From Sphingomonas sp. (lineage in GTDB: Bacteria > Pseudomonadota > Alphaproteobacteria > Sphingomonadales > Sphingomonadaceae), in contig JAFIGU010000056.1 of assembly GCA_017849555.1 (NCBI GenBank), positions 50,951-114,950 on the forward strand: DNA of 64,000 bases, read 5' to 3'. A program made the translations under genes and the position numbers. Shown piece by piece: positions 1-64,000 of the stretch. Position 1 is the first letter of the stretch. The number at the start of each line of letters is the position of its first letter. Under the pieces are notes generated by a model. The model was not told where the DNA came from. It saw only the letters and a program-made list of their open reading frames with translations, and searched no databases.

Positions 1-71
1 AGCAGCATGAAATCCAGCACACCGAGCAGCAGCACCGCGTTCGGTACGTAGTGCTTGAAAACCCTGATCAT
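1..71 (-). CDS. N-terminus of XrtA/PEP-CTERM system sugar transferase (partial)
   Basis: Only the first 23 residues lie in the window; they read MIRVFKHYVPNAVLLLGVLD and then FML, running off the left edge. A short basic start, the HYVPN motif and an immediate hydrophobic helix match my recollection of the membrane-bound polyprenyl glycosylphosphotransferases of the XrtA/exosortase EPS cluster (TIGR03013 type), which load the first sugar of an exopolysaccharide onto the lipid carrier. The ATG at 71 has a purine stretch (GGGAAA) just upstream. It diverges from the mannose-1-phosphate guanylyltransferase at 229. The assignment rests on a short N-terminus plus the PEP-CTERM protein elsewhere in the window, so it is tentative. 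Confidence 0.6.
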   Translation of the reverse strand, partial: MIRVFKHYVPNAVLLLGVLDFML

Positions 72-228
72 TTTCCCGGCATCCGATCCCCGGTGTAAGC
101 TTCTCCGACAGGTGATCGCAGCAAATGGCAAAAAAAGGCTGAAGAGCCGTGCCCATAACGAGACGGATCGAATGGTTGCGAGCCGCATTATCCGATAGCA
201 ATAGTGACCGAACCAGGCGGAGAAATGC

Positions 229-1281
229 ATGCCGATTTCCAGGACGATCGTTCCCGTAATCCTGTCAGGCGGAGCGGGGACGCGGCTGTGGCCGATGTCG
301 CGCCCGGAAATGCCCAAACAGATGCTCGCGCTCACCGCGCCCGAGACGATGCTGCAGCTCACCGCGGCGCGGGCGCGCGGCGCGGGCTATGGTGCGCCGA
401 TCGTCGTCGCCAACGCGCGTCATGCCGATATGATCGAGGAACAGCTCGATGCGATCGACATGGCGCCCGCCGCGCTGATCCTCGAACCGGCCGGGCGCAA
501 CACCGCGCCGGCGATCGCGCTTGCCGCGCTGGCGGTGGAGGATCGCGCCGCGCCGCTGCTGGTGATGCCGTCCGATCATGTGATCGCCGATGTCGCCGCC
601 TTCCACCGCGCGATCGCCGCCGCGCTGCCGCTCGTCGACGAGGGGTGGCTGGTGACCTTCGGCATCACCCCGGACGCGCCCGAGACGGGCTATGGCTATA
701 TCCGCGCCGGCGCCGAGATCGCCGAGGGGGTGCATCAGGTCGAGCGTTTCGTCGAGAAGCCCCCGCTCGACGCCGCCAAGGCGATGCTGGCGAGTGGCGA
801 TCATGTGTGGAACGGCGGAATCTTCCTGTTCCGCGCCGACGCCTATCTCGCGGCGTTGGGCGAGTTCGAGCCGGCGATGCTCGATGCGGTGACCCGCGCG
901 ATGGCGGGCGCGCAACGCGAAGCGTGTCGCCTGACCCCCGCCGCCGACGCTTTCGCGCAATCCCCCGATCGCTCGATCGATTATGCCGTGATGGAGCATG
1001 CCGCGCGTGTCGCGGTGGTGCCCGTCTCGATGGGGTGGAACGATGTCGGCAGCTGGGACGCGCTCCACGCGCTGTCCGATCGCGATCATGCCGGCAATGC
1101 GGTGCGCGGCGAGGTGATCGCGCTTGATTCGACCAATTGCCTGGTGCGCAGTGACGGCGCGCGCGTGGCGATGATCGGGGTCAGCGACCTGATCGTCGTC
1201 GCGAGCGGCGACGACATCCTGATCCTGCCGCGCGGGCGCAGTCAGGATGTCCGCCAGTTGCTAGAGGCAATGAAGAGCTAG
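229..1281 (+). CDS. manC: Mannose-1-phosphate guanylyltransferase
   Basis: Makes GDP-mannose from mannose-1-phosphate and GTP in the cytosol, a precursor of exopolysaccharide and LPS sugars. The nucleotidyltransferase signature SGGAGTRLWP followed by KQ lies at about residues 13-26; VMPSDHV and VEKP motifs follow, and WNGGIF lies near residue 195. At 350 residues it has the pyrophosphorylase domain but lacks the C-terminal isomerase half of the roughly 475-residue AlgA/ManC bifunctional enzymes, as in many alphaproteobacteria. The ATG at 229 is preceded by GGCGGAGAAA. It is divergent from the EPS glycosyltransferase at the left edge, which supports a role in polysaccharide precursor supply. 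Confidence 0.88.
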   Translation: MPISRTIVPVILSGGAGTRLWPMSRPEMPKQMLALTAPETMLQLTAARARGAGYGAPIVVANARHADMIEEQLDAIDMAPAALILEPAGRNTAPAIALAALAVEDRAAPLLVMPSDHVIADVAAFHRAIAAALPLVDEGWLVTFGITPDAPETGYGYIRAGAEIAEGVHQVERFVEKPPLDAAKAMLASGDHVWNGGIFLFRADAYLAALGEFEPAMLDAVTRAMAGAQREACRLTPAADAFAQSPDRSIDYAVMEHAARVAVVPVSMGWNDVGSWDALHALSDRDHAGNAVRGEVIALDSTNCLVRSDGARVAMIGVSDLIVVASGDDILILPRGRSQDVRQLLEAMKS

Positions 1282-1343
1282 CGGCAACGCTAGAAGAAAA
1301 TATTCACAGGGTGTTCAATCCGCGATCGTTATGCCACGCGGTG

Positions 1344-1640
1344 ATGAGGATGTGGATCACCGCGTTTCTGCTGCTGCTCGCCGCATCGCCGGCGCTCGCC
1401 GCGCCCGATCCGGGGCGCGAGGCGAGCGCCGCGTGGCAGGCGACGCGTCAGGGCCGCATCCTTCCGCTCAAGGAGATCGAGCGCCGTATCGTCCCGACGA
1501 TGAAGGGCGCGCAATATATCGGCTTCGATCTCGAGCTGCCGAGCGGCGTCTATACGCTAAAATTCCTGCGCGACGGCACGGTGATCTGGGTCGATGTCGA
1601 CGGCCGCACCGGCCAGGTGATCGGGCGCACCGGGCGTTGA
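1344..1640 (+). CDS. PepSY domain periplasmic protein
   Basis: A short secreted protein: MRMWITAFLLLLAASPALA is a good signal peptide with an AxA cleavage site, and the rest is one PepSY-like repeat (IVPTMKGAQYIGFDLE, then YTLKFLRDGTVIWVDVDG and TGQVIGRTGR). Single-repeat PepSY proteins are often encoded in front of PhoPQ-like two-component systems in proteobacteria, and here a response regulator and a histidine kinase follow on the same strand after 67 bases. I chose the ATG at 1344 because it gives a compact signal peptide; a GTG at 1311 in the same frame would add 11 residues. The function is unproven; modulation of the sensor or of periplasmic proteases is an inference. Confidence 0.78.
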   Translation: MRMWITAFLLLLAASPALAAPDPGREASAAWQATRQGRILPLKEIERRIVPTMKGAQYIGFDLELPSGVYTLKFLRDGTVIWVDVDGRTGQVIGRTGR

Positions 1641-1707
1641 CAAGCCGTGGATTTCATCGCGCACGCTTCGGTGATAACCGACCAGATACAACCCAAAGGG
1701 AGAAACC

Positions 1708-2373
1708 ATGCGCGTCCTGATCGTCGAAGACGAGCCGAATCTCGGCCAGCAGCTCAAGAGCACGCTGGAAGGCGCGGGCTATGCCATCGATCTCGCCACC
1801 GACGGCGAGGAGGGACATTTCCTGGGCTCGACAGAAAGTTATGACGCGATCGTGCTCGATCTCGGCCTGCCGGAGATCGACGGGCTGACCGTGCTCGATC
1901 GCTGGCGCAAGGAGGGCAAGACCACCCCGGTGCTGGTGCTCACCGCGCGGGATAGCTGGTCGGACAAGGTCGCCGGGCTCGATGCGGGCGCCGACGATTA
2001 TGTCGCCAAGCCGTTTCAGACCGAGGAATTGATCGCCCGGCTGCGTGCGCTGATCCGCCGCGCGTCGGGCAACGCCTCGTCGGAGCTGACCGCGGGCGAT
2101 GTCCGGCTCGATACGCGCTCGGGCAAGGTGACCCGCGCCGGCGAGCCGGTGGAGCTCACCGCGCCGGAATAGGAATTGCTCAGCTATCTGCTCCAGCACA
2201 CGCGCAAGGTGGTGCGCCGTACCGAGCTGATCGAGCATATCTACGACCAGGATTTCGATCGCGATTCGAACACGATCGAGGTGTTCGTTACGCGCATCCG
2301 CAAGAAATTGGGGCAGGATGTGATCACCACGATCCGCGGCCTCGGCTACAGCCTCGAGGAGCCGACGGCTTAA
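1708..2373 (+). pseudogene. OmpR/PhoP-family response regulator interrupted by in-frame TAG
   Basis: The receiver domain is complete: acidic cluster EDE at residues 8-10, phospho-acceptor D51 in IVLDLGLP, and VAKPFQTEEL with the conserved Lys. The winged-helix domain begins, but codon 155 (2170-2172) is TAG. It falls in the usual LTxxE(F/Y)xLL motif, which reads LTAPE-stop-ELLSYLL. The same frame then continues without a break for 66 codons through the recognition helix (SNTIEVFVTRIRKKLG) to TTIRGLGYSLEE and a natural TAA at 2373. Full length would be 221 residues, normal for the family. The product as written is a receiver without DNA binding. The ATG at 1708 has AAAGGGAGAAA upstream. Its kinase partner at 2388 is intact. 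Confidence 0.9.
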
Positions 2374-2387
2374 GCCGCGCGGGGCCG

Positions 2388-3764
2388 ATGACCGCCGACG
2401 TACAGGAAAGATTTCGCGCGGTTCGCCGCAACGGATCGCTGACGCGGCGGATGATCCTCATCGCGGCGGCGTGGATCCTGCTGCTGCTCGCCGGCGGCGG
2501 GCTGGCGCTCGATCGCGTGCTCGCCAGCGCGGTGACGCGCAATTTCGACGATCAGCTCGAATATGTCCTGCAGTCGCTGCTCGTCTCGGCCGAGATCGGC
2601 CCGGACGGCGAGGTGATCTTCAACCGCGAGCCCGCCGACCAGCGCTTCTTGGAGCCCTATTCGGGGCTTTACTGGCAGGTCTCCGCGCCGGGGCGGGAGC
2701 CGTTTCCGTCGCGGTCGTTATGGGACCGCCAACTCGCGTACGGCGCCAATCACGACGATCGCAGCGTTCACACCTATGATAGCAGCCAGTTCCGCGACGA
2801 GAAACTGCGCGTGGTCGAGCGCGACGTCACGCTGCCGCGCTCCAAGACGCGCTGGCGCTTTCAGGTCGCGCAGAGCCGCAGCGGGCTCGATGCGCAGATC
2901 GACGTGCTGCGCCGGACATTGGTGCGCAGCTTCCTGCTGCTCGGGCTCGGGCTGATCGTGCTGGCGGCGTTGCAGACCTTTTACGGCCTGCTTCCCCTGC
3001 GCAAATTGCGGCTGGAGATCGCCAAGATGCGCGGCGGGCGGATCAACCGTATCTCGGGCGACATGCCGGTCGAGGTCGCGCCGCTGGTCGAGGAACTGAA
3101 CGCGCTCGTCGCGCATAATGAGGTGCAGGCGGAGGAGGCGCGGCGCCACGCCGGCAATCTCGCGCACGCGCTCAAGACCCCGCTGACCGTGATCATGAAC
3201 GCGGCGACCGCCAATGCCGACGATTTGTCCGAAACCGTGGTGCGCGAGGCGCGGACGATGCGGCGGCAGGTCGATCACCATCTCGCACGGGCGCGTGCCG
3301 TCGGCCGGCGCGGATCGGCGCACAGCCGCGCCGAGGTGTGGCCGTCGATCGAATCGGTCGAGCGCGCGGTGCAGCGGCTTTATCCGCATGTCCGCATCGA
3401 CATGGACGGGCGCAAGGATCTTGTCGCACATATCGAACGCCAGGATCTCGACGAGATCATGGGCAATCTGATGGAAAATGCCGCGAAATACGGCGGCGGC
3501 AGCCTGTTCGTGACGGTCGCGGCGCAGGCCGGATTCGTCGAGATACTGGTCGAGGACGACGGCACCGGCATCCCCGAGGAGGAGCGCGTGCGAATCTTCG
3601 ATCGCGGCGCGCGGCTTGATACCGGCAAGCCGGGGACGGGGTTGGGCCTCGCGATCGTGCGCGACGTTGCCGAAATTTACGAAGGCACCGTAACGCTTGA
3701 AGAAAGCGAGGATCTCGGGGGGTTGTTGGTCCGTCTGCGGCTGCCCATGGCGCAGGCCGAATAG
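2388..3764 (+). CDS. Sensor histidine kinase, PhoQ-like
   Basis: An inner-membrane sensor of 458 residues. A basic N-terminus precedes TM1 (about 21-42, MILIAAAWILLLLAGGGLAL), a periplasmic domain of about 130 residues follows, then TM2 (about 182-202, SFLLLGLGLIVLAALQTF). The HisKA motif NLAHALKTPLTV carries the phospho-accepting His near residue 261. The ATPase domain shows the N box NLMENAAKYGGG near residue 358, the G1 box VEDDGTGIP and the G2 box GTGLGLAI. It starts 15 bases after the response regulator stop at 2373, so PepSY, regulator and kinase look like one operon. With the regulator truncated in this sequence, the kinase would lack a DNA-binding partner unless it cross-talks. Confidence 0.92.
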   Translation: MTADVQERFRAVRRNGSLTRRMILIAAAWILLLLAGGGLALDRVLASAVTRNFDDQLEYVLQSLLVSAEIGPDGEVIFNREPADQRFLEPYSGLYWQVSAPGREPFPSRSLWDRQLAYGANHDDRSVHTYDSSQFRDEKLRVVERDVTLPRSKTRWRFQVAQSRSGLDAQIDVLRRTLVRSFLLLGLGLIVLAALQTFYGLLPLRKLRLEIAKMRGGRINRISGDMPVEVAPLVEELNALVAHNEVQAEEARRHAGNLAHALKTPLTVIMNAATANADDLSETVVREARTMRRQVDHHLARARAVGRRGSAHSRAEVWPSIESVERAVQRLYPHVRIDMDGRKDLVAHIERQDLDEIMGNLMENAAKYGGGSLFVTVAAQAGFVEILVEDDGTGIPEEERVRIFDRGARLDTGKPGTGLGLAIVRDVAEIYEGTVTLEESEDLGGLLVRLRLPMAQAE

Positions 3765-3808
3765 CATTCATTGAGTATTCGGTAACCAACACAGGTTACG
3801 ACCGGCGC

Positions 3809-5221
3809 ATGGACCGCGTGCGCCGCAATCGCCTGCTCTTGGTGGGCTTCCTCTATTTCATCCTCGTCGCGACCTCGACCCGGCTGGTCACCGACGAGCA
3901 GGCGCTGGCGTCGATCTGGCCGGCCAATGCGGTGTTTCTGGCGATGCTGCTGCAGCGCGGAAAGCCGCGCTGGGGCGATGTGCTGATTGCCGGCATCTGC
4001 GGCAACGTGCTCGCCAACTTCCTGATCCACGGCACCCTCGTCACGCCCTTCTTCTACAGTTTGATCGACGTGGGCGAGGCGATGCTGGTCGCTGTCGCGC
4101 TGCGCCGGACGATGGATATGGAAGAAATGCTCGGCGCGCCGGAGAATGTCGGCCGGTTCGTCTTATGGGCCGGGGGCATCGCGCCGGCGGTGAGCGGGCT
4201 GGGCGGCGCAGGGATCGCCTGGGCGTTCCTTCACGAAGATTTCCTCGGCTCGCTCCATACCTGGTATCTCAGCGACGCATTGGGGCTGCTGATCTTCACG
4301 CCGTTCTTCACCTCGTTGCTGGCGGGCGAATATCGCCAGTCGTTCCTCGAAAAGAGCCGGCGCGAGCGGATCGAGGCGCTGGCGATCCACCTGCTGGTGC
4401 TGGGCACCGCGATCGGGGTGTTCATGTGGGCACCCCCGGCTATGCTGTTCCTGCTGTTCGCGCCGCTGATGCTGGTGACGTTCAAGCTCGGCCGACTGGG
4501 GACGCAGGTGGCGATCATGATCGTCACGATCACCGGGGTGATCGGCACGCTGGTCTATCCGTCGTCGGCGCTTCACGGGCAATCGACCGCGCAGCATCTG
4601 CACCTGTTGCAATTCTTCCTTGCGCTGATGCTGCTCACCTGCCTGCCGGTGGCGGCGAGCCTGTCGGCGCGCAACCGGCTGACGCGGCGGCTGGCGGACA
4701 GCGAACGCCAGCTTCGCGCGCGCGAGGGCGATCTGATCCGCATGGTCGCGACCGATCCGTTGACCGGGCTGCTCAACCGCGCCGCGTTCAACGAGCAGGT
4801 CGAGGAAATCCACCCGGAAACGCGCGTCGCGATCGCGATGCTCGATGTCGATCGCTTCAAGCAGGTCAACGATCAGTTCGGGCACGATGCCGGGGATCGC
4901 GCCTTGATCCATTTTGCGCGGCTGATCGGCGGCGGGGTGCGGCAGGGCGATATCGTCGCGCGCGCCGGCGGGGACGAGTTCATCATCCTGTTCCCCGATA
5001 CCGGCGAGAGCGACGCCGAGACGGTGTGCCAGCGGCTTGCCGCCACGCTTGCGCGGCAGCCGCTGGCGCTCGACGAGCAGGTCCTGCTCGAATTGCGGAT
5101 GAGCTGCGGCGTCGCGGAACGGCGTGACGGCGAAACGATCGAAGCGGCGATCAGGCGCGCCGATCAGGCGCTCTATGCCGCCAAGGGCGCCGGCCGCGCC
5201 CGCGTGACCCGTGCCGCCTGA
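3809..5221 (+). CDS. MASE1 domain diguanylate cyclase
   Basis: Synthesises cyclic di-GMP from two GTP. The N-terminal 295 or so residues are strongly hydrophobic with about eight helices and the SIWPANAVFLAMLL motif typical of MASE1 sensory membrane domains. The C-terminal GGDEF domain starts at DPLTGLLNRAAF. The catalytic loop is RAGGDEF near residue 389 and is preceded by RQGD, which matches the RxxD inhibitory I-site with correct spacing, so product inhibition is expected. Metal and substrate residues in LDVDRFKQVND are present. There is no PAS or EAL domain. It follows the kinase by 44 bases on the same strand but has no evident functional link to it. The ligand of MASE1 cannot be told from sequence. 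Confidence 0.9.
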   Translation: MDRVRRNRLLLVGFLYFILVATSTRLVTDEQALASIWPANAVFLAMLLQRGKPRWGDVLIAGICGNVLANFLIHGTLVTPFFYSLIDVGEAMLVAVALRRTMDMEEMLGAPENVGRFVLWAGGIAPAVSGLGGAGIAWAFLHEDFLGSLHTWYLSDALGLLIFTPFFTSLLAGEYRQSFLEKSRRERIEALAIHLLVLGTAIGVFMWAPPAMLFLLFAPLMLVTFKLGRLGTQVAIMIVTITGVIGTLVYPSSALHGQSTAQHLHLLQFFLALMLLTCLPVAASLSARNRLTRRLADSERQLRAREGDLIRMVATDPLTGLLNRAAFNEQVEEIHPETRVAIAMLDVDRFKQVNDQFGHDAGDRALIHFARLIGGGVRQGDIVARAGGDEFIILFPDTGESDAETVCQRLAATLARQPLALDEQVLLELRMSCGVAERRDGETIEAAIRRADQALYAAKGAGRARVTRAA

Positions 5222-5237
5222 CGCCGATCACGTCAAC

Positions 5238-6233
5238 TTACGCCGGCTCCGGCGCCTGCATCGCTTCCGCGGCGAGCGCGAACGAGCGTTTACGCGCCTC
5301 GTGGTCGTACATCATGCTGGTCAGCATCACCTCGTCGACCCCAGTGCGCGCGACGAACGCGGCGATCCCGCGCGCCACCTCGTCGCGCGTGCCGATCGCG
5401 GTGCATTGCAGGACGTGATTGAGGATCGCGGCATGCTGCGGCGGCAGGCTTTCGCGATAGCCGGCGATCGGCGGGGGCAGCTGGCGCGGGTTGCCGGTGC
5501 GTAAGGCGACGAACGCCTGCTGCTGCGAACTGGCGAGAAATTCGGCATCCTCGCGCGTGTCGGCGGCGAAGACGTTGAACCCCGCCATCGCATAGGGGCG
5601 GTCGAGCTGGGGCGACGGGCGGAACTCGCGCCGATAGATGGCAAGCGCCTCGTCGAGCGCATCGGGCGCGAAATGCGAGGCAAAGGCATAAGGCAGCCCG
5701 AGCACCGCGGCGAGCTTCGCGCCGAACAGGCTCGATCCCAAAATCCACAGGTCGGGCCGCGCGCCGGCGCCCGGCGTGGCGCTGATCCCGGTGCGTCCGT
5801 CGTCGGCGAAATAGCTCTGCAATTCGAGCACGTCGTTGGGGAAGGCGTTGGGATCGGTATCGAGCGTGCGGCGCAACGCCCGCGCGACGCGCTGGTCCGA
5901 GCCGGGCGCGCGACCAAGCCCGAGATCGATCCGCCCCGGGAACAAGGCGTCGAGCGTGCCGAATTGCTCGGCGATCTGCAGCGGCGCGTGATTGGGCAGC
6001 ATGATCCCGCCCGCGCCGACCCGGATCGTCTCGGTCGCCTGCCCGACATGCGCGATCACCACCGCGGTCGCGGCGGAGGCGATCCCCGGCATGCCGTGAT
6101 GCTCCGCCACCCAATAGCGGCGATAGCCGTGGCGCTCGGCGTGACGCGCGAGATCGGCGGCATTGGCGAGCGATCGCGGCACGTTGCCGCCCTCAACCAC
6201 GGGGACGAGATCGAGCAGGGAGAATGCGGTCAT
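5238..6233 (-). CDS. LLM class flavin-dependent oxidoreductase
   Basis: A 331-residue luciferase-like monooxygenase family protein, expected to fold as an FMN/F420-type TIM barrel. The start [16 protein letters not shown], the motif [12 protein letters not shown], then [29 protein letters not shown] and LWILGSS are the usual landmarks of the group represented by E. coli YhbW. The substrate is unknown. I take the ATG at 6233; an upstream in-frame start at 6269 would add 12 residues without the family pattern. It is convergent with the diguanylate cyclase (16 bases between stops) and divergent from the HAD phosphatase, with a palindromic repeat in the gap. Confidence 0.88.
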
Positions 6234-6286
6234 GGCGCAGGATGTGGCGTGACGCGTTGCAAACTGCAACCTCCCGCCCGCTCAAT

Positions 6287-6315
6287 CGTCATGCCGGGCC
6301 TGACCCGGCATGACG
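6287..6315. repeat. REP-like palindrome (family A)
   Basis: CGTCATGCCGGG and its exact inverse CCCGGCATGACG form 12-bp arms around a 5-base loop. It lies between the divergent LLM oxidoreductase and HAD phosphatase genes and belongs to the same style of GTCA-headed, GGCC-rich palindromes seen at other gaps in the window. Confidence 0.8.
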
Positions 6316-6381
6316 GAAGAAGCGAGCGCAGCGGAAAAAGGCGGTTCCGCTCAATATCGATCGGCCCTAAAGCCCCCGGCG

Positions 6382-7038
6382 ATGCCACCCTCGCTCGCCC
6401 CGATCCGCAACTGGATCTTCGATCTCGACAATACGCTCTATCCGGCGAGCGCCGATCTGTTCGCGCAAATCGACGTCAAGATGACCGCTTATGTCGCCGA
6501 TCTGCTCGGGACCGATCTGGTCGAGGCGCGCCGCATCCAGAAAGCCTATTTCCTCGGCCACGGCACCACGCTCGCCGGGCTGATGAAGGAGCATAAGGTC
6601 GATCCGCTCCATTATCTCGATTTCGTCCACGATATCGAGATGGAGGTGCTGGAGGAGAATCTTCCGCTCGCCGCCGCGATCGCACGGTTGCCGGGGCGCA
6701 AGATCGTCTTCACCAACGGCGACGGCCCCTATGCCCGCCGCGTGCTCGACCGGCTCGGGCTCGGCGCGTCGTTCGAGGCGATCCACGATATTCACGCGAT
6801 GGACCTCGCGCCCAAGCCGGCGCCCTCGGCCTATGCCGGGCTGTGCGCCGCCTTCGGGCTCGATCCCGCGCAATCCTTGTTCGTCGACGATATGGCGCGC
6901 AACCTCGCGCCGGCGAAGGCGATCGGCATGACGACGGTGTGGGTCGACAACGGATCGGAACAGGCCGAGGGCACCGACCGCAGCTTCGTCGACTATACCA
7001 CCCACGATCTGACGCATTGGCTACAGGGAATTTTATGA
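6382..7038 (+). CDS. HAD-family pyrimidine 5'-nucleotidase
   Basis: A 218-residue haloacid-dehalogenase phosphatase. Motif I is FDLDNTLYP (nucleophile and acid Asp), motif II is VFTNGD, the Lys is in [11 protein letters not shown], and motif IV is FVDDMARNL. The form [12 protein letters not shown] with the helical cap [11 protein letters not shown] is typical of the SDT1/PhoP-like pyrimidine 5'-nucleotidase subgroup that sits beside dapD in many alphaproteobacteria. Expected role: removing phosphate from pyrimidine nucleotides or related small substrates. The start is the ATG at 6382, which puts motif I at the usual place. The stop overlaps the dapD start as ATGA, so the two are translationally coupled. 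Confidence 0.9.
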
Positions 7039-7859
7039 GCAACAGCGAGCTTGAACAGACGATCGACGCCGCCTGGGAGAACCGCGCGGAGGTCGGCGCC
7101 TCTACCGGCGGCGAGGTGCGCGTGGCGGTCGATCGCGCGCTGGCGTTGCTCGATTCGGGCGCGGCGCGCGTCGCCCAGCCCGACGGCAACGGCGGTTGGC
7201 GGGTCAACCAGTGGCTCAAGAAGGCGGTGTTGCTGTCGTTCCGCCTCAACGACAATGTGCTGATCGATAACGGCCCCGGCGCGGGCCATTGGTTCGACAA
7301 GGTGCCGTCGAAATTCTCGGGCTGGACCGAGGGCGAATTCCGCACCGCCGGTTTCCGCGCGGTGCCGGGCAGCATCGTGCGGCGCGGCGCGTTCATCGGC
7401 AAGGGCGCGGTGCTGATGCCGAGCTTCGTCAACATCGGCGCCCATGTCGGCGAGGGGACGATGGTCGATACCTGGGCGACGGTGGGGAGCTGCGCGCAGA
7501 TCGGCAAGAACGTTCATCTCTCGGGCGGCGCCGGGATCGGCGGGGTGCTCGAACCGCTCCAGGCCGACCCGGTGATCATCGGCGACGGCGCGTTCATCGG
7601 CGCGCGGTCCGAAGTGGCCGAGGGCGTGCGCGTCGGCGAAGGCGCGGTGCTGTCGATGGGGGTCTATCTCGGCGCCTCGACCAAGATCATCGACCGCGCG
7701 ACCGGCGAAGTGTTCCGCGGCGAGGTGCCGCCCTATTCGGTGGTCGTGCCGGGTTCGACCGGGGGCGGCGATCTCGGGCTTTATTGCGCGGTGATCGTCA
7801 AGCGCGTCGACGCGCAGACGCGGTCGAAGACCAGCATCAACGAATTGCTGCGGGACTGA
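7035..7859 (+). CDS. dapD: 2,3,4,5-tetrahydropyridine-2,6-dicarboxylate N-succinyltransferase
   Basis: Catalyses succinyl-CoA-dependent acylation of tetrahydrodipicolinate in the succinylase branch of lysine and meso-diaminopimelate synthesis. The 274-residue protein has an N-terminal helical domain ([17 protein letters not shown]), the hinge [15 protein letters not shown], and a left-handed beta helix made of hexapeptide repeats ([20 protein letters not shown] and onward). [15 protein letters not shown] and [16 protein letters not shown] are typical of DapD. The ATG at 7035 overlaps the preceding stop (ATGA) and has CAGGGA upstream. Length matches the family. Confidence 0.97.
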
Positions 7860-7869
7860 TTGTAACCCA

Positions 7870-7981
7870 CCGACACCCCGGCCTTGAGCCGGGGTCCATC
7901 GGGGGGAAGCGCGGAGCAAGAGGCTCTGATTGCTGAGTTCGCGGCGCTATGGACCCCGGCTCAGGGCCGGGGTGACGGTGG
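7870..7981. repeat. Paired REP-like elements (family A)
   Basis: Two inverted copies of a CACCCCGGCCTTGAGCCGGG-type element face each other: the first at about 7874-7899, the second (ATGGACCCCGGCTCAGGGCC and onward) at about 7949-7976. Each copy is itself a small hairpin and together they form a larger cruciform. They fill the gap after dapD. They may act as a bidirectional terminator or 3'-end stabiliser, but no U-tract is present. Confidence 0.8.
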
Positions 7982-8095
7982 TTGTATTGGCGCTCACCCG
8001 TCGCCATAATCGCCCGACCTACGAAGGAGTAACCACCGTGTACCACCGGATGAACAACGCCAGCCGCTGTGTCTCGTCCGTCTGCCCGGTGCCTT

Positions 8096-9670
<1,575 letters not shown>

Positions 9671-9730
9671 CCGTCTCGACAATGCAACCTGCGGCTCTTA
9701 TCGCCGCGGGACGATTTCAAGGGGAGTTCG

Positions 9731-10696
9731 ATGCCCAAAGCCAGTCAGGTTCTCGATCGCGTTCTCGTGCTCGAGATGGTCCGTGTCACCGAAGCCGCCG
9801 CGGTCGCCGCGTCGACGTTGGTCGGGCGCGGCGACGAAAAGGCCGCCGATGCCGCCGCGGTCGAGGCGATGCGTGAGGCGCTCAACAGCCTCGACATGGA
9901 CGGCACCGTGGTGATCGGCGAGGGCGAGCGCGACGAAGCGCCGATGCTCTACATCGGCGAGAAGGTCGGCAGCGGCAACGGCCCGAAGATCGACATCGCG
10001 CTCGATCCGCTCGAAGGCACCACGATCTGCGCCAAATCTGGCCCGAACAGCCTCGCCGTGCTGGCGATCGCCGAGGCGGGCGGGCTGCTCAACGCGCCCG
10101 ACGTCTATATGGACAAGCTCGCGATCGGGCCGGGCTATCCCGACAATATCCTCGATCTCGACAAGACGCCGACCGAGAATATTCAGGCGATCGCCGCGGC
10201 AAAGGGGGTCACCCCGCGCGAGATCATGGCCTGCGTGCTCGATCGCCCGCGCCACGAAAAGCTGATCGCCGAGCTGCGCGCGATCGGCTGCGGCGTGGTG
10301 CTGATCGGCGACGGCGACGTTGCCGGCGTGATCGCCACCACCAACCCCGAAACGACGATCGACGTCTATATGGGGTCGGGCGGCGCGCCGGAGGGCGTGC
10401 TGGCCTGTGCGGCGCTGCGCTGCGTCGGCGGGCAGTTCAAGGGCCGCTTGTTGTTCCGCAACGAGGATGAGCGCTCGCGGGCGCGCAAATGGGGCATCAC
10501 CGATCTCGATCGGCAATATGACCTCAAGGATCTCGCCAAGGGCGATTGCATCTTCGCCGCGACCGGGGTGACCGACGGCTCGCTGCTCGAAGGCGTCAAG
10601 CGCCACGGCAGCCGCATGACGACCGAAAGCGTCGTGATGCGCGCCTCGTCCGGCACGGTGCGCTGGGTGAAGGGCGAGCACCGCATCGAGCGGTAA
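9731..10696 (+). CDS. glpX: Class II fructose-1,6-bisphosphatase (GlpX type)
   Basis: Hydrolyses fructose-1,6-bisphosphate to fructose-6-phosphate in gluconeogenesis. The 321-residue protein begins with VLDRVLVLEMVRVTEAAAVA and carries VVIGEGERDEAPMLYIGE and DIALDPLEGT, the metal-binding signatures of the GlpX family (Li-sensitive phosphatase fold). Other landmarks are AIGCGVVLIGDGDVAG and GSGGAPEGVLAC. A strong ribosome site, AAGGGGAG, lies 6 bases before the ATG. It is followed by paired repeats. Confidence 0.95.
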   Translation: MPKASQVLDRVLVLEMVRVTEAAAVAASTLVGRGDEKAADAAAVEAMREALNSLDMDGTVVIGEGERDEAPMLYIGEKVGSGNGPKIDIALDPLEGTTICAKSGPNSLAVLAIAEAGGLLNAPDVYMDKLAIGPGYPDNILDLDKTPTENIQAIAAAKGVTPREIMACVLDRPRHEKLIAELRAIGCGVVLIGDGDVAGVIATTNPETTIDVYMGSGGAPEGVLACAALRCVGGQFKGRLLFRNEDERSRARKWGITDLDRQYDLKDLAKGDCIFAATGVTDGSLLEGVKRHGSRMTTESVVMRASSGTVRWVKGEHRIER

Positions 10697-10729
10697 GCGG
10701 TTCGATTGAGCGTGAATCCATCCCCCCTT

Positions 10730-10827
10730 CGTCATTCCCGCGAAGGCGGGAGTCCATTAATGCTGTCGTCGCGATTTGATCGCCGAGATCCGAGTGAATG
10801 GATTCCCGCCTTCGCGGGAATGACGGG
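10730..10827. repeat. Paired REP-like elements (family B)
   Basis: CGTCATTCCCGCGAAGGCGG at 10730 is met by its near-exact inverse (CCGCCTTCGCGGGAATGACG) ending at 10825, with about 50 bases between. It lies between glpX and the CPBP gene. The same sequence family recurs at 19470, 32278 and 60489. Confidence 0.88.
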
Positions 10828-10839
10828 TGGTTTTTCAAA

Positions 10840-11550
10840 ATGACCGCCGCCCTCCTGCTTGTCGCCTTGCTGGCGACGAGCTGGTTCGCGCGAAAGCGGC
10901 TCAGGCTCGATTTCGGTAGCGGGCGCAGCCGCGCCTATCTCACGGTCGCGGTGCGGCAGGTGCTAGGGTTCGCGCTGCCCGCACTCGTCATGCTCGCGCT
11001 GGTGGGCGAGTGGCGCGCCCTGTCTGAAATGCCGGCGAGCTTCGCCGCGCTGGCGGTTTCGTTCGGTATCGAAGGATGGATCACCCCCGGCGACGGATGG
11101 ATATTATCGATCGGCGCGCTCGCCGGCACCGTGATCGGCTCGGGCCTTGCCTGGCTGCGCTGGCGGCGCAAGCGCAAGCGCGGCCCGATCTTCGGCGAAC
11201 TCGGCTGGCTCCTGCCGCGCGACCGCGCCGATCTCGCGTGGGGCGTCGTGCTGTCGCTGACTGCCGGGGTAACCGAGGAATTGTTCTTCCGCCTCGCTCT
11301 GCCGTTGCTCGCCACACTCGCGACCGGCAGCGCACTCGCGGGCCTGCTGCTCGCCGCGATCCTGTTCGCCGGCGCGCATTGGTATCAGGGGTGGAGCGGG
11401 GTGGTCGCGACCGGGGTGATGGGGCTGGTTTTCGCGTTGCTCTATCTTGCCAGCGGCACGTTGTGGTTCGCGATCGCCGCGCATATCGTGGTCGATCTCA
11501 ACGCGCTGGTGATCCGCCCCGCACTGACCGGGGCGTGGCGCCGTGCATGA
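10840..11550 (+). CDS. CPBP family intramembrane glutamic endopeptidase
   Basis: A 236-residue polytopic membrane protein with about seven hydrophobic segments. The family's catalytic motifs are in order: EELFFR near residue 146 (EExxxR), FAGAHW (FxxxH), and HIVVDLNA near the C-terminus (HxxxN/D). This is the CaaX protease and bacteriocin-processing (CPBP/Abi) family, membrane-embedded peptidases of often unknown substrate. The ATG at 10840 follows AAAA directly after the repeat; Shine-Dalgarno support is weak. It ends 84 bases before the acyl-CoA synthetase and could be co-transcribed with it. Confidence 0.88.
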   Translation: MTAALLLVALLATSWFARKRLRLDFGSGRSRAYLTVAVRQVLGFALPALVMLALVGEWRALSEMPASFAALAVSFGIEGWITPGDGWILSIGALAGTVIGSGLAWLRWRRKRKRGPIFGELGWLLPRDRADLAWGVVLSLTAGVTEELFFRLALPLLATLATGSALAGLLLAAILFAGAHWYQGWSGVVATGVMGLVFALLYLASGTLWFAIAAHIVVDLNALVIRPALTGAWRRA

Positions 11551-11634
11551 GACAAAAAGGTTCGTAAACTAAGAACTGGCGCGACCGCCCGGCGTGCTGC
11601 TAAGCTGGATGCGCAACCGGAGGGGAGGAATCCG

Positions 11635-13197
11635 ATGATCGATCTCGACGCGATCCACTGTCTGTCGGATATCCCGGCGGCGCAGGCGCGCGCGCGGGGC
11701 GATCAGATCGCGTTATTGTTCGAGGGCGACGCGACCAGTTATGCCCAACTCGAAACGCAAACCGATGCGGTCGCACGCGCATTGCTCGCGGACGGGGCGC
11801 AGCCCGGTGCCCGGATCGCGGTGCTCACCAAGAACCACGCGCTCTGGTATCCGCTGTTCTTCGGCACGGCGCGCGCGCGGGCCTGCCTGATGCCGGTCAA
11901 CTGGCGGCTTTCGGTGCCCGAGGTGGCGTTCATCCTCGAAGACGGCGCGCCGAGCCATTTGTTCGTCGGCGAGGATTTCTTCGCCGCCGCGCTCGAGGCG
12001 GTGGCCGGGATGTCACGCCGCCCGCAGCTTATCGCGCTCTATGGCGCGCATCCCGAGTTCCTCCCGCTCGATATGTGGCTGGCAAGAGGGGCAGGGCAGG
12101 CGTCGCCCGATCGACCGTCGCTCGACGACGACGTGCTCCAACTCTACACCAGCGGCACCACCGGTCGCCCCAAGGGGGTGGTGCTCACCAACTTCAACTA
12201 TCGCCGCTTCATGGAAATGGCGACCGGGGTCGACGGCTTCGCTTATGAGGCGGGTGAGACGGTGATGATCGTCATGCCGCTGTTCCATGTCGCGGGGACC
12301 AATGTCAGCTTCGCCGGGCTGATGCAGGGCGGGCGGATCGTGCTGATCAAGGATTTCACCCCCGCCGGCGCGGTTGCGACGATGGTTGCGGAGCAGGTGA
12401 GCCACAGCTTCCTCGCCCCGGCGATGATCCTGATGATGCTCCAGACGCCGGAGATCGCGGACGCGCGTTTCCCGCGGCTGCGCAGCATCGCTTACGGCGC
12501 ATCGCCGATCGCCGAGGACGTGCTGGCGCGCGCGCAGACCGCCTTCGGGTGTGATTTCGTGCAATTCTACGGGATGACCGAATCGGCCGGCGCCGGCTCC
12601 TATCTCTCCCCCGCGGCGCATCGCGCGGGTGGTTTGCTCAAATCCTGCGGCCAGCCGTGGCCGGGGGTCGATATCGCGATCCTCGATAGCGAGGGCCGCG
12701 AACTTCCCGCGGGTGAGATCGGCGAGATCGCGATCCGCGGCGATATCGTGATGAAGGGCTATTGGCGCCGCAACGAGGCGACGGTCGAGGCGCTGGCGGG
12801 CGGCTGGCTCCACACCGGCGACGCGGGCTATGCCGACGAGAACGGCTATTTCTTCGTCCACGACCGGATCAAGGACATGATCGTTTCGGGGGGCGAGAAC
12901 GTCTATCCGGCCGAGGTGGAGAATGCGATCGCCGGCTGCCCGGGCGTGGCCGACGTCGCGGTGATCGGGGTGCCCGACGACAAATGGGGCGAAGCGGTCA
13001 AGGCGTTGATCGTCGCCGAGGATGACGCGCCGAGCGCGGAGGCGGTGATTGCCTGGGCGCGGGCGCGGATCGCGGGGTACAAGGCACCGAAAACGGTCGA
13101 TTTCCTCGACGCCTTGCCGCGCAATCCGTCGGGCAAGGTGCTGCGCCGTGAATTGCGCGCGGCCTATTGGGCCGGGCGTGATCGCGCGGTGGGGTGA
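11635..13197 (+). CDS. Acyl-CoA synthetase (AMP-forming), fatty-acid--CoA ligase
   Basis: Activates a carboxylic acid to its CoA thioester through an acyl-adenylate. The 520-residue ANL-superfamily protein shows the ATP-binding loop LYTSGTTGRPKGVVL (about 169-183), the linker FYGMTESAG, the adenylate-binding GWLHTGDAGYADENGY, the hinge DRIKDMIVSGGENVYPAEVE and the catalytic Lys motif PRNPSGKVLRR at the end. Chain length specificity is not readable. GGAGGAAT lies 5 bases before the ATG. Confidence 0.93.
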   Translation: MIDLDAIHCLSDIPAAQARARGDQIALLFEGDATSYAQLETQTDAVARALLADGAQPGARIAVLTKNHALWYPLFFGTARARACLMPVNWRLSVPEVAFILEDGAPSHLFVGEDFFAAALEAVAGMSRRPQLIALYGAHPEFLPLDMWLARGAGQASPDRPSLDDDVLQLYTSGTTGRPKGVVLTNFNYRRFMEMATGVDGFAYEAGETVMIVMPLFHVAGTNVSFAGLMQGGRIVLIKDFTPAGAVATMVAEQVSHSFLAPAMILMMLQTPEIADARFPRLRSIAYGASPIAEDVLARAQTAFGCDFVQFYGMTESAGAGSYLSPAAHRAGGLLKSCGQPWPGVDIAILDSEGRELPAGEIGEIAIRGDIVMKGYWRRNEATVEALAGGWLHTGDAGYADENGYFFVHDRIKDMIVSGGENVYPAEVENAIAGCPGVADVAVIGVPDDKWGEAVKALIVAEDDAPSAEAVIAWARARIAGYKAPKTVDFLDALPRNPSGKVLRRELRAAYWAGRDRAVG

Positions 13198-13228
13198 TCA
13201 CCTGACGGCATGAGCGCGACCTGCGATC

Positions 13229-13312
13229 CGTTCGCTCTGAGCTTGTCGAAGGGCTGCCCTTCTTCCTTCGAAGAAAAGTGCAGGGCTTCGACAGGCTCAG
13301 CCCGAACGGCGA
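13229..13312. repeat. REP-like inverted repeat (family C)
   Basis: TTCGCTCTGAGCTTGTCGAA at 13231 faces an inverse copy CTTCGACAGGCTCAGCCCGA at about 13287, and the loop contains a nested hairpin (CTTCCTTCGAAGAAAAG). It lies between the convergent acyl-CoA synthetase and chorismate mutase genes, so it may serve as a two-way transcription stop. Related copies are at 14769 and 51002. Confidence 0.85.
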
Positions 13313-13328
13313 GAGCGAAGCAGATAGT

Positions 13329-13616
13329 CTATACGCTACCCGCCGAAAACTGCTCGTGGTGGCGGATCACTTCGTCGATGATGAAGCGCAGGAATTTCTC
13401 GCTGAATTCGGGATCGAGCTCGGCGTCTTCGGCGAGCCGTCGCAGCCGGGCGATCTGCGCCTCCTCACGGCCGGGATCGGCCGGGGGCAGCCCGGCGGTC
13501 GCCTTGTGGCGCCCGACCGCCTGGGTGATCTTGAATCGCTCCGCGAGCAGGCAGACGAGCGCCGCATCGATATTGTCGATGCTCTTGCGATAGCCCTTCA
13601 GCACCTCGTCCGGCAT
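13329..13616 (-). CDS. Chorismate mutase (AroQ class)
   Basis: Converts chorismate to prephenate for phenylalanine and tyrosine synthesis. At 95 residues it is the stand-alone all-helical AroQ type: helix 1 with YRKSIDNIDAALVCLLAERF and the catalytic-site Arg, then TQAVGRHKA with the conserved Lys, then EEAQIARLRRLAEDAELD, and helix 3 EKFLRFIIDEVIRHHEQ. The ATG at 13616 has GGGAGG 5 bases upstream and is preferred over an in-frame start 7 codons earlier. Convergent with the acyl-CoA synthetase. Confidence 0.92.
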   Translation of the reverse strand: MPDEVLKGYRKSIDNIDAALVCLLAERFKITQAVGRHKATAGLPPADPGREEAQIARLRRLAEDAELDPEFSEKFLRFIIDEVIRHHEQFSAGSV

Positions 13617-13720
13617 TGTGCCTCCCGAATCCCTCATCGCCGCGCCTTTTGCGTGTCCACCGCTTCCGGCGCAAGGCTTGCGTTGCCCTAGCGTATTTTG
13701 CCGCCTAGAGCCCGTAACAG

Positions 13721-14731
13721 ATGACCGCCACCATTCACCGCCTCGCCGATCGCCCCCCGTCGCTCGAACCGATGATCGAGCTCGTCGCGGGTGATATGAA
13801 CATGGTCAATGCGGCGATCCTCGATCGCATGCAGTCGCAGATTCCGCTGATCCCGGAACTCGCCGGGCATCTGATCGCGGGCGGCGGCAAGCGCATGCGC
13901 CCGATGCTGACGCTCGCGAGCGCGCGGCTGCTCGGCTATATGGGGACGCGGCATCACCGGCTCGCCGCGGCGGTCGAATTCATCCATACCGCCACATTGC
14001 TCCACGACGATGTGGTCGACGGGTCGGATTTGCGCCGCGGCAAGCGCACCGCCAACCTCATCTGGGGCAATCCGGCGAGCGTGCTGGTCGGCGATTTCCT
14101 GTTCAGCCGCAGCTTCGAACTGATGGTCGAGGACGGCAGCCTCAAGGTGCTCAAGATCCTGTCCAACGCCAGCGCGGTGATCGCGGAGGGCGAGGTCAAC
14201 CAGCTCACCGCCGCGCGGCGCATCGATCTGGGCGAGGATCGCTATCTGGAGATCATCAACGCCAAGACCGCCGCGCTGTTCGCCGCCGCCTGCCGCATCG
14301 CCGCGGTGGTCGCCGAGCGGCCCGAGGAGGAGGAGGTCGCGCTTGACGCCTATGGCCGTAATCTCGGCATCGCCTTCCAGCTCGTCGACGATGCGATCGA
14401 CTATGTCTCCGACGCCGGGACGATGGGCAAGGACGCCGGCGACGATTTCCGCGAGGGCAAGGTGACCTTGCCGGTGATCCTCGCTTATGCGCGCGGCTCG
14501 GCGACCGATCGCACCTTCTGGAAGGATGCGGTGGAGGGGCGCCGCGACGGCGACGAGGATTTCGCGCACGCGATCTCGCTGGTGCGCGCGACCCGCGCGG
14601 TCGACGACACGCTCGCCCGCGCGCGGCATTACGGCCAGCGCGCGATCGACGCGATCGGTCCCTTCGCCTCGGGCAAGGCAAAGGACGCGATGGTCGAGGC
14701 GGTCGAATTCGCGGTGGCGCGGGCTTATTGA
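13721..14731 (+). CDS. Long-chain trans-polyprenyl diphosphate synthase
   Basis: Builds the polyprenyl side chain of ubiquinone from IPP and an allylic diphosphate. The 336-residue protein has GGGKRMRPMLTLASARL, the first Asp-rich motif HDDVVDGSDLRRGK (FARM) and the second FQLVDDAIDYV (SARM). Small residues before the first motif (TATLLH) fit a long product; Sphingomonads use Q-10, so a decaprenyl product is likely, though not proven by sequence. The ATG at 13721 lacks a strong ribosome site. It diverges from the chorismate mutase. Confidence 0.92.
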   Translation: MTATIHRLADRPPSLEPMIELVAGDMNMVNAAILDRMQSQIPLIPELAGHLIAGGGKRMRPMLTLASARLLGYMGTRHHRLAAAVEFIHTATLLHDDVVDGSDLRRGKRTANLIWGNPASVLVGDFLFSRSFELMVEDGSLKVLKILSNASAVIAEGEVNQLTAARRIDLGEDRYLEIINAKTAALFAAACRIAAVVAERPEEEEVALDAYGRNLGIAFQLVDDAIDYVSDAGTMGKDAGDDFREGKVTLPVILAYARGSATDRTFWKDAVEGRRDGDEDFAHAISLVRATRAVDDTLARARHYGQRAIDAIGPFASGKAKDAMVEAVEFAVARAY

Positions 14732-14768
14732 GGTAACGCGGGACAAACACCGCGCCCGAAATCAAAGC

Positions 14769-14842
14769 CGTTCGCCCTGAGCTTGTCGAAGGGCGACCCA
14801 ACTCCCGAACGCCAGGGCGCGCTTCGCCAAGAGCGAACGGGA
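14769..14842. repeat. REP-like inverted repeat (family C)
   Basis: GTTCGCCCTGAGCTTGTCGA at 14770 is partly mirrored by the sequence ending CCAAGAGCGAACGG at 14840. It is a degenerate copy of the family also present at 13229 and 51002, and it separates the polyprenyl synthase from the glycosyltransferase. Confidence 0.75.
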
Positions 14843-14899
14843 TAGGTGACCCCGGTTTAACCACGATGCCTTAACCCGGCTCGGCTAAGGCATCGCCCA

Positions 14900-16060
14900 A
14901 TGCTTCGCGTGCTGACCCTTTCGACCCTGTTTCCCGACGCTTCGCGGCCCAATTTCGGGGTGTTCGTCGAGCGGCAGACGCTTGGGCTCGCCGCGCGTCC
15001 CGATGTCGCGCTGACCGTGGTAGCGGGAATCGGCGTACCGCCCTGGCCGCTCTCGCGACACCCGCGCTATCGCCAGTTTGCGGCGGTTCCGACACATGAG
15101 ACGTGGAAGGGCGTCGAGGTGCTGCGCCCGCGCTTCACGGTGCTGCCGGGCACCGCGGGGCGGTTTCACGCATCGGCGCTGCTGCGCGCAGTGCGACGGG
15201 GGATTCGCGGACGCGAATTCGACGTCATCGACGCCTCCTTCTTCTTCCCCGACGGGCCGGTGGCGATCGCACTCGGCCGGGAGCGCGGCATCCCGGTATC
15301 GATCAAGGCGCGCGGGGCGGACATTCACCACTGGGGTCATGCCGCGGCGACGGCGCGGCAGGTCCGCGACGCCGGTCTGGCGGCGGACGGATTGCTCGCG
15401 GTGTCCCGCGCGATGGCTGACGATATCGCCGCGCTCGGCATTCCGGCGGAGAAGGTAAAGGTACATCACACCGGGGTCGATCTCGCGCGGTTCGCGCCGG
15501 TCGATCGCTTGACGGCAAAAGCAGCGCTCGGGGTCGCCGGGCCGCTGGTCGTTTCGGTCGGCGCGCTCATCCCGCGCAAGGGCCATGATGTGGTGATCGA
15601 CGCGGTCGCGCGGCTCGACGGTGTAACCTTGCTGATCGCGGGCGAGGGCGAGGCACGGGGGGCGTTGGAAGCGCAAATTGCGCGTGCAGGCGTCGGTGAT
15701 CGCGTGCGGTTGCTTGGTGCCGTGCCGCACGCGCAACTGCCTGCGCTGATCGCCGCCGCCGACGTCATGGCGCTTGCCTCCGCATCCGAGGGGCTGGCGA
15801 ATGTGTGGGTCGAGGCGCTTGCCTGCGGCACGCCGATCGTCGTGCCCCCGGTCGGCGGTGCGCCCGAGGTGGTGACCGCGCCGTCAGCCGGCCGCATCGT
15901 CCCACGCGAGGCCGGTCCCTTTGCCGCGGCGATCGCCGATCTCTTGGGCGCGCCGTTGCCCGCCGAAGTGGTGCGCGCGCATGCGCTGGGCTTCACCTGG
16001 GAAGCGAATACCGTCGCGCTTTACGCGCATCTCGCGGGATTGGTTCAGACGAGGGGGTAA
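14900..16060 (+). CDS. Glycosyltransferase family 4
   Basis: A 386-residue GT-B retaining glycosyltransferase. The N-terminal domain begins MLRVLTLSTLFPDASRPNFG with GVFVERQT, the usual pattern of family 4 enzymes that build exopolysaccharide or capsule. The C-terminal nucleotide-sugar domain contains VHHTGVDLARFAP, VSVGALIPRKGHD (Lys binds donor phosphate) and ASEGLANVWVEALACGTPIV, the EX7E motif. Donor and acceptor cannot be told. Its 3' end overlaps the convergent Mth938-like gene by 16 bases. Confidence 0.88.
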   Translation: MLRVLTLSTLFPDASRPNFGVFVERQTLGLAARPDVALTVVAGIGVPPWPLSRHPRYRQFAAVPTHETWKGVEVLRPRFTVLPGTAGRFHASALLRAVRRGIRGREFDVIDASFFFPDGPVAIALGRERGIPVSIKARGADIHHWGHAAATARQVRDAGLAADGLLAVSRAMADDIAALGIPAEKVKVHHTGVDLARFAPVDRLTAKAALGVAGPLVVSVGALIPRKGHDVVIDAVARLDGVTLLIAGEGEARGALEAQIARAGVGDRVRLLGAVPHAQLPALIAAADVMALASASEGLANVWVEALACGTPIVVPPVGGAPEVVTAPSAGRIVPREAGPFAAAIADLLGAPLPAEVVRAHALGFTWEANTVALYAHLAGLVQTRG

Positions 16061-16413
16061 AGCGCCGCGGCGATCTGTCGCCCCTCGTTGCGCAGCACGC
16101 CCCAGGCGCGCGCCGCGGCGCGGCTGTCCATCGCCTCGACCCCGATGCCGCGTTCTTCCAGAGCCGCCACCAGCGCGCGTGGCGGGCGCGAAAGCTCGCT
16201 GCCGGTGCCGATCAGGATGAATTCGGGGGCCGCCGCGATCAGCGGCGCGAGGTCGTCGACGGAAAGTGCCTCAAGCGTCGGCGGGGTCCATTCCGCCACC
16301 GAATCGACCGTCATGATCAGCGCGGGGAAAATGCCGTCGTCGGTGCGAAACCCGCCGGGGCCGATCCCTTTGACGATCGGCCCGGCGGGATCGCGCGTGC
16401 GTTCCAGTTTCAC
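16045..16413 (-). CDS. Mth938-like domain protein (NDUFAF3/DUF498 family)
   Basis: A 122-residue protein with a GGFRTDDGIFPALIMTVDSV stretch and a Rossmann-like core containing FILIGTGSELSRPPRALVAAL and GIGVEAMDSRAAARAWGVL. This is the Mth938-like family, relatives of the mitochondrial complex I assembly factor NDUFAF3. In alphaproteobacteria the gene commonly follows secF, as here (9 bases after the secF stop). A role in membrane protein or complex I assembly is inferred from family and context only. Confidence 0.85.
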   Translation of the reverse strand: MKLERTRDPAGPIVKGIGPGGFRTDDGIFPALIMTVDSVAEWTPPTLEALSVDDLAPLIAAAPEFILIGTGSELSRPPRALVAALEERGIGVEAMDSRAAARAWGVLRNEGRQIAAALYPLV

Positions 16414-16422
16414 CGGCGAAGG

Positions 16423-17388
16423 TCAGCCTTCGCGCGGGCCGACGCGCTCGGCGCGGTCCGCCGCGCCGCCACGCCCCGCGACCGGCTCGGCGCGCAGCCC
16501 GAGCGTGATCAGCAGCGACGACGACACGTAGATCGACGAATAGGTGCCGACCACGATGCCGAGGATCATCGCCGCGGTGAACCCGCGCAGCACGTGCCCG
16601 CCGAGGAACAGCAAGGCGAGCAGCGCGAGCAGGATCGTCACCGAGGTCATCACCGTACGCGGCAGCGTCTCGTTGACCGACAGGTTGATGATCTCACGCA
16701 TGTCCATCTTGCGATAGCGGCGCATATTCTCGCGGATGCGATCGTCGATGACGATCTTGTCGTTGATCGAATAGCCGATGATCGTCAGCACCGCGGCGAC
16801 GATGTTGAGATCGAACTCGAACCGCGACAGCGCGAAAAAGCCCAATGTCATCAAAAGATCGTGGACGATCGCCACCACCGTCGAGACGCCGAACTGCCAC
16901 TCGAAGCGGAAGATCGCGAACAGCCCGATGCCGAGGATGGCGAGCACCACTGCGAGCACGCCGTTGCGGATCAGCTCGCCCGAAACCTTGCCCGAAACAG
17001 TGGAATAGCGGCTGAACGTCGCGCCGGGGAAGCTTTGTGCCAGCGCCGTCTCGACCTTCTTGACGACGGCGTTGGTCGCGCCCTCGTCGGCGCCCTTCTG
17101 CGCCGGGAGGCGGATCGTGATCGTCTTGGGATCGCCGAACTGCTGCAACGAGGCATCGCCGACGCCCTGCGCGTCAACCACCTGGCGGACGCGATCGAGG
17201 TCGGGAACGGTCGCGAACTTCTCCTCGATCATCAGGCCGCCTTCGAAATCGACGCCGAAGTTGAGGCCCTTGGCAAAGGTAAGCCCGATCGCGAGCAGGC
17301 TGAGCGCGAGCGTCAGCCCGAATGCCCAGCCGCGCAGGCGAACGAAATCGATATTGGTATCGTCGGGGACGAGCTTCAGGAGTTTCAT
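16423..17388 (-). CDS. secF: Protein translocase subunit SecF
   Basis: Partner of SecD in the proton-motive-force-driven step of Sec export. The 321-residue protein has TM1 at about 21-41, NFGVDFEGGLMIEEKF (SecD/F D1-D2 motif), a periplasmic domain, and a five-helix bundle beginning at NGVLAVVLAILGIGLFAIFRF. SINDKIVIDDRIREN and NLSVNETLPRTVMTS are typical SecF motifs. It starts 15 bases after the secD stop and ends 9 bases before the Mth938-like gene. Confidence 0.96.
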   Translation of the reverse strand: MKLLKLVPDDTNIDFVRLRGWAFGLTLALSLLAIGLTFAKGLNFGVDFEGGLMIEEKFATVPDLDRVRQVVDAQGVGDASLQQFGDPKTITIRLPAQKGADEGATNAVVKKVETALAQSFPGATFSRYSTVSGKVSGELIRNGVLAVVLAILGIGLFAIFRFEWQFGVSTVVAIVHDLLMTLGFFALSRFEFDLNIVAAVLTIIGYSINDKIVIDDRIRENMRRYRKMDMREIINLSVNETLPRTVMTSVTILLALLALLFLGGHVLRGFTAAMILGIVVGTYSSIYVSSSLLITLGLRAEPVAGRGGAADRAERVGPREG

Positions 17389-17403
17389 CGTATCTCGCTC
17401 GCC

Positions 17404-19008
17404 TCAGATGTTGATCGTCTTGGGCTTGGTGCGGCGCAACCACCCAGCCACCAGCATGCGGGTGAAGGTGACCGCGGTGAACACCGAGGTGACGATGCCG
17501 ATCAGCAGCACCACCGCAAAGCCCTTCACCGGCCCCGATCCGAGCACGAACATGATCACGCCCGAAATGGCGTGGGTCATATTCGCCTCGAAAATCGTGC
17601 GGCTCGCTTCCTTATACCCCAATTCGACCGATTGGACGATCGATCGCCCGCGATGCCGTTCCTCGCGGATACGCTCGTTGATCAGCACGTTGGCGTCGAC
17701 CGCGGTGCCGATCGTCAGCACGAAGCCGGCGATGCCGGGCAGGGTGAGCGTGCCGCCGATCAGCGCGAGCACGCCGACGATGACGAACACGTTGATGACC
17801 ACCGCGAGGTTCGCATAAAGCCCGAACCGCCCGTAGGTGACGAACATGAAGGCGACGACCAGCGCCACCGCGACCGCGGAGGCGAGGATGCCGGCGCGGA
17901 TCGAATCCGCGCCGAGATCGGGGCCGACGGTTGATTCCTCGACCACCTTCAATGCCACCGGCAGCTTGCCCGAGCGCAGCGCGATCGCGAGCTGGTTGGC
18001 GGTGTCGACCGTGAAGCTGCCCGAGATCGACGCCCGGCCGCCCATGATCGGCTCATTGATATTGGGGGCCGAGATCACGCTGTTATCGAGGATGATCGCG
18101 AACGGCTTGTTGACATTCTCCTGCGTCACCTTGGCGAAGCGGCGCCCGCCCTGGCTGTCGAAGGTGATCGCGACCTGCGGCTCGTTGGTCTGCGGCGAGA
18201 ATTCCTGCCGCGCGTCGGTCAGCATGTCGCCGGTGATGATCGCCGAGCGCTTGACCGCGATGAACGGCACCCCGCTGGGATTGTTCGGATAGGGCAGGAT
18301 CTGGCTGCCGATCGGCGCCTGCTTGTTGCGCAGCTGATCGGGCGTGGCAGTGGTATCGACCAGCTTGAATTCGAGCTTGGCGGTCTTGCCGAGCAAGTCC
18401 TTCAGCGCCTGCGGGTTCTGCAGCCCCGGCACCTGGACGACGATGCGGCTCGAGCCCTGGCGGATGATCGTCGGCTCGCGCGTGCCGAGCTCGTCGATAC
18501 GGCGGCGGACCACTTCGGTCGCGTCGCCCATCGCGCGGTCGACCGCCTGGTTGAGCCCGGCGGTCGTCGGGGTCAGCACGAAACGGCTGGTGTCGACGAC
18601 CTGGATGTCCCATTCGCGCTGGCCGGTCATCCCCGCGCCGCCGCCGGTGATCGACAGCAGCCGCTCGCGCGCCGCATCGACCTGCGTCGGATCGCGCAGC
18701 ATGAAGGTGAGATTGCCGTCGCGCGTCGAGATATCGCCGATCTCGATCCGCGGGTTCTGGCGGCGCATCTCGGTCTGCACCTGTTCGCGCATCTGCTCCA
18801 GCCGGCTCGACTGAAGATCGTTCACGTCCGCTTCGAGCAGCAGATAGCTGCCCCCCGCGAGATCCAGCCCGAGGTTGACGCGCGGATGCGGGAAGCGCCC
18901 CCAGCCATCGGTGACGCGCTGCGGCAGCAGGCTGGGGACGGCGAGCGCTACCAGCACCGCGAGAAGCGCCCAGATCGATGCGACCTTCCAGCGCGGGAAA
19001 TCGAGCAT
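17404..19008 (-). CDS. secD: Protein translocase subunit SecD
   Basis: A 534-residue inner-membrane protein of the SecDF complex. TM1 WALLAVLVALAVPSLLPQ is followed by LGLDLAGGSYLLLEAD (D1), a long periplasmic region with the P1 and P4 domains, GGRASISGSFTVDTANQLAI (D4-like) and six C-terminal helices with GTAVDANVLINERIREE (D5) and the conserved THAISGVIMF segment. yajC lies immediately upstream with 1 base between stop and start, and secF follows, giving the standard yajC-secD-secF operon. Confidence 0.97.
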   Translation of the reverse strand: MLDFPRWKVASIWALLAVLVALAVPSLLPQRVTDGWGRFPHPRVNLGLDLAGGSYLLLEADVNDLQSSRLEQMREQVQTEMRRQNPRIEIGDISTRDGNLTFMLRDPTQVDAARERLLSITGGGAGMTGQREWDIQVVDTSRFVLTPTTAGLNQAVDRAMGDATEVVRRRIDELGTREPTIIRQGSSRIVVQVPGLQNPQALKDLLGKTAKLEFKLVDTTATPDQLRNKQAPIGSQILPYPNNPSGVPFIAVKRSAIITGDMLTDARQEFSPQTNEPQVAITFDSQGGRRFAKVTQENVNKPFAIILDNSVISAPNINEPIMGGRASISGSFTVDTANQLAIALRSGKLPVALKVVEESTVGPDLGADSIRAGILASAVAVALVVAFMFVTYGRFGLYANLAVVINVFVIVGVLALIGGTLTLPGIAGFVLTIGTAVDANVLINERIREERHRGRSIVQSVELGYKEASRTIFEANMTHAISGVIMFVLGSGPVKGFAVVLLIGIVTSVFTAVTFTRMLVAGWLRRTKPKTINI

Positions 19009-19009
19009 A

Positions 19010-19348
19010 TCAGTCGTTCGCCGGCTTGCCGCCGAGCGGATTGACCTCGGCCAGCGTCGCCTTGACCACGCGGATGCGGGTGTTGGCGGCGATCTCCACC
19101 TCGACGAAGGCGTCTTCCACCTTGGTCACCTTGCCCACGACGCCCCCGGCGGTGACGACCGAATCGCCCTTCTTCACCGAGGCGACCGCATTCTGCAGCG
19201 CCTTCATCCGGCGTTGCTGCGGGCGGATCATCAGGAAATAGAAGACGATGAACACCAGGAACAAAGGCGCGAGGCCAAGGAAACTGGCGAATCCACCCTG
19301 TTGCGCGGCGCCCCCGGCGACCTGGGCGTAAGCTGGAGAAATGAGCAT
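19010..19348 (-). CDS. yajC: Preprotein translocase subunit YajC
   Basis: A small single-span protein (112 residues) associated with SecDF. The membrane helix is FLGLAPLFLVFIVFYFLMIR, followed by PQQRRMKALQ, the diagnostic YajC sequence, then a soluble beta domain with GDSVVTAGGVVGKVTKVED. First gene of the yajC-secD-secF-Mth938-like operon. Confidence 0.96.
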   Translation of the reverse strand: MLISPAYAQVAGGAAQQGGFASFLGLAPLFLVFIVFYFLMIRPQQRRMKALQNAVASVKKGDSVVTAGGVVGKVTKVEDAFVEVEIAANTRIRVVKATLAEVNPLGGKPAND

Positions 19349-19469
19349 TTTACCCGTTCATGACTAAAGGGCGGACGAAATTCGCCCGCGAAGCCTGCGC
19401 CGCTAACATCGGAACGATATTGGCGCAACATGAGCCGGCGTTTAAGCCGGTCGTCCAGCCCCTTCTCCC

Positions 19470-19568
19470 CGTCATTCCCGCGCAGGCGGGAATCCATAAG
19501 CTCTGCCGTTGCGCCTCTATCAGCGACGCCAGCCAGAATGGATTCCCGCCTGCGCGAGAATGACGGGG
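19470..19568. repeat. Paired REP-like elements (family B)
   Basis: CGTCATTCCCGCGCAGGCGG at 19470 and an inverse copy ending GAGAATGACGGGG at 19568, with about 45 bases between; one base of the second copy departs from a perfect match (GCGAGAA). It lies between the yajC promoter side and the ABM monooxygenase. Confidence 0.85.
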
Positions 19569-19614
19569 AAGCATTTTAAATTTATGGCTGACCTGGCAAG
19601 CGATAGGAGAGACG

Positions 19615-19920
19615 ATGACGATATTGGTGATGGGCACGATATTGCTGCCCGAAGGCGAGGGCGCCAAGGCCGCGCAATTGTTCGCCGATCATGCGAAACT
19701 GGTGCGCACCGAGGCGGGATGCGACGAATATTGTTTCGCCTTCGATACCGAGAATCCCGATCTGATCCGTGTCGCCGAACGCTGGGCGAGCGTCGAGGCG
19801 CTGGCGGCGCACGGCGCGGCCGAGCACCAGAAAGCCTTCGGCCGCGCACTCCGCGCCCACGCGCCGCGCGAGATGGCGGTCGATGCGTGGGACGGACAGC
19901 ATTGGCGCAAGCTGATCTGA
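19615..19920 (+). CDS. ABM-domain protein (putative quinol monooxygenase)
   Basis: A 101-residue single-domain dimeric alpha-beta barrel protein of the antibiotic biosynthesis monooxygenase family, the YgiN group. Features seen: first strand [34 protein letters not shown], and [24 protein letters not shown] with the conserved His pair. Such proteins oxidise quinols or act as small-molecule monooxygenases; the substrate is unknown. GATAGGAGAGACG gives a good ribosome site before the ATG. Confidence 0.82.
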
Positions 19921-19933
19921 GATATACCACCAC

Positions 19934-20039
19934 TCTTCCCCCTCCCTGGTGAAGGGAGGGGCTGGGGGTGGGTGGGTATGAGGCGCGCGACACCGTGCCC
20001 CACCGGGCCAACCCATCCCTCGTTCAAGGGAGGGGAGGC
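19934..20039. repeat. REP-like inverted repeat (family D)
   Basis: CTTCCCCCTCCCTGGTGAAG with GGAGGGG at about 19934-19961, and a second GA-rich arm CTCGTTCAAGGGAGGGGAGG at about 20019-20038. It separates the ABM gene from tRNA-Pro. A shorter relative is at 29477. Confidence 0.7.
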
Positions 20040-20124
20040 AAGTTGACTGTGAGAATTGAGGCGAGAAACACGCCTCAACCCGCTTGCGTTGTCGGCAGGG
20101 GGCGCGTAGAGGCCGCCCTCCGGT

Positions 20125-20201
20125 CGGGGCGTAGCGCAGCCTGGTAGCGCATCACACTGGGGGTGTGGGGGTCGCAGGTTCGAATCCTGTCGCCCCGACC
20201 A
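20125..20201 (+). tRNA. tRNA-Pro (GGG)
   Basis: A 77-nt cloverleaf with encoded CCA. The acceptor CGGGGCG pairs with CGCCCCG; D stem GCGC/GCGC; anticodon stem TCACA/TGTGG with loop CTGGGGG (anticodon GGG); five-base variable loop; T stem GCAGG/CCTGT with loop TTCGAAT; discriminator A. It reads proline CCC and, by wobble, CCU codons. A GC-rich hairpin (GCGGGCGCGC and its inverse) starts at about 20229 and could help end the transcript, without a clear U-run. Confidence 0.97.
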
Positions 20202-20285
20202 ATCTTCTTCCTGTTATCAACGTTGGGACGCGGGCGCGCATCGCGCGCGCCCGACGCGGCGCTGCGTCGATCCGGCCGATCCGGT

Positions 20286-20303
20286 CATGACGGATTTGTC
20301 ATG
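20286..20303. promoter_or_regulatory. Inverted repeat upstream of PDZ/two-component operon
   Basis: CATGAC, six bases, GTCATG: perfect 6-bp arms about 110 bases before the PDZ protein start. Its position ahead of a gene set that includes an OmpR-type regulator makes an operator possible. No direct evidence for binding. Confidence 0.3.
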
Positions 20304-20412
20304 GTGCGCCCACCCGCCTTCAAGGGCCGACGGCGCACGATCGGCGCGGGAAATCGATCATGCTGCGTTCATATTATCCTTGTCCTGCTGCCCTTTACCG
20401 GAGCTTCCGGCG

Positions 20413-20790
20413 ATGAACGGGTTGCGCGCCGCGAGTTGGGCGGCTGTCGGCGCCGCCGCGATCGGCGCGGGCGCGTTCGGGTTGCTCGCCGGCGGGCTGC
20501 CACACGGCCCGGTCCGCGGCGCGGTCGGCGGGGCGACCTATTCCCCGGTGGTCCGCGCCAAGCGGCATGTGCTGGTCGTCACCAGCCTGCGCACCGGTGG
20601 GGCGGAGGCGTCGGCGGGTCTGAAGGTGGGTGACATGATCGAGGAAGTGAACGGCGCCACCGACGCCTCGCTCGTCGCGTTACGCGCCGCCGAAGCGCGT
20701 CCCGAGCCTACATTGTTGAAGGTGAAGCGCGATGGTGGTGACGTCCAGACATTGACCTTGCTAAAGGAGGCGCCGGGAGGCGCGATTTGA
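20413..20790 (+). CDS. Small membrane-anchored or secreted PDZ-domain protein
   Basis: A 125-residue protein. The N-terminal hydrophobic stretch WAAVGAAAIGAGAFGLLAGG is a signal anchor or signal peptide; the rest is one PDZ domain (VVTSLRTGGAEASAGLKVGD, then MIEEVNGATDASLVALRAAE). There is no protease domain. The ATG at 20413 follows CCGGAGCTTCCGGCG. Its TGA overlaps the TTG start of the response regulator, so it is translationally coupled to a two-component system. By analogy with periplasmic PDZ modulators it may tune the sensor kinase or an envelope protease; that is inference. Confidence 0.8.
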   Translation: MNGLRAASWAAVGAAAIGAGAFGLLAGGLPHGPVRGAVGGATYSPVVRAKRHVLVVTSLRTGGAEASAGLKVGDMIEEVNGATDASLVALRAAEARPEPTLLKVKRDGGDVQTLTLLKEAPGGAI

Positions 20791-21473
20791 GCAAGATCCT
20801 ATTGGTCGAAGATGACGATTCGACCGCCGATTATATCTCCAACGGGCTGAGCGAGGCTGGCTTCGTCGTCGATCGCGTCGACAACGGGCGCGATGGCCTG
20901 TTCCAGGCGACCGACGGCGGATATGATTGCATCATCCTCGATCGGATGCTGCCCGGGCTCGACGGCATGGCCGCGCTTGCCGCGATCCGTGCCGCGGGGG
21001 TGACGACCCCGGTGCTGATCCTTTCGGCGATGAGCACCCCGGAAGATCGCGTCGCCGGGCTAACCTCCGGCTCCGACGACTATCTCACCAAGCCATTCGT
21101 ATTCGCCGAATTGCTCGCGCGGGTGCGGCTGCTGGTGCGGCGGGGGCAGGCGGGGGGCAATGCGCCCGAGACCAAACTTGTCTGCGACGATCTGGAGATG
21201 GATCTGCTTGCGCATCGCGTGAAACGCGCGGGCAAGCCGATCGAGCTCCAGCCGCGCGAATTCCGGCTGCTCGAATATCTGCTGCGCCATGTCGAGCAGG
21301 TGGTGACGCGCACGATGCTGCTTGAAGGCGTGTGGGATTATCACTTCGATCCCGGCACCAACGTCACCGACGTGCATATCAGCCGGCTGCGCAAGAAGAT
21401 CGACGAGGGCTTTGCCCGGCCGCTGCTGCATACGGTGCGCGGCGCGGGGTATAAGCTGGGCGTCGAGCGATAA
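20787..21473 (+). CDS. OmpR-family response regulator
   Basis: A 228-residue two-domain regulator. Receiver: EDDD acidic pocket at residues 8-11, phospho-acceptor D52 in IILDRMLPG, Thr/Ser switch region LILSAMS, and Lys in LTKPFVFAELLARV. Winged helix: LQPREFRLLEYLLRHVEQVV, NVTDVHISRLRKKID and HTVRGAGYKLG. The start is TTG at 20787, overlapping the preceding TGA, with GGGAGG upstream. The stop TAA at 21471-21473 overlaps the possible ATA start of the kinase. Confidence 0.94.
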   Translation: MSKILLVEDDDSTADYISNGLSEAGFVVDRVDNGRDGLFQATDGGYDCIILDRMLPGLDGMAALAAIRAAGVTTPVLILSAMSTPEDRVAGLTSGSDDYLTKPFVFAELLARVRLLVRRGQAGGNAPETKLVCDDLEMDLLAHRVKRAGKPIELQPREFRLLEYLLRHVEQVVTRTMLLEGVWDYHFDPGTNVTDVHISRLRKKIDEGFARPLLHTVRGAGYKLGVER

Positions 21474-22819
21474 GGCTGCGGCTGCCCCGCTCGACGACGC
21501 TGCGCTTTGCGGCGCTCGTATTCGGATTGCAACTCGCCGGCGCCGGGATCGTGTTGCTGACCGTGCGCGAGATCACGCGCGGGCAGATCACCGCCGCCGC
21601 CGGGCGGGGCGCAGAACGGGTGCGCCACAACCTGATCGACACCTATCGCCGCGGCGGGATCGGCGCGACCCAGGCGGCGGTGACGCGGCTGATCCGCGCG
21701 CGTGGGCCGCAGCTCGTGCTGTTGCTGGTCGATCGCGACGGCCGCTTTCTGGCGGGCAATGTCGCCGATTGGCCGCCGACTGTGATCGCCGGGGGCGAGC
21801 CGCAGACGATCGAGATCTTCCGCATCGACCGCGAGCTTTCGGAACGGATGCGCGTCGTCGCCACCCGTTTGCCCAACGGCGCGCGGATGCTGACCGGGCA
21901 TGTCATCGAAAGCGAATTGCGCTTCGCCCGCGCGATGGAGGAGGCGATGCTGCTCGCGATGGCGCTCGCGCTGATTTTCGCCGGGATGGCGGGGGTGTTC
22001 GCCGCGCGGATGATCGAGCGCCGGCTCGGACGCACCGTGGCGACCGCGGACGCGGTCGCGGCGGGCGATCTGTCGCGCCGCGTGCCGCTGCGCGGGGGAA
22101 GCGACGCGTTCGAATCGCTCGCGCTGGCGGTCAATGCGATGCTCGATCGCATCGCCGCGCTGGTCGGCGAGTTGAAGGTGGCGACCGACGGGCTGGCGCA
22201 CGATCTGCGCGCGCCGCTCACCCGGCTGCGCGCGACGCTGGAGCGCGCGCTCGCCGCCGCGCCCGACGAGGCCGGACGCGCGATGATCCTGCGCGCGATG
22301 GACGAGGGCGAACGGCTGCTGGCGATGCTCGATACCGCGCTGCGCATCACCCGTGCCGAGGCCGGGCTCGGGCGCGAGGCGTTCGGCGATATGGACGTCG
22401 CGGTGATGCTCGCCGACCTGGCCGATATGTTCGGCCCGCTCGCCGAGGATCGCGGGATGAGCGTCACGACCCGGGCCGACGGGCCGATCATGATCCACGC
22501 CAATCGCGAGATGCTCGGGCAGGCGCTCGCCAACCTCGTCGACAATGCGCTGAAATATGGCGCGGGAGAGGTGACGCTCTCCGCCGAAGCGACTCCGCGC
22601 GAGGTGGCGATCGCCGTCGCGGATCACGGCCCCGGCATCCCCCCCGAGGCGCGCGAAGACGCACTGAAACGCTTTGGCCGGCTCGATACCGCGCGACAGG
22701 AGGGCGGGGCGGGGCTCGGGCTGTCGCTCGTCGCGGCGGTGGCGCATCTCCACGGCGGGCGGTTGACGCTGGGCGACAATGCCCCCGGCCTCACCGCGAC
22801 GATGACGTTGCTGCGTTAG
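21470..22819 (+). CDS. Sensor histidine kinase with non-canonical start
   Basis: A membrane sensor kinase. TM1 (FAALVFGLQLAGAGIVLLTV), a periplasmic loop of about 110 residues, TM2 (AMLLAMALALIFAGMAGVFA), a HAMP linker (ERRLGRTVATADAVAAGDLS), HisKA LAHDLRAPLTRL, N box NLVDNALKYG, G1 VADHGPGIP and G2 GGAGLGLSLV are all seen. The only conventional in-frame start is TTG at 21527, which would cut off the basic N-terminus and half of TM1. The frame is open upstream through LRLPRSTTLRF to an ATA at 21470 that overlaps the regulator's TAA, where ATGA would be expected. The true start is therefore uncertain. Confidence 0.85.
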   Translation: MRLRLPRSTTLRFAALVFGLQLAGAGIVLLTVREITRGQITAAAGRGAERVRHNLIDTYRRGGIGATQAAVTRLIRARGPQLVLLLVDRDGRFLAGNVADWPPTVIAGGEPQTIEIFRIDRELSERMRVVATRLPNGARMLTGHVIESELRFARAMEEAMLLAMALALIFAGMAGVFAARMIERRLGRTVATADAVAAGDLSRRVPLRGGSDAFESLALAVNAMLDRIAALVGELKVATDGLAHDLRAPLTRLRATLERALAAAPDEAGRAMILRAMDEGERLLAMLDTALRITRAEAGLGREAFGDMDVAVMLADLADMFGPLAEDRGMSVTTRADGPIMIHANREMLGQALANLVDNALKYGAGEVTLSAEATPREVAIAVADHGPGIPPEAREDALKRFGRLDTARQEGGAGLGLSLVAAVAHLHGGRLTLGDNAPGLTATMTLLR

Positions 22820-22833
22820 GCGCTACCTAAGGT

Positions 22834-22980
22834 CCGTCACCCCGGCCTTGCGCCGGGGTCCATGGAGCCGCAGGCGCTCAGGAGAGCCTCTTGTCCAGCC
22901 GGTGCCGCCCGGCGGCCCTCGTCACGAGCCTCTCCTGAGCGCCTGCCCTGGCAGGCAGTCGAAGGGGCCGGGGTGACGAG
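22834..22980. repeat. Paired REP-like elements (family A) with inner 16-bp inverted repeat
   Basis: CGTCACCCCGGCCTTGCGCC at 22834 faces a degenerate inverse ending GGCCGGGGTGACG at 22978. Between them are CAGGCGCTCAGGAGAG (22871-22886) and its perfect inverse CTCTCCTGAGCGCCTG (22930-22945). The block lies between the 3' ends of the convergent histidine kinase and PEP-CTERM genes. Confidence 0.85.
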
Positions 22981-22987
22981 GCGGGTT

Positions 22988-23830
22988 TCACATTGCCAGC
23001 CGCCGCTCACGCACGCGCCGCCGCATGATGCCGCCGATCGCGCCGAAGCCCATGATCATCATCGCCCAGGTCGCCGGCTCGGGCACCGCCGCTGCGTGCG
23101 GCCCGGTCAGCGACACATTGTCGAGCAACGAAAAGGGCGGCTGGCCGCTGGGGGCGCCGTTGGCCAGGAAATAGAGATAGGATGAACTGTTGTCGGCAAT
23201 AAATTCAAAGGTGTAATTCGTCCAATCGACGAAACCGCCGAGCGGGTTCTTGACGGTCGGCGTGGTGGTGTAAGATCCCAATTTCGTTGGATCCGATGTC
23301 ATGCCGAAGGTCAGGCTGTGCGTTGTGGCGGTCGTCGCGCCCGAATTCTGCGCATAGGCAAAATCGAACGACAATTTGTATGTTTCGCCGACGATCAGCC
23401 CGTCGATGATCTGGGTCAGCGCACCACGGCGCCACCAGGCGTCCATTGCGATGAAATTGCCGCCTTGAGGGCTGGCGTCGAATCCGTTGTCAAAACCGTT
23501 TCCGGGCCCCGACAGCCGCTCGTATTTCCCGAATGTCGTCAGCAATCCGGGGTTCGACGCACTTTCCGCGTTGGTGAGGAACACATATTTGCTATCGTAG
23601 CCCAAGCCGGCGATTTTCGAGAAGTCGGCCGCATCGGTCGCATTCCAGCCCGTCACCTTGGCGATGCTCTCGAGCTGGCCGGTCGGCTGGGTGGCTTGCT
23701 CGAAACCGCCGTTGACGATGAAGTCCTTGGTCGTTTCGGCGACTGCCGCGCTGGCGGTCGCTGCGATCGCCGTCACAGCAAGTGCGGACGAAGTTAAGGT
23801 CTTGTAGACGATAGAATTCAACCTGATCAT
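22988..23830 (-). CDS. PEP-CTERM sorting domain protein
   Basis: An exported 280-residue protein. The signal peptide is about residues 1-31 (SALAVTAIAATASAAVAE). The mature part starts with DFIVNGGFEQ, then beta-rich Gly/Asn/Thr sequence resembling DUF642 or carbohydrate-binding jelly-roll domains (FDFAYAQNSG, YLYFLANG, LLDNVSLTG). The C-terminus has the PEP-CTERM tripartite signal: VPEPATWAMM, a short hydrophobic helix IMGFGAIGGIM, and the basic tail RRRVRERR. Exosortase XrtA cleaves such tails and EPS genes accompany it; the XrtA-type glycosyltransferase at the left edge is consistent. The ATG at 23830 follows GAGAGG. The ligand is unknown. Confidence 0.9.
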   Translation of the reverse strand: MIRLNSIVYKTLTSSALAVTAIAATASAAVAETTKDFIVNGGFEQATQPTGQLESIAKVTGWNATDAADFSKIAGLGYDSKYVFLTNAESASNPGLLTTFGKYERLSGPGNGFDNGFDASPQGGNFIAMDAWWRRGALTQIIDGLIVGETYKLSFDFAYAQNSGATTATTHSLTFGMTSDPTKLGSYTTTPTVKNPLGGFVDWTNYTFEFIADNSSSYLYFLANGAPSGQPPFSLLDNVSLTGPHAAAVPEPATWAMMIMGFGAIGGIMRRRVRERRLAM

Positions 23831-23939
23831 CGACACCTCTCGCAATAGGGGGGTAGCAGCGAGATTGATGTCCAATCCGCTACGCCCCGATCTGCGAGAT
23901 TTTTTCGCGTGGCTGAACGCAAGTTTCTCTAATACAGTC

Positions 23940-23957
23940 CCAATTTGATACAATTGG
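23940..23957. promoter_or_regulatory. AT-rich inverted repeat in PEP-CTERM gene promoter region
   Basis: CCAATT, six bases, AATTGG form a perfect 6-bp inverted repeat; just beyond it CTGATTTTTACATCAG (23959-23974) is another small inverted repeat. The region 23900-23990 is far more AT-rich than its surroundings, as expected for a promoter, and lies about 110 bases before the PEP-CTERM start. I could not find a convincing -24/-12 sigma-54 signature. Confidence 0.3.
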
Positions 23958-24014
23958 CCTGATTTTTACATCAGTTTACCTATTGCATGTGCTTCGGATC
24001 AAAGCGGGCGGGCG

Positions 24015-24041
24015 TCACACGTGTGAACTTCGTGAACTTTG
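24015..24041 (-). repeat. 27-bp conserved intergenic motif, copy 1
   Basis: On the minus strand this reads CAAAGTTCACGAAGTTCACA followed by CGTGTGA; it contains the palindrome TCACACGTGTGA and two GTTCAC steps. It lies 11 bases beyond the 3' end of the GH18-NodB-GT2 gene. An exact 27-bp copy is at 52482-52508. Confidence 0.85.
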
Positions 24042-24051
24042 GCTCGATGCC

Positions 24052-27000
24052 CTAAGCCGCCTGCACCCGGCCCGAGCGTTCCAATTTGCCCCAGCCGACC
24101 ACCCAGCCGCCGATCGCCGAGCTGATCGCACGGAGCACGACCCAATACATGATCTGGCGATAGACCAGCCGTTGCGCGACCAGCAGGAAGGCGGGGTAAC
24201 GCACCTTCCGTCCGTCGAGGCGATAAGCGATCCAGCCGCAGATCACATCGATCGCGGTGAAGCTCAGCCAGTAGAGCCCCATTTTCCCGACATCGCCGCT
24301 GGTCTGCGCCCAGCCGTGCTGGGCGACGCGCATGATCGTGCCGACGATCGAGACGATCAGCGCCAGGTCGATCAGCGGGGAGATGGCGGCGAAGGCGATC
24401 TGGAACAGCCACGCCTGCGGCAGCCCGACATGCGCGAGCCCGGGGGGCTTGCCGCTGGCGATCACTCCGCGATGCTTCCACAGGCATTGCAGCGTGCCGA
24501 ACGCCCAGCGGTAACGCTGCTTGGCGAGCGCGCGGAAGGTTTCGGGCGCCTCGGTCCACGCCACTGCGCGCGGATCGTAGGAGACGCGCCAGCCCGCGCG
24601 CTGGATCGCGATCGTCAGATCCTGATCCTCGGCCAGCGTATTCTCCGGATAGCCGCCGACCGATTCGAGCGCCGTACGGCGCCACGCCCCGACCGCGCCC
24701 GGCACCACCGTCATCGCGTCGAACCCGGCGAGCGCGCGCCGCTCGAGGTTCTGCGCGGTGATATATTCGATCGCCTGCCAGCGCGTGACGAGGTTGACCC
24801 GGTTGCCGACGCGCGCGTCGCCCGCTACCGCGCCGATCGCGGGATCGGCGAACCAGCGGGTGAGCCGCGCGATCGTCTCGGGTTCGAACTGGGTATCGGC
24901 ATCGAGCGCGATCACCACCTCGCCGCTCGCCTGCGCCAGCGCGCGGTTGAGCGCGGCGGCCTTGCCGCCGTTGACCAACGTCATCAGCGTGACGCGCGGA
25001 TCGTCGGCAAAGGCTTCGGATACGAGCGCGCTGGTGCGGTCCTTCGATCCGTCATCGGCGACGATCACCTCGAGCCCCGGATAGTCGCTGGCGAGCACGC
25101 GGCGGACCGAGGAGACGATCACGCGCTCCTCGTTATACGCCGGGATGATCACCGAGACCGCGGGGTGGAAATCGGGTGGCACCGCGCGGCGTCGGCGCGT
25201 CTGCAGCCAGGCGAGCCCGGCCATCAGCACTGCGCGGGCGATGCCGAGCGCGATCGCGACATAGAACAGCCAGGACAGCGCCACCGAGGCAAGCGCCAGC
25301 GCGATGAAGATGCCGACGTCGGTCCGCACCGCGAGCAGATCGCGCCCGGTCACCTCGGGCATCGCCACCGATTGCGGGATGTTGACCAGCCCCGAGGCGG
25401 TGACGAAGCTGTAGCCGCGCGCGCGCAGCCCGGCGATGATCTGCGGCAACGCCTCGATCGTCTGCTGGCGGTCGCCGCCGCCGTCGTGGAGCAGCACGAC
25501 ATTGGTCGAGCGGTCCGGGGTCTCGTCATCGACCTGCTGGAGCACCTGGCGCACGATTTCGTCGGTGCCGGGGCGCTGCCAGTCGTTGGGATCGACGTGC
25601 AGCCCGACGACGGTATAGCCGTGCTGCTGCGCGATCAGCGCCGGGCCGAGTTCGTCGGTCGTGGTCGGCTCCGCGTCGCCGAAATAGGGCGCGCGGAACA
25701 GCGTCATCGACCGCCCGGTATAGGCCTGCACCAGCCGCTGCGTCGTGTTGAGCTCCAGATTGACGGTCTGGTCGTTGCTCAGCGCGAGATTGGGGTGGGT
25801 ATAGGTATGGTTGCCGATCTCGGACCCGCCGGCGACGATGCGGCGCAGCAGCTGCGGATGCTGGAGCGCATTCTCGCCGATCACGAAGAAGGTGGCGGGA
25901 ACATGTTCGCGCTCGAGGATATCGAGGATCTTGGGCGTCCATTCCGCATCGGGGCCGTCGTCAAAGGTCAGCGCGATCTTCTTCGGCACCGCGCCGGTGC
26001 GCTGGACGACATAGGGCGTCGGCAGCGAGACATAATCCTCGCGCCGGATCATCGCATCCTTGTCGTATTTCACCCGGCGCACACCCTCGGTGGGGGAGGA
26101 GGTGATGCGCAGGATCTCGCCCGATCCCTCGACGTCGACGTTGAGGAACGACTGGATCCGGCTGAGCACCGGCACCTTGTTGGGCAAGGTGGTGCGGAAG
26201 GCGGCAAGCGCGTTCCAGAACCCCGGATCCTCGGTGCCGAGCCGCCACATCGCGATATTGGCGATGCCCAGCTTGCGCAGCACGACGAACTGGTTCCAGC
26301 TCGTCGCCGCATCGAGCATCCAGATCTGATGCTGAGTATTGTCCTCGTCATAGGCGAAGCCGGCGTTGCCGCTGGCGGGATCGAAGGTGATCGGCGCCTG
26401 GCTGTCGCGCGCGGCGAGCCACGCTTCTTCCACCGCCATCGTGTCGGCGGTATTATCATGCCAGTCATAGCCATAGCTGCCGAGCGCGACGATCAGCTTG
26501 TCGTGCCCGACCTGGTGCAGCGCATCCTCGACCACCTGGACGAACCACGGCTGCGAGGCGATCGGCCCGGCCGACCCGCTCTGCCAATGTTCGTCATAGG
26601 CCATCAGGATGACGTTATCGACGACCCGCGCGAAGCTCGCGAGGCGCCATTCGGGCTCGCCCGCGGGGACGGTGACGGCCAGCGTCGCACTCTGCGGCAG
26701 CGCCCTGTTGAGCTGGTCGAGGAACGAGACATAGGCGGGCAACGCCTCGGGCGGCAGGCTTTCGTAATCCATCACCAGCCCGGAGGCGCGGACATTGGCG
26801 ACGGTCGCGACGAGCTTGTCGATCAGCGCCTTGCGTCGCGCGGGGCTGCGCAGCATCGTCGCGACGCCTTTGCCGTCCCATTGCTGGTTGACGATATTCT
26901 GCACCATCGGCAGCAGCTTGGGCGGGTGTTGGGCCGAGGCGAGCACCTGCGCCAGCCGCGGCGCGCGCGCCTGATAGATATTGCCATTGGCGTCGCTGGT

Positions 27001-27372
27001 CAGGATCGCCGGCACCACCCAGTCGAGCGCGTTGATATTGCGCTGGAGCGAGGTGATCCCGCCGTCGAAGCTGGGGGCGTAGAATCCGATCGTCACCGGC
27101 TTGCCGCCGGTGCCTTTGGCCGGCCGGGTGTTGCGCGCGATATGCGGCAGCCAGCGCGAGGAGGCTCGGCCGCTCGGCGTCGCCTTGGGGTTGAACGGCT
27201 GCGCCTGGCGATGCGCGAACGGCAACGGCAGCCCCGGCCCCGATGGGACTGCGACGAGCGTCGTGGCAAAAGCGAATGCCACCAGCATGATCAGCGCGAT
27301 CAGAAGCGCGACCGAGCGTCGCGCCCGTGTGCCCCGCCGGCCGCTGGGATCGTAGAAGATCGGAGTATTCAA
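24052..27372 (-). CDS. Trimodular GH18-like / NodB deacetylase / GT2 synthase membrane protein
   Basis: A 1106-residue protein that appears able to polymerise and trim a polysaccharide. A membrane anchor at about 19-41 is followed by a GH18-like barrel (about 90-410) with GLVMDYESLPP near residue 202, which keeps the catalytic Glu but has a shortened DxxDxDxE motif, and VDNVILMAYDEHW. The NodB deacetylase domain (about 462-665) has IALTFDDGPDAEWTP near 468 and the metal-binding HTYTHP near 522. The GT2 domain (about 735-960) has SVIIPAYNEERV, a DADTQ site and KQRYRW near 952 (QxxRW processive-synthase motif), then C-terminal membrane helices. The parts resemble PgaB and PgaC of poly-N-acetylglucosamine synthesis joined in one chain; product identity is inference. 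Confidence 0.88.
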   Translation of the reverse strand: MNTPIFYDPSGRRGTRARRSVALLIALIMLVAFAFATTLVAVPSGPGLPLPFAHRQAQPFNPKATPSGRASSRWLPHIARNTRPAKGTGGKPVTIGFYAPSFDGGITSLQRNINALDWVVPAILTSDANGNIYQARAPRLAQVLASAQHPPKLLPMVQNIVNQQWDGKGVATMLRSPARRKALIDKLVATVANVRASGLVMDYESLPPEALPAYVSFLDQLNRALPQSATLAVTVPAGEPEWRLASFARVVDNVILMAYDEHWQSGSAGPIASQPWFVQVVEDALHQVGHDKLIVALGSYGYDWHDNTADTMAVEEAWLAARDSQAPITFDPASGNAGFAYDEDNTQHQIWMLDAATSWNQFVVLRKLGIANIAMWRLGTEDPGFWNALAAFRTTLPNKVPVLSRIQSFLNVDVEGSGEILRITSSPTEGVRRVKYDKDAMIRREDYVSLPTPYVVQRTGAVPKKIALTFDDGPDAEWTPKILDILEREHVPATFFVIGENALQHPQLLRRIVAGGSEIGNHTYTHPNLALSNDQTVNLELNTTQRLVQAYTGRSMTLFRAPYFGDAEPTTTDELGPALIAQQHGYTVVGLHVDPNDWQRPGTDEIVRQVLQQVDDETPDRSTNVVLLHDGGGDRQQTIEALPQIIAGLRARGYSFVTASGLVNIPQSVAMPEVTGRDLLAVRTDVGIFIALALASVALSWLFYVAIALGIARAVLMAGLAWLQTRRRRAVPPDFHPAVSVIIPAYNEERVIVSSVRRVLASDYPGLEVIVADDGSKDRTSALVSEAFADDPRVTLMTLVNGGKAAALNRALAQASGEVVIALDADTQFEPETIARLTRWFADPAIGAVAGDARVGNRVNLVTRWQAIEYITAQNLERRALAGFDAMTVVPGAVGAWRRTALESVGGYPENTLAEDQDLTIAIQRAGWRVSYDPRAVAWTEAPETFRALAKQRYRWAFGTLQCLWKHRGVIASGKPPGLAHVGLPQAWLFQIAFAAISPLIDLALIVSIVGTIMRVAQHGWAQTSGDVGKMGLYWLSFTAIDVICGWIAYRLDGRKVRYPAFLLVAQRLVYRQIMYWVVLRAISSAIGGWVVGWGKLERSGRVQAA

Positions 27373-27458
27373 TTTATCGTTCCCGGATCGCGCCTTTTCA
27401 TCCTGCGCGCGTGCGGGCCGCTATAGCAAGCCCCGCCGCAGATGCGGTGTTCTGCGCA

Positions 27459-28907
27459 TTAAGCTTTTGTCATTTCGGGATCGACGCTGCCGATGCGCCG
27501 CGCCGCCAGCGCGAGCCAGATCAATGCGGGCAGCGCCAGCGTTTCCCACAGGATGAAGCCGGCACCAGGCGACCAGTTCATCCAGTCGCTAGCGAAGGTG
27601 CGCAGATGGCCGTTGAGGAACGGCACGAACACCACGTCGCGCAATTGGAACGACACGATCGGGCTGCCGTAGATATCCGTCGCGGCCATGCAGGCGTTGA
27701 TCGCGATCGACAGCAGGATCACCTCCGCGGGCAGGTAGCGACCGATCCCGCGCCCGCGCGCCGCCCAGGCGGGGGCGATGCCGAGCGCGAGCACCCCGAC
27801 GAGTGGGATCGAGTGGCGCGGGCCGGTGGAATTGCCGCCGTCCCAGTAATAATAGCCGGCATTGATCAGCAGCGTGATCGCCACCACCGCCGCGACGACG
27901 ATCCCGATATCGCGGGTGGCGCGCGCGCGGATCATCAGGAACAGTCCCCACAACCCGAGCAGCAGCGCGGGCGCGAACCACAGCAGCCCGCGCTTATGCC
28001 CCAGCGTGATGTTCCACAGCACCGCCGGATCGGGCACGCCGATGCCGAACAGCCCGCGGTTCATCCCGTCGAACCCGACCACGCCTTCGTAACCGAGCTG
28101 GAACGGATCGCCGAACGCGAACAGATTATACGCGGCGAGCGGCAGCAACCCGATGATCCTGCCGAGCGCGGCGAGCCCGATCACCGTCACGCGGTCGGCG
28201 CGACGCCACGCGCGCCATGTCGCCCATAAGGCGATGGCGGCGCCGGCGATGACCGTGGGATATTCGATCACCACCGCCCAGCCGAGGCTCAGCCCGAGCA
28301 CGAAGGCGGGCCAGCGCCGCGTCTCGGCGCCGCGTGTCGCGCGGACCCCGGCCCATAAGGCGATGACGAACAAGGCCGCGACGGGGGCGTGGCCGAGCAA
28401 AGAGGTCGACCAAGCCCAGGCCGGGGTGCCGAGCCCATAGCCGATCGCGGCGGCGAGCGCCGCGGGGGCGCTGCCGGTGAGCATCAGGGCAAGGTCGAAC
28501 AACAGCATCGCGGCGATCGCGGTGAGCAACGCGGGGCCGGTCGCCACTGCCAGCCGGGTGCGCACGCGGATAAACCGCGCGAACGGGCTGGCGGAGGTGA
28601 AGATCGCATAATCGCCGCTGCGCGCAGGCGACAGCGCGTGGAGCGCCGCGACCGCCGGGATCGCCATCAGCGACATCCCCGGCGCCTTGTCGAGATAGAG
28701 ATGCCCGCCGAACTGCGCCTTGTCGGTGGTCGCCGAATCGAACTGGTCGATCGTTGCCTCGCCGCGCTCGACCATCACCAACGTGGCGAACAGGCGGACC
28801 GCATTGTTGGTGTTCATCTCCCACGATCCGAACCAGCTGCAACTGGCCCAGACGAGCAGGAACAGCACGATCCTGATCGGGCGAAGCCGCCCGTCGGCGT
28901 TTGTCAC
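27459..28907 (-). CDS. Polytopic membrane protein, GT-C glycosyltransferase-like
   Basis: A 482-residue protein with about eleven hydrophobic helices. Sequence order: TM1 (PIRIVLFLLVWASCSWFG), a lumenal loop with LDKAPGMSLMAIPAV, then repeated membrane spans, and PLAAYNLFAFGDPFQLGYE, a segment common in lipid-linked-sugar GT-C/PMT-like proteins. No catalytic pair could be fixed. The GTG start at 28907 overlaps the asparaginase TGA as GTGA, so translation is coupled. The substrate is unknown; mannosyl- or arabinosyl-type transfer to an envelope polymer is only a family-level guess. Confidence 0.65.
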   Translation of the reverse strand: MTNADGRLRPIRIVLFLLVWASCSWFGSWEMNTNNAVRLFATLVMVERGEATIDQFDSATTDKAQFGGHLYLDKAPGMSLMAIPAVAALHALSPARSGDYAIFTSASPFARFIRVRTRLAVATGPALLTAIAAMLLFDLALMLTGSAPAALAAAIGYGLGTPAWAWSTSLLGHAPVAALFVIALWAGVRATRGAETRRWPAFVLGLSLGWAVVIEYPTVIAGAAIALWATWRAWRRADRVTVIGLAALGRIIGLLPLAAYNLFAFGDPFQLGYEGVVGFDGMNRGLFGIGVPDPAVLWNITLGHKRGLLWFAPALLLGLWGLFLMIRARATRDIGIVVAAVVAITLLINAGYYYWDGGNSTGPRHSIPLVGVLALGIAPAWAARGRGIGRYLPAEVILLSIAINACMAATDIYGSPIVSFQLRDVVFVPFLNGHLRTFASDWMNWSPGAGFILWETLALPALIWLALAARRIGSVDPEMTKA

Positions 28908-29392
28908 ACCGCGACGAAGGCGTTGGCGGCGCGATCCTTGCGCACGCGGTCGGCGGCGAACACCGTGCCGTTCATCGCGATCCACACCCCGGCGGGGGCG
29001 ATCTGCGCGGTGGCGAAGGCCATGCCGAGGTTGAAGGTCGCGTCGCTGTCCGCGAAACGCGCCGGCGCCAGCGCGCCGACCAGCACGATCGTCTTGCCAG
29101 CGATCGGCTGGAGCGCCTTGGCGGTTTCGGTCATCGTGTCGGTGCCGTGGGTGATGACGATATGGCTTTCGGGCGCGTCAGCCACCGCCTTGGCGATCGC
29201 GGCGCGATCGGCGTCGTCGAGCTCGAGGCTGTCCTTGCGCATCAGCCCTTCGACGCGGAACGGCTTCTTGACGCGTGCGGTGGCGAGCAGCCGATCGACC
29301 ACGCTGTCGCCGATCTGATATTCGCTGAGCGCGTCGAAATAGAGCTTGTCGATCGTGCCCCCGGTGGTGAGCACCAATATATCCGCCATCAT
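28904..29392 (-). CDS. Asparaginase N-terminal domain protein (minimal)
   Basis: A 162-residue protein comprising only the N-terminal domain of L-asparaginases. It keeps LTTGGTIDK with the nucleophile Thr and HGTDTMTETAKAL with the second catalytic Thr-Asp pair, plus LVGALAPARFADSDATFNLG, but ends where the C-terminal domain of the usual 320-340-residue enzyme would begin. The stop (TGA, overlapping the next gene's GTG) is followed by an unrelated frame, so there is no sign of a broken C-terminal domain; it looks like a short family member. Activity on asparagine is not assured. Two Met codons in tandem (29392, 29389) are possible starts. Confidence 0.8.
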   Translation of the reverse strand: MMADILVLTTGGTIDKLYFDALSEYQIGDSVVDRLLATARVKKPFRVEGLMRKDSLELDDADRAAIAKAVADAPESHIVITHGTDTMTETAKALQPIAGKTIVLVGALAPARFADSDATFNLGMAFATAQIAPAGVWIAMNGTVFAADRVRKDRAANAFVAV

Positions 29393-29476
29393 CCAACCTC
29401 TTGCTTCCGGCCGCCTCCTAGAACGGATCGGCCGTCAGCAGAACCCGGGTTTTACGCGGCCCCGTCGTCACCCTTT

Positions 29477-29511
29477 TGCTCCTCTTCCTGGTGAAGGGAG
29501 GGGAGCAGGTT
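29477..29511. repeat. Short inverted repeat (family D)
   Basis: TGCTCCTCTTCCTGGTGAAG and then GGAGGGGAGCA: arms of about 7-9 bases around a GTGAA-type loop. Same CTTCCTGGTGAAGGGAGGGG core as the element at 19934. It lies between the M20 peptidase 3' end and the asparaginase start. Confidence 0.65.
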
Positions 29512-29526
29512 GGCCTGCTGCTCGTC

Positions 29527-30909
29527 TTATTTCGTCAGGTCGGTCAGCAGCGAGCGATAATAGGTCACGCCGAGCGGCACGTTGTCCACCGGGGTGCGCT
29601 CGTTGAGGCCGTGACTGAACTCGTCCGATTCCTTGATGAAGATCGGGCTGACCCCGTAGCTCGGGATGCCGACCGCGCGGAAGTGCATCGAATCGCTCGC
29701 CCCCGCCGACATCGACGGGAACACCGGCACCCCCGGCCGCACCGAACGGATCGCCTTGGTCACCGCATTCATCAGATCGGGGCGCAGCGGCGAGGCGTCG
29801 GTGGGGTTGGAGCCTTCGGTGACGTCCTTGAACTTCACGCCGGGATCGGCCGCGACCTTCTCCAGCTCGGCCATCACCGCAGCGGGCTTCACCCCGGGGA
29901 AGATTCGGCAATTGATGTTGGCGGTCGCGCGTTGCGGCAGCGCGTTGAGCGCATGCCCGCCCGACAGCATCGTCGAGACGCAGGTGGTACCGATCTGCCC
30001 GACATAGGCCGGGCTCGCCGCGAGCGTCTCGATCGCCTTTTCGTCCGCGGGATTGGCGGCGAACGCCTTCATCGCCGCGCCGATTTCCGGGGTTTGCAGC
30101 GGGGCGGCGCCGTCGAAATAGGCCTTGGTGATCGGCGAGAGCTGCGGGGTGAAGCGATAATTGCCGATGCGGACGAGCGCCGCGGCCAATTCGTTGATCG
30201 CATTTACCTTGCGCGGTGCCGAGCTATGCCCGCCGGGGTTGGTCACCTCGAGCTGGAAATCGGCATAGGTCTTTTCAGCGGCGCTGATCGAGAAATATTT
30301 CGGCTTGCCGTCCTCGCTGAGCATCCCGCCGCCGCCGTCGACGTTGAGCACCATCTCCGCGCCCTTCACCTTGGAGGCGAGGATCGCCGAGGTCTTCATC
30401 GTCGTTTCCTCGTCGCCCGAATAAGCGAGGATCAGATCGCGCTTCGGCTTGTAGCCTGCGCGCTTCATGTCGATCACCGTCGCGGTAACCATCGCGAGAT
30501 CGAGCTTCATATCGGTCGCGCCGCGGCCGAACAAATAGCCGTTCTCGACCACAGGAGTGAATGGATCGCGCTGCCAGTCGGCCGGTTTTGCCTCTACGAC
30601 ATCCATATGGCCGGAAATGACAAGCGGCTTCGCCTTCGGGTCGGTGCCGCGCCAGCGCAGCAGCAGATAGGCGGTGTCGTCGACCGGCTCGACCGTCACG
30701 TCATCGGCGGAAAAGCCCGCTTCGACGAACAATTGCTTGAGGTAGCGGGCCAGCTCCGGGGTCTGGTTGCCGGGCCCCTGGACGCTGCGAAACGCGATCG
30801 CGCGCTTGGCGATCGCCAGCGCATTATCGGCGGCGTTGCCGGCCGGCGCCGCTTGCGCCGTCCCTGCCAGCAGGAGGGAAATAGCTACGGCAAGACCAGT
30901 CGTTTTCAT
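29527..30909 (-). CDS. Secreted M20 family metallopeptidase
   Basis: A 460-residue di-zinc peptidase or amidohydrolase. The signal peptide is residues 1-20 (GLAVAISLLLAGTAQA). Metal-ligand motifs: VISGHMDVVEA (His, Asp), FGRGATDMKLDLA (bridging Asp), LAYSGDEET (general base Glu plus ligand Glu), LNVDGGGG (Asp) and SHGLNERTP (His) near the C-terminus. The lid domain lies between about 215 and 335 (NPGGHSSAP). Periplasmic carboxypeptidase or dipeptidase activity is likely; the exact substrate is not known. No partner gene is evident. Confidence 0.9.
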   Translation of the reverse strand: MKTTGLAVAISLLLAGTAQAAPAGNAADNALAIAKRAIAFRSVQGPGNQTPELARYLKQLFVEAGFSADDVTVEPVDDTAYLLLRWRGTDPKAKPLVISGHMDVVEAKPADWQRDPFTPVVENGYLFGRGATDMKLDLAMVTATVIDMKRAGYKPKRDLILAYSGDEETTMKTSAILASKVKGAEMVLNVDGGGGMLSEDGKPKYFSISAAEKTYADFQLEVTNPGGHSSAPRKVNAINELAAALVRIGNYRFTPQLSPITKAYFDGAAPLQTPEIGAAMKAFAANPADEKAIETLAASPAYVGQIGTTCVSTMLSGGHALNALPQRATANINCRIFPGVKPAAVMAELEKVAADPGVKFKDVTEGSNPTDASPLRPDLMNAVTKAIRSVRPGVPVFPSMSAGASDSMHFRAVGIPSYGVSPIFIKESDEFSHGLNERTPVDNVPLGVTYYRSLLTDLTK

Positions 30910-30975
30910 GCGCCACCTTTTTTGGTTTGACCCTGAAGGAATGACGCTAACGCGGCGGACTGCAAGCCGAAAGAC

Positions 30976-31113
30976 TTAATTCTCCGACGGCGCGGAGAAG
31001 ATCGGAAACGGCGGGAAGCAGATATGAGAAGAGGTTGCCGGACGCCGCCGAAACGGCGCCCGACAACCCCTAAACATGGTCAGCGGCCGGAGAGTTCCAG
31101 CCCGGGAGACCAT
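30976..31113 (-). CDS. Possible small ORF of 45 residues (low confidence)
   Basis: Starts MVSRAGTLRPLTMFRGC with ACGGAGG 5 bases upstream of ATG, a good ribosome site, and ends APSEN-TAA. Composition (many Arg, Pro, Ser, two Cys) is not clearly protein-like. A 15-bp hairpin (31033-31068) lies inside it. It follows the 18-residue ORF at 31183 on the same strand and could be a second leader ORF or chance. I recognise no family. Confidence 0.25.
   Translation of the reverse strand: MVSRAGTLRPLTMFRGCRAPFRRRPATSSHICFPPFPIFSAPSEN
31033..31068 (-). ncRNA. Strong hairpin in minus-strand small transcript
   Basis: Arms of 15 bases (GGTTGTCGGGCGCCG and CGGCGTCCGGCAACC on the minus strand) around the loop TTTCGG. 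All 15 positions pair in minus-strand RNA, two of them as G-U; on the plus strand these two become A-C mismatches, which argues for minus-strand transcription. The following bases, CTCTTCTC, are pyrimidine-rich but not a U-run, so terminator function is possible but weak. Confidence 0.5.
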
Positions 31114-31182
31114 GCGAGCCTCCGTACCTATGAACCGCGTCGTTGATTGGAGGAGGATACCTCCCGGCGCGGCCCGGCGGTG

Positions 31183-31239
31183 TTAGAAGCGCGTCCCCCG
31201 AACGAACTGAACCGACCCCATTGCTGAACCATGAGACAT
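31183..31239 (-). CDS. 18-residue small ORF with perfect Shine-Dalgarno sequence
   Basis: Encodes MSHGSAMGSVQFVRGTRF and ends in TAA. Fourteen bases, AAAGGAGGTGATCC (31254-31241), are an exact complement of the 3' tail of 16S rRNA, and the GGAGG core sits 7 bases before the ATG: about the strongest ribosome site possible. I recognise no family. It lies alone in a gap of more than 480 bases between the M20 peptidase and a lipoprotein gene, with an AT-rich stretch and a perfect palindrome upstream and a hairpin downstream. It may be a genuine micro-protein or a leader peptide. Confidence 0.5.
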   Translation of the reverse strand: MSHGSAMGSVQFVRGTRF

Positions 31240-31316
31240 CGGATCACCTCCTTTCGCTGGTTGAAGACGTATTGTGGCTTGACCCACGCTGGTTATTTCG
31301 GGCGTCGGGTCGGAAT

Positions 31317-31331
31317 AAACAAGTCTTGTTT
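31317..31331. promoter_or_regulatory. Palindrome AAACAAG-T-CTTGTTT upstream of small ORF
   Basis: Perfect 7-bp inverted repeat with a 1-base centre in an AT-rich patch (31310-31350) about 80 bases upstream of the 18-residue ORF start. Operator or promoter element is a reasonable guess; nothing else in the 31 kb gap explains the local AT-richness. Confidence 0.3.
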
Positions 31332-31392
31332 TTAAAGATGTTTTGAACGATCTTCGATGGCTGTTGCGCTCCATTTCAGATCGCGACTCGTT

Positions 31393-31929
31393 TCACCCCC
31401 GACAATCTTCGATCACCCGCCCGACTTCGGCATAAGCGGGAATCACCAGCGTCGCCGCGCCCTGCTGCTGGATGACGAATCGCCCACGGCTGAACGCCAT
31501 CGCATCGAGCAACGGATCGTTGATCGCGAGCGCGGCGGCGACATAGGGCTGCGCGCCGCCGGTCGGCTGCACCGCCACCGCGCGACTCACGCTGCTGGTG
31601 CGCACGGTGATCGGCGCGATCCCGGCGCCGGTGCGCGAAAGATACATCCGCCGCTCGCTCCGGTCGCAACGCAGCACGACGACCGCATCGCCGCCGTCGC
31701 CGAACATCGCACGCGTGCCGCGGCTGTCGGCGGCGTAGCGCCAGGTGCCGGGCGTCAGCGGCCAGTCGCGCCAATCGTCGGCGAGCGGCGGCGGTGCGGT
31801 GACGGCAGGCGGTGGCGGCGCGGGCGCCGGGGCACGGACCACCGGCGGCGGGGCGGGCGGGGCGCTGACGCAGGAGGCGAGGGCAAGCGCGGCAAGCGCG
31901 GAACCGGCGGGCAAGATACGACGACGCAT
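31393..31929 (-). CDS. Putative lipoprotein of unknown function
   Basis: A 178-residue protein with a lipoprotein-type signal: MRRR, hydrophobic core SALAALALASC with Cys at about residue 20. Then a Pro/Ala-rich spacer (APPAPPPVVRAPAPAPPPP) that could cross the cell wall, and a globular part starting DWRDWPLTPGTWRYAAD with VVVLRCDRSERRMYLSR and FSRGRFVIQQQGAATLVIP. The globular pattern recurs in sphingomonad hypothetical proteins by my recollection, without a named function. Confidence 0.75.
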   Translation of the reverse strand: MRRRILPAGSALAALALASCVSAPPAPPPVVRAPAPAPPPPAVTAPPPLADDWRDWPLTPGTWRYAADSRGTRAMFGDGGDAVVVLRCDRSERRMYLSRTGAGIAPITVRTSSVSRAVAVQPTGGAQPYVAAALAINDPLLDAMAFSRGRFVIQQQGAATLVIPAYAEVGRVIEDCRG

Positions 31930-32015
31930 GGTATGTAGATATGACGAGGCACGCGCTCGCGCTCAACCGGAACCAGCACGGGCGCCGATCGGTTCAGCGC
32001 AGAAGGAGGCGCGGA

Positions 32016-32228
32016 ATGACGATGAGCGACAAGAAAAAAGACAACCCCGTCGAGGAAGTGCTGGACGAGGCTTTGGTCGATCCGGCGTCGCCGGCCAACC
32101 ACCCGTCGAGGAAGCCGCCGCAGACGATCCGCAACGAACCGGCGGAGAAGCGCGGGTGTCTCGCGACATTTCTGCCGCCGTGGGTTGGCGCGAAGGGCCG
32201 CGGTGAAGGGCCGCATAATCACATTTGA
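32016..32228 (+). CDS. Small hypothetical protein
   Basis: A 70-residue, charged, probably cytoplasmic and largely disordered protein: MTMSDKKKDNPVEEVLDEAL, then Pro- and Arg-rich sequence with EKRGCLATFLPPWVG near the end. AAGGAGG lies 6 bases before the ATG at 32016, which decides the start over the ATG two codons later. It diverges from the lipoprotein gene. No family recognised. Confidence 0.6.
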   Translation: MTMSDKKKDNPVEEVLDEALVDPASPANHPSRKPPQTIRNEPAEKRGCLATFLPPWVGAKGRGEGPHNHI

Positions 32229-32277
32229 GGAGCGCGGGCGGCGCGCGCTATGACAATCGCGCCGCTACCTTTATGTG

Positions 32278-32413
32278 CTCGCGCGAAGGCGGGAGCCCAG
32301 GCTGGGTCCCCGCCTTCGTGGGGACATAAGAGGTGATAACCACCGCGGCGCAGGCCGGGGTCCAGCGGCGGGCCGGTGGTGACTGGGCCCCGGCCTTTGC
32401 CGGGGTGGACGTC
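32278..32413. repeat. Cluster of REP-like elements (families B and A)
   Basis: First a family B-like hairpin (GCGCGAAGGCGGGAGCCCAG to CTGGGTCCCCGCCTTCGTGG, about 32282-32324), then a family A-like pair (GGCGCAGGCCGGGGTCCAGC at about 32346 and GGGCCCCGGCCTTTGCCGGG at about 32386). They fill the gap between the small hypothetical gene and the convergent uvrB. Confidence 0.8.
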
Positions 32414-32441
32414 AGGTGCTCCGAATTTAACGCGCGATACT

Positions 32442-32573
32442 CTACCGCCCCCGCCCGCCGAACTTCCGCTGCACCTTGCCGAATCGCGTCTTGCGTGTCC
32501 CGGGCTTGCCCTCGTTCGACCGCCCCATGACCGGCGCCTTGTGCTGGTCCGGCGGCAGCCCGAGTTCCTGCTA
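32442..32573 (-). other. Frame-continuous uvrB C-terminal tail beyond the TAG
   Basis: After the TAG at 32571-32573 the uvrB frame stays open for 42 codons to a second TAG at 32442. The translated tail starts QELGLPPDQHKAP and goes on through GRSNEGKPGTRKTRFGKV to GGRGR. ELGLP followed by SxEGKPGTRxxRxG is the usual C-terminal end of alphaproteobacterial UvrB as I remember it, so this stretch is very likely the ancestral C-terminus, making a 729-residue protein. Confidence 0.75.
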
Positions 32574-34631
32574 CTCCGGCGCGCGGATTTCCTCGCCCAG
32601 CCGCCCCGCTTCCTCGAATTCGAGGTCGGCGGCGGCCTTGCGCATCTGCTTTTCGAGCTCCTCGATATAAGCGCGCAGATTGTGGCCGACCATGTGCGGC
32701 AGATCCTCGTCGATCTCGACCGTCACCTGATCCTTCGAGGCGACATGCGCGATGATGTCGCCGATATTCTTGCGCACCGTCGCCGGGGTGATGCCGTGCA
32801 GGCGGTTATATTCCTCCTGCTTCTCGCGGCGCCGCGCGGTCTCGTTCATCGCGCGCTCCATCGATCCGGTGATGCGATCGGCATAGAGGATCACCCGCCC
32901 GTCGACGTTGCGCGCGGCGCGCCCGATCGTCTGGATCAACGAGGTCTCGGAACGCAGGAAGCCTTCCTTGTCGGCGTCCATGATGCACACCAGCCCGCAT
33001 TCGGGGATATCGAGCCCCTCGCGCAGCAGGTTGATCCCGACCAGCACGTCATAGACCCCGAGCCGCAGGTCGCGGATCAACTCGATCCGCTCCAGCGTCT
33101 CGACGTCGGAATGCATGTAGCGGACCTTGACCCCCGCCTCGTGCATATATTCGGTGAGGTCCTCCGCCATCCGCTTGGTCAGCGTGGTGACGAGCGTGCG
33201 ATAGCCCTTCTCGGCGGTCTTGCGGCATTCGACGATGCAATCCTGCACCTGTTCCTCGACCGGGCCGTTCTCGTCCGGCGGGTCGATCAGCCCGGTCGGG
33301 CGGATCACCTGCTCCGAGAAGACCCCGCCGGTCTGCTCTATCTCCCAGCTGCCGGGGGTGGCGGAGACGCACACCGTCTGCGGGCGCATCGCATCCCATT
33401 CGTTGAAGCGCAGCGGGCGGTTGTCGATGCAGGAGGGGAGGCGGAAGCCATATTCGGCGAGCGTGATCTTGCGCCGGTGGTCGCCGCGCGCCATCGCGCC
33501 GACCTGCGGCACCGTCTGGTGGCTCTCGTCGACGAACAGCAGCGCGTTTTCCGGGAGATATTCGAACAGGGTGGGGGGCGGCTCGCCGGGCAGGCGCCCG
33601 GTGAGGAAGCGCGAATAATTCTCGATCCCCGCGCAGCTGCCGGTCGCCGCGATCATCTCCAGATCGAAATTGGTGCGCTGTTCGAGCCGCTGCGCCTCGA
33701 GCAGCCGGCCCTCGCCGGTCAGTTCCTTGAGCCGTTCGGCCAGCTCATGCTTGATCGCCTCGGTCGCCTGTTTGAGCGTCGGCCCCGGGGTCACATAGTG
33801 CGAATTGGCGTAGACGCGGACATGATCGAGGCTCGCCACCTTCTTGCCCGTCAGCGGATCGAATTCGACGATCTCCTCGATATCGTCGCCGAAGAAGGAG
33901 ATGCGCCAGGCGCTATCCTCATAGTGCGACGGGAAGACCTCGAGATTGTCGCCCTTCACGCGGAAATTGCCGCGCGCAAAGGCGGCGTCGTTGCGCTTGT
34001 ACTGCAGCGCGACGAGCTTGCGCACGATCTCGCGCTGGTCGACCGTCTGGCCCTTCTTGAGATCGAAGATCATCGCCGAATAGGTTTCGACCGACCCGAT
34101 GCCGTACAGGCATGAGACCGAGGCGACGATCAGCACGTCGTCGCGCTCGAGCAGCGAGCGCGTCGCGGAGTGGCGCATCCGGTCGATCGCCTCGTTCACG
34201 CTCGACTCCTTCTCGATATAGGTGTCGGAGCGCGGCACATAGGCCTCGGGCTGGTAATAATCGTAATAGCTGACGAAATATTCGACCGCATTCTCGGGGA
34301 AGAAGCTCTTGAACTCGCCGTAGAGCTGCGCCGCGAGGATCTTGTTGGGCGCGAGCACCAGCGCCGGGCGCTGCAACTGCTCGATCACCTTGGCCATCGT
34401 GAAGGTCTTGCCCGAGCCGGTCACCCCGAGCAGCACCTGATCGCGCTCCCCGGCGCGCGCCGCCTCGACGATCTCGGCGATCGCGGTCGGCTGATCGCCC
34501 GATGGTTCGTACTCGCTGACCAGCTTGAATGGCCGCCCGCCCTCGGCCTTTTCCGGGCGCTGCGGACGATGGGGAACGAAGGCCTCGCCGGTTTCGGGCT
34601 CGGCGAGGCTGGTGCGGATCTGGATCGCCAT
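32571..34631 (-). CDS. uvrB: UvrABC excinuclease subunit B, C-terminal tail cut by TAG
   Basis: DNA-damage verification helicase of nucleotide excision repair, partner of UvrA and UvrC. Walker A GVTGSGKT is at residues 69-76, the beta-hairpin [15 protein letters not shown] near 115-130, then [19 protein letters not shown] and QTIGRAARN (motif VI). The UvrC-binding UVR motif [20 protein letters not shown] is present right before codon 687, which is TAG. As written the product is 686 residues; homologous sequence continues in frame for 42 more codons. All catalytic parts are before the stop, so the truncated form may well work. The ATG at 34631 is followed by [18 protein letters not shown]. Confidence 0.95.
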
Positions 34632-34658
34632 GTTCCCTATATGGACCCGGCGTTTCGA

Positions 34659-35477
34659 TTAGAACAGAGCGAGTTCGGCAATCTCTTCAACGGTGAGGTC
34701 GATCCCGAACATCAGGCTCATGCGGATGCGATAGACGCGCGGATCGGTGATCTCGCCGCTGGTCGTGCCTTCGCTCGAATGGCGGCGATAATTGCGGTCG
34801 ACCAGCGTGGCGAAACCGAACGGCAGCACGATCGAGGCGATGACAAGCTGGGTGAAGCGGCTCTCCGGCGCGGTGGATGTCCACCAATTGCCCGCCGCCA
34901 GATCGGCGTCGTACACCGTGCGCAGGTCGAAACTATATTGCTGTTGCCAGCCCAGTTGGTCGGCGCTCGTCGTCGTGGACACGGGGACGCCGGCGCGCAG
35001 CAGCATCCAGCCGTAATCGTCGTGCCGTTCGAGCCGATGGCGCGAGCCGTCGGGCGCTTCGGCTTCGGCGCCGTCCTCCAGCGGGAGGATCGGGGCGTAG
35101 CTGCCGCCGAAGCCGGCGTCGGCGATCCACTCCCTGCCGTCGATTGTGACCAGCGACAAGGTGTGGGTGAGGGGCTGCGGCTCGGTCATTCCCAGCCAGA
35201 CGCGGGCGAGCAACGGCCGCGCGGTGAAGCCGATCGCGGCGAGCGCATCGAGCAGCAAGCGGTTCTGTTCGAAGCAATAACCGCCGCGCCGCCGCGTCAC
35301 GAGCTTGTCGAACACCGAGGCGGAATCGATCGCCACCCCGCGCCCGAGCTTCACATCGAGATTCTCGAACGGGATCGCGAGGCGGTGCGCGCGCTGCAAC
35401 GCGGCGAGCCCTTCGACATCGGCGGCGGGGGCTTCGGGGAGATCGAGGCGGGCGAGATAGGCGGTGAGATCGAACAT
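34659..35477 (-). CDS. Arylamine N-acetyltransferase
   Basis: Transfers acetyl from acetyl-CoA to aromatic amines and hydrazines. The 272-residue protein shows the Cys-His-Asp triad in order: RRRGGYCFEQNRLL (Cys near residue 68), LTHTLSLV (His) and WIADAGFGGSYAP (Asp). FENLDVKLGRG in the helical N-terminal domain is also typical. The ATG at 35477 gives the standard start MFDLTAYLARLDL. It lies 27 bases downstream of uvrB's start on the same strand side and is divergent from the TetR gene, which might regulate it. Confidence 0.94.
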   Translation of the reverse strand: MFDLTAYLARLDLPEAPAADVEGLAALQRAHRLAIPFENLDVKLGRGVAIDSASVFDKLVTRRRGGYCFEQNRLLLDALAAIGFTARPLLARVWLGMTEPQPLTHTLSLVTIDGREWIADAGFGGSYAPILPLEDGAEAEAPDGSRHRLERHDDYGWMLLRAGVPVSTTTSADQLGWQQQYSFDLRTVYDADLAAGNWWTSTAPESRFTQLVIASIVLPFGFATLVDRNYRRHSSEGTTSGEITDPRVYRIRMSLMFGIDLTVEEIAELALF

Positions 35478-35598
35478 CGCCTTCCCATACAGATCGTATC
35501 GCCAAAGCGCGCGCGAAATTACCGGGCCTTGAGCCGGGCGGACGGCGGGTGTGCGGAGAAGCTTGCCCCCACGCGCCGCTTCGCCGATGCTGCGCCGG

Positions 35599-36258
35599 AT
35601 GAGCGCGACCAAATCCCTCCCCCTCGGTCGCGGCAGCGCGACGCGCAACGAGTTGAAGCGTGCCGCCCGCCGCCTGTTCGCCGAGCGCGGGATCGCGGCG
35701 GTCGGGATGCGCGAGATCGTCGACGCGGCCGGGCAGCGCAACGCGGCGGCGGTACATTATTATTTCGGCAGCAAGGACGATCTGCTGCGCGAATTGCTGC
35801 TCGACGGCGCCGACGTGATCGACGCGCGTCGCCGCGCGCTGATGGACGAAGCCGAGGCGGCCGGGCCGCCGGACCTGCGCGCGGTGGTGCGCGCGATGGT
35901 CATGCCCAACAGCGACATTCCCGGCGATACCGGCGAGAACGAGACCTATTTCCGCTTCCTCATCAACGTGCAGAACGAGCGGCGCGCATTGTTCGACGAG
36001 ACGGTGCACGAGCATTCCGAAGGCTATCTGCGCTATGTCGCGCATGTCCGCCGGCTGCTGGCGCATCAGCCCGAGGCGCTGGTCAAGCAGCGCATCGTCT
36101 ATGCCGGGCTGGCGCTGCGCACGTTGCTCGCCGCGCGCGAAGCGGCGCAGGACGCGAGCGACAGCGGCTTCCATCATTATTGGAGCGGGCAGGCGGCGAT
36201 GGACGGGATGGTCGACGCGGTCGAGGCGATCCTTACCGGCCCCGCCAGACGCGACTGA
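35599..36258 (+). CDS. TetR/AcrR-family transcriptional regulator
   Basis: A 219-residue repressor type. The N-terminal HTH is clear: ATRNELKRAARRLFAERGIA, then VGMREIVDAAGQRNAAAVHY and YFGSKDDLLRELLLDGADVI. The C-terminal domain is helical with a RFLINVQNERRALFDETVHE segment. The target is not known; the gene diverges from the arylamine N-acetyltransferase with 121 bases between starts. An in-frame ATG 12 bases earlier is equally possible as start. Its end overlaps the convergent acetyltransferase by 26 bases. Confidence 0.88.
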   Translation: MSATKSLPLGRGSATRNELKRAARRLFAERGIAAVGMREIVDAAGQRNAAAVHYYFGSKDDLLRELLLDGADVIDARRRALMDEAEAAGPPDLRAVVRAMVMPNSDIPGDTGENETYFRFLINVQNERRALFDETVHEHSEGYLRYVAHVRRLLAHQPEALVKQRIVYAGLALRTLLAAREAAQDASDSGFHHYWSGQAAMDGMVDAVEAILTGPARRD

Positions 36259-37312
36259 TCAACGGCGCCAGCCGGGCGGGCAGGCCGGGGCGCAGCAGCA
36301 GCCAGTCGCGCAGCATTGGCCCCGGCGCCGCACCGATCACCTGCTTGTAGCCGCTATCCCCCATGCCCCAGTCGACAATTGTGATGCCGCGCGAGGATGC
36401 GTCGATAAGATTACGATAATAGAGCAATTTTCCCGGAGAATGCTTGGCATAGGCGGGGTCGTAGCTATTGGCGACGGCATATTTGAGCGTGCCGGCATCG
36501 AGATCGAACGAGAAAGCCGCGGGCCTGCCGTCGACGCTCAGCAATGCCGCGCGCATCATGCCCGCCAGCACCGGATCGGCCGCCGCGGTGCGCCAGAACA
36601 GCCCGTGCCCGCGCTCGGTGAACTTGGCGTCGCTGCCGTCGGTGCGCGCCATGATCCAGCTCGCCTGCTCGATCGCCGCAAGCGCATCGAAGGCAGCGGG
36701 CCAGTCGCGATTTGACAGGAAGCGCCAGTCGAGCGCGCCATGTTCGGCGAGCTGCTTCTCGTGATAGCGGTTCTTGCGCAGGGTCGAGCTGCGCGGCCAC
36801 GCGCCCTCCGCCTGCAACGCCGCCATGTCGAGCAGCCAGCCTTGCCCGAGCGTCCGCATCGCCACGCCCCAGCCACGCGCACGCGCCGCCGCAAACAGCG
36901 CCGCCGCCGCCGGATCGTCGTCGGCGACCGGGCCGATGCGCAGCGCGTTGACGTCCCGGGCGAGCGTGTCGAGCGCTTGTTCGAGCACCTCGGCCCCGGC
37001 ATCGACGGCGAGCGGGAAGCCGCGGAACGGCCAATAGCTGCCCGGCACCGTCGCGAGCCGCAGCCGAGCCGGGCCGACCGCGATCATCGGCACCGCAAGC
37101 ATCGCGACCTCCGCCGCGCTCACCGTCAGCGTCCGCGCCGCCCCTCCATAAGCGCGGAGCGCGGCGGCATACCATTGGTAACGCAGGAAACGGTGGGTCG
37201 GCGCAGCTGCCTCCGCCACCAGATCGATCGCGGCGGGCAGGCCGTCGACGATCTCGCCGCGCAGGGTGCGGGCGAGGCGACGGAACTGATCGGGCGGCAT
37301 CGGTCTGGTCAT
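36233..37312 (-). CDS. FemAB-like/GNAT N-acetyltransferase (CelD/BcsL type)
   Basis: A 359-residue protein with a double acyltransferase fold. The C-terminal half contains LRKNRYHEKQLAEHG, SWIMARTDGSDAKF, GRPAAFSFDLDAGTLKYAVA and YDPAYAKHSPGKLLYYRNL, the pattern of the acetyltransferase-6 domain used for polysaccharide acylation in CelD/BcsL-like proteins. Its role may be in modification of a surface polysaccharide; the acceptor is unknown. The ATG at 37312 is one of three nearby candidates. The 3' end overlaps the TetR gene. Confidence 0.78.
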   Translation of the reverse strand: MTRPMPPDQFRRLARTLRGEIVDGLPAAIDLVAEAAAPTHRFLRYQWYAAALRAYGGAARTLTVSAAEVAMLAVPMIAVGPARLRLATVPGSYWPFRGFPLAVDAGAEVLEQALDTLARDVNALRIGPVADDDPAAAALFAAARARGWGVAMRTLGQGWLLDMAALQAEGAWPRSSTLRKNRYHEKQLAEHGALDWRFLSNRDWPAAFDALAAIEQASWIMARTDGSDAKFTERGHGLFWRTAAADPVLAGMMRAALLSVDGRPAAFSFDLDAGTLKYAVANSYDPAYAKHSPGKLLYYRNLIDASSRGITIVDWGMGDSGYKQVIGAAPGPMLRDWLLLRPGLPARLAPLISRVWRGR

Positions 37313-37393
37313 CGGATGCGCTGGCATAAGCAAGCGCGGTTACCAGCGCGTTGCCGCTTGCCTCGATCGGACGCCGCGGGCAGGATTTCGGCC

Positions 37394-37846
37394 GTGCTGC
37401 AATATTCCCCAGACGTGTCGACGATCGCGCAGACGATCCAGCTTTCGCTCGGCCCCGTATTCATGCTCGCCGGGATCGGCGCGTTGCTCAACGTTCTGGC
37501 GGGGCGGCTGTCGCGGATCGTCGACCGCGCGCGGGCATTGGAGGCGCTGCATCCGCGCTCGACCGGGCGCGAGCACGATCGCCATGTGTGGGAATTGCGG
37601 CTGCTCGACCGGCGCATCACGATCATCAACTGGGCGCTGTATCTCGCGGTCTCCTCGGCGGTGATGACCTGCACGGTGGTGGCGATGCTGTTCGTCGCGG
37701 AGCTGGCGAACCTGCGCATCGGGCAATTCGTCGCGGTGGCGTTCGTGCTGGCGATGGTGTTGCTGATCACCGCGCTCGTCTCGTTCATGATCGAGGTGCG
37801 CATCTCGCTGAGAGCGATCCAGATTCGCGAGGAATTGCTTCGATAG
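37394..37846 (+). CDS. DUF2721 membrane protein
   Basis: A 150-residue protein with three hydrophobic helices: PVFMLAGIGALLNVLAG, WALYLAVSSAVMTCTVVAML and FVLAMVLLITALVSFMI. The TIQLSLGPVFMLAGIGALLN start with AGRLSRIVDRARAL, then LLDRRITIINWALYLAV, is the DUF2721 signature. Function unknown. I use the GTG at 37394; GTG at 37415 is also possible. Confidence 0.82.
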   Translation: MLQYSPDVSTIAQTIQLSLGPVFMLAGIGALLNVLAGRLSRIVDRARALEALHPRSTGREHDRHVWELRLLDRRITIINWALYLAVSSAVMTCTVVAMLFVAELANLRIGQFVAVAFVLAMVLLITALVSFMIEVRISLRAIQIREELLR

Positions 37847-37906
37847 CTGGCGGATGCGCCAGAGCGTGCCTATCTCACGGCGACGTTTATTATCGGGGGC
37901 CTTTCC

Positions 37907-39082
37907 TTGGCGCTTATCCTGAAGATCATTGCCGCGACGATCCTGTTCCTCGTCACGGCGGTCTGCCTTGCGGTCACGATCGTCCCGCGCTTCCTCGACC
38001 GGATCTATTATGTCGGCCCGCGGAGCGACCATTTCGACGGCGAGCGCTTCTTCAACCCCAGCGGGGAGGAGGAAACCTTCCGCCTGCCGGCCGGCGCGGG
38101 CGGACGCGCGGGGTTCTTTTGGCGCTATCTGACCGGGAGCGACGGCCGCCCGGCGTGGCCCAAGAGCGTGCCGGTGACCCCGGGCAAGCCCGAGCCGCGC
38201 GTCGAGGGCGATCGGCTGGTCGCGACCTGGGTCGGGCACGCGACGATGCTGCTCCAGACGCAGGGGCTCAACATCCTCACCGACCCGATCTGGTCCGACC
38301 GCACCGGCCCCTTGTGGTTCGGCCCGAAGCGGGTGACCGAGCCGGGGGTGCGTTTCGAGGATCTGCCGAAGATCGATCTCGTGCTGATCAGCCACAATCA
38401 CTATGATCATCTCGATCAGCCGACGCTCAGGAAACTGTGGGACCGCGATCGGCCGATGATCGTCACCTCGCTCGGCAATGATGCGCTGATCGCGGCGGCA
38501 GGCGCCAAGGCGACAGCGCTCGATTGGGGGCAGCATGTGACGATCCGACCAGGTGTCGAGGTGATCGTCACCCGCAATCACCATTGGGGTAGCCGCTGGT
38601 TCACCGATCGCAATCGCGCCTTGTGGTCGAGCTTCGTCGTCAAGCTGCCGTCGGGCGGCAATCTGTTCTTCGCGGGGGACACCGGGCTGGGCGACGGCAA
38701 ATGGCCCGTCGAGGCGGCGGGCTATGGCCCGATCCGGCTGGCGATGATCCCGATCGGCGCGTTCCGCTTCGTCCCCGGCCAGATGGAATCGGGCAGCCAT
38801 ATCGGCCCCGGCAACGCGGTCCGCATCTTCGACCGGCTCGGCGCGGCGCACGCCATCCCGATCCATTGGGGCACTTATCGACTGAGCTTCGAGGCGCGCG
38901 AAACGCCGCCGGCGATGCTCGCGACGCTGCTGCGCTGCACCGGCGGCGATGTGACCCGGTTCGCGCCGGCGGGGGTGGGCGTGCCGACCGAGATCGCGCC
39001 TTACGCACCGCCGGCTACGCGCCCCGACGAAGCGCTGATCGACGAATGCCTCAAGAGCCCGGAGATCGCCGCGCTGGAATAG
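37907..39082 (+). CDS. Metallo-beta-lactamase fold hydrolase, NAPE-PLD-like
   Basis: A 391-residue membrane-anchored hydrolase. One N-terminal helix (LILKIIAATILFLVTAVCLA) precedes YYVGPRSDHFDGERFFNP, a stretch typical of the UlaG/NAPE-PLD-like branch. Metal site: WVGHATMLLQTQG, LTDPIWSDRTGP, SHNHYDHLD near residue 163 (HxHxDH), NHHWGSRW, FAGDTGLGD and the last His in PIHWGTYRLS. By homology it may hydrolyse N-acyl phospholipids or other phosphodiesters. The start is TTG at 37907; no better start exists nearby. Confidence 0.88.
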   Translation: MALILKIIAATILFLVTAVCLAVTIVPRFLDRIYYVGPRSDHFDGERFFNPSGEEETFRLPAGAGGRAGFFWRYLTGSDGRPAWPKSVPVTPGKPEPRVEGDRLVATWVGHATMLLQTQGLNILTDPIWSDRTGPLWFGPKRVTEPGVRFEDLPKIDLVLISHNHYDHLDQPTLRKLWDRDRPMIVTSLGNDALIAAAGAKATALDWGQHVTIRPGVEVIVTRNHHWGSRWFTDRNRALWSSFVVKLPSGGNLFFAGDTGLGDGKWPVEAAGYGPIRLAMIPIGAFRFVPGQMESGSHIGPGNAVRIFDRLGAAHAIPIHWGTYRLSFEARETPPAMLATLLRCTGGDVTRFAPAGVGVPTEIAPYAPPATRPDEALIDECLKSPEIAALE

Positions 39083-39091
39083 CCGCTGCGC

Positions 39092-40138
39092 TCAGCCGAG
39101 GTGCAGGAGGTGGATGAAGGCGAGGCTGATCCCGCCGAGCACGAGGAGCGAGAGGATCACCGTCGCGGTGACGCGTCCGCCAGCCGACGCCACGGTGCGC
39201 ACGTCCACGCCGAGCCCCAGCGCCGCCATCGAGACGACGGTGAGCATCGTCGCCGCATGCCCCAGCGGGGCGAGCGCGGCGTGCGGGACGAGATCGAGCG
39301 AGCGCAGCGCGACCAGCATGAGAAAGCCGATGATGAACCACGGCACCAGATGATGCAGCCGCGGGCGGGCAGGGCGCGCGTCCGCATTCTCCTCCCGCAG
39401 CGCGAGCAACGAGAGCAGCAGGCAGACCGGCCCGAGCATCAGCACGCGGACGAGCTTGACCAACGTGCCCATCTGTACCGCGGTCGGCCCGATCGGCGCG
39501 GCTGCCGCGATCACCTGAGGGACCGCATAGACGGTAAGCCCGGCGAGCGCGCCATATTGCACCCCGTCGAGCCCCAGCGCGATGCCGAGCAGCGGCAGCG
39601 CCAGCACGACGACCACGCCGAGCACCGCGGTGAACCCGATCGAAGCGGCGACGTCCTCGCCGTCCGCGCCGATCACCGGCGCGACCGCGGCGATCGCGGA
39701 ATTGCCGCAGATCGAATTACCGCATGCCACGAGCAACGCCATTCGCATCGGGAGGCGCAGCCAGCGCCCGAGCAGGTAGCTCGCGCCGATCGCGAGGATC
39801 ACCACCCCCGCGATGCCGAGCAGCAGCCACGGCCCGGCGGCAAGGATCGTCGCCGCGCTCACCGAAGCGCCGAGCAGCACGACCGCGAGTTCGAGCAGAA
39901 ACTTCGCGCTGAACGCAATACCGGGGAACCAGCGGCGACCGGGCGCCCAACTGGTGCGGATGACCGTACCGAGCAGGATCGCCAGCACCAGCGCCTCAAG
40001 CCAGGCCCGGCCGAACAGCGCCTGTTCGCCGCGCTCCAGCACGAAAGCGATGAAGGTCACCGCGAGGGACAGCGCGACACCGGGGATCAGCGCAATGGCC
40101 GATCGGATCGCCTGGAGAGAACGATGCTGCGCGAGCAC
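39092..40138 (-). CDS. Putative sulfate exporter family transporter (YeiH type)
   Basis: A 348-residue integral membrane protein with about ten helices of the UPF0324/YeiH family. Signatures: PGVALSLAVTFIAFVLE, ELAVVLLGASVS, LLVACGNSICGNSAIAAVAP (the family's Asn/Cys-rich core) and ALAGLTVYAVPQVIAAA. Related transporters are linked to sulfite, sulfate or taurine-derived sulfur export. A LysR gene of the YeiE type lies upstream on the same strand, the usual pairing. Convergent with the metallo-hydrolase (9 bases apart). Confidence 0.9.
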   Translation of the reverse strand: MLAQHRSLQAIRSAIALIPGVALSLAVTFIAFVLERGEQALFGRAWLEALVLAILLGTVIRTSWAPGRRWFPGIAFSAKFLLELAVVLLGASVSAATILAAGPWLLLGIAGVVILAIGASYLLGRWLRLPMRMALLVACGNSICGNSAIAAVAPVIGADGEDVAASIGFTAVLGVVVVLALPLLGIALGLDGVQYGALAGLTVYAVPQVIAAAAPIGPTAVQMGTLVKLVRVLMLGPVCLLLSLLALREENADARPARPRLHHLVPWFIIGFLMLVALRSLDLVPHAALAPLGHAATMLTVVSMAALGLGVDVRTVASAGGRVTATVILSLLVLGGISLAFIHLLHLG

Positions 40139-40241
40139 GGAAAATGCCTCCTTGTTCGGGAGGCAGATGGACCCGATAATTAATCGAATCCAACGATCAA
40201 ATCATATCGTTTCAATCTAGAAACTTTATTGTTTCATCCGC

Positions 40242-40350
40242 TTCGTCCCGGTCTTGAGCCGGGATCCATCGTGCCTCGAGGGCAGGGGCAGGAACCTTTT
40301 CTCCGGCGCTTGCCTCCGGGGGAACCCCGGCTCAGGGGCAGAGTAACCGC
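40242..40350. repeat. Paired REP-like elements (family A, degenerate)
   Basis: CGTCCCGGTCTTGAGCCGGG at 40243 and the inverse-like GGAACCCCGGCTCAGGGGCA at 40321. It lies in the 247-base gap between the YeiH-type exporter and its LysR regulator. The rest of the gap (40139-40240) is AT-richer and probably holds the exporter's promoter and LysR box, though I could not define a clear T-N11-A site. Confidence 0.7.
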
Positions 40351-40385
40351 GCGTGGATCGCGATCATACCGATCGCAGGATCCGA

Positions 40386-41282
40386 TCAGATTACCCAGTT
40401 GGACGGCGCCTCATAGGCGTGGATGATCTCAAGCAGCGCTTCGGCCGCCTTGCTGCGATACCGCTCCTTCTGGCGGATCGCGAAGAACGGCCGTGCGGGA
40501 AGATCGAGCGGCAGCGCGGCCAGTTCGCGCGCGGAAAGTGCCGGCGCGACGACGAGCTGCGACAGCGCGGCATAGCCGACCCCGGCGCGCACCGCCGCCA
40601 GCACCGCTTCGTTCGAGGGCAAGGTCAGCACGATATTGAGCGTGCGCGGATCGACCCCGCGGGCGTGGATCGCCTCCTCGAAGGTCGATCGCGTGCCGGA
40701 ACCGCGTTCGCGCATGATCCACGGCGCCGCGCGCAACCAGTCGTTGCTCACCGTTTCCGCCTCCACCGGCGACGCGCCGATCAGCAACATCCGGTCGGTG
40801 CCGACCTCGCCGTGCGCCAGCGCGGGTTCGTCGACCTTGCCTTCGATGAAGCCGAGCTCCGCGCCGCCTTCGAGCACGATCCGTGCCGCGCCTTCGGTAT
40901 TGTCGATCGCGACGGTCAGTTCGATCTGCGGATAGCGGCGGTGGAAGGCCGCAAGCCGTTCGGGGAGCCAATAGCCCGCGATCGTCTGGCTGGCGATCAG
41001 CCGAAGCGCGCCGCGTTTCAGCCCGGCATATTCCGCCAGCGCGAGTTCGGCGCTCGCCGCCTGCGCGAGGAGCGCGCGGGCTTCGTCGAGGAACATGCGC
41101 CCGGTGTCGGTCAGTTCGATGCGCCGCCCGACGCGATCGAACAATCGGACCCCGTGGCGCGCCTCGAGCGCCGCGATCGCCGCGCTTGCCGCGGATTGAG
41201 TGACGTTGAGCACCTCCGCCGCGCGCGTGACATGCTGGCGTTCGGCGACACCGACGAAAATGCGAAGTTGTTCGAGCGTCAT
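40386..41282 (-). CDS. LysR-family regulator (YeiE-like)
   Basis: A 298-residue LysR-type regulator. HTH: MTLEQLRIFVGVAERQHVTR, then AAEVLNVTQSAASAAIAALE. The effector domain follows from about residue 88 (LRLIASQTIAGYWLPERLAA) with AAPWIMRERGSGTRSTFEEA and GVGYAALSQL. Closest by pattern to YeiE/CysB-like regulators paired with YeiH exporters, suggesting sulfur-compound sensing. The ATG overlaps the TGA of the upstream HerA-like gene (ATGA), so it is translationally coupled to it. Confidence 0.9.
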   Translation of the reverse strand: MTLEQLRIFVGVAERQHVTRAAEVLNVTQSAASAAIAALEARHGVRLFDRVGRRIELTDTGRMFLDEARALLAQAASAELALAEYAGLKRGALRLIASQTIAGYWLPERLAAFHRRYPQIELTVAIDNTEGAARIVLEGGAELGFIEGKVDEPALAHGEVGTDRMLLIGASPVEAETVSNDWLRAAPWIMRERGSGTRSTFEEAIHARGVDPRTLNIVLTLPSNEAVLAAVRAGVGYAALSQLVVAPALSARELAALPLDLPARPFFAIRQKERYRSKAAEALLEIIHAYEAPSNWVI

Positions 41283-42760
41283 CGCCGGCCGCTGCTCCGC
41301 CGCGCGACATGCGGCTTGGGCTGCTCCGGGATCGCGGGCAGGGTGGTCCAGCCGAAATGCGGGAAGCTGATCGAGCGTTTGCCGGTCAGATCGACCCGCA
41401 CCACGATCAGCCCCTTCTCTTCGATGAACTCGAGCATGCGCCGCGCCCGGCTCGGCGACGCTGTCTGGTAGAGCACCGCCAGCGCTTCGTTGTCCGGGCA
41501 TTCCTCTTCCGCCCGCGCGGCGCGCGCCACGCCGAGGAAGGGCGCCAGCATATCCTCGGGCAAGGTCTCGCCCAGCGCGAGAACATCGTCCCAATCCTCG
41601 TCGGGATCGAGGCCGGCCCGCGCTATCGCGAATTGCCGCCGGAAACCGTCGAGCGTTTCGTTCGCCGCGACGCCGCGCATCCGGCAGCGCACCTGATAAT
41701 CCTGATATAATTGCGGCAGCGGGACGCGCGCATCCTCCAGCGCCATCTCCGCCAGCACCGCACGGCGCACCGCCGCCTGCTCCGCCTCGTCGAGTTCGGG
41801 CATGTCCGGCACCGCGAGCGGCGCGGGCGCCGTGACGGCGCTTTGCATCAGCGACGCCATCGGCGGCACCGGCGGCACCGGCATGGTCAGCGCCAGCGTT
41901 TCCTGTGCGTCGACGGTGAACAACCGTTCGCGCAATCCGTCGGCATCGGCGGTAGGGAGCGGCATCAGCTTGGGGCTGACATTGCGCGCGCTGGTGGCGA
42001 CGCTGCCGATCGTGACGCTGATCGGACGGCGCGAGATCGCCGGGCCGAGCGCGAGGAACTCGCCCCGCGTCAGATCGCGGATCTGATCGGCCTGCTTGCG
42101 CTCCATCCCGAGCAGATCGGCCGCGCGGGCCATGTCGATGTCGAGGAAGGTCCGCCCCATCAGGAAGTTGGATGCCTCCGCCGCGACATTCTTGGCGAGC
42201 TTGGCGAGCCGCTGGGTGGCGATCACCCCGGCGAGCCCGCGCTTGCGCCCGCGGCACCTCAAATTGGTCAGTGCCCCCAAGGAGGCGCGACGCGCTTCCT
42301 CAACGGCCTCGCCCGCCGCGGCCGGCGCGAAAAGCTGCGCTTCATCGACCACGACGAGGATGGGAAACCATTGCTCGCGCGGCGCCTCGAACAGTGTCGC
42401 GAGGAAGGCGGCGGCGCAGCGCAGCTGATCGTCGGCCTCCAGCCCTTCGAGGTTGAGCACGACCGACGCGCGGTGCTCGCGTGCCCGTGCGGCGAGCCGC
42501 TCGATCTCGATCAGGCTGTAGTGCGCCGCATCCACCGCGATATGGTTGAAGGCATCGGCGAGCGAGACGAAATCGCCCTCGGGATCGATGACGACCTGCT
42601 GGACGAGCCCCGCGCTCCCTTCGAGCAGGCGGCGCAGCAGATGCGATTTGCCCGACCCCGAATTGCCCTGGACGAGCAGGCGCGTGGCCAGCAGCTCTTC
42701 GAGGTCAATCTCGACCGCACGGCCCGCTCCATCGAATCCCATGTCGATCTTGGCAGTCAT
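41279..42760 (-). CDS. HerA/DUF87-type ATPase
   Basis: A 493-residue ATP-binding protein. Walker A QGNSGSGKSHLLRRLLEG is near residues 32-48, IDPEGDF follows, Walker B is ILVVVDEAQLF, and RCRGRKRGLAGVIATQRLAK holds the sensor/arginine-finger region: features of the HerA-FtsK DUF87 group. The C-terminal 200 residues are unusual, with a Pro/Ala-rich hinge (LTMPVPPVPPMASLMQSAVT) and a winged-helix-like end (RRMLEFIEEKGLIVVRVDL). No NurA nuclease neighbour is seen, so a HerA-NurA repair role is not supported. It is coupled to the LysR gene. Confidence 0.82.
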   Translation of the reverse strand: MTAKIDMGFDGAGRAVEIDLEELLATRLLVQGNSGSGKSHLLRRLLEGSAGLVQQVVIDPEGDFVSLADAFNHIAVDAAHYSLIEIERLAARAREHRASVVLNLEGLEADDQLRCAAAFLATLFEAPREQWFPILVVVDEAQLFAPAAAGEAVEEARRASLGALTNLRCRGRKRGLAGVIATQRLAKLAKNVAAEASNFLMGRTFLDIDMARAADLLGMERKQADQIRDLTRGEFLALGPAISRRPISVTIGSVATSARNVSPKLMPLPTADADGLRERLFTVDAQETLALTMPVPPVPPMASLMQSAVTAPAPLAVPDMPELDEAEQAAVRRAVLAEMALEDARVPLPQLYQDYQVRCRMRGVAANETLDGFRRQFAIARAGLDPDEDWDDVLALGETLPEDMLAPFLGVARAARAEEECPDNEALAVLYQTASPSRARRMLEFIEEKGLIVVRVDLTGKRSISFPHFGWTTLPAIPEQPKPHVARRSSGRR

Positions 42761-42851
42761 TACCGAGCCGATGGCAATGCTCGCGGCGCGGGGCAAGCGG
42801 ATTGCGTCGCACGACCGGGTTCGAAGCGGTGTCGAGCCCGCGGGCCGCGGG

Positions 42852-43043
42852 TCAATGGATCGCGATATGCCGCGGAAACCCGCTGTCCCGCATCACCACG
42901 CCGCGCGACCTGAGTTCGGCGGCATAACGTTCGGCGAATTCCCGGTGGACGCGCGCGACGCACGGATCGGCGGTCGAAAGCGCCATCGCCGCAGATTTGC
43001 GCTGTCGGGCATCAAGATATTCGAGTTCAGTCAACTGACGCAT
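42852..43043 (-). CDS. Small conserved-looking hypothetical protein
   Basis: A 63-residue basic, soluble, helical protein: MRQLTELEYLDARQRKSAAM, then DPCVARVHREFAERYAAEL and GVVMRDSGFPRHIAIH. Periodic charged and hydrophobic residues suggest one or two helices. Ribosome site is modest (GGGGGCTAGG). It lies upstream of the HerA-like gene with 91 bases between. I have a vague memory of similar short proteins in sphingomonads but no function. The 237 bases from 43044 to 43280 hold nothing I can identify. Confidence 0.55.
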   Translation of the reverse strand: MRQLTELEYLDARQRKSAAMALSTADPCVARVHREFAERYAAELRSRGVVMRDSGFPRHIAIH

Positions 43044-43280
43044 GACCTAGCCCCCGTTCCCCGCGGCAGCTTTCCACTTGCTGTCGGTTGGCGTCTTGCT
43101 GTGGGTATACGGCGCCAACGATGAGATTTTAGGGCTGCGCCGTTTCATTGACGAGCGCGGGCCGTTAATCTCCATCACCGTTTGTCGCGTAAATCGAACG
43201 ATCTGCGGCACCCGTATTGGCGCGCTCGGCTTCCCGATCGCGCGAGTCGCCCTCGCCGTTGCGGGCGCCGGGCGCGTCTT

Positions 43281-44534
43281 TCAGCTCTCGACGGCGACCG
43301 CCATCGCCGCGGCATGTGCCTCGACCGGATCGGAGGCGGCGGGCGGTTCGCCCGGCTGGGTCTCGATCTGGGAGCCGCGTTCGAGCGCGCGGTGGACCGG
43401 GCAGCGCTCGGCGATCTCCAGCATGCGGCGGCGTTGCTCCGCATCGATCTCGCCCTCGATCGCGATCCGGCGGGTGAAGACGTCGGGCGGGGTGGCCGAT
43501 GCTTGCCGGACATGGCCGACGGCGGTGCGGATGCGCGCGACCGGCCAGCCCTTTTGATCGGCGTACATCCTGAGCGTCATCGTCGTGCAGGCGGCGAGCC
43601 CGGCGCTGACCAGATCATAAGGCGTCGGCCCCGATCCCAATCCACCGACATCGACCGGCTCGTCGGCGAGGAAGCGGATGCCGCCGGCGTGGATCGAAAC
43701 CTGGAATTTGCCGGCGCGGGTCTCCTCCGCGACGACATCGCCCTCCTGGCCAGCGTCGCGGGTCTCGGGCACGGGGGGCAGGTAGCGCGACGCCCAGCTC
43801 GCGATGACCTCGGCGGCATAATCGACGTCCCGGGCGTTGGTCAGCAGGTGATCGGCGCTGTCGAGCGAGATGAAGCTCTTGGGATGCCGCGCGGCGAGGA
43901 AGATCTGCGAGGCATTGTCGATGCCGACGGTTTCGTCGCGCGGCGCGTGGAGAATCAGTAGCGGACGCTTGAGCCCCGCGATCCGCGCGCCCTGATCGTG
44001 GTGGCGAAGATCCTCAACGAACGACTGGCGCACGCGGAATGGTCGGCCGGAGAGGCTGACTTCGGCCTCGCCGTCGCGCTCGATCGCCGCCACGCCCTCC
44101 GGGCCGAACTGATCGAGCACATGCGTGATATCGAACGGCGCGCCGATCGTCGCGACCGCCTTGACCATCGCCAGATCGCCCGCCGCGGCGAGCGCGGCCG
44201 CGCCGCCGAGGCTGTGACCGATCAAAAGGGTAGGCGGGCGGCCGCTCGCTGCCATTGCCTCCGCCGCGGCCGCCAGATCGGCGACGTCGGCGCCGAACCC
44301 GGCCTCGCCGAATGTCCCGCCGCTCTTGCCGAGGCCCGCGAAGTCGAACCGTAACGTCCCGATCCCGCGCCGCGCCAGCGCGCGGGAGATTCGCACCGCC
44401 GCGAGCCCGTCCTTGCCGCAGGTGAAGCAATGCGCGAACAAGGCCCAGCCGCGCGCCGGCGCATCGGGGAGCTCGATCCGGCCGACCAGCCGATATCCCG
44501 ACGGGCTGGTGAATTCGAACGGGGATGCGACCAT
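43281..44534 (-). CDS. Alpha/beta hydrolase fused to OsmC-family domain
   Basis: A 417-residue two-domain protein. Residues 1 to about 255 are an alpha/beta hydrolase: HCFTCGKDG, the nucleophile elbow LLIGHSLGG, the Asp in LHAPRDETVG and the His in DSADHLL. Residues about 270-417 are OsmC-like: GSGPTPYDLVSAGLAACTTM holds the peroxidatic Cys and CPVH near ERCPVHRALE holds the second. OsmC proteins reduce organic hydroperoxides; the hydrolase may release the substrate. This fused arrangement is known in several proteobacteria. The ATG at 44534 gives MVASPFEFTSPSGY. Confidence 0.9.
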   Translation of the reverse strand: MVASPFEFTSPSGYRLVGRIELPDAPARGWALFAHCFTCGKDGLAAVRISRALARRGIGTLRFDFAGLGKSGGTFGEAGFGADVADLAAAAEAMAASGRPPTLLIGHSLGGAAALAAAGDLAMVKAVATIGAPFDITHVLDQFGPEGVAAIERDGEAEVSLSGRPFRVRQSFVEDLRHHDQGARIAGLKRPLLILHAPRDETVGIDNASQIFLAARHPKSFISLDSADHLLTNARDVDYAAEVIASWASRYLPPVPETRDAGQEGDVVAEETRAGKFQVSIHAGGIRFLADEPVDVGGLGSGPTPYDLVSAGLAACTTMTLRMYADQKGWPVARIRTAVGHVRQASATPPDVFTRRIAIEGEIDAEQRRRMLEIAERCPVHRALERGSQIETQPGEPPAASDPVEAHAAAMAVAVES

Positions 44535-44631
44535 AGCCACCTCGCGCCTCAGCTCATGCGAGTCCCTGATCGGCATCGCATATCGGACGCGGTTTAGCCG
44601 CGATCGCGGTCGAAAGGCGAGTTCCGCGCGT

Positions 44632-45558
44632 TCAGAGATCGAGCGACCAGTTCTGCCCGATCAGATCGTGCCCGAAGGAATGATGCGGCGCCTCGTCGAC
44701 GAGCACGAAGCCGGCTCGCTCGTAGATATGGCGCGCGGCGGCGAGCACGCTGTTGGTCCACAGGGTCAGGCGCCGATAGCCCAGGCGCCGCGCGTGGGCG
44801 ATACAGGTCTCCACCAGCAATCTGCCGACACCCGCACCGCGCGCGAAGCTTTCGACATAGAGCAGGCGAAGCTTGGCCACCGCGGGATCGTCGCCGTGGA
44901 CGAGAAAGATCGATCCCGCCATCTCGCCGTCGATATCGGCAATCCACGCCGCGTCACGCGCGGGATCGAACTGATCGTGGAAATCGGCAAGGATGCGTGA
45001 CACCAGCGCTTCATATCCCTGATCCCAGCCATATTCCTCGGCATAGAGCATCATCTGGCGCGCGGCGACGAGCCCGAGATCGCCGGGCCGCAGCCCGCGC
45101 AGCGTGACCGACGCCGGCTCATCCCCGCCGTCGAACGCCTGCATCATCACGCTCGCCGCCCCGATCAGCCGCTGTCGCTGCCGCGCCGAGACGCGATCGA
45201 GCAGCGCGCCGATCGCTTCTTGCGCTCGCACGTCGAGGTCCGCGAAGGCGGCGCGCCCGGTGGGGGTCAGCGAGAGCAGTTGCTGGCGGCCGTGCCCCGG
45301 ATCGTCGCGGGTTTCGAGCAGGCCGCGATCGGCGAAGCGCTTCAATGTGCGGCTGATCTGCGCGCGGTCCATGTTCAGCGTTCGCGCGATATCGGCGGCG
45401 GTCGGGTCCTCGCGGTGGGCAAGTTCGTACAGGATACGCGCCTCGCTCAGCGTGAAGCGGCTGCCGTCGAGATGCGCGTCGAGCAGCCCCAGCTGGTTGG
45501 TATAGAGCCGGTTGAACGCGCGGAGGAGGGCGACATCGCCTTGAGGTCGATCGAGCAT
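44632..45558 (-). CDS. MarR-type HTH fused to GNAT acetyltransferase
   Basis: A 308-residue bifunctional protein. Residues 1 to about 145 are a winged-helix MarR domain (FTLSEARILYELAHREDPTA, then ADIARTLNMDRAQISRTLKR and RDDPGHGRQQLLSLTPTGR). Residues about 150-308 are a GNAT domain: VTLRGLRPGDLG, LLYVESFARGAGVGRLLVET (acetyl-CoA pyrophosphate loop motif R-x-x-G-x-G/A) and YERAGFVLVDE. A likely operator, TGTTGA-5 bases-TCAACA (45578-45594), lies just upstream, so autoregulation is probable. Substrate unknown. Confidence 0.92.
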   Translation of the reverse strand: MLDRPQGDVALLRAFNRLYTNQLGLLDAHLDGSRFTLSEARILYELAHREDPTAADIARTLNMDRAQISRTLKRFADRGLLETRDDPGHGRQQLLSLTPTGRAAFADLDVRAQEAIGALLDRVSARQRQRLIGAASVMMQAFDGGDEPASVTLRGLRPGDLGLVAARQMMLYAEEYGWDQGYEALVSRILADFHDQFDPARDAAWIADIDGEMAGSIFLVHGDDPAVAKLRLLYVESFARGAGVGRLLVETCIAHARRLGYRRLTLWTNSVLAAARHIYERAGFVLVDEAPHHSFGHDLIGQNWSLDL

Positions 45559-45577
45559 AAGCGATCTTCCCTCACGA

Positions 45578-45594
45578 TGTTGATTGAGTCAACA
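45578..45594. promoter_or_regulatory. MarR-type operator candidate
   Basis: TGTTGATTGAGTCAACA: perfect 6-bp arms with a 5-base centre, 20 bases upstream of the ATG of the MarR-GNAT gene. MarR proteins bind short AT-containing inverted repeats of this length at such positions. It would overlap the promoter or leader of the fused gene. Confidence 0.5.
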
Positions 45595-45615
45595 ATGACG
45601 ATGCAATGATCCCGG

Positions 45616-46296
45616 CTACACCCGCCGGAAAATATAATACCAGACTTCATGCCCTTGCCGCCGCGCCTTGCGCTCGTAGCGGGTCTCCGGCCAGTCGGCC
45701 GGGCGGTTGAGAAAATCCTCGGGCCCGCGCGCGGTCCATTCGAAATCGCGGCGCTGGCCCATGATCATCATCGCCCAGCGGCAATAGGTCGGATCGTCGG
45801 TGCCGAGACGGAATTCGTGCCCCGGCTTGAGCTTGGCGGCGATCAGATCGAGCGGGCCGTGGTTGACCATCCGCCGCTTGGCGTGGCGCGCCTTGGGCCA
45901 GGGATCAGGGTGGAGCAGATAGACCCGATCGAGGCTGGCATCGGGCAGACGCTCGATCACCTCGAGCGCGTCGCCCATATGCACCCGCACATTGCTCAGC
46001 GCGCGATCGCGGATATGGCCGAGTGCGCCGACCACCCCGTTGAGAAAGGGTTCGCAGCCGACGAAGCCGGTGCCGGGCGCTGCCTCGGCCTGCCCGGCGA
46101 GATGCTCGCCCGCGCCGAAGCCGATCTCGACCTGCAACGGGCGATCGTCGCCGAACAGCCGCTCGGCGGTGAGCGCGCCCCCCTCGGGCACCGCGACGCG
46201 CGGCAGCAGTTCCTCCACCAGAGCGGCCTGCCCGGCGCGTAACGCATGGCCTTGGCGCCGGCCGTAAAGGCGGCGGATCGTCGTCGGATCATTCAT
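45616..46296 (-). CDS. trmB: tRNA (guanine-N7-)-methyltransferase
   Basis: Methylates N7 of G46 in tRNA with S-adenosylmethionine. The 226-residue protein has IGFGAGEHLAGQAEAAP (SAM-binding motif I), GCEPFLNGVVGALGHI (motif II), LDRVYLLHPDPWPKARHAKR (the diagnostic PDPWPKxRHxKRR-type motif), and GHEFRLGTDDPTYCRWAMM near the end. The start is ATG 46296. It is the last member of the ancestral metK-trmB end of the operon; a hypothetical gene on the opposite strand separates it from metK. Confidence 0.96.
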   Translation of the reverse strand: MNDPTTIRRLYGRRQGHALRAGQAALVEELLPRVAVPEGGALTAERLFGDDRPLQVEIGFGAGEHLAGQAEAAPGTGFVGCEPFLNGVVGALGHIRDRALSNVRVHMGDALEVIERLPDASLDRVYLLHPDPWPKARHAKRRMVNHGPLDLIAAKLKPGHEFRLGTDDPTYCRWAMMIMGQRRDFEWTARGPEDFLNRPADWPETRYERKARRQGHEVWYYIFRRV

Positions 46297-46395
46297 GGCG
46301 AGGCCGCGTAGAGGGGCGGGCGGGCGAGGGCAATGCCGCGTTCATCCTCGGCTCCTTAAATCGCCGCCGGGAAGTGTAGGATAGGGGAGAAAGTG

Positions 46396-47163
46396 ATGCG
46401 TTTGGCCTGGGCGTTGGCGGTGATCGTCGCAGCGGTCCCGATGGCGGGCGATGCCCAACTGGCGTCGGAAAAATCGATCTCGCTGGTGAAGCGCGACGGC
46501 CATTGGACGGCCGTGCCGCTCATCTGCGACGCGACCAACCGCGATCGCGTGTTCGTTCTGGGCGCGCCGGGACGCAACGGGCAGATGGATCTGATCAGCT
46601 TTGCCAAGCCGGGGCTGAGCGCGCAGCGCGTCTCCGTCCGGCTCGGGCCGGGCGATCCGGGGGCCGGGCAGATCTATTACCCGTTGTTCAACCTCGTCGG
46701 GCGCGAGGTCGGCAACATCCATGCGATCAACCCCGGGATGGTCGAGCCCGGCGCGACGACCCCCGCGGTCACCGCGATCACCTTGGGGCGCGAGACGACG
46801 AATTGCCGCTTCGCCGCGCAGACCCGCGTGCTGGCGGTGACGGCGCGGCGCTCGATCCAGATCGTGCGGACCGAGCGCAACGGCTATCGCTACACCGCCT
46901 ATAGCTTCGATACCGCCTTGCCCGAGACCAGCCAGCCGTGGGGCGGGCACGACAACCGCCCGTCGCTGGCGATCGACGGCGGGCGGCTGGTCGACCAAAG
47001 CAACGGCCGGCGTGTCTATGAATTCACCAACCGCGGCTTCGTCTATCGCGTGATGGTCTCAGTGCGCCCCGATCATCCCGGCGGCGGGGTCGAGGTGACG
47101 CAGGACGGGCGCAACGTGCTGCGCGAGGCGTTCGGGGCTTATACGGCGGCGGTGGTGCCGTAA
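46396..47163 (+). CDS. Secreted hypothetical protein
   Basis: A 255-residue protein with a signal peptide at about 1-20 (LAWALAVIVAAVPMAGDA). Mature part is beta-rich: VKRDGHWTAVPLICDATN, FVLGAPGRNGQMDLISF, NCRFAAQTRVLAVTARRS, RVYEFTNRGFVYRVMVS and a late Cys-free end. Two Cys near residues 47 and 137 could pair. GGGGAGAAAGTG gives a usable ribosome site before ATG. The only plus-strand gene in a minus-strand run here. I recognise no family. Confidence 0.72.
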   Translation: MRLAWALAVIVAAVPMAGDAQLASEKSISLVKRDGHWTAVPLICDATNRDRVFVLGAPGRNGQMDLISFAKPGLSAQRVSVRLGPGDPGAGQIYYPLFNLVGREVGNIHAINPGMVEPGATTPAVTAITLGRETTNCRFAAQTRVLAVTARRSIQIVRTERNGYRYTAYSFDTALPETSQPWGGHDNRPSLAIDGGRLVDQSNGRRVYEFTNRGFVYRVMVSVRPDHPGGGVEVTQDGRNVLREAFGAYTAAVVP

Positions 47164-47177
47164 GGCGGGCCGCTCGA

Positions 47178-47291
47178 CCGTCACCGCGGCCTTGAGCCGG
47201 GGTCCATTGCGCCTGAAGTGCGGCGGCTAGAGCCTCTTGTCCAGCGCTTGCCTCCCGATGGCCCCCGGCTCAAGGCCGGGGTGACGGTGGT
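47178..47291. repeat. Paired REP-like elements (family A)
   Basis: ACCGTCACCGCGGCCTTGAG at 47177 faces GGCTCAAGGCCGGGGTGACG ending at 47286. It lies between the 3' ends of the convergent hypothetical gene and metK. Confidence 0.82.
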
Positions 47292-47332
47292 TTACTGGAT
47301 ATCGGGGTCGCTCTAGCCGCCGGCCACAACGC

Positions 47333-48538
47333 TCAGGCGGCGACGGCCGCCTTGAGCTTGTCGACCAGATCGGTCGCTTCCCAGGTGAAGTGGGTGCCGT
47401 CGCTCTCGCGGCCGAAATGGCCGTAGGCGGCGGTCTTCGAATAGATCGGCGCGTTGAGCTTGAGATGCTCGCGGATGCCCTTCGGCGTCAGGCGGACGAG
47501 CTTGGGCAGCACCTCCTCCAGCTTCGCCTCGGGCACGGTGCCGGTGCCGTGGGTATCGACATAGACCGACAGCGGCTCGGCGATGCCGATCGCATAGGAC
47601 AGCTGGATCGTCACGCGCCGCGCCAGGCCGGCCGCGACGACGTTCTTCGCCAGATAGCGCGCGACATAGGCCGCCGAGCGATCGACCTTGGTCGGGTCCT
47701 TGCCGCTGAACGCGCCGCCGCCGTGCGGGGCCGCGCCGCCATAAGTGTCGACGATGATCTTGCGCCCGGTCACCCCGGCGTCGCCGTCCGGCCCGCCGAT
47801 CTCGAACAGCCCGGTCGGGTTGACGTAGATCTTGTCGTCCGACGGCAGCCAGCCCTGCGGCAGGATTTCGGCGAACACGCCCTTGACGTAATCGCGCAGC
47901 TTGGCCTGGCCGGCCTCGTTCGACAGATCGGCCGAATGCTGGGTCGAAACGACCAGCGCGGTGGCGCGCACCGGCAGCTCGTTCTCATATTGCAGCGTGA
48001 CCTGGCTCTTGGCGTCGGGCTCGAGGAACGGCGCCTTGCCCGAATGGCGGTCGGCGGCCATCCGCTCGAGGATCTTATGGCTGTAATAGAGCGTGGCGGG
48101 CATCAGGCCCGGGGTCTCGTCGGTCGCGTAACCGAACATGATGCCCTGGTCGCCGGCGCCTTCGTCCTTGTTGCCGCTCTCGTCGACGCCCATCGCGATA
48201 TGCGCCGATTGCGGGTGGAGGTTGTTCGAGAAATCGAACGTCTGCCAGTGGAAGCCCGACTGTTCATAGCCGATGCGCTTCACCGTCTCGCGCACCGCCT
48301 GCTCGATCTCGGCCTCGATCCCGGGCGCCCAATTGCCGTCGGTGTCCATGATCCCGCGGCCGCGGATCTCGCCCGCCAGCACCACCTTGTTGGTGGTGGT
48401 GAGCGTTTCGCACGCGACGCGCGCCTCCGGGTCTTTCGAGAGGAACAGATCGACGATCGAATCCGAAATCTGATCGGCAACCTTGTCCGGGTGGCCTTCG
48501 CTGACCGATTCGCTCGTGAAAATGAACGACTGACGCAT
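47333..48538 (-). CDS. metK: S-adenosylmethionine synthetase
   Basis: Makes SAM from methionine and ATP. The 401-residue protein has [20 protein letters not shown] at the start (first ATP-binding motif), [20 protein letters not shown], and [19 protein letters not shown] with the P-loop-like Gly/Lys pattern. [16 protein letters not shown] follows. The leader (48539-48590) is only about 45 bases after lnt, so metK may be read from its own promoter: a perfect 8-bp inverted repeat sits there. Confidence 0.97.
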
Positions 48539-48559
48539 GATCGCTCCGATAACTTAACG

Positions 48560-48579
48560 ATATAAAGATAACTTTATAT
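48560..48579. promoter_or_regulatory. Inverted repeat ATATAAAG-ATAA-CTTTATAT upstream of metK
   Basis: Perfect 8-bp arms around ATAA, 22 bases upstream of the metK ATG, in the only AT-rich patch of the area. A partial GATAACTT direct repeat overlaps it (48549-48557 and 48567-48574). Such ATATAAAG-type palindromes resemble binding sites of ArsR-family SahR regulators of methionine-cycle genes, from memory. No SAM riboswitch fits in so short a leader. Confidence 0.5.
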
Positions 48580-48582
48580 GCC

Positions 48583-50121
48583 CTAACGCGCGCGCCGTCG
48601 AATGGCAACCGCCGTGGCGCCGAGCAGCAAGGCGACGATCAGCGCGGCCCAATTACCGATGCGCGAGAAGAGCGTGGGGGGCAGCGGCGCGGGCATCGCC
48701 ACGTCGATCGCACCGGCGGTTTCGTGCGGCACGGTGGCGACGAGTCGCCCGTCGGCGGCGATCACCGCCGAAATCCCGGTCGGCGTCGCGCGGACGATCG
48801 GCAGGCCTTCCTCGATCGCGCGCATCCGCGCTTGCGCCAGATGCTGCGGCGGCCCCCACTTGCCGAACCACGCGTCGTTGGACGGGTTGAACAGCAGGCG
48901 CGGGCGGTGGGCGGGGTTGATCACCTGGCCGGAGAAGATGATCTCATAACAGATCTGCACCCCGATCTCGCCAAAGCCGGGGATGGCGAGGCTGCGCGGC
49001 CCCGGCCCGGGGGCGAAATCCATATCCCCCGGCACCAGCCGCGCAAGGCCGAGCGGCTTGAGCAGCCACGGCATCGGCAGATATTCGCCATAAGGGACGA
49101 GATGCGCCTTGTCGTAGCGCCCGTCGATTCGCGCTGCGGCGTCGACCGCGAATACCGAATTGGTCGCGGTGGTGATGTTGCCGGCGCGGTCGAACTGCAG
49201 CGCGGTGCCGCCGGTGAGCAGCACGTCACGCGGGCCGAGCAGCGCTGCCATACGGCGCCGGATCTGCTGCGGGTTCTGCTGATAGCTGTAGATATAGGGC
49301 GGATAGCCGTCCTCGATCAGATCGCGCACCACGCCCTCCGGCCACAGCACCAGCCGCGGCGCGGTCCCCGGGACGCCCGACAGCGCGGAGAGCTTGCGCA
49401 GCAGCAATTCGCCGTCGCTCTCGCCGCGCTGGTCCTGCGAGACATTGGGCTGGACGACGACGAGGCGCGGGGCGTCCGGCGACTCCCCGGCGGGTTCGCG
49501 ATATCCCAGCGCTTGCGCCGCCAGCAGCGCGACCAGCGCGAGGCCCGCTCCGGCTAGCGGCAGCGGGCGGCGCGTTATCAGCAACAGGCTTGCCGCCAGC
49601 GCCACCGTCAGCCCCGACAGCGCGTAGGTGCCGATCCACGCCGCGAGGCTGGCGACCGGCTGCACCGGCACCCAGATCACCCCGATCGGGTCCCAGGCAT
49701 AGCCGGTGAACATCACGCTGCGCAGCCACTCGCTCGCGATCCACGCCGCGCCGAAGCCGAGCGCATAGCCCGCATTGGGCCGCTTGCCGCGCAGATACCA
49801 CGACAGCCCCGCCGCGATCGCGGGATAGACCGCGAGGTACAGCGCCAGCGCGAAGGGCGCGACATAGCCCAGCACCGGGGGCATCTTGTCCTGAAAATCA
49901 AAGGCGTGCTGGAACCAATTGTCGTTGATCGTGAAATGCCCGACCCCGAAGACCCAGCCGAGCCAAAGCGCCCGGCGCACGCTGGGCGCGCGCCATACCA
50001 GCGCGATCCATCCGGCGAAGCAGAGGAGGGTCAGCGGCCAGAGCTGGAGCGGCGCGAAACCGCAGGCGGCCAGCGCGCCGAGCAGCAGCGCGGTGAGGGC
50101 GGGGCGTCGGGTAAGCAACAT
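48583..50121 (-). CDS. lnt: Apolipoprotein N-acyltransferase
   Basis: Adds the third acyl chain to the N-terminal Cys of lipoproteins, in the inner membrane. The 512-residue protein has about eight N-terminal helices and a nitrilase-type domain. The catalytic Glu is in [10 protein letters not shown] near 259, Lys in the [14 protein letters not shown]-like segment (here [18 protein letters not shown]), and the Cys in [10 protein letters not shown] near 389. NDAWFG and [20 protein letters not shown] follow. Neighbour corC/ybeY order is broken by four inserted genes, but synteny with metK is kept. Confidence 0.96.
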
Positions 50122-50255
50122 CGCCGTGGGTCATGCGGGACGTGGCGGCCGGCGGCAAGGCAGACCATCGCATTTCAGGAGAAGTCGGCGCCGGTTTCCC
50201 GCCCGAAAATGCGCAAAGAGATAGCGAAAATCATCCGGAGGTGTATGATCGCGGC

Positions 50256-50696
50256 ATGACACTCAGGCCGTTCCATCTCGCCTTTCCCGTCCACGATCTC
50301 GCCGCGGCGCGCGCCTTTTACGGCGGGGTGCTCGGGTGCCGCGAGGGGCGATCGAGCGCGCGCTGGATCGATTTCGATCTCGGCGGGCATCAGATCGTCG
50401 CGCATCTCGACGAAACGATGCAGCCGCATGAGACATCGAATGCGGTCGACGGGCATGACGTCCCGGTGCCGCATTTCGGCGTCGTGCTGACGATGGCCGA
50501 CTGGCATGTGCTCGCCGAGCGGGTCGAAGCGGCCGGGATCGCCTTCGGGATCGCGCCTTATGTCCGTTTCGCCGGCGAGCCGGGCGAACAGGCGACGATG
50601 TTCTTCCGCGATCCTTCTGGCAATGCGCTGGAGTTCAAGGCGTTCGCCGACGATGCGATGCTGTTCGCGACCGGCGCCGAGGAGATTGCGGCATGA
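50256..50696 (+). CDS. VOC family protein (glyoxalase/dioxygenase fold)
   Basis: A 146-residue vicinal-oxygen-chelate protein: [49 protein letters not shown], then [19 protein letters not shown] and [15 protein letters not shown]. His and Glu ligands (LAFP-H, LEF-E) fit a metal site. Reaction unknown. Its stop overlaps the next ATG as ATGA. Confidence 0.85.
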
Positions 50697-50995
50697 GTGC
50701 GCCGATCGAGGTGGATATCCCGCACCAGCTCGGCACCGCCGCGGCGAAGGAGCGGATCGGCAGCGGCTTCGGCAAGCTCGCCGATTTCGTCCCCGGCGGG
50801 GCGATCACCGAGCATCGCTGGGAGGGCGATACCTTGTGGTTCACCGTCGAGGGGCTGGGGCAGCGCGTCTCGGCACAGCTCGACGTCGGCGAGCGCAATG
50901 TGCATTGCACTTTCACGCTGCCCGCGTTCCTGGCGATGTTCTCGGACAAAATCCGCGCCAAGCTGGAACGCGAGGCGCCGAAATTGCTGGAATAA
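50693..50995 (+). CDS. Polyhydroxyalkanoic acid system family protein
   Basis: A 100-residue protein: [40 protein letters not shown], then [20 protein letters not shown] and [17 protein letters not shown]. This matches the PHA-system (PHA granule-region) small protein family, predicted fold similar to START-like or SRPBCC-related domains. Precise function is not established. It is coupled to the VOC gene. Confidence 0.8.
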
Positions 50996-51001
50996 TATCC
51001 T

Positions 51002-51092
51002 CCGTTCGCCCTGACCTTGGCGAAGGGTTGCCCTTCTTCGCGAGGAAGAAAGGGCAAGACTTCGGCAGGCTCAGCCCGAACGGGGAGAGGGG
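51002..51092. repeat. REP-like inverted repeat (family C)
   Basis: CGTTCGCCCTGACCTTGGCG at 51003 faces CTTCGGCAGGCTCAGCCCGA at about 51060, with an inner hairpin (TTGCCCTTCTTCGCGAGGAA to AAAGGGCAA). It lies between the 3' ends of the convergent PHA-system gene and the sugar dehydrogenase. Confidence 0.82.
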
Positions 51093-51094
51093 CG

Positions 51095-52429
51095 TTACTT
51101 CGCGCCCGCCGCGCTGACCCGCCAGATGCGGTTGCCCACATCGTCCGCCACCAGCAGCGCGCCGGTCTTGTCGAAGGTCACGCCGACCGGGCGGCCTTGC
51201 GCCTCGCCGTCCTTGTTGAGGAACCCGGTCAGCACGTCGACCGGCTTGGCACCCTTCGTCGGCCAGCCACTATCGCCGAACGGAACATAGACGACCTTGT
51301 AGCCCGACAATGGCTTGCGGTTCCACGAACCGTGCAGGCCGATAAACGCGCCGTTGGCGAAATTCGCCCCGAGCTTCGAATCCTGCGCGAAAGTCAGCCC
51401 GAGCGCCGCGACATGCGGGCCGAGCGCATAATCGGGCCGCTTCGAATATTGCTGGAGCGCGGGGTTGGCGGGCTCGACACGCTTGTCGGGATAGCCGCCC
51501 CAATAATACCAGGGCCAGCCGAAATTGTCCCCCAGCTCGATCGCGGTGAGATAATCGGGGGCGAGGTCCGAGCCGAGCATGTCGCGCTCGTTGACCACGG
51601 TCCACAGCTGGCGATCGTGCGGCTCCAGCGCCATCCCCTGCGGGTTGCGCAGCCCGGCGGCATAGATGCGCCAGGTCTTTTCCTTCGGCCACACCTGGAG
51701 GATGTTGGCGCGATAGCGCTCCGCCGCCATGCCATTCTCGGCGATGTTCGACGACGAGCCGACTGCGACATAGAGCGTCTTGCCGTCTTCCGCCGGGATC
51801 ACGTTGCGCGCCCAGTGATTGCCGCCGCCGTTGAGCTTGATTACCAGCTCGGGCTTGGCGGTCACCTTGGTCATCCCCTCGATATAGGGAACGCGGACCA
51901 GCGCGTCGGTATTGGCGATATAGAGCTGGCCGTCGAACAGCGCCATGCCGAGCGGCGAGTTGAGCCCGGTCATGAACACCGTCTTGAGTTCGGGTACGCC
52001 GTCCCCGTTCGCGTCGCGCAGCAGGGTGATGCGATTGGCCGAGGGCACCCCGGCGCCGGCGCGGCCCATCAGCCAGCCCATCACCTTATTGACGATCCCG
52101 CTGGTGGGGCGCGGCGGCGAATTGGTCTCGGCGACGAGGATGTCGCCGTTGGGCAGGCGATACAGCCAGCGCGGATGATCGAGCCCCGTCGTATAGGCCG
52201 CCACCGCCAGCCCCGGCGCGACGACCGGCTTGGCGCCGTCGGGCCAGCCGACCGCCTTGGCGACCGCCATCGTCGGGATCCACTGCTCGCGCGGCGGGGT
52301 GATGTCGGGGCGCTGCCCCTGGACGTCGGCGATATTGAGCCGCGCGCTGTCCGGCCAGGCGATCCACGCGACGATCGCGATCGCGGCGAGCACCACCAGC
52401 CCGGAAACGATGAGGATATGTTTACGCAT
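51095..52429 (-). CDS. PQQ-dependent sugar dehydrogenase (sorbosone dehydrogenase-like)
   Basis: A 444-residue periplasmic oxidoreductase of the soluble glucose/sorbosone dehydrogenase beta-propeller family. The N-terminal membrane anchor is IVSGLVVLAAIAIVAWIAW. Blade motifs: GLDHPRWLYRLPNGDILVAE, LNSPLGMALFDGQLYIAN, GGGNHWARNVIPAEDGKTLY, AAGLRNPQGMALEPHDRQLW and FIGLHGSWNRKPLSGYKVVY. Whether it oxidises sugars depends on cofactor supply; no pqq genes are in the window. It sits between lnt and corC. Confidence 0.88.
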   Translation of the reverse strand: MRKHILIVSGLVVLAAIAIVAWIAWPDSARLNIADVQGQRPDITPPREQWIPTMAVAKAVGWPDGAKPVVAPGLAVAAYTTGLDHPRWLYRLPNGDILVAETNSPPRPTSGIVNKVMGWLMGRAGAGVPSANRITLLRDANGDGVPELKTVFMTGLNSPLGMALFDGQLYIANTDALVRVPYIEGMTKVTAKPELVIKLNGGGNHWARNVIPAEDGKTLYVAVGSSSNIAENGMAAERYRANILQVWPKEKTWRIYAAGLRNPQGMALEPHDRQLWTVVNERDMLGSDLAPDYLTAIELGDNFGWPWYYWGGYPDKRVEPANPALQQYSKRPDYALGPHVAALGLTFAQDSKLGANFANGAFIGLHGSWNRKPLSGYKVVYVPFGDSGWPTKGAKPVDVLTGFLNKDGEAQGRPVGVTFDKTGALLVADDVGNRIWRVSAAGAK

Positions 52430-52481
52430 TACCGGAGGATAGGCGGCGCGGCGCGGAGACGGAAGGGGGCAGAATCGCGGC

Positions 52482-52508
52482 AAAGTTCACGAAGTTCACA
52501 CGTGTGAA
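52482..52508 (+). repeat. 27-bp conserved intergenic motif, copy 2
   Basis: Identical over all 27 bases to the element at 24015-24041 (which reads on the opposite strand). Contains TCACACGTGTGA and two GTTCAC steps. It lies between the sugar dehydrogenase start and the terminator of the corC operon. Confidence 0.85.
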
Positions 52509-52546
52509 GCTTCGTGGTGGCCCGAGGTTGCAAGACTAAGTTACTG

Positions 52547-52583
52547 AAAAAAAACGTCATCCCGGCCTTGAGCCGGGACGACG
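52547..52583 (-). terminator. Intrinsic terminator of the miaB-phoH-ybeY-corC operon
   Basis: On the minus strand, CGTCGTCCCGGC-TCAAG-GCCGGGATGACG forms a 12-bp stem (one G-U) directly followed by eight T bases (plus-strand A-run 52547-52554). This is a textbook Rho-independent terminator 11 bases after the corC stop. The hairpin itself is a member of the family A repeats. Confidence 0.88.
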
Positions 52584-52594
52584 GGTGGTTGGGG

Positions 52595-53527
52595 TTAAGC
52601 CTCCACCCCTTCCGGCACCGGGCGCGGCGGGTGGAGGCGGACGCGGTTGACGCGGCGCTCGTCGGCGTCGAGCACCTCGATCTGCCACCCGCTCGGGTGG
52701 ATCACGCACGCCCCCGGCTCGGGGACATGCCCGGCGAGCACCGCGGTCAGCCCGCCGATCGTGTCGACGTCGCTGTCGCTCTCGCCCAGCCGCGGATCGA
52801 CCGTCTCGCCGATATCCTCCAGCTCGACCCGCGCATCGGCGTCCCAGGCGCCGCCGTCGAGCGGGACGAGCAACGCTTCGGGCGCCTCGTCATGCTCGTC
52901 CTCGATCTCGCCGACGATCTCCTCCATCAGATCCTCGATCGTCACCAGCCCCTCGGTGCCCGAATATTCGTCGAGCACGATCGCCAGATGCACCCGCGTC
53001 TGCCGCATGTCGGCGAGCAGATCGAGCGCGCCGCGCGACATCGGCACGAATAGCGGCTCGCGGATCAGCGCGGTGATCCCGGTCGGGCGCTCGCCGCCGG
53101 CGGCGAGGATCGCGAAGGCATCCTTGATATGGACCATCCCGACGATCGTATCGAGCTTCTCGCGATAGACCGGCAACCGGCTGACCCCGGCATCGGCGAA
53201 AATCTTTACCAGCTCGTCGAACGTGGTTCGCTCTTCGACCGCAAGGATATCGGCGCGCGGCACGCCGACATCGCCGGCATCGCGTTCGCCGAAATGGAGC
53301 AGGTTGCGCACCATTTGCCGCTCGAGCGGGGTCAGGTCGCCCTTCGCATCGGGGGCGGGATCGTCCTCGTGGCGATCGATCGCGTCTTCGAGCTGGTCGC
53401 GCAGCGTATCCTCGTGCGCGTCGCCAAAGATCAGGTTGCGCAGGCCGCGCCAGATGCTGCTTTCGTTGGAATCGCCGTTGCCGGCGCTACTTCGGTCTTC
53501 GGGCAAGTCAGTCCTCGCGAATGGCAT
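52595..53527 (-). CDS. CBS-domain hemolysin-family protein (CorC/HlyC)
   Basis: A 310-residue cytoplasmic protein: two CBS domains (about 85-205: VGVPRADILAVEERTTFDEL and MVHIKDAFAIL; then VPMSRGALDLLADMRQTRVH, LAIVLDEYSGTEGLVTIEDL) and a C-terminal transporter-associated domain (VDTIGGLTAVLAGHVPEPGA). No membrane segments, so it is the CorC-like partner of magnesium/cobalt efflux rather than a full transporter. It overlaps the end of ybeY by 20 bases and is the last gene before the terminator. Confidence 0.92.
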   Translation of the reverse strand: MPFARTDLPEDRSSAGNGDSNESSIWRGLRNLIFGDAHEDTLRDQLEDAIDRHEDDPAPDAKGDLTPLERQMVRNLLHFGERDAGDVGVPRADILAVEERTTFDELVKIFADAGVSRLPVYREKLDTIVGMVHIKDAFAILAAGGERPTGITALIREPLFVPMSRGALDLLADMRQTRVHLAIVLDEYSGTEGLVTIEDLMEEIVGEIEDEHDEAPEALLVPLDGGAWDADARVELEDIGETVDPRLGESDSDVDTIGGLTAVLAGHVPEPGACVIHPSGWQIEVLDADERRVNRVRLHPPRPVPEGVEA

Positions 53528-54017
53528 AGGGGTCCGCGATGCCGAGATCGGCCAGCGCGTCGCGCTCGATCGCCTCCATCGCATCCCCCTCGTCGTCGAT
53601 CAGATGATCATAGCCTAGCAGATGCAGCGTGCCATGCACGATCAAATGCGTGGCATGCGCCTCGACCGTCACCCCGCGCTCCGTCGCCTCGCGCACGCAG
53701 ACGCCGTGTGCGAGCACGATATCGCCGAGCAGCAGCTCGCCGTCGTCGGTATTCTGGCTGACCGTCTCGATCAGATCGGGCTGGACCATCGGGAAGGACA
53801 GGACGTTGGTCGGCTTGTCCTTGCCGCGATACTGGCGGTTGAGCGTGTGCACCTCATCGTCGGAGGTGAGCCGCACGCTGATCTCGACCAGCGCCGCGGT
53901 ATCGAGCAAGTCACCGAACGGCGTGCGCGCCACGGCTGCGCGAGCGGCGGTGGTGGCAAGCGCTGTCCAGTCCTGATCGGGCCACGGATCTTCGCGGCTG
54001 AGTTCGATTTCGATCAT
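53508..54017 (-). CDS. ybeY: Endoribonuclease YbeY
   Basis: Metal-dependent RNase in 16S rRNA 3'-end maturation and ribosome quality control. The 169-residue protein has the zinc motif HGTLHLLGYDH (about residues 128-138) and RGKDKPTNVLSFP plus LLGDIVLAHGVCVREA. The ATG overlaps the VapC stop (ATGA), an unusual upstream neighbour; in most relatives ybeY directly follows phoH. Confidence 0.96.
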   Translation of the reverse strand: MIEIELSREDPWPDQDWTALATTAARAAVARTPFGDLLDTAALVEISVRLTSDDEVHTLNRQYRGKDKPTNVLSFPMVQPDLIETVSQNTDDGELLLGDIVLAHGVCVREATERGVTVEAHATHLIVHGTLHLLGYDHLIDDEGDAMEAIERDALADLGIADPYAIRED

Positions 54018-54412
54018 GCCAGGTTGGTGTGGGCGAAATCGTCGCCCTTATAGAGCAGCGCCGCGTCGTTCAGAACGGCGCATGCATAGGCAAAGCAATC
54101 GCCCATATTGAGCGCCGCACGGTGCCGGCCCTTACCGAAATTGCCGAATGCATTCAGCGCCATTTGTCCCTCGGCAGCTCCAATAGCGATAATCTCGATC
54201 GCCTGAAGGGTTAGAAAATCATCCACGCTTTGCTGGGCGTGGCGCCAATCATAATCGTGCGAACGGTGCAAGGCGATCACCGCTTCCCAGCGGGCAACGG
54301 GCGACGTCAATCGTTTCCGATCCGCCGATAGTCGTATGGCCAGCGTGTCCGCATCCGTCTCTCCCGCGATGATCGCAACGATGGCCGACGCGTCGATGAA
54401 TAGTGTCACCAA
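54014..54412 (-). CDS. vapC: VapC-like PIN-domain toxin
   Basis: A 132-residue PIN-domain RNase of type II toxin-antitoxin systems. Acidic residues: D7 in LFIDASAIVAI, E43 in ARWEAVIAL, D105 in NMGDCFAYA and D124/D125 in YKGDDFAHTN. HGRxG-like context and length match VapC. It overlaps the antitoxin start side by 7 bases and the ybeY ATG by 4 (ATGA). Thus it lies in the reading path of an essential operon. Confidence 0.92.
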   Translation of the reverse strand: MVTLFIDASAIVAIIAGETDADTLAIRLSADRKRLTSPVARWEAVIALHRSHDYDWRHAQQSVDDFLTLQAIEIIAIGAAEGQMALNAFGNFGKGRHRAALNMGDCFAYACAVLNDAALLYKGDDFAHTNLA

Positions 54413-54678
54413 TCCTCCTCACCGGAAAGCCAGTCATAGAAGGCCTTGTCGGTGGGAAGACCGGTTGGAGGGGGCAGCGGATGTTCACGCCAGAAACGCA
54501 CCAACCACTCGGGGGCATTTGGATTTCGCGCCATGCGATCGAGACCGGCTTCAAAGGCATGCAACGCGCGGCGGACGATCTCCGCTTCGCTGGTGCCCAG
54601 CCGGCCGGCCAGTCGCGCGGCAAGATCGCCGGTATCGGCGTCCACCTCAAGCTGGCGATGCGGATCGAACTCGGCCAT
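54406..54678 (-). CDS. Type II antitoxin, VapB-like
   Basis: A 90-residue partner of the PIN toxin. The N-terminus RQLEVDADTGDLAARLAGRL, then GTSEAEIVRRALHAFEAGLD, is a ribbon-helix-helix or AbrB-like pattern of the PSK/Rv0623 VapB group; the C-terminus RFWREHPLPPPTGLPTDKAF and YDWLSGEEDW would wrap the toxin. It starts 20 bases after the phoH stop. Expected to autoregulate, but here expression may follow the phoH operon promoter. Confidence 0.78.
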   Translation of the reverse strand: MAEFDPHRQLEVDADTGDLAARLAGRLGTSEAEIVRRALHAFEAGLDRMARNPNAPEWLVRFWREHPLPPPTGLPTDKAFYDWLSGEEDW

Positions 54679-54698
54679 GCCCCGCTTCTACCCTAATC

Positions 54699-55691
54699 TC
54701 ACTCCCCCTCATAGGCCGCGACGATCCGCCCGACGATCGGGTGGCGCACCACATCCCCGGCGGTGAAGCGGCAGAGCGAGATGCCTTCGATCCCCTCCAG
54801 CCGCGACGTCGCATCGGCCAGCCCCGAGGCGGTGACCCCGCCGGGCAGATCGGTTTGGTTGGGATCGCCGCAGATCACCATCCGGCTGTTCTGCCCGAAG
54901 CGGGTAAGAAACATCTTCATCTGCGCCGGGGTGGTATTCTGCGCCTCGTCGAGGATCACGAATGCGTCGGCCAAAGTACGCCCGCGCATGAAGGCGATCG
55001 GCGCGATCTCGATCTCGCCCGAGGCGATGCGGCGTTCGACCTGCTCGGCGGGCAAACAATCGTAGAGCGCGTCGTACAGCGGGCGGAGATAGGGATCGAC
55101 CTTCTCCTTCATGTCGCCCGGCAAAAAGCCGAGCCGCTCGCCCGCTTCGACCGCCGGGCGCGACAGGATCAGCCGCTGCACCGACCCCGAGATGAGCTGC
55201 GACACCGCCTGCGCGACCGCGATATAGGTCTTGCCGGTACCCGCCGGGCCGAGCGCGAAGATCATCTCATGCGTGGTCAGTTCGCGCATATAATGCGCCT
55301 GCGCCGGGGTGCGCGGGACGATCGTCTTCTTGCGCGTGCGGATCATGATCGGCGGGGTTTCGGCGCGCTCGGCCGAGATGATCCCGTCGAGCGTCGGCTC
55401 GGAGGCCATTGCGATCGCCGCGTCGACCAGCCCGGAATCGATCTCCTCGCCGCGCTGGATGCGCATGTAGAGATCGTTGAGCACGTCGCGCGCCATCGCC
55501 ACCTGCTCGGCGGTCCCCTCGAGCCCGATGCGGTTGCCGCGTGCGGTGATATAGACGCCGAGCCGGTTTTCCAGCGCGACGAGGTTCTGGTCATATTGTC
55601 CGAACAGGCGCGGCAGAAGCTGCGGCTTGTCGAACAGGACATCGACCCGGCTACGTTCGCCGGAATGGGCGGGGACGGGCTTGCGGCTCAT
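54699..55691 (-). CDS. phoH: PhoH family protein
   Basis: A cytoplasmic ATPase/RNA helicase-like protein of 330 residues. Walker A ALGPAGTGKTYIAVA near residue 148, LSRPAVEAGERLGFLPGDMK, Walker B VILDEAQNTTPAQMKMFLTR and CGDPNQTDLP are standard PhoH motifs. A KH-like N-terminal region (LGVYITARGNRIGLEGT) suggests RNA binding. GGAGG before the ATG at 55691. Functions with YbeY in RNA processing; a toxin-antitoxin pair is wedged between the two. Confidence 0.95.
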   Translation of the reverse strand: MSRKPVPAHSGERSRVDVLFDKPQLLPRLFGQYDQNLVALENRLGVYITARGNRIGLEGTAEQVAMARDVLNDLYMRIQRGEEIDSGLVDAAIAMASEPTLDGIISAERAETPPIMIRTRKKTIVPRTPAQAHYMRELTTHEMIFALGPAGTGKTYIAVAQAVSQLISGSVQRLILSRPAVEAGERLGFLPGDMKEKVDPYLRPLYDALYDCLPAEQVERRIASGEIEIAPIAFMRGRTLADAFVILDEAQNTTPAQMKMFLTRFGQNSRMVICGDPNQTDLPGGVTASGLADATSRLEGIEGISLCRFTAGDVVRHPIVGRIVAAYEGE

Positions 55692-55797
55692 GCGCCTCCT
55701 TCGATTCTCGCCATCGTTGGCTAACCATAAGGTGCGTGGTGGCGGGCTTCGCCGCAAGCACCAAGTCAGAGGTTTTCGAGGGTGTTGCGCGCGCGCA

Positions 55798-57126
55798 TCA
55801 CGCAGCGGCGGCGGACGCCCGTTCGGCCGAAATCTCACGCGCGGTAAGCGAATTGGGGCCGGCATGTCCCAGCTCGACCGACACCATCGTGCCGATCGGC
55901 GCACTGGTTTCGAGATGAACCGATTGCAGCCACGGCGATTTGCCGAGCATCTGCCCCGGCTGCTTGCCGCGCCGCTCGATCAGCACGTCGCAATGCCGCC
56001 CGACCGACGCCTGGTTGAAGGCGAGCTGATCGCGGTTGATCGCCGCCTGGAGCCGCTGGAGCCGCTCGTCCATTACTTCGGCGGCGATCTGCCCTTCCAT
56101 CGTCGCGGCCGGAGTGCCGGGGCGGGGGCTATATTTGAAGCTGAACGCCTGTGCGTGGCCGACCGCGGCGACGATGCCGAGCGTCTCGGCGAATTCCGCC
56201 TCGGTCTCGCCGGGGAAGCCGACGATGAAGTCGCCCGACAAAGCGATATCGGGGCGCGCCGCACGCACGCGATCGATCACGCGGAGATAACTGTCGCGGG
56301 TGTGGCTGCGGTTCATCGCCCTGAGCACGCGGTCGCTGCCCGACTGGACCGGCAAGTGCAGGAAAGGCATCAGTTTTTCGACATCGCGATGCGCGTCGAT
56401 CAGCCCCTGCGTCATATCGTTGGGATGGCTGGTGGTATAGCGGATCCGCGCCAGACCCTCGACGCGATCGAGCGCGCGGATCAGATCGTGCAGACCGCGC
56501 CCGTCACCGTCGCTCCACGCATTGACGTTCTGCCCGAGCAAGGTGATCTCGCGCGCGCCGGCGTCGACCAGGGCCTTGGCCTCGTCGACGATTTCGGCGA
56601 ACGGCCGGCTCGTCTCGGCGCCGCGGGTATAGGGCACGACGCAATAAGTGCAGAATTTGTCGCAGCCTTCCTGCACCGTCAGGAACGCCGTCGGCCCGAC
56701 CTTGCGCCGCGCGGGGAGCGCGTCGAATTTGGACAGCGGCGGCATATCGGTATCGAGCGCCGCTTCGCCCCTGGTCGCGTCGGACACCAGCCGGGGGAGG
56801 TTATGATAGGCCTGCGGGCCGACCACCACGTCGACCTTGGCGCGACGCACGATCTCCTCACCCTCGGCTTGCGCGACGCAGCCGGCGACCGCGATCATCT
56901 TGGCCGGATCGTCCTTCCGCAGTCGGCCGATATCCGAATAGACCTTCTCGGTCGCCTTTTCGCGAATGTGACAGGTGTTGAGCACCACCAGATCGGCGCC
57001 GGCGGCATCGGCGGTCGCGGTCAGCCCGTCGGCGGCGAGCAGCTCGGCCATCCGCTCGCCGTCATAGACGTTCATCTGGCAACCGAACGACTTGACGTGG
57101 AAGGTCTTGGGCGGGGTCTTGGTCAT
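55798..57126 (-). CDS. miaB: tRNA-2-methylthio-N6-isopentenyladenosine synthase
   Basis: Radical-SAM methylthiotransferase for A37 of tRNAs. The 442-residue protein: N-terminal UPF0004 domain with [15 protein letters not shown] and [15 protein letters not shown]; radical-SAM core with [17 protein letters not shown] (CxxxCxxC at about 156-163); [32 protein letters not shown]; and the TRAM domain at the end ([20 protein letters not shown]). ATG at 57126. Confidence 0.96.
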
Positions 57127-57134
57127 CGCGGCGC

Positions 57135-57884
57135 CTATACAGGCGCCTGCGCCGGATCGCCACCCGCCGCCGCGACCCGTGCGCGCGCCTCCGCCGCGAT
57201 CGCCTTGCGACCGGGAAAATCGCGCGGATCGAACGGGTCGCAGAAGTGCAGCGTCGCGGTGAAATTCCCCGGGCGGCGCAGCACGCGCTTGGCATGATCG
57301 AGCCCGGGCTCGTCGCCGACCCACGCCAGCTCGCGCGTCGCATCGCCATAATCGATCCGCACCGGCTGGACGAGCACCCCCGGCGGGGGCGGATCGAGCA
57401 CCGCGAGCAGCGCCGCCTTGAACGGCAGCAACGTCTCGCCGTCGCTGGTGGTGCCTTCGGGGAAGATCGTGATCGCCCAGGTTTCGGCGAGCGCCTCGCG
57501 CAACTGATTGATCTGCCCGGCGATCCCCAGCCGATCCTCGCGGCGGACGAAGATCGTGCGGTTGAGCGTGCAGAGCCAGCCGACGATAGGGACATGCTCG
57601 ACCTCCGCCTTGGCGACGAAGGCGCTGCCATTGGCCCCGGCGAGGATCGGGATGTCCATCCAGCTCAGATGGTTGGAGAGAAACACCACGTCGCGGCGCA
57701 GCGGGGTGCCGATCACCCGGCGACGCGCGCCGATGATCCAGCCCATCGCGCCGAGGAACCATTTGGGCCAGGGGGAGGGGAGGCGCAGCAGCCGCCACAA
57801 CAGATGTGTGGGCACCGCGACCAGCAAAGCGAGGATGATCGCGGCGAGCCGGAGGCAGAGGCGGATGTCAGGGCCGATCGGCAT
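57135..57884 (-). CDS. Lysophospholipid (1-acylglycerol-3-phosphate) acyltransferase
   Basis: A 249-residue PlsC-family membrane enzyme. N-terminal hydrophobic helix ([19 protein letters not shown]), then [12 protein letters not shown] (HxxxxD motif), [24 protein letters not shown] and [19 protein letters not shown] (PEGT motif). Role in phosphatidic acid synthesis or lipid remodelling. ATG at 57884 (GTG at 57893 also possible); ends 8 bases before the miaB ATG, so same transcript. Confidence 0.92.
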
Positions 57885-57889
57885 TAGCG

Positions 57890-57959
57890 CCACCCCGGCG
57901 CAGGACGAGGTCCAGTATCGGGCCGGTTTTTGCTGGACCCCGGCCTGCGCCGGGGTGGT
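57890..57959. repeat. Paired REP-like elements (family A)
   Basis: CACCCCGGCGCAGGACGAGG at 57891 faces GACCCCGGCCTGCGCCGGGG with TGG ending at 57957. It lies between the acyltransferase and the Fur-family gene. Confidence 0.8.
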
Positions 57960-58021
57960 CGCATATCACCCATGTGTTTTGCTTGGGTGACGAGGAGCGT
58001 CGATATGCGCGGCGATCGCGC

Positions 58022-58444
58022 TCAATCCTTGCGGCTGAGGCTGACGCCGTACAATTCCATCCGGTGATCGACCAGCCGGAAGCCCAGCCGTTCGGCGATC
58101 TGCTTCTGGAGCTGCTCGAGCTCGGGATCGACGAATTCGATCACCTTGCCGGTCTCGACGTCGATCAGATGGTCGTGATGCGCCTCGGGCGAGGGCTCGT
58201 AACGCGCGCGCCCGTCGCCGAAATCGTGGCGATCGAGGATGCCGGCCTCTTCGAACAGCCGGACGGTACGATACACCGTCGCGATCGAAATGCCCGGATC
58301 AACCGCCGAGGCGCGGGCATAGACCTTCTCGACATCGGGGTGATCCTCCGCCTCCGACAGCACGCGCGCGATGACGCGGCGCTGCTCGGTGATGCGCAGT
58401 CCCTTTTCGTGACACAGAGCTTCGAGATCGATCTTGCGGGGCAT
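58022..58444 (-). CDS. fur: Fur-family transcriptional regulator
   Basis: A 140-residue metal-responsive repressor. The winged helix is GLRITEQRRVIARVLSEAED and GISIATVYRTVRLFEEAGIL; the dimer and metal domain has HDFGDGRARYEPSPEAHHDH (His-rich) and LIDVETGKVIEF. No CxxC structural zinc motif is present, as is common in alphaproteobacterial Fur/Mur proteins, so manganese or iron could be the ligand. It precedes the acyltransferase-miaB-phoH group on the same strand; its upstream gap is only 70 bases from sppA. Confidence 0.88.
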   Translation of the reverse strand: MPRKIDLEALCHEKGLRITEQRRVIARVLSEAEDHPDVEKVYARASAVDPGISIATVYRTVRLFEEAGILDRHDFGDGRARYEPSPEAHHDHLIDVETGKVIEFVDPELEQLQKQIAERLGFRLVDHRMELYGVSLSRKD

Positions 58445-58514
58445 ACGTCGCTATGTAGTGCGCAAAGCCTGTTGCGAAAAGCGAAACCGACTCGCAACAG
58501 GCATAAGCGCGTGA

Positions 58515-60389
58515 TTACAGGCCGATCCGCGCGAGCAGCACGTCGAGCAGGCGCGCATCGCCGGGGGCCGCCGCGGTCGGGCCGAAACCGCCGCATTCGA
58601 GGCACGCCGCCTGGACCCCGCCGCCGGTCACCAGCCGCTTCACATCGCCCATCGCGCGCATCACCAGCTGGCGACGCTCCCACGCGACCCGCGCGAAGGC
58701 GTCGGACGGCGCCGCCGCGTCGTCGTCATTGTCGTTGCTCCACTGGCGCGCGAGCTGCGCCGCCCAGCTCGGCTTCTTTTCGAGATAGGTGACCTTGACG
58801 GTCGCCGGATCGAGCTTGGCGCGCTTCGCCGCCTCGTCGACCGCGTCCTTGAGCGTGCCGAAGCGATCGACCAGCCCCAATTGACGCGCCGTCCCGCCGA
58901 TCCACACCCGGCCCTGCGCGATCTCATTGACCTTGTCGACCGGCATGTGCCGCGATTGCGCCACGCGGGCGAGGAACTGGCTATAACCATGCTCGATCGC
59001 CGACTGGAACAGCGTGTCGGTCACCGGGTTGGTGCCCGCGAACACATCGGGCTGGCCCGAGATCGGGGTGGTCTTCACCCCGTCGGTCGTCACGCCGATC
59101 TTGGCGAGCGTGTTCTCGAAGGTCGGGATGATGCCGAAGATGCCGATCGAGCCGGTGATCGTCGACGGCTCGGCGAAGATCACGTCGCCCGGGGTCGAGA
59201 CCCAGAAGCCGCCCGACGCCGCGACGCCGCCCATCGAGACCACCACCGGTAGCCCCTGGCGCTTCGCCTCGATCAGCGCGAGCCGGATCCGCTCCGACGC
59301 GGTGACCGATCCGCCCGGCGAATCGACCCGCAGCACCAGCGCCTTGAGCTTCTTCTTGGCGAGACCGTCATAGATGAATTTGGCGACCGTCTCGCCGCCT
59401 GCGGTCCCGGGCTCGGACTTGCCGTCGATGATATCGCCGGCGACGGTGACGACGCCGATCTCGCCGTTCTTGGGCAAGGGGTGGGCATCGAGCCAGTCGT
59501 CATATTTGATCTTCTTGAACCAGCCGGCGGGCTTATTGTCTTCGCCGCCCGCGATCTGCGCAACGCGACGACCGAATTCGACGCGATCGCCCAATTTGTC
59601 GACGATCCCCGCGGCGAGATTGGCCTTGGCGATATCGCCCCCCGCGCCCGTCACCACCTTGTCCGGCGCGGTCAGCCAGTCGGCGAGCTTGGCCTTCGGC
59701 CGGGCACGCGCGATCGCTTCCTTCCACTGGTCGAACAGCCCGTTGTTGAGCACGGTCGCGGCCTCTTTGGCCTCGGGGCTCTGGTCGGCGCGGGTATAGG
59801 GTTCGACGAACGACTTGAACTTGCCAACGCGATAGACGTGCGCGTTGACGCCGAGCTTGTCGATCAGGCCCTTGTAATAGAGCTGGCTACCGCCAGGGCC
59901 GGCAAACAGGGTGCCGCCCATCGGGTCCATCCACACCTCGCTCGCCGATGCGGCGAGGCGATAGCCGCCGTCGGTATAGCCGGTGGCGAAGGCGAGCACC
60001 GGCTTGCCGGCGGTGCGCGCGCGCAGCAGCGCGTCGGATATTTCGCCCAGCGCCGCAGGATAGGCACCGCCGAAGCGATCGAGATCGAGCACGATCGCCT
60101 TGACCCGCGAATCGTCCTTGGCGTCGTCGATCGCGCGGACCACGTCGCGCAGGCGATATTGGCGGTGGATGCGCCCGCCGCCGAGCAATGCCATCGGCGA
60201 GATCTCCTCGGGCTGCTCGACGATCGGCCCGTCGAGATCGAGGACGAGCGCGCCGTCCTTCACCGTCGTGGGGGTCGGCCGGCTGTTGAGCGCGGCGAAC
60301 AGCGCACCGAAGAACAGCAGCATCGCGACGAGCACCAGCGCGTCCTTGATGCCGACCAGCAGTTTCCACGCCCCGCGCACCAGCTGCAT
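58515..60389 (-). CDS. sppA: Signal peptide peptidase SppA (long type)
   Basis: A 624-residue membrane protease that degrades signal peptides. The N-terminal anchor is ALVLVAMLLFFGALFAALN. Two tandem S49 domains: the catalytic Lys in VGKFKSFVEPYTR near 191 and the Ser in GGVAASGGFWVSTPGDV near 390, as in E. coli SppA. Also RVDSPGGSVTASERIRLAL. ATG at 60389 gives MQLVRGAWKLL. Confidence 0.95.
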   Translation of the reverse strand: MQLVRGAWKLLVGIKDALVLVAMLLFFGALFAALNSRPTPTTVKDGALVLDLDGPIVEQPEEISPMALLGGGRIHRQYRLRDVVRAIDDAKDDSRVKAIVLDLDRFGGAYPAALGEISDALLRARTAGKPVLAFATGYTDGGYRLAASASEVWMDPMGGTLFAGPGGSQLYYKGLIDKLGVNAHVYRVGKFKSFVEPYTRADQSPEAKEAATVLNNGLFDQWKEAIARARPKAKLADWLTAPDKVVTGAGGDIAKANLAAGIVDKLGDRVEFGRRVAQIAGGEDNKPAGWFKKIKYDDWLDAHPLPKNGEIGVVTVAGDIIDGKSEPGTAGGETVAKFIYDGLAKKKLKALVLRVDSPGGSVTASERIRLALIEAKRQGLPVVVSMGGVAASGGFWVSTPGDVIFAEPSTITGSIGIFGIIPTFENTLAKIGVTTDGVKTTPISGQPDVFAGTNPVTDTLFQSAIEHGYSQFLARVAQSRHMPVDKVNEIAQGRVWIGGTARQLGLVDRFGTLKDAVDEAAKRAKLDPATVKVTYLEKKPSWAAQLARQWSNDNDDDAAAPSDAFARVAWERRQLVMRAMGDVKRLVTGGGVQAACLECGGFGPTAAAPGDARLLDVLLARIGL

Positions 60390-60488
60390 CTTATATTCCA
60401 ATTCCAGCGCCCCGATCGCGGGGCTTGTCGCGCCGCTTTAGCGCGAAGTGTATGGTTCGGGCAATACGCTGCGCCGTAGAGCTCCCTC

Positions 60489-60584
60489 CGTCATTCCCGC
60501 GAAGGCGGGGATCCAGACTGGCTGGCCTATCGTGTCAAACCGCAACCTCAGCGCGAATGGATTCCCGCCTTCGCGGGAATGACG
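60489..60584. repeat. Paired REP-like elements (family B)
   Basis: CGTCATTCCCGCGAAGGCGG at 60489 faces CCGCCTTCGCGGGAATGACG ending at 60584, perfect 20-base arms. It lies 12 bases beyond the carboxylase stop, between it and sppA. Confidence 0.9.
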
Positions 60585-60596
60585 TTTTCGGCAGCC

Positions 60597-63500
60597 TCAC
60601 CACGTATCGATATAGCGCCCGCTCGCACGCACCGGTGCCGCCGCCAGCCCGCGCTTGAGCCACGCGCGCGTCTCCGCCGGATCGATCACCGCATCGACCT
60701 CGAGGAACTGCGCGACCGACACCGCCTTGCCCTTCTCGTAGCTCGCCTGGACCAGCTCGCGATATTTGGCGTCGCGCGCTTGCGGGTCGGCGATCGCCTC
60801 CAGCTCCTTGCGGAAGCCGAGCCGCACCGCGCCCTCCAGCCCCATTCCGCCAAACTCGCCGGTCGGCCACGAGACGCAGAACCCGCCTGCGACCAGCGAT
60901 CCCCCCGCCATCGCCTGCGCGCCGAGGCCATAGGCCTTGCGCAGCACCACGGTGAAGATCGGCACCCTGATATTGGCGCCGACGACGAACATCCGCGATC
61001 CCTTGCGGATCGGCGCGGTGCGCTCGGCCTCGGGGCCGACCATGAAGCCCGGCGTGTCGCACAAGGAGACGATCGGCACGCCGAACGCGTCGCACAATTG
61101 GAAAAACCGCGCCGCCTTGTCCGCCGCCGGGGCGTCGATCGCACCGGAGAGATAGCGACAGTCGTTGGCGATCAGCCCGATCGCGCGCCCGTCGATCCGC
61201 GCCAGCCCGGTGATCATCCCGGGCGCGAAGCCGCCGCGCAGCTCGACGAAGCTGTCGCTATCGACCAGCACATCGATCACCCGACGCACGTCGAACACGC
61301 GCAGCCGGTTCTCGGGGACGATATGCCGCAACAGCCGCTGATCGGCATGATCCGCCTGTGCGACGCGGCCCTGGAACATGCCGAGGATGCGCTTCGCCTT
61401 GTCGGTCGCCTCCGCCTCGTCCGCGGCGAGCACGTCGATCACGCCATTGGCATATTGCACCGCCGCCGGCCCGACCTCGTCGGGCGCGAAGACGCCGAGC
61501 CCGCCGCCCTCGATCATCGCCGGGCCGCCCATCCCGAGATGCGCGTCCTTCGTGGCGATCGTCACGTCGCAGCAGCCGTAGAGCACCGCATTGCCGGCAA
61601 AGCCGTAACCCGCAGTGATCCCGATCCGCGGCGCGATGCCCGACAGACGCGCGAAGGCGGCGAAGGTCGGCACGTCGAGCCCGGTCGCGCCGACCGCATC
61701 GACATCGCCGGGGCGCCCGCCGCCGCCCTCGGTGTAGAAGACGATCGGCAGCTTCATCGCCTCGGCGACATGGAGCAGGCGGTCGGTCTTCTTGTGGTTG
61801 ATATGCCCCTGCGTCCCGGCGAGGACGGTATAATCATAGGCGAGGCCCATGCACTTCGCGGCTTCCTCGCCGTGCTCGGCGGCGTTGACCGTGCCAATCC
61901 CACCGATCAGCCCGTCCGCCGGGGTGTTGCGCATCAGATCGTCGACCGTCCGCCGCCGGCGCTGCGCCGCGATCGCCAGCGCGCCATATTCCTGGAAGCT
62001 CCCGGCATCGAACAGATCGGCAAGGTTTTCCCGCGCCGTCCGAAGCCCGCGCGCGTGGCGCTTCGCCACCGCCTCCGCCCGGCCGGCATCGAGCCCCAAG
62101 GCGTGGCGCTGGTTCACCTCGGCGAGATCGGGGCGGATGTGATCGGGGTCGACTGCGGTTTCAGTCGCGGCACCGGCGCCGTCCTCCTCGACCGGATCGA
62201 GCGACAGGAACGGCGCGCCTTCGTCAATCACCGCGCCGATCTCGGCGTGGACCGCGCTGACCACCCCGGCGCCCGGTGCGAGCACGGCATGCTGCATCTT
62301 GAGCGCCTCGATCGTCCCGACTTCCTGCCCGGCGGCGACGCGTGCGCCGACCGGGGCCTCGATCGCCACCACCACCCCGGCGAGCGGCGCGGCGGCGATA
62401 TGCGCGTCGACCGGCGGCGCATGGACGGCGAGGGGCGGGGCGAGCGTCGCGACGTTGCGATCGAACCAGCCGGTATCGATGTCGAACGCCGCCATCTCCG
62501 ATTGCGCGAGCACCGCGGCGAGCACCGGCAGGTTGGTCGCCAGCCCGGCGATGCGATATTCGGCGAGCGCGCGGCGCGCCTTGGCGAGCGCGGTCGGCCA
62601 GTCGGGGGCGTGGACGACCAGCTTGGCGAGCAGCGGATCGAAGCGCGGGTTGGCACTCATCCCGGTCCGCGCGGCGCCGTCGACGCGGATGCCGGGGCCG
62701 CCGGGCGCATCGAGCAGCGCGATCGCGCCGCTGGCGGGGTGGACCGTCCCGTCGGGCGCGATCGTCTCGGCATTGACGCGAAGCTGGATCGCGACGCCGT
62801 GCGGCGTCGGCGCGGCGGCGATGCCGAGCGTGTCCAATGTCGCGCCGCTCGCCAGCGCGAGCTGGATCGCGACCAGATCGAGCCCGGTCGTCTCCTCGGT
62901 CACGGTATGTTCGACCTGGAGCCGCGGATTGACCTCGAGAAAGGCGAAGGCGTCCGCGCTATCCTCGGGCAGGTCGCGATCGACGAGGAATTCCGCCGTC
63001 GCGAGGCCGCGATACCCGGTGCCGTTGAGCAACGCCTCCGCCGCGCGCGCGATCCGCACGGCGAGCCCCGCGTCGATCGACAGCGCGGGGGCGATCTCGA
63101 CCAGTTTCTGATGACGCCGCTGGACGGTGCAATCACGCAGGCCGAGCGCGATCGCCGCGTCGCCGTCGCCGGCGAGCTGGACCTCGATATGCCGCGCGCT
63201 CGCGACATGCCGCTCGACGATCACCTCGGCCGATCCGAAGGCGGCGAGCGCTTCGGCGCCTGCCGCCGCGATCTGCGCCGGCAGGGTCGCGCGATCGGCG
63301 ACGACGCGGATCCCGCGCCCGCCGCCGCCCGCCACCGCCTTCACCACCAGCGCGCCGGTCGCCGCCGCGCCCTCCGCCAGCACCGGCACGCCGCGCGCGA
63401 CGGCATGCGCCTTGGCGCGCGCCTTGTCGCCGAACAGTTCGAGCAGCGCCGCATCGGGGCCGACGAAGGTGATCCCCAGCACGCTGCACGCCGCCGCGAG

Positions 63501-63764
63501 CGCGGGATTTTCGCTGAGGAAGCCATAACCCGGATGGATCGCGTCGCATCCCGTCGCGCGTGCCGCGCCGACGATCGCCTCGATCGACAGATACGCCGCG
63601 GGGCCGGCGCCTTCGAGCGCGACCGCCACATCGGCCGCGGCGACATGCGGCGCGTCGGCATCGTCGGTCGAATGAACCGCGACGGTCGCGATGCCGGCAA
63701 GAGCGGCGCTGCGCGCGATGCGGATCGCGATCTCGCCACGATTGGCGATAAGCAGCTTGCGGAT
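60597..63764 (-). CDS. Single-chain biotin-dependent acyl-CoA carboxylase (BC-BCCP-CT)
   Basis: ATP- and biotin-dependent carboxylation of an acyl-CoA. Domains from the proposed start: biotin carboxylase about 1-450 (KLLIANRGEIAIRIA, IHPGYGFLSENPALAAACS, VVKAVAGGGGRGIRVV), biotin carrier with EALKMQH, Lys near 487, carboxyltransferase about 530-1055 (NLADLFDAGSFQEYGALAIA, GYGFAGNAVLYGCCDVTIAT, LCDTPGFMVGPEAERTAPI). Such BC-BCCP-CT chains are known as long-chain acyl-CoA carboxylases. The first start with normal codon is GTG at 63629, which would lose the first 45 residues including NRGEIAIR; the frame continues upstream to an ATC at 63764 with GAGGAGG 6 bases before it. Confidence 0.9.
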   Translation of the reverse strand: MRKLLIANRGEIAIRIARSAALAGIATVAVHSTDDADAPHVAAADVAVALEGAGPAAYLSIEAIVGAARATGCDAIHPGYGFLSENPALAAACSVLGITFVGPDAALLELFGDKARAKAHAVARGVPVLAEGAAATGALVVKAVAGGGGRGIRVVADRATLPAQIAAAGAEALAAFGSAEVIVERHVASARHIEVQLAGDGDAAIALGLRDCTVQRRHQKLVEIAPALSIDAGLAVRIARAAEALLNGTGYRGLATAEFLVDRDLPEDSADAFAFLEVNPRLQVEHTVTEETTGLDLVAIQLALASGATLDTLGIAAAPTPHGVAIQLRVNAETIAPDGTVHPASGAIALLDAPGGPGIRVDGAARTGMSANPRFDPLLAKLVVHAPDWPTALAKARRALAEYRIAGLATNLPVLAAVLAQSEMAAFDIDTGWFDRNVATLAPPLAVHAPPVDAHIAAAPLAGVVVAIEAPVGARVAAGQEVGTIEALKMQHAVLAPGAGVVSAVHAEIGAVIDEGAPFLSLDPVEEDGAGAATETAVDPDHIRPDLAEVNQRHALGLDAGRAEAVAKRHARGLRTARENLADLFDAGSFQEYGALAIAAQRRRRTVDDLMRNTPADGLIGGIGTVNAAEHGEEAAKCMGLAYDYTVLAGTQGHINHKKTDRLLHVAEAMKLPIVFYTEGGGGRPGDVDAVGATGLDVPTFAAFARLSGIAPRIGITAGYGFAGNAVLYGCCDVTIATKDAHLGMGGPAMIEGGGLGVFAPDEVGPAAVQYANGVIDVLAADEAEATDKAKRILGMFQGRVAQADHADQRLLRHIVPENRLRVFDVRRVIDVLVDSDSFVELRGGFAPGMITGLARIDGRAIGLIANDCRYLSGAIDAPAADKAARFFQLCDAFGVPIVSLCDTPGFMVGPEAERTAPIRKGSRMFVVGANIRVPIFTVVLRKAYGLGAQAMAGGSLVAGGFCVSWPTGEFGGMGLEGAVRLGFRKELEAIADPQARDAKYRELVQASYEKGKAVSVAQFLEVDAVIDPAETRAWLKRGLAAAPVRASGRYIDTW

Positions 63765-63813
63765 GGCGCGCCTCCTCAGGGTCCAAACTCACTCAGAACA
63801 ACGTCGTGATCGC

Positions 63814-63902
63814 CCGGAGAAGCCCGCTGGCAAGGAGCGCAGCGCAGTCGCGTAGCTGACGCTACGCGCAAGCAAGCGGCGCCGTCCGGCGGGCTTCTCC
63901 GG
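63814..63902. repeat. Nested hairpin repeat near right edge
   Basis: Outer arms CCGGAGAAGCCCGCTGG (63814-63830) and CCGGCGGGCTTCTCCGG (63886-63902) match at 16 of 17 positions; an inner stem CGCGTAGC/GCTACGCG (63849-63856, 63861-63868) closes around TGAC. It occupies the gap upstream of the carboxylase. From 63903 to the window end I see only a purine-rich stretch (AGGAGGGAGCG on the minus strand) ahead of a short, unconvincing ORF. Confidence 0.75.
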
Positions 63903-64000
63903 CCGTCCGCTCCGCGGCGGGCGGCTTTTGGCGTCATGCGGCGTCGCGCGTCGATCACGATGCGTGAGCATCGCTCCCTCCTTGCTCCTTGCCTGGCGCC

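Follow-up and report, generated by a model that had tools for sequence, protein, structure and literature searches.

The closest described relative of the element treated here is the small RNA CC2171 of Caulobacter, whose name probably goes back to Landt 2008. The family is filed in Rfam (RF01867) as a Caulobacter non-coding sRNA, and the available passages of the literature on CC2171/RF01867 mention no open reading frame (ORF). Titles and abstract openings from a wider literature search likewise include none on such an ORF, and the accessible portions of PMC5082802, PMC12559287 and PMC4741004 hold nothing on an ORF of CC2171 type. A Mesorhizobium huakuii RNA labelled RF01867, MH_s33, is given as 215 nt with apparent sequencing coordinates (PMC5596092, in excerpt). 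A profiling study of Caulobacter counts 133 ncRNAs, 27 of which were known earlier, and states that most of the 133 come from intergenic regions shown by profiling to be untranslated; 75.4% of coding starts were reported to have no Shine–Dalgarno sequence (SD) (PMC4117421, in excerpt). Given that proportion, an SD of the kind described below stands out in Caulobacter. CC2171 itself is presumably among the ncRNAs of the profiling study.

Two other systems invite comparison. rnTrpL/peTrpL, a dual-function attenuator sRNA of Sinorhizobium meliloti, is likewise a small RNA of the Alphaproteobacteria whose short ORF is translated, translation being argued from comparison in the present case; it differs in being leaderless, tied to trp genes and provided with a 14-aa peptide of reported function (PMC10117765, in excerpt). 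According to the same excerpt, 33% of 54 non-annotated translated sORFs of S. meliloti lay on annotated sRNAs, so that the re-labelling of sRNAs as translated has precedent. Extended SD motifs of Staphylococcus aureus share the long pairing between SD and 16S rRNA near a start codon (PMC13009471, in excerpt). They represent a general initiation rule there, whereas here a 12-nt SD followed by ATG was found 35 times in 61 genomes, and all 30 sites inspected belong to a single RNA family.

The Locus and Its Relationship to CC2171

The window is the whole stretch of DNA that was analysed, 64,000 nucleotides of a Sphingomonas sp. On its minus strand an SD is followed after one base by an ATG (31239–31237), which opens an 18-codon ORF (Table 1). 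A sequence-only reading of the stretch had pointed to an 18-residue ORF behind an exact 14-nt complement of the 16S tail, to an SD far beyond the normal and to a gap of about 480 bases without another gene. Direct reading agrees on the ORF and on the exceptional SD, extends the pairing to 15 nt, and places 484 bases between the neighbouring minus-strand coding frames, which end or begin at 31393 and 30909. The frame of the ORF extends open upstream (63 aa from 31374), and the strong conservation of the element begins at the SD and not in this upstream open frame. The 13-mer GGATCACCTCCTT has a single exact occurrence in the window. AAAGGAGGTGATCC occurs once in the 4.87-Mb source assembly, a uniqueness that leaves rRNA out because rRNA genes are missing in the four genomes of the genus that were checked.

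Table 1. Features of the element in the window (strand "." where the feature is a palindrome).
Feature	Position	Strand	Remark
15-nt Shine–Dalgarno GAAAGGAGGTGATCC	31241..31255	-	complement of 16S rRNA 3' tail GGATCACCTCCTTTC
18-codon ORF MSHGSAMGSVQFVRGTRF + TAA	31183..31239	-	by comparison, conserved in start, stop position and length but not in peptide
Match to Rfam RF01867 CC2171, model positions 1–159 of 159	31039..31263	-	Rfam search
Terminator-like hairpin, 19 bp in predicted fold, modest T-rich tail	31022..31071	-	scan requiring 4/8 tail T
5' UTR hairpin GTGG-GTCAAG-CCAC	31274..31287	-	stem letters vary among species, pairing kept (by eye)
Palindrome ACAAGTCTTGT	31319..31329	.	conserved upstream in Sphingomonadaceae; possible operator/promoter element
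P1 5' strand CATGGTTCAGC, ORF codons 3–6	31223..31233	-	long-range helix
P1 3' strand GCTGACCATG, immediately before terminator	31075..31084	-	pairs with CATGGTTCAGC
Local copy CATGGTCTC, competing hairpin in genus Sphingomonas	31106..31114	-	can pair with P1 3' strand

The window sequence scored 28.9 bits against RF01867, for which the gathering cut-off is 75 bits; the E value was 1.5e-4 when 301 bases were searched and 5.7e-4 when its whole own genome was searched. It aligns end to end with the 159-position model, and poorly in the interior (mean accuracy 0.63). Up to E = 10 the stretch had five further Rfam matches, all with E values of at least 2.1, and a tRNA is the only match in the window that reaches gathering level. 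Shared with CC2171 are the 5' motif, GAAAGGAGGTGATCC-N-(A/G)TGTCTCAT, and the order of the parts: SD, ORF start, long-range helix and terminator. The window copy has the motif, the terminator and the potential for the long-range helix P1 between the ORF start and the strand before the terminator; P1 lies outside its minimum-energy fold. One Sphingomonas genome, G010, has both a canonical and a window-type copy, and the model matches both.

Among 190 genomes of the class, 39 were matched by RF01867 at E 0.001, seven of them above the gathering cut-off, compared with one of 14 control genomes, that of Caulobacter vibrioides. Most of the CC2171-matched loci that were inspected start with the same SD and start codon, and of 18 loci scanned in other clades, five reach the gathering score. 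Since the window-type copies fall below the formal cut-off, the element is a relative of CC2171 and not a formal member. The comparison thus identifies it as a divergent subfamily, or relative, of this alphaproteobacterial RNA, a kinship that the sequence-only reading had missed while being right that the element is real and conserved. It would be a new subfamily, and its parts an anatomy not recognised before in a known RNA family, the available literature passages on CC2171 giving no description of that anatomy.

Distribution in the Alphaproteobacteria

The combined SD and start motif AAAGGAGGTGATNNNATG was found in 34 of 37 genomes of the genus, the three others being 81–86% complete, and in none of 24 genomes from other genera of the order, with 35 occurrences in all 61 genomes searched. 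Inspection of 30 of these sites gave 29 elements of the window type and one canonical CC2171 copy (L028). As for the remaining five, the CC2171 model also recognises that of G010, and the other four have the same 18 letters. Two genomes of the genus, G010 and G452, contain a further site, with the variant AAAGGAGGTGATCGAATGTC; in G010 this is the canonical CC2171 copy, which scores 68.9 bits and accompanies the window-type copy.

With other start codons allowed, the looser pattern was present in 52 of 64 Sphingomonadaceae genomes and in none of 83 genomes from other families of the order. Two of the 12 Sphingomonadaceae without it have variants in which every change in the 15-nt site keeps G-U pairing with the 16S rRNA; the other ten have no site at three or fewer mismatches. 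Class-wide, 41 of 289 genomes contained the SD-plus-start motif, which was found in none of 149 genomes from other classes of the phylum. Carriers among the matches listed include Bradyrhizobium, Methylobacterium, Mesorhizobium, Bosea, Brevundimonas, Azospirillum, Ruegeria and Defluviimonas. The exact motif was also seen in two records titled Gemmatimonadetes MAG (L137 and L168), possibly mis-binned or misnamed.

A search of the class with a 37-nt sequence model, R1, matched 155 of 385 genomes at E 0.01, and 104 genomes at E 2.3e-4 or better among the matches listed. Three loci at the latter level (L305, L324 and L317, from G279, G664 and G716) were not member-like on inspection. Among the weaker matches L325 was a member and L329 a non-member, and all four fetched for a check were antisense to real 16S tails.

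Pairing of the Shine–Dalgarno Site with 16S rRNA

The 16S reference was taken from four alphaproteobacterial genomes outside the genus of the window, four checked genomes of which had no rRNA genes. All four 16S genes end in GGCTGGATCACCTCCTTTCTAAGGA, and the site therefore pairs with 15 consecutive bases of the tail, the G preceding AAAGG being included in the pairing in the four class members.

Changes in the SD were followed in 54 loci, chosen as weak matches or carriers of changes after L305, L317, L324 and L329 had been dropped; heavily changed sites escape this set, because the search model behind it had learned from the intact motif. Positions 5–11 (GGAGGTG) are unchanged throughout. 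At positions 2–15, by comparison, changes mostly preserve pairing with the 16S rRNA: 26 family-level changes keep it (A12>G in 11 families, C15>T in nine, A2>G in three, A3>G in two and A4>G in one) and ten break it (C15>G in six, A2>T in two, and T13>C and C15>A in one each). When only transitions are counted, 26 keep the pairing and one breaks it, while seven of the 14 possible transitions would keep it. Position 1 follows no such rule, with seven family-level changes (G>A five, G>T two) that all break pairing, and the constrained pairing is therefore 14 nt or slightly less.

An exact complement of the 16S tail is also what a remnant, or an antisense artefact, of the end of a 16S rRNA gene would look like. 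This origin was rejected and is given next to no probability, since the Rfam scan found no rRNA in the window, the sequence runs on into an ORF and not into 16S antisense, and it is kept in the 29 copies of the genus that were inspected.

An Open Reading Frame of Kept Length and Changing Peptide

Comparison of the loci indicates that the start, the stop position and the length of the ORF are kept while the peptide is not conserved. In 213 unique loci, which were picked by a pattern that itself includes a start codon, all frames close at 14–59 codons, and only L208 and L221 exceed 36 codons. In the family-level set (53 loci from 51 families, f73 and f135 being represented twice) the ORF has 14–36 codons in 49 loci, with quartiles of 23–26, versus 12 and 13 of 53 in frames +1 and +2, an imperfect control because conserved letters are shared between frames (TCTAG ends frame +2 early in many loci). 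The four misfits are two secreted-protein versions, one locus with 39 codons and one at a contig edge. Among the Sphingomonadaceae loci of MSHG type, 79 of 85 stop at codon 19, with TAA in 45, TGA in 25 and TAG in nine, and the codons flanking the shared stop vary; these 79 having been selected by length, it is the shared position that serves as a test and not the letters of the stop.

These results bear on the possibility that the element is a usual non-coding sRNA, in which the 15-nt site would bind the 16S tail as a decoy or titrating sequence, or an RNA target, and the ORF would never be usefully translated. Such a role would agree with the filing of CC2171 as an sRNA gene, with the untranslated state reported for Caulobacter ncRNA regions (PMC4117421, in excerpt), with the conservation of the ORF start at the nucleotide level and with SD changes that keep 16S pairing. 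It is nevertheless judged unlikely, with a sizeable chance left to it, as start, open frame and stop are kept in a narrow range of lengths over 51 families, one stop codon replaces another at a shared position while the flanks vary, and a relative with the same SD encodes a conserved protein of 56–59 aa.

Purifying selection on amino acids was not found in the short ORFs, where pN/pS values ranged from 0.82 to 2.64, some groups being as small as 3–6 unique sequences. Frame 0 gave 1.32 in the Sphingomonadaceae, the family of the window (56 unique sequences), 0.82 in the Rhodobacteraceae type (19), 1.25 in the Mesorhizobium type (six), 1.21 in Bradyrhizobium (six), and 1.20, 2.64 and 1.59 in the short ORFs of Azospirillaceae (six, three and six); the same letters in frames +1 and +2 gave 0.50–1.94. 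The secreted-protein version of Azospirillaceae (56–59 aa), behind the same SD, had values of 0.40, 0.44 and 0.41 (eight, four and five unique sequences), and the test is therefore able to see protein selection. The conservation of this protein also argues that a genuine protein can be made from this start site. Weak selection on the short peptides may persist, as pN/pS is blunted where RNA structure limits synonymous sites too. The peptides are unrelated between clades; MSH and MSS N-termini recur, and conserved letters such as MSHGS or EQP fall in RNA helix strands or a hairpin (EQP by eye).

A functional micropeptide, an 18-aa product acting in the cell, is consequently improbable, given pN/pS values near or above 1, peptides that share nothing from clade to clade and conserved letters that coincide with RNA structure. 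What speaks for it is the strong SD with conserved start and stop, the recurring N-termini, the secreted protein that takes the same place in Azospirillaceae, and the value of the Rhodobacteraceae type, which leaves room for some constraint. The earlier suggestion of a highly expressed micro-protein thus loses ground, no protein-level selection being detectable in the window's family. Lack of conservation of both SD and peptide in relatives had been named as what would count against the sequence-only reading; the SD is kept and the peptide is not.

In the Azospirillum family, the same SD or a variant of one or two letters was seen before proteins of 55–59 aa with a signal-peptide-like N-terminus (L208, L266, L313, L330, L331, L333, L342–L357, L371 and L377; similar in L283, L328 and L301). 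Many of these secreted versions have a Cys...His motif such as CSSSHSAS after the signal-like N-terminus (by eye), and a Pfam scan of three of the proteins gave a best E value of 0.36. Some Azospirillaceae genomes have both the short ORF and the secreted version.

Transcription Signals and Predicted Fold

By its signals, the element appears to be an independently transcribed RNA that ends in a terminator, with a length of about 240 nt in the window and about 150–250 nt in folded relatives. A terminator-like hairpin was found 3' of the element in 210 of 213 unique loci, versus 31 of 213 after shuffling. A stricter scan of the window, requiring 5/8 tail T, did not list the hairpin of the element, its sole listed site lying on the plus strand. 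Upstream, the palindrome CAAGNCTTG is present in 76 of 84 Sphingomonadaceae loci, compared with none of 84 control stretches and one of 126 other loci. Outside Sphingomonadaceae (126 loci), TTG[AC] clusters at −67 to −63 (67 occurrences), which would place the RNA start near −30. No sigma-70 promoter was found in the window by a simple scan, and no EcfG-type promoter (GGAAC...GTT) in 211 upstream stretches.

Codons 3 onward of the ORF are able to pair with the bases before the predicted terminator in most clades tested. The equivalents of P1 are CATTGTC/GACAATG in the canonical family and GTGA.../...CACG in others, and in a 41-sequence alignment the letters of the P1 3' strand are invariant except for one inserted base in one row. 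For 53 representatives (a set without L208, L221 and loci lacking a terminator call or with the terminator too near the start) the mean energy of the long-range duplex was −20.7 kcal/mol with the own partner, against −13.6 kcal/mol across clades and −14.0 kcal/mol after shuffling; for nine of the 53, at least 13 cross-clade partners pair as well as the own P1. RNAalifold recovered P1 from the Sphingomonadaceae alignment, most P1 columns being invariant, together with an inner helix that has two-sided changes; from the canonical alignment it reported the terminator and did not find P1.

In single-sequence folding of 49 loci (50 had been chosen, one of them without a terminator call), at least four P1 pairs are expected in 36, the window copy not among them. 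In the genus Sphingomonas a second CATGGTC is able to pair with the same P1 3' strand, and forcing P1 costs 0–6.1 kcal/mol over 29 copies, the structure being 2.5 kcal/mol above the minimum in the window copy. The SD is not freely open in the predicted folds (median unpaired probability of 0.35 in the 49 loci). The RNA of the window folds better than its shuffles (z = −4.69).

Gene Neighbourhood

In the window the next downstream gene, an M20 peptidase, lies on the same strand as the element. In the comparison of neighbours, where only genes supported by at least two other loci were counted, no supported downstream gene was found for the window's own copy (L011). Downstream neighbours differ between clades, and among the 15 most frequent downstream clusters eight are encoded on the opposite strand; two clades keep a same-strand downstream neighbour (35 and 15 of 213 loci). 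On the upstream side, 79 of 213 loci have one gene cluster in common.

These counts weaken the idea of a leader peptide with an attenuator for the downstream gene, here the M20 peptidase, which had been among the earlier suggestions. The shared strand in the window, the two clades with a stable neighbour, and a resemblance to attenuators in the combination of ORF, competing hairpins and terminator would be expected of such a device. The changing identity and orientation of downstream genes leave it unsupported for the class as a whole, the terminator-like hairpin is nearly universal, and no amino acid dominates the ORF (by eye); it is accordingly regarded as very improbable.

The upstream neighbour in the window (31393–31929) encodes a 178-aa protein with a lipoprotein-like N-terminus (by eye) that belongs to the cluster shared by 79 loci, and it has no Pfam match.

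Proposed Mode of Action

The length of the frame is kept though the peptide is not, which suggests that the visit of the ribosome, rather than the peptide, matters. An RNA selected for ribosome docking and short translation, and not for its peptide, is the best explanation of the comparative data, and we hold it with a confidence evenly poised between acceptance and doubt. In such an RNA, 30S subunits would dock at the SD with unusual affinity, and the ribosome would translate about 18–25 codons, melt the long-range helix P1 and leave. The fold, the stability or the freed 3' strand of the RNA may then report on, or consume, initiating ribosomes, the peptide being a by-product. Against this reading stand the untranslated state reported for most ncRNA regions of Caulobacter, an SD that predicted folds do not show open, and the absence of P1 from the minimum-energy fold of the window copy. 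An action of the RNA as a ribosome sink would be an equally possible output, and the earlier idea of a ribosome-titrating RNA, which is compatible with these data, is the one of the three earlier suggestions that comes nearest to the present reading.

Extended to the whole class, the proposal becomes more tentative and is held to be less likely than not: the element may be a ribosome-gated regulatory RNA, in which the complement of the whole 16S tail would be a very strong 30S acceptor, translation of an ORF of about 25 codons, fixed in length and free in sequence, would set the fold or output, and the cell would read or soak up initiation capacity. If this is true, a translated element has been filed as a non-coding sRNA, and selection keeps its start, stop position, length and 16S pairing and not its product, a combination by which the availability of ribosomes would itself become the signal. 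Relatives occur in Caulobacter, rhizobia, Rhodobacteraceae and sphingomonads. The element is testable in laboratory strains, and the loci widen the basis for an improved Rfam model.

Elsewhere in the window, a frame of 1106 aa on the minus strand (24052–27372) was seen to combine glycosidase-like, deacetylase-like and glycosyltransferase-like parts (by eye).
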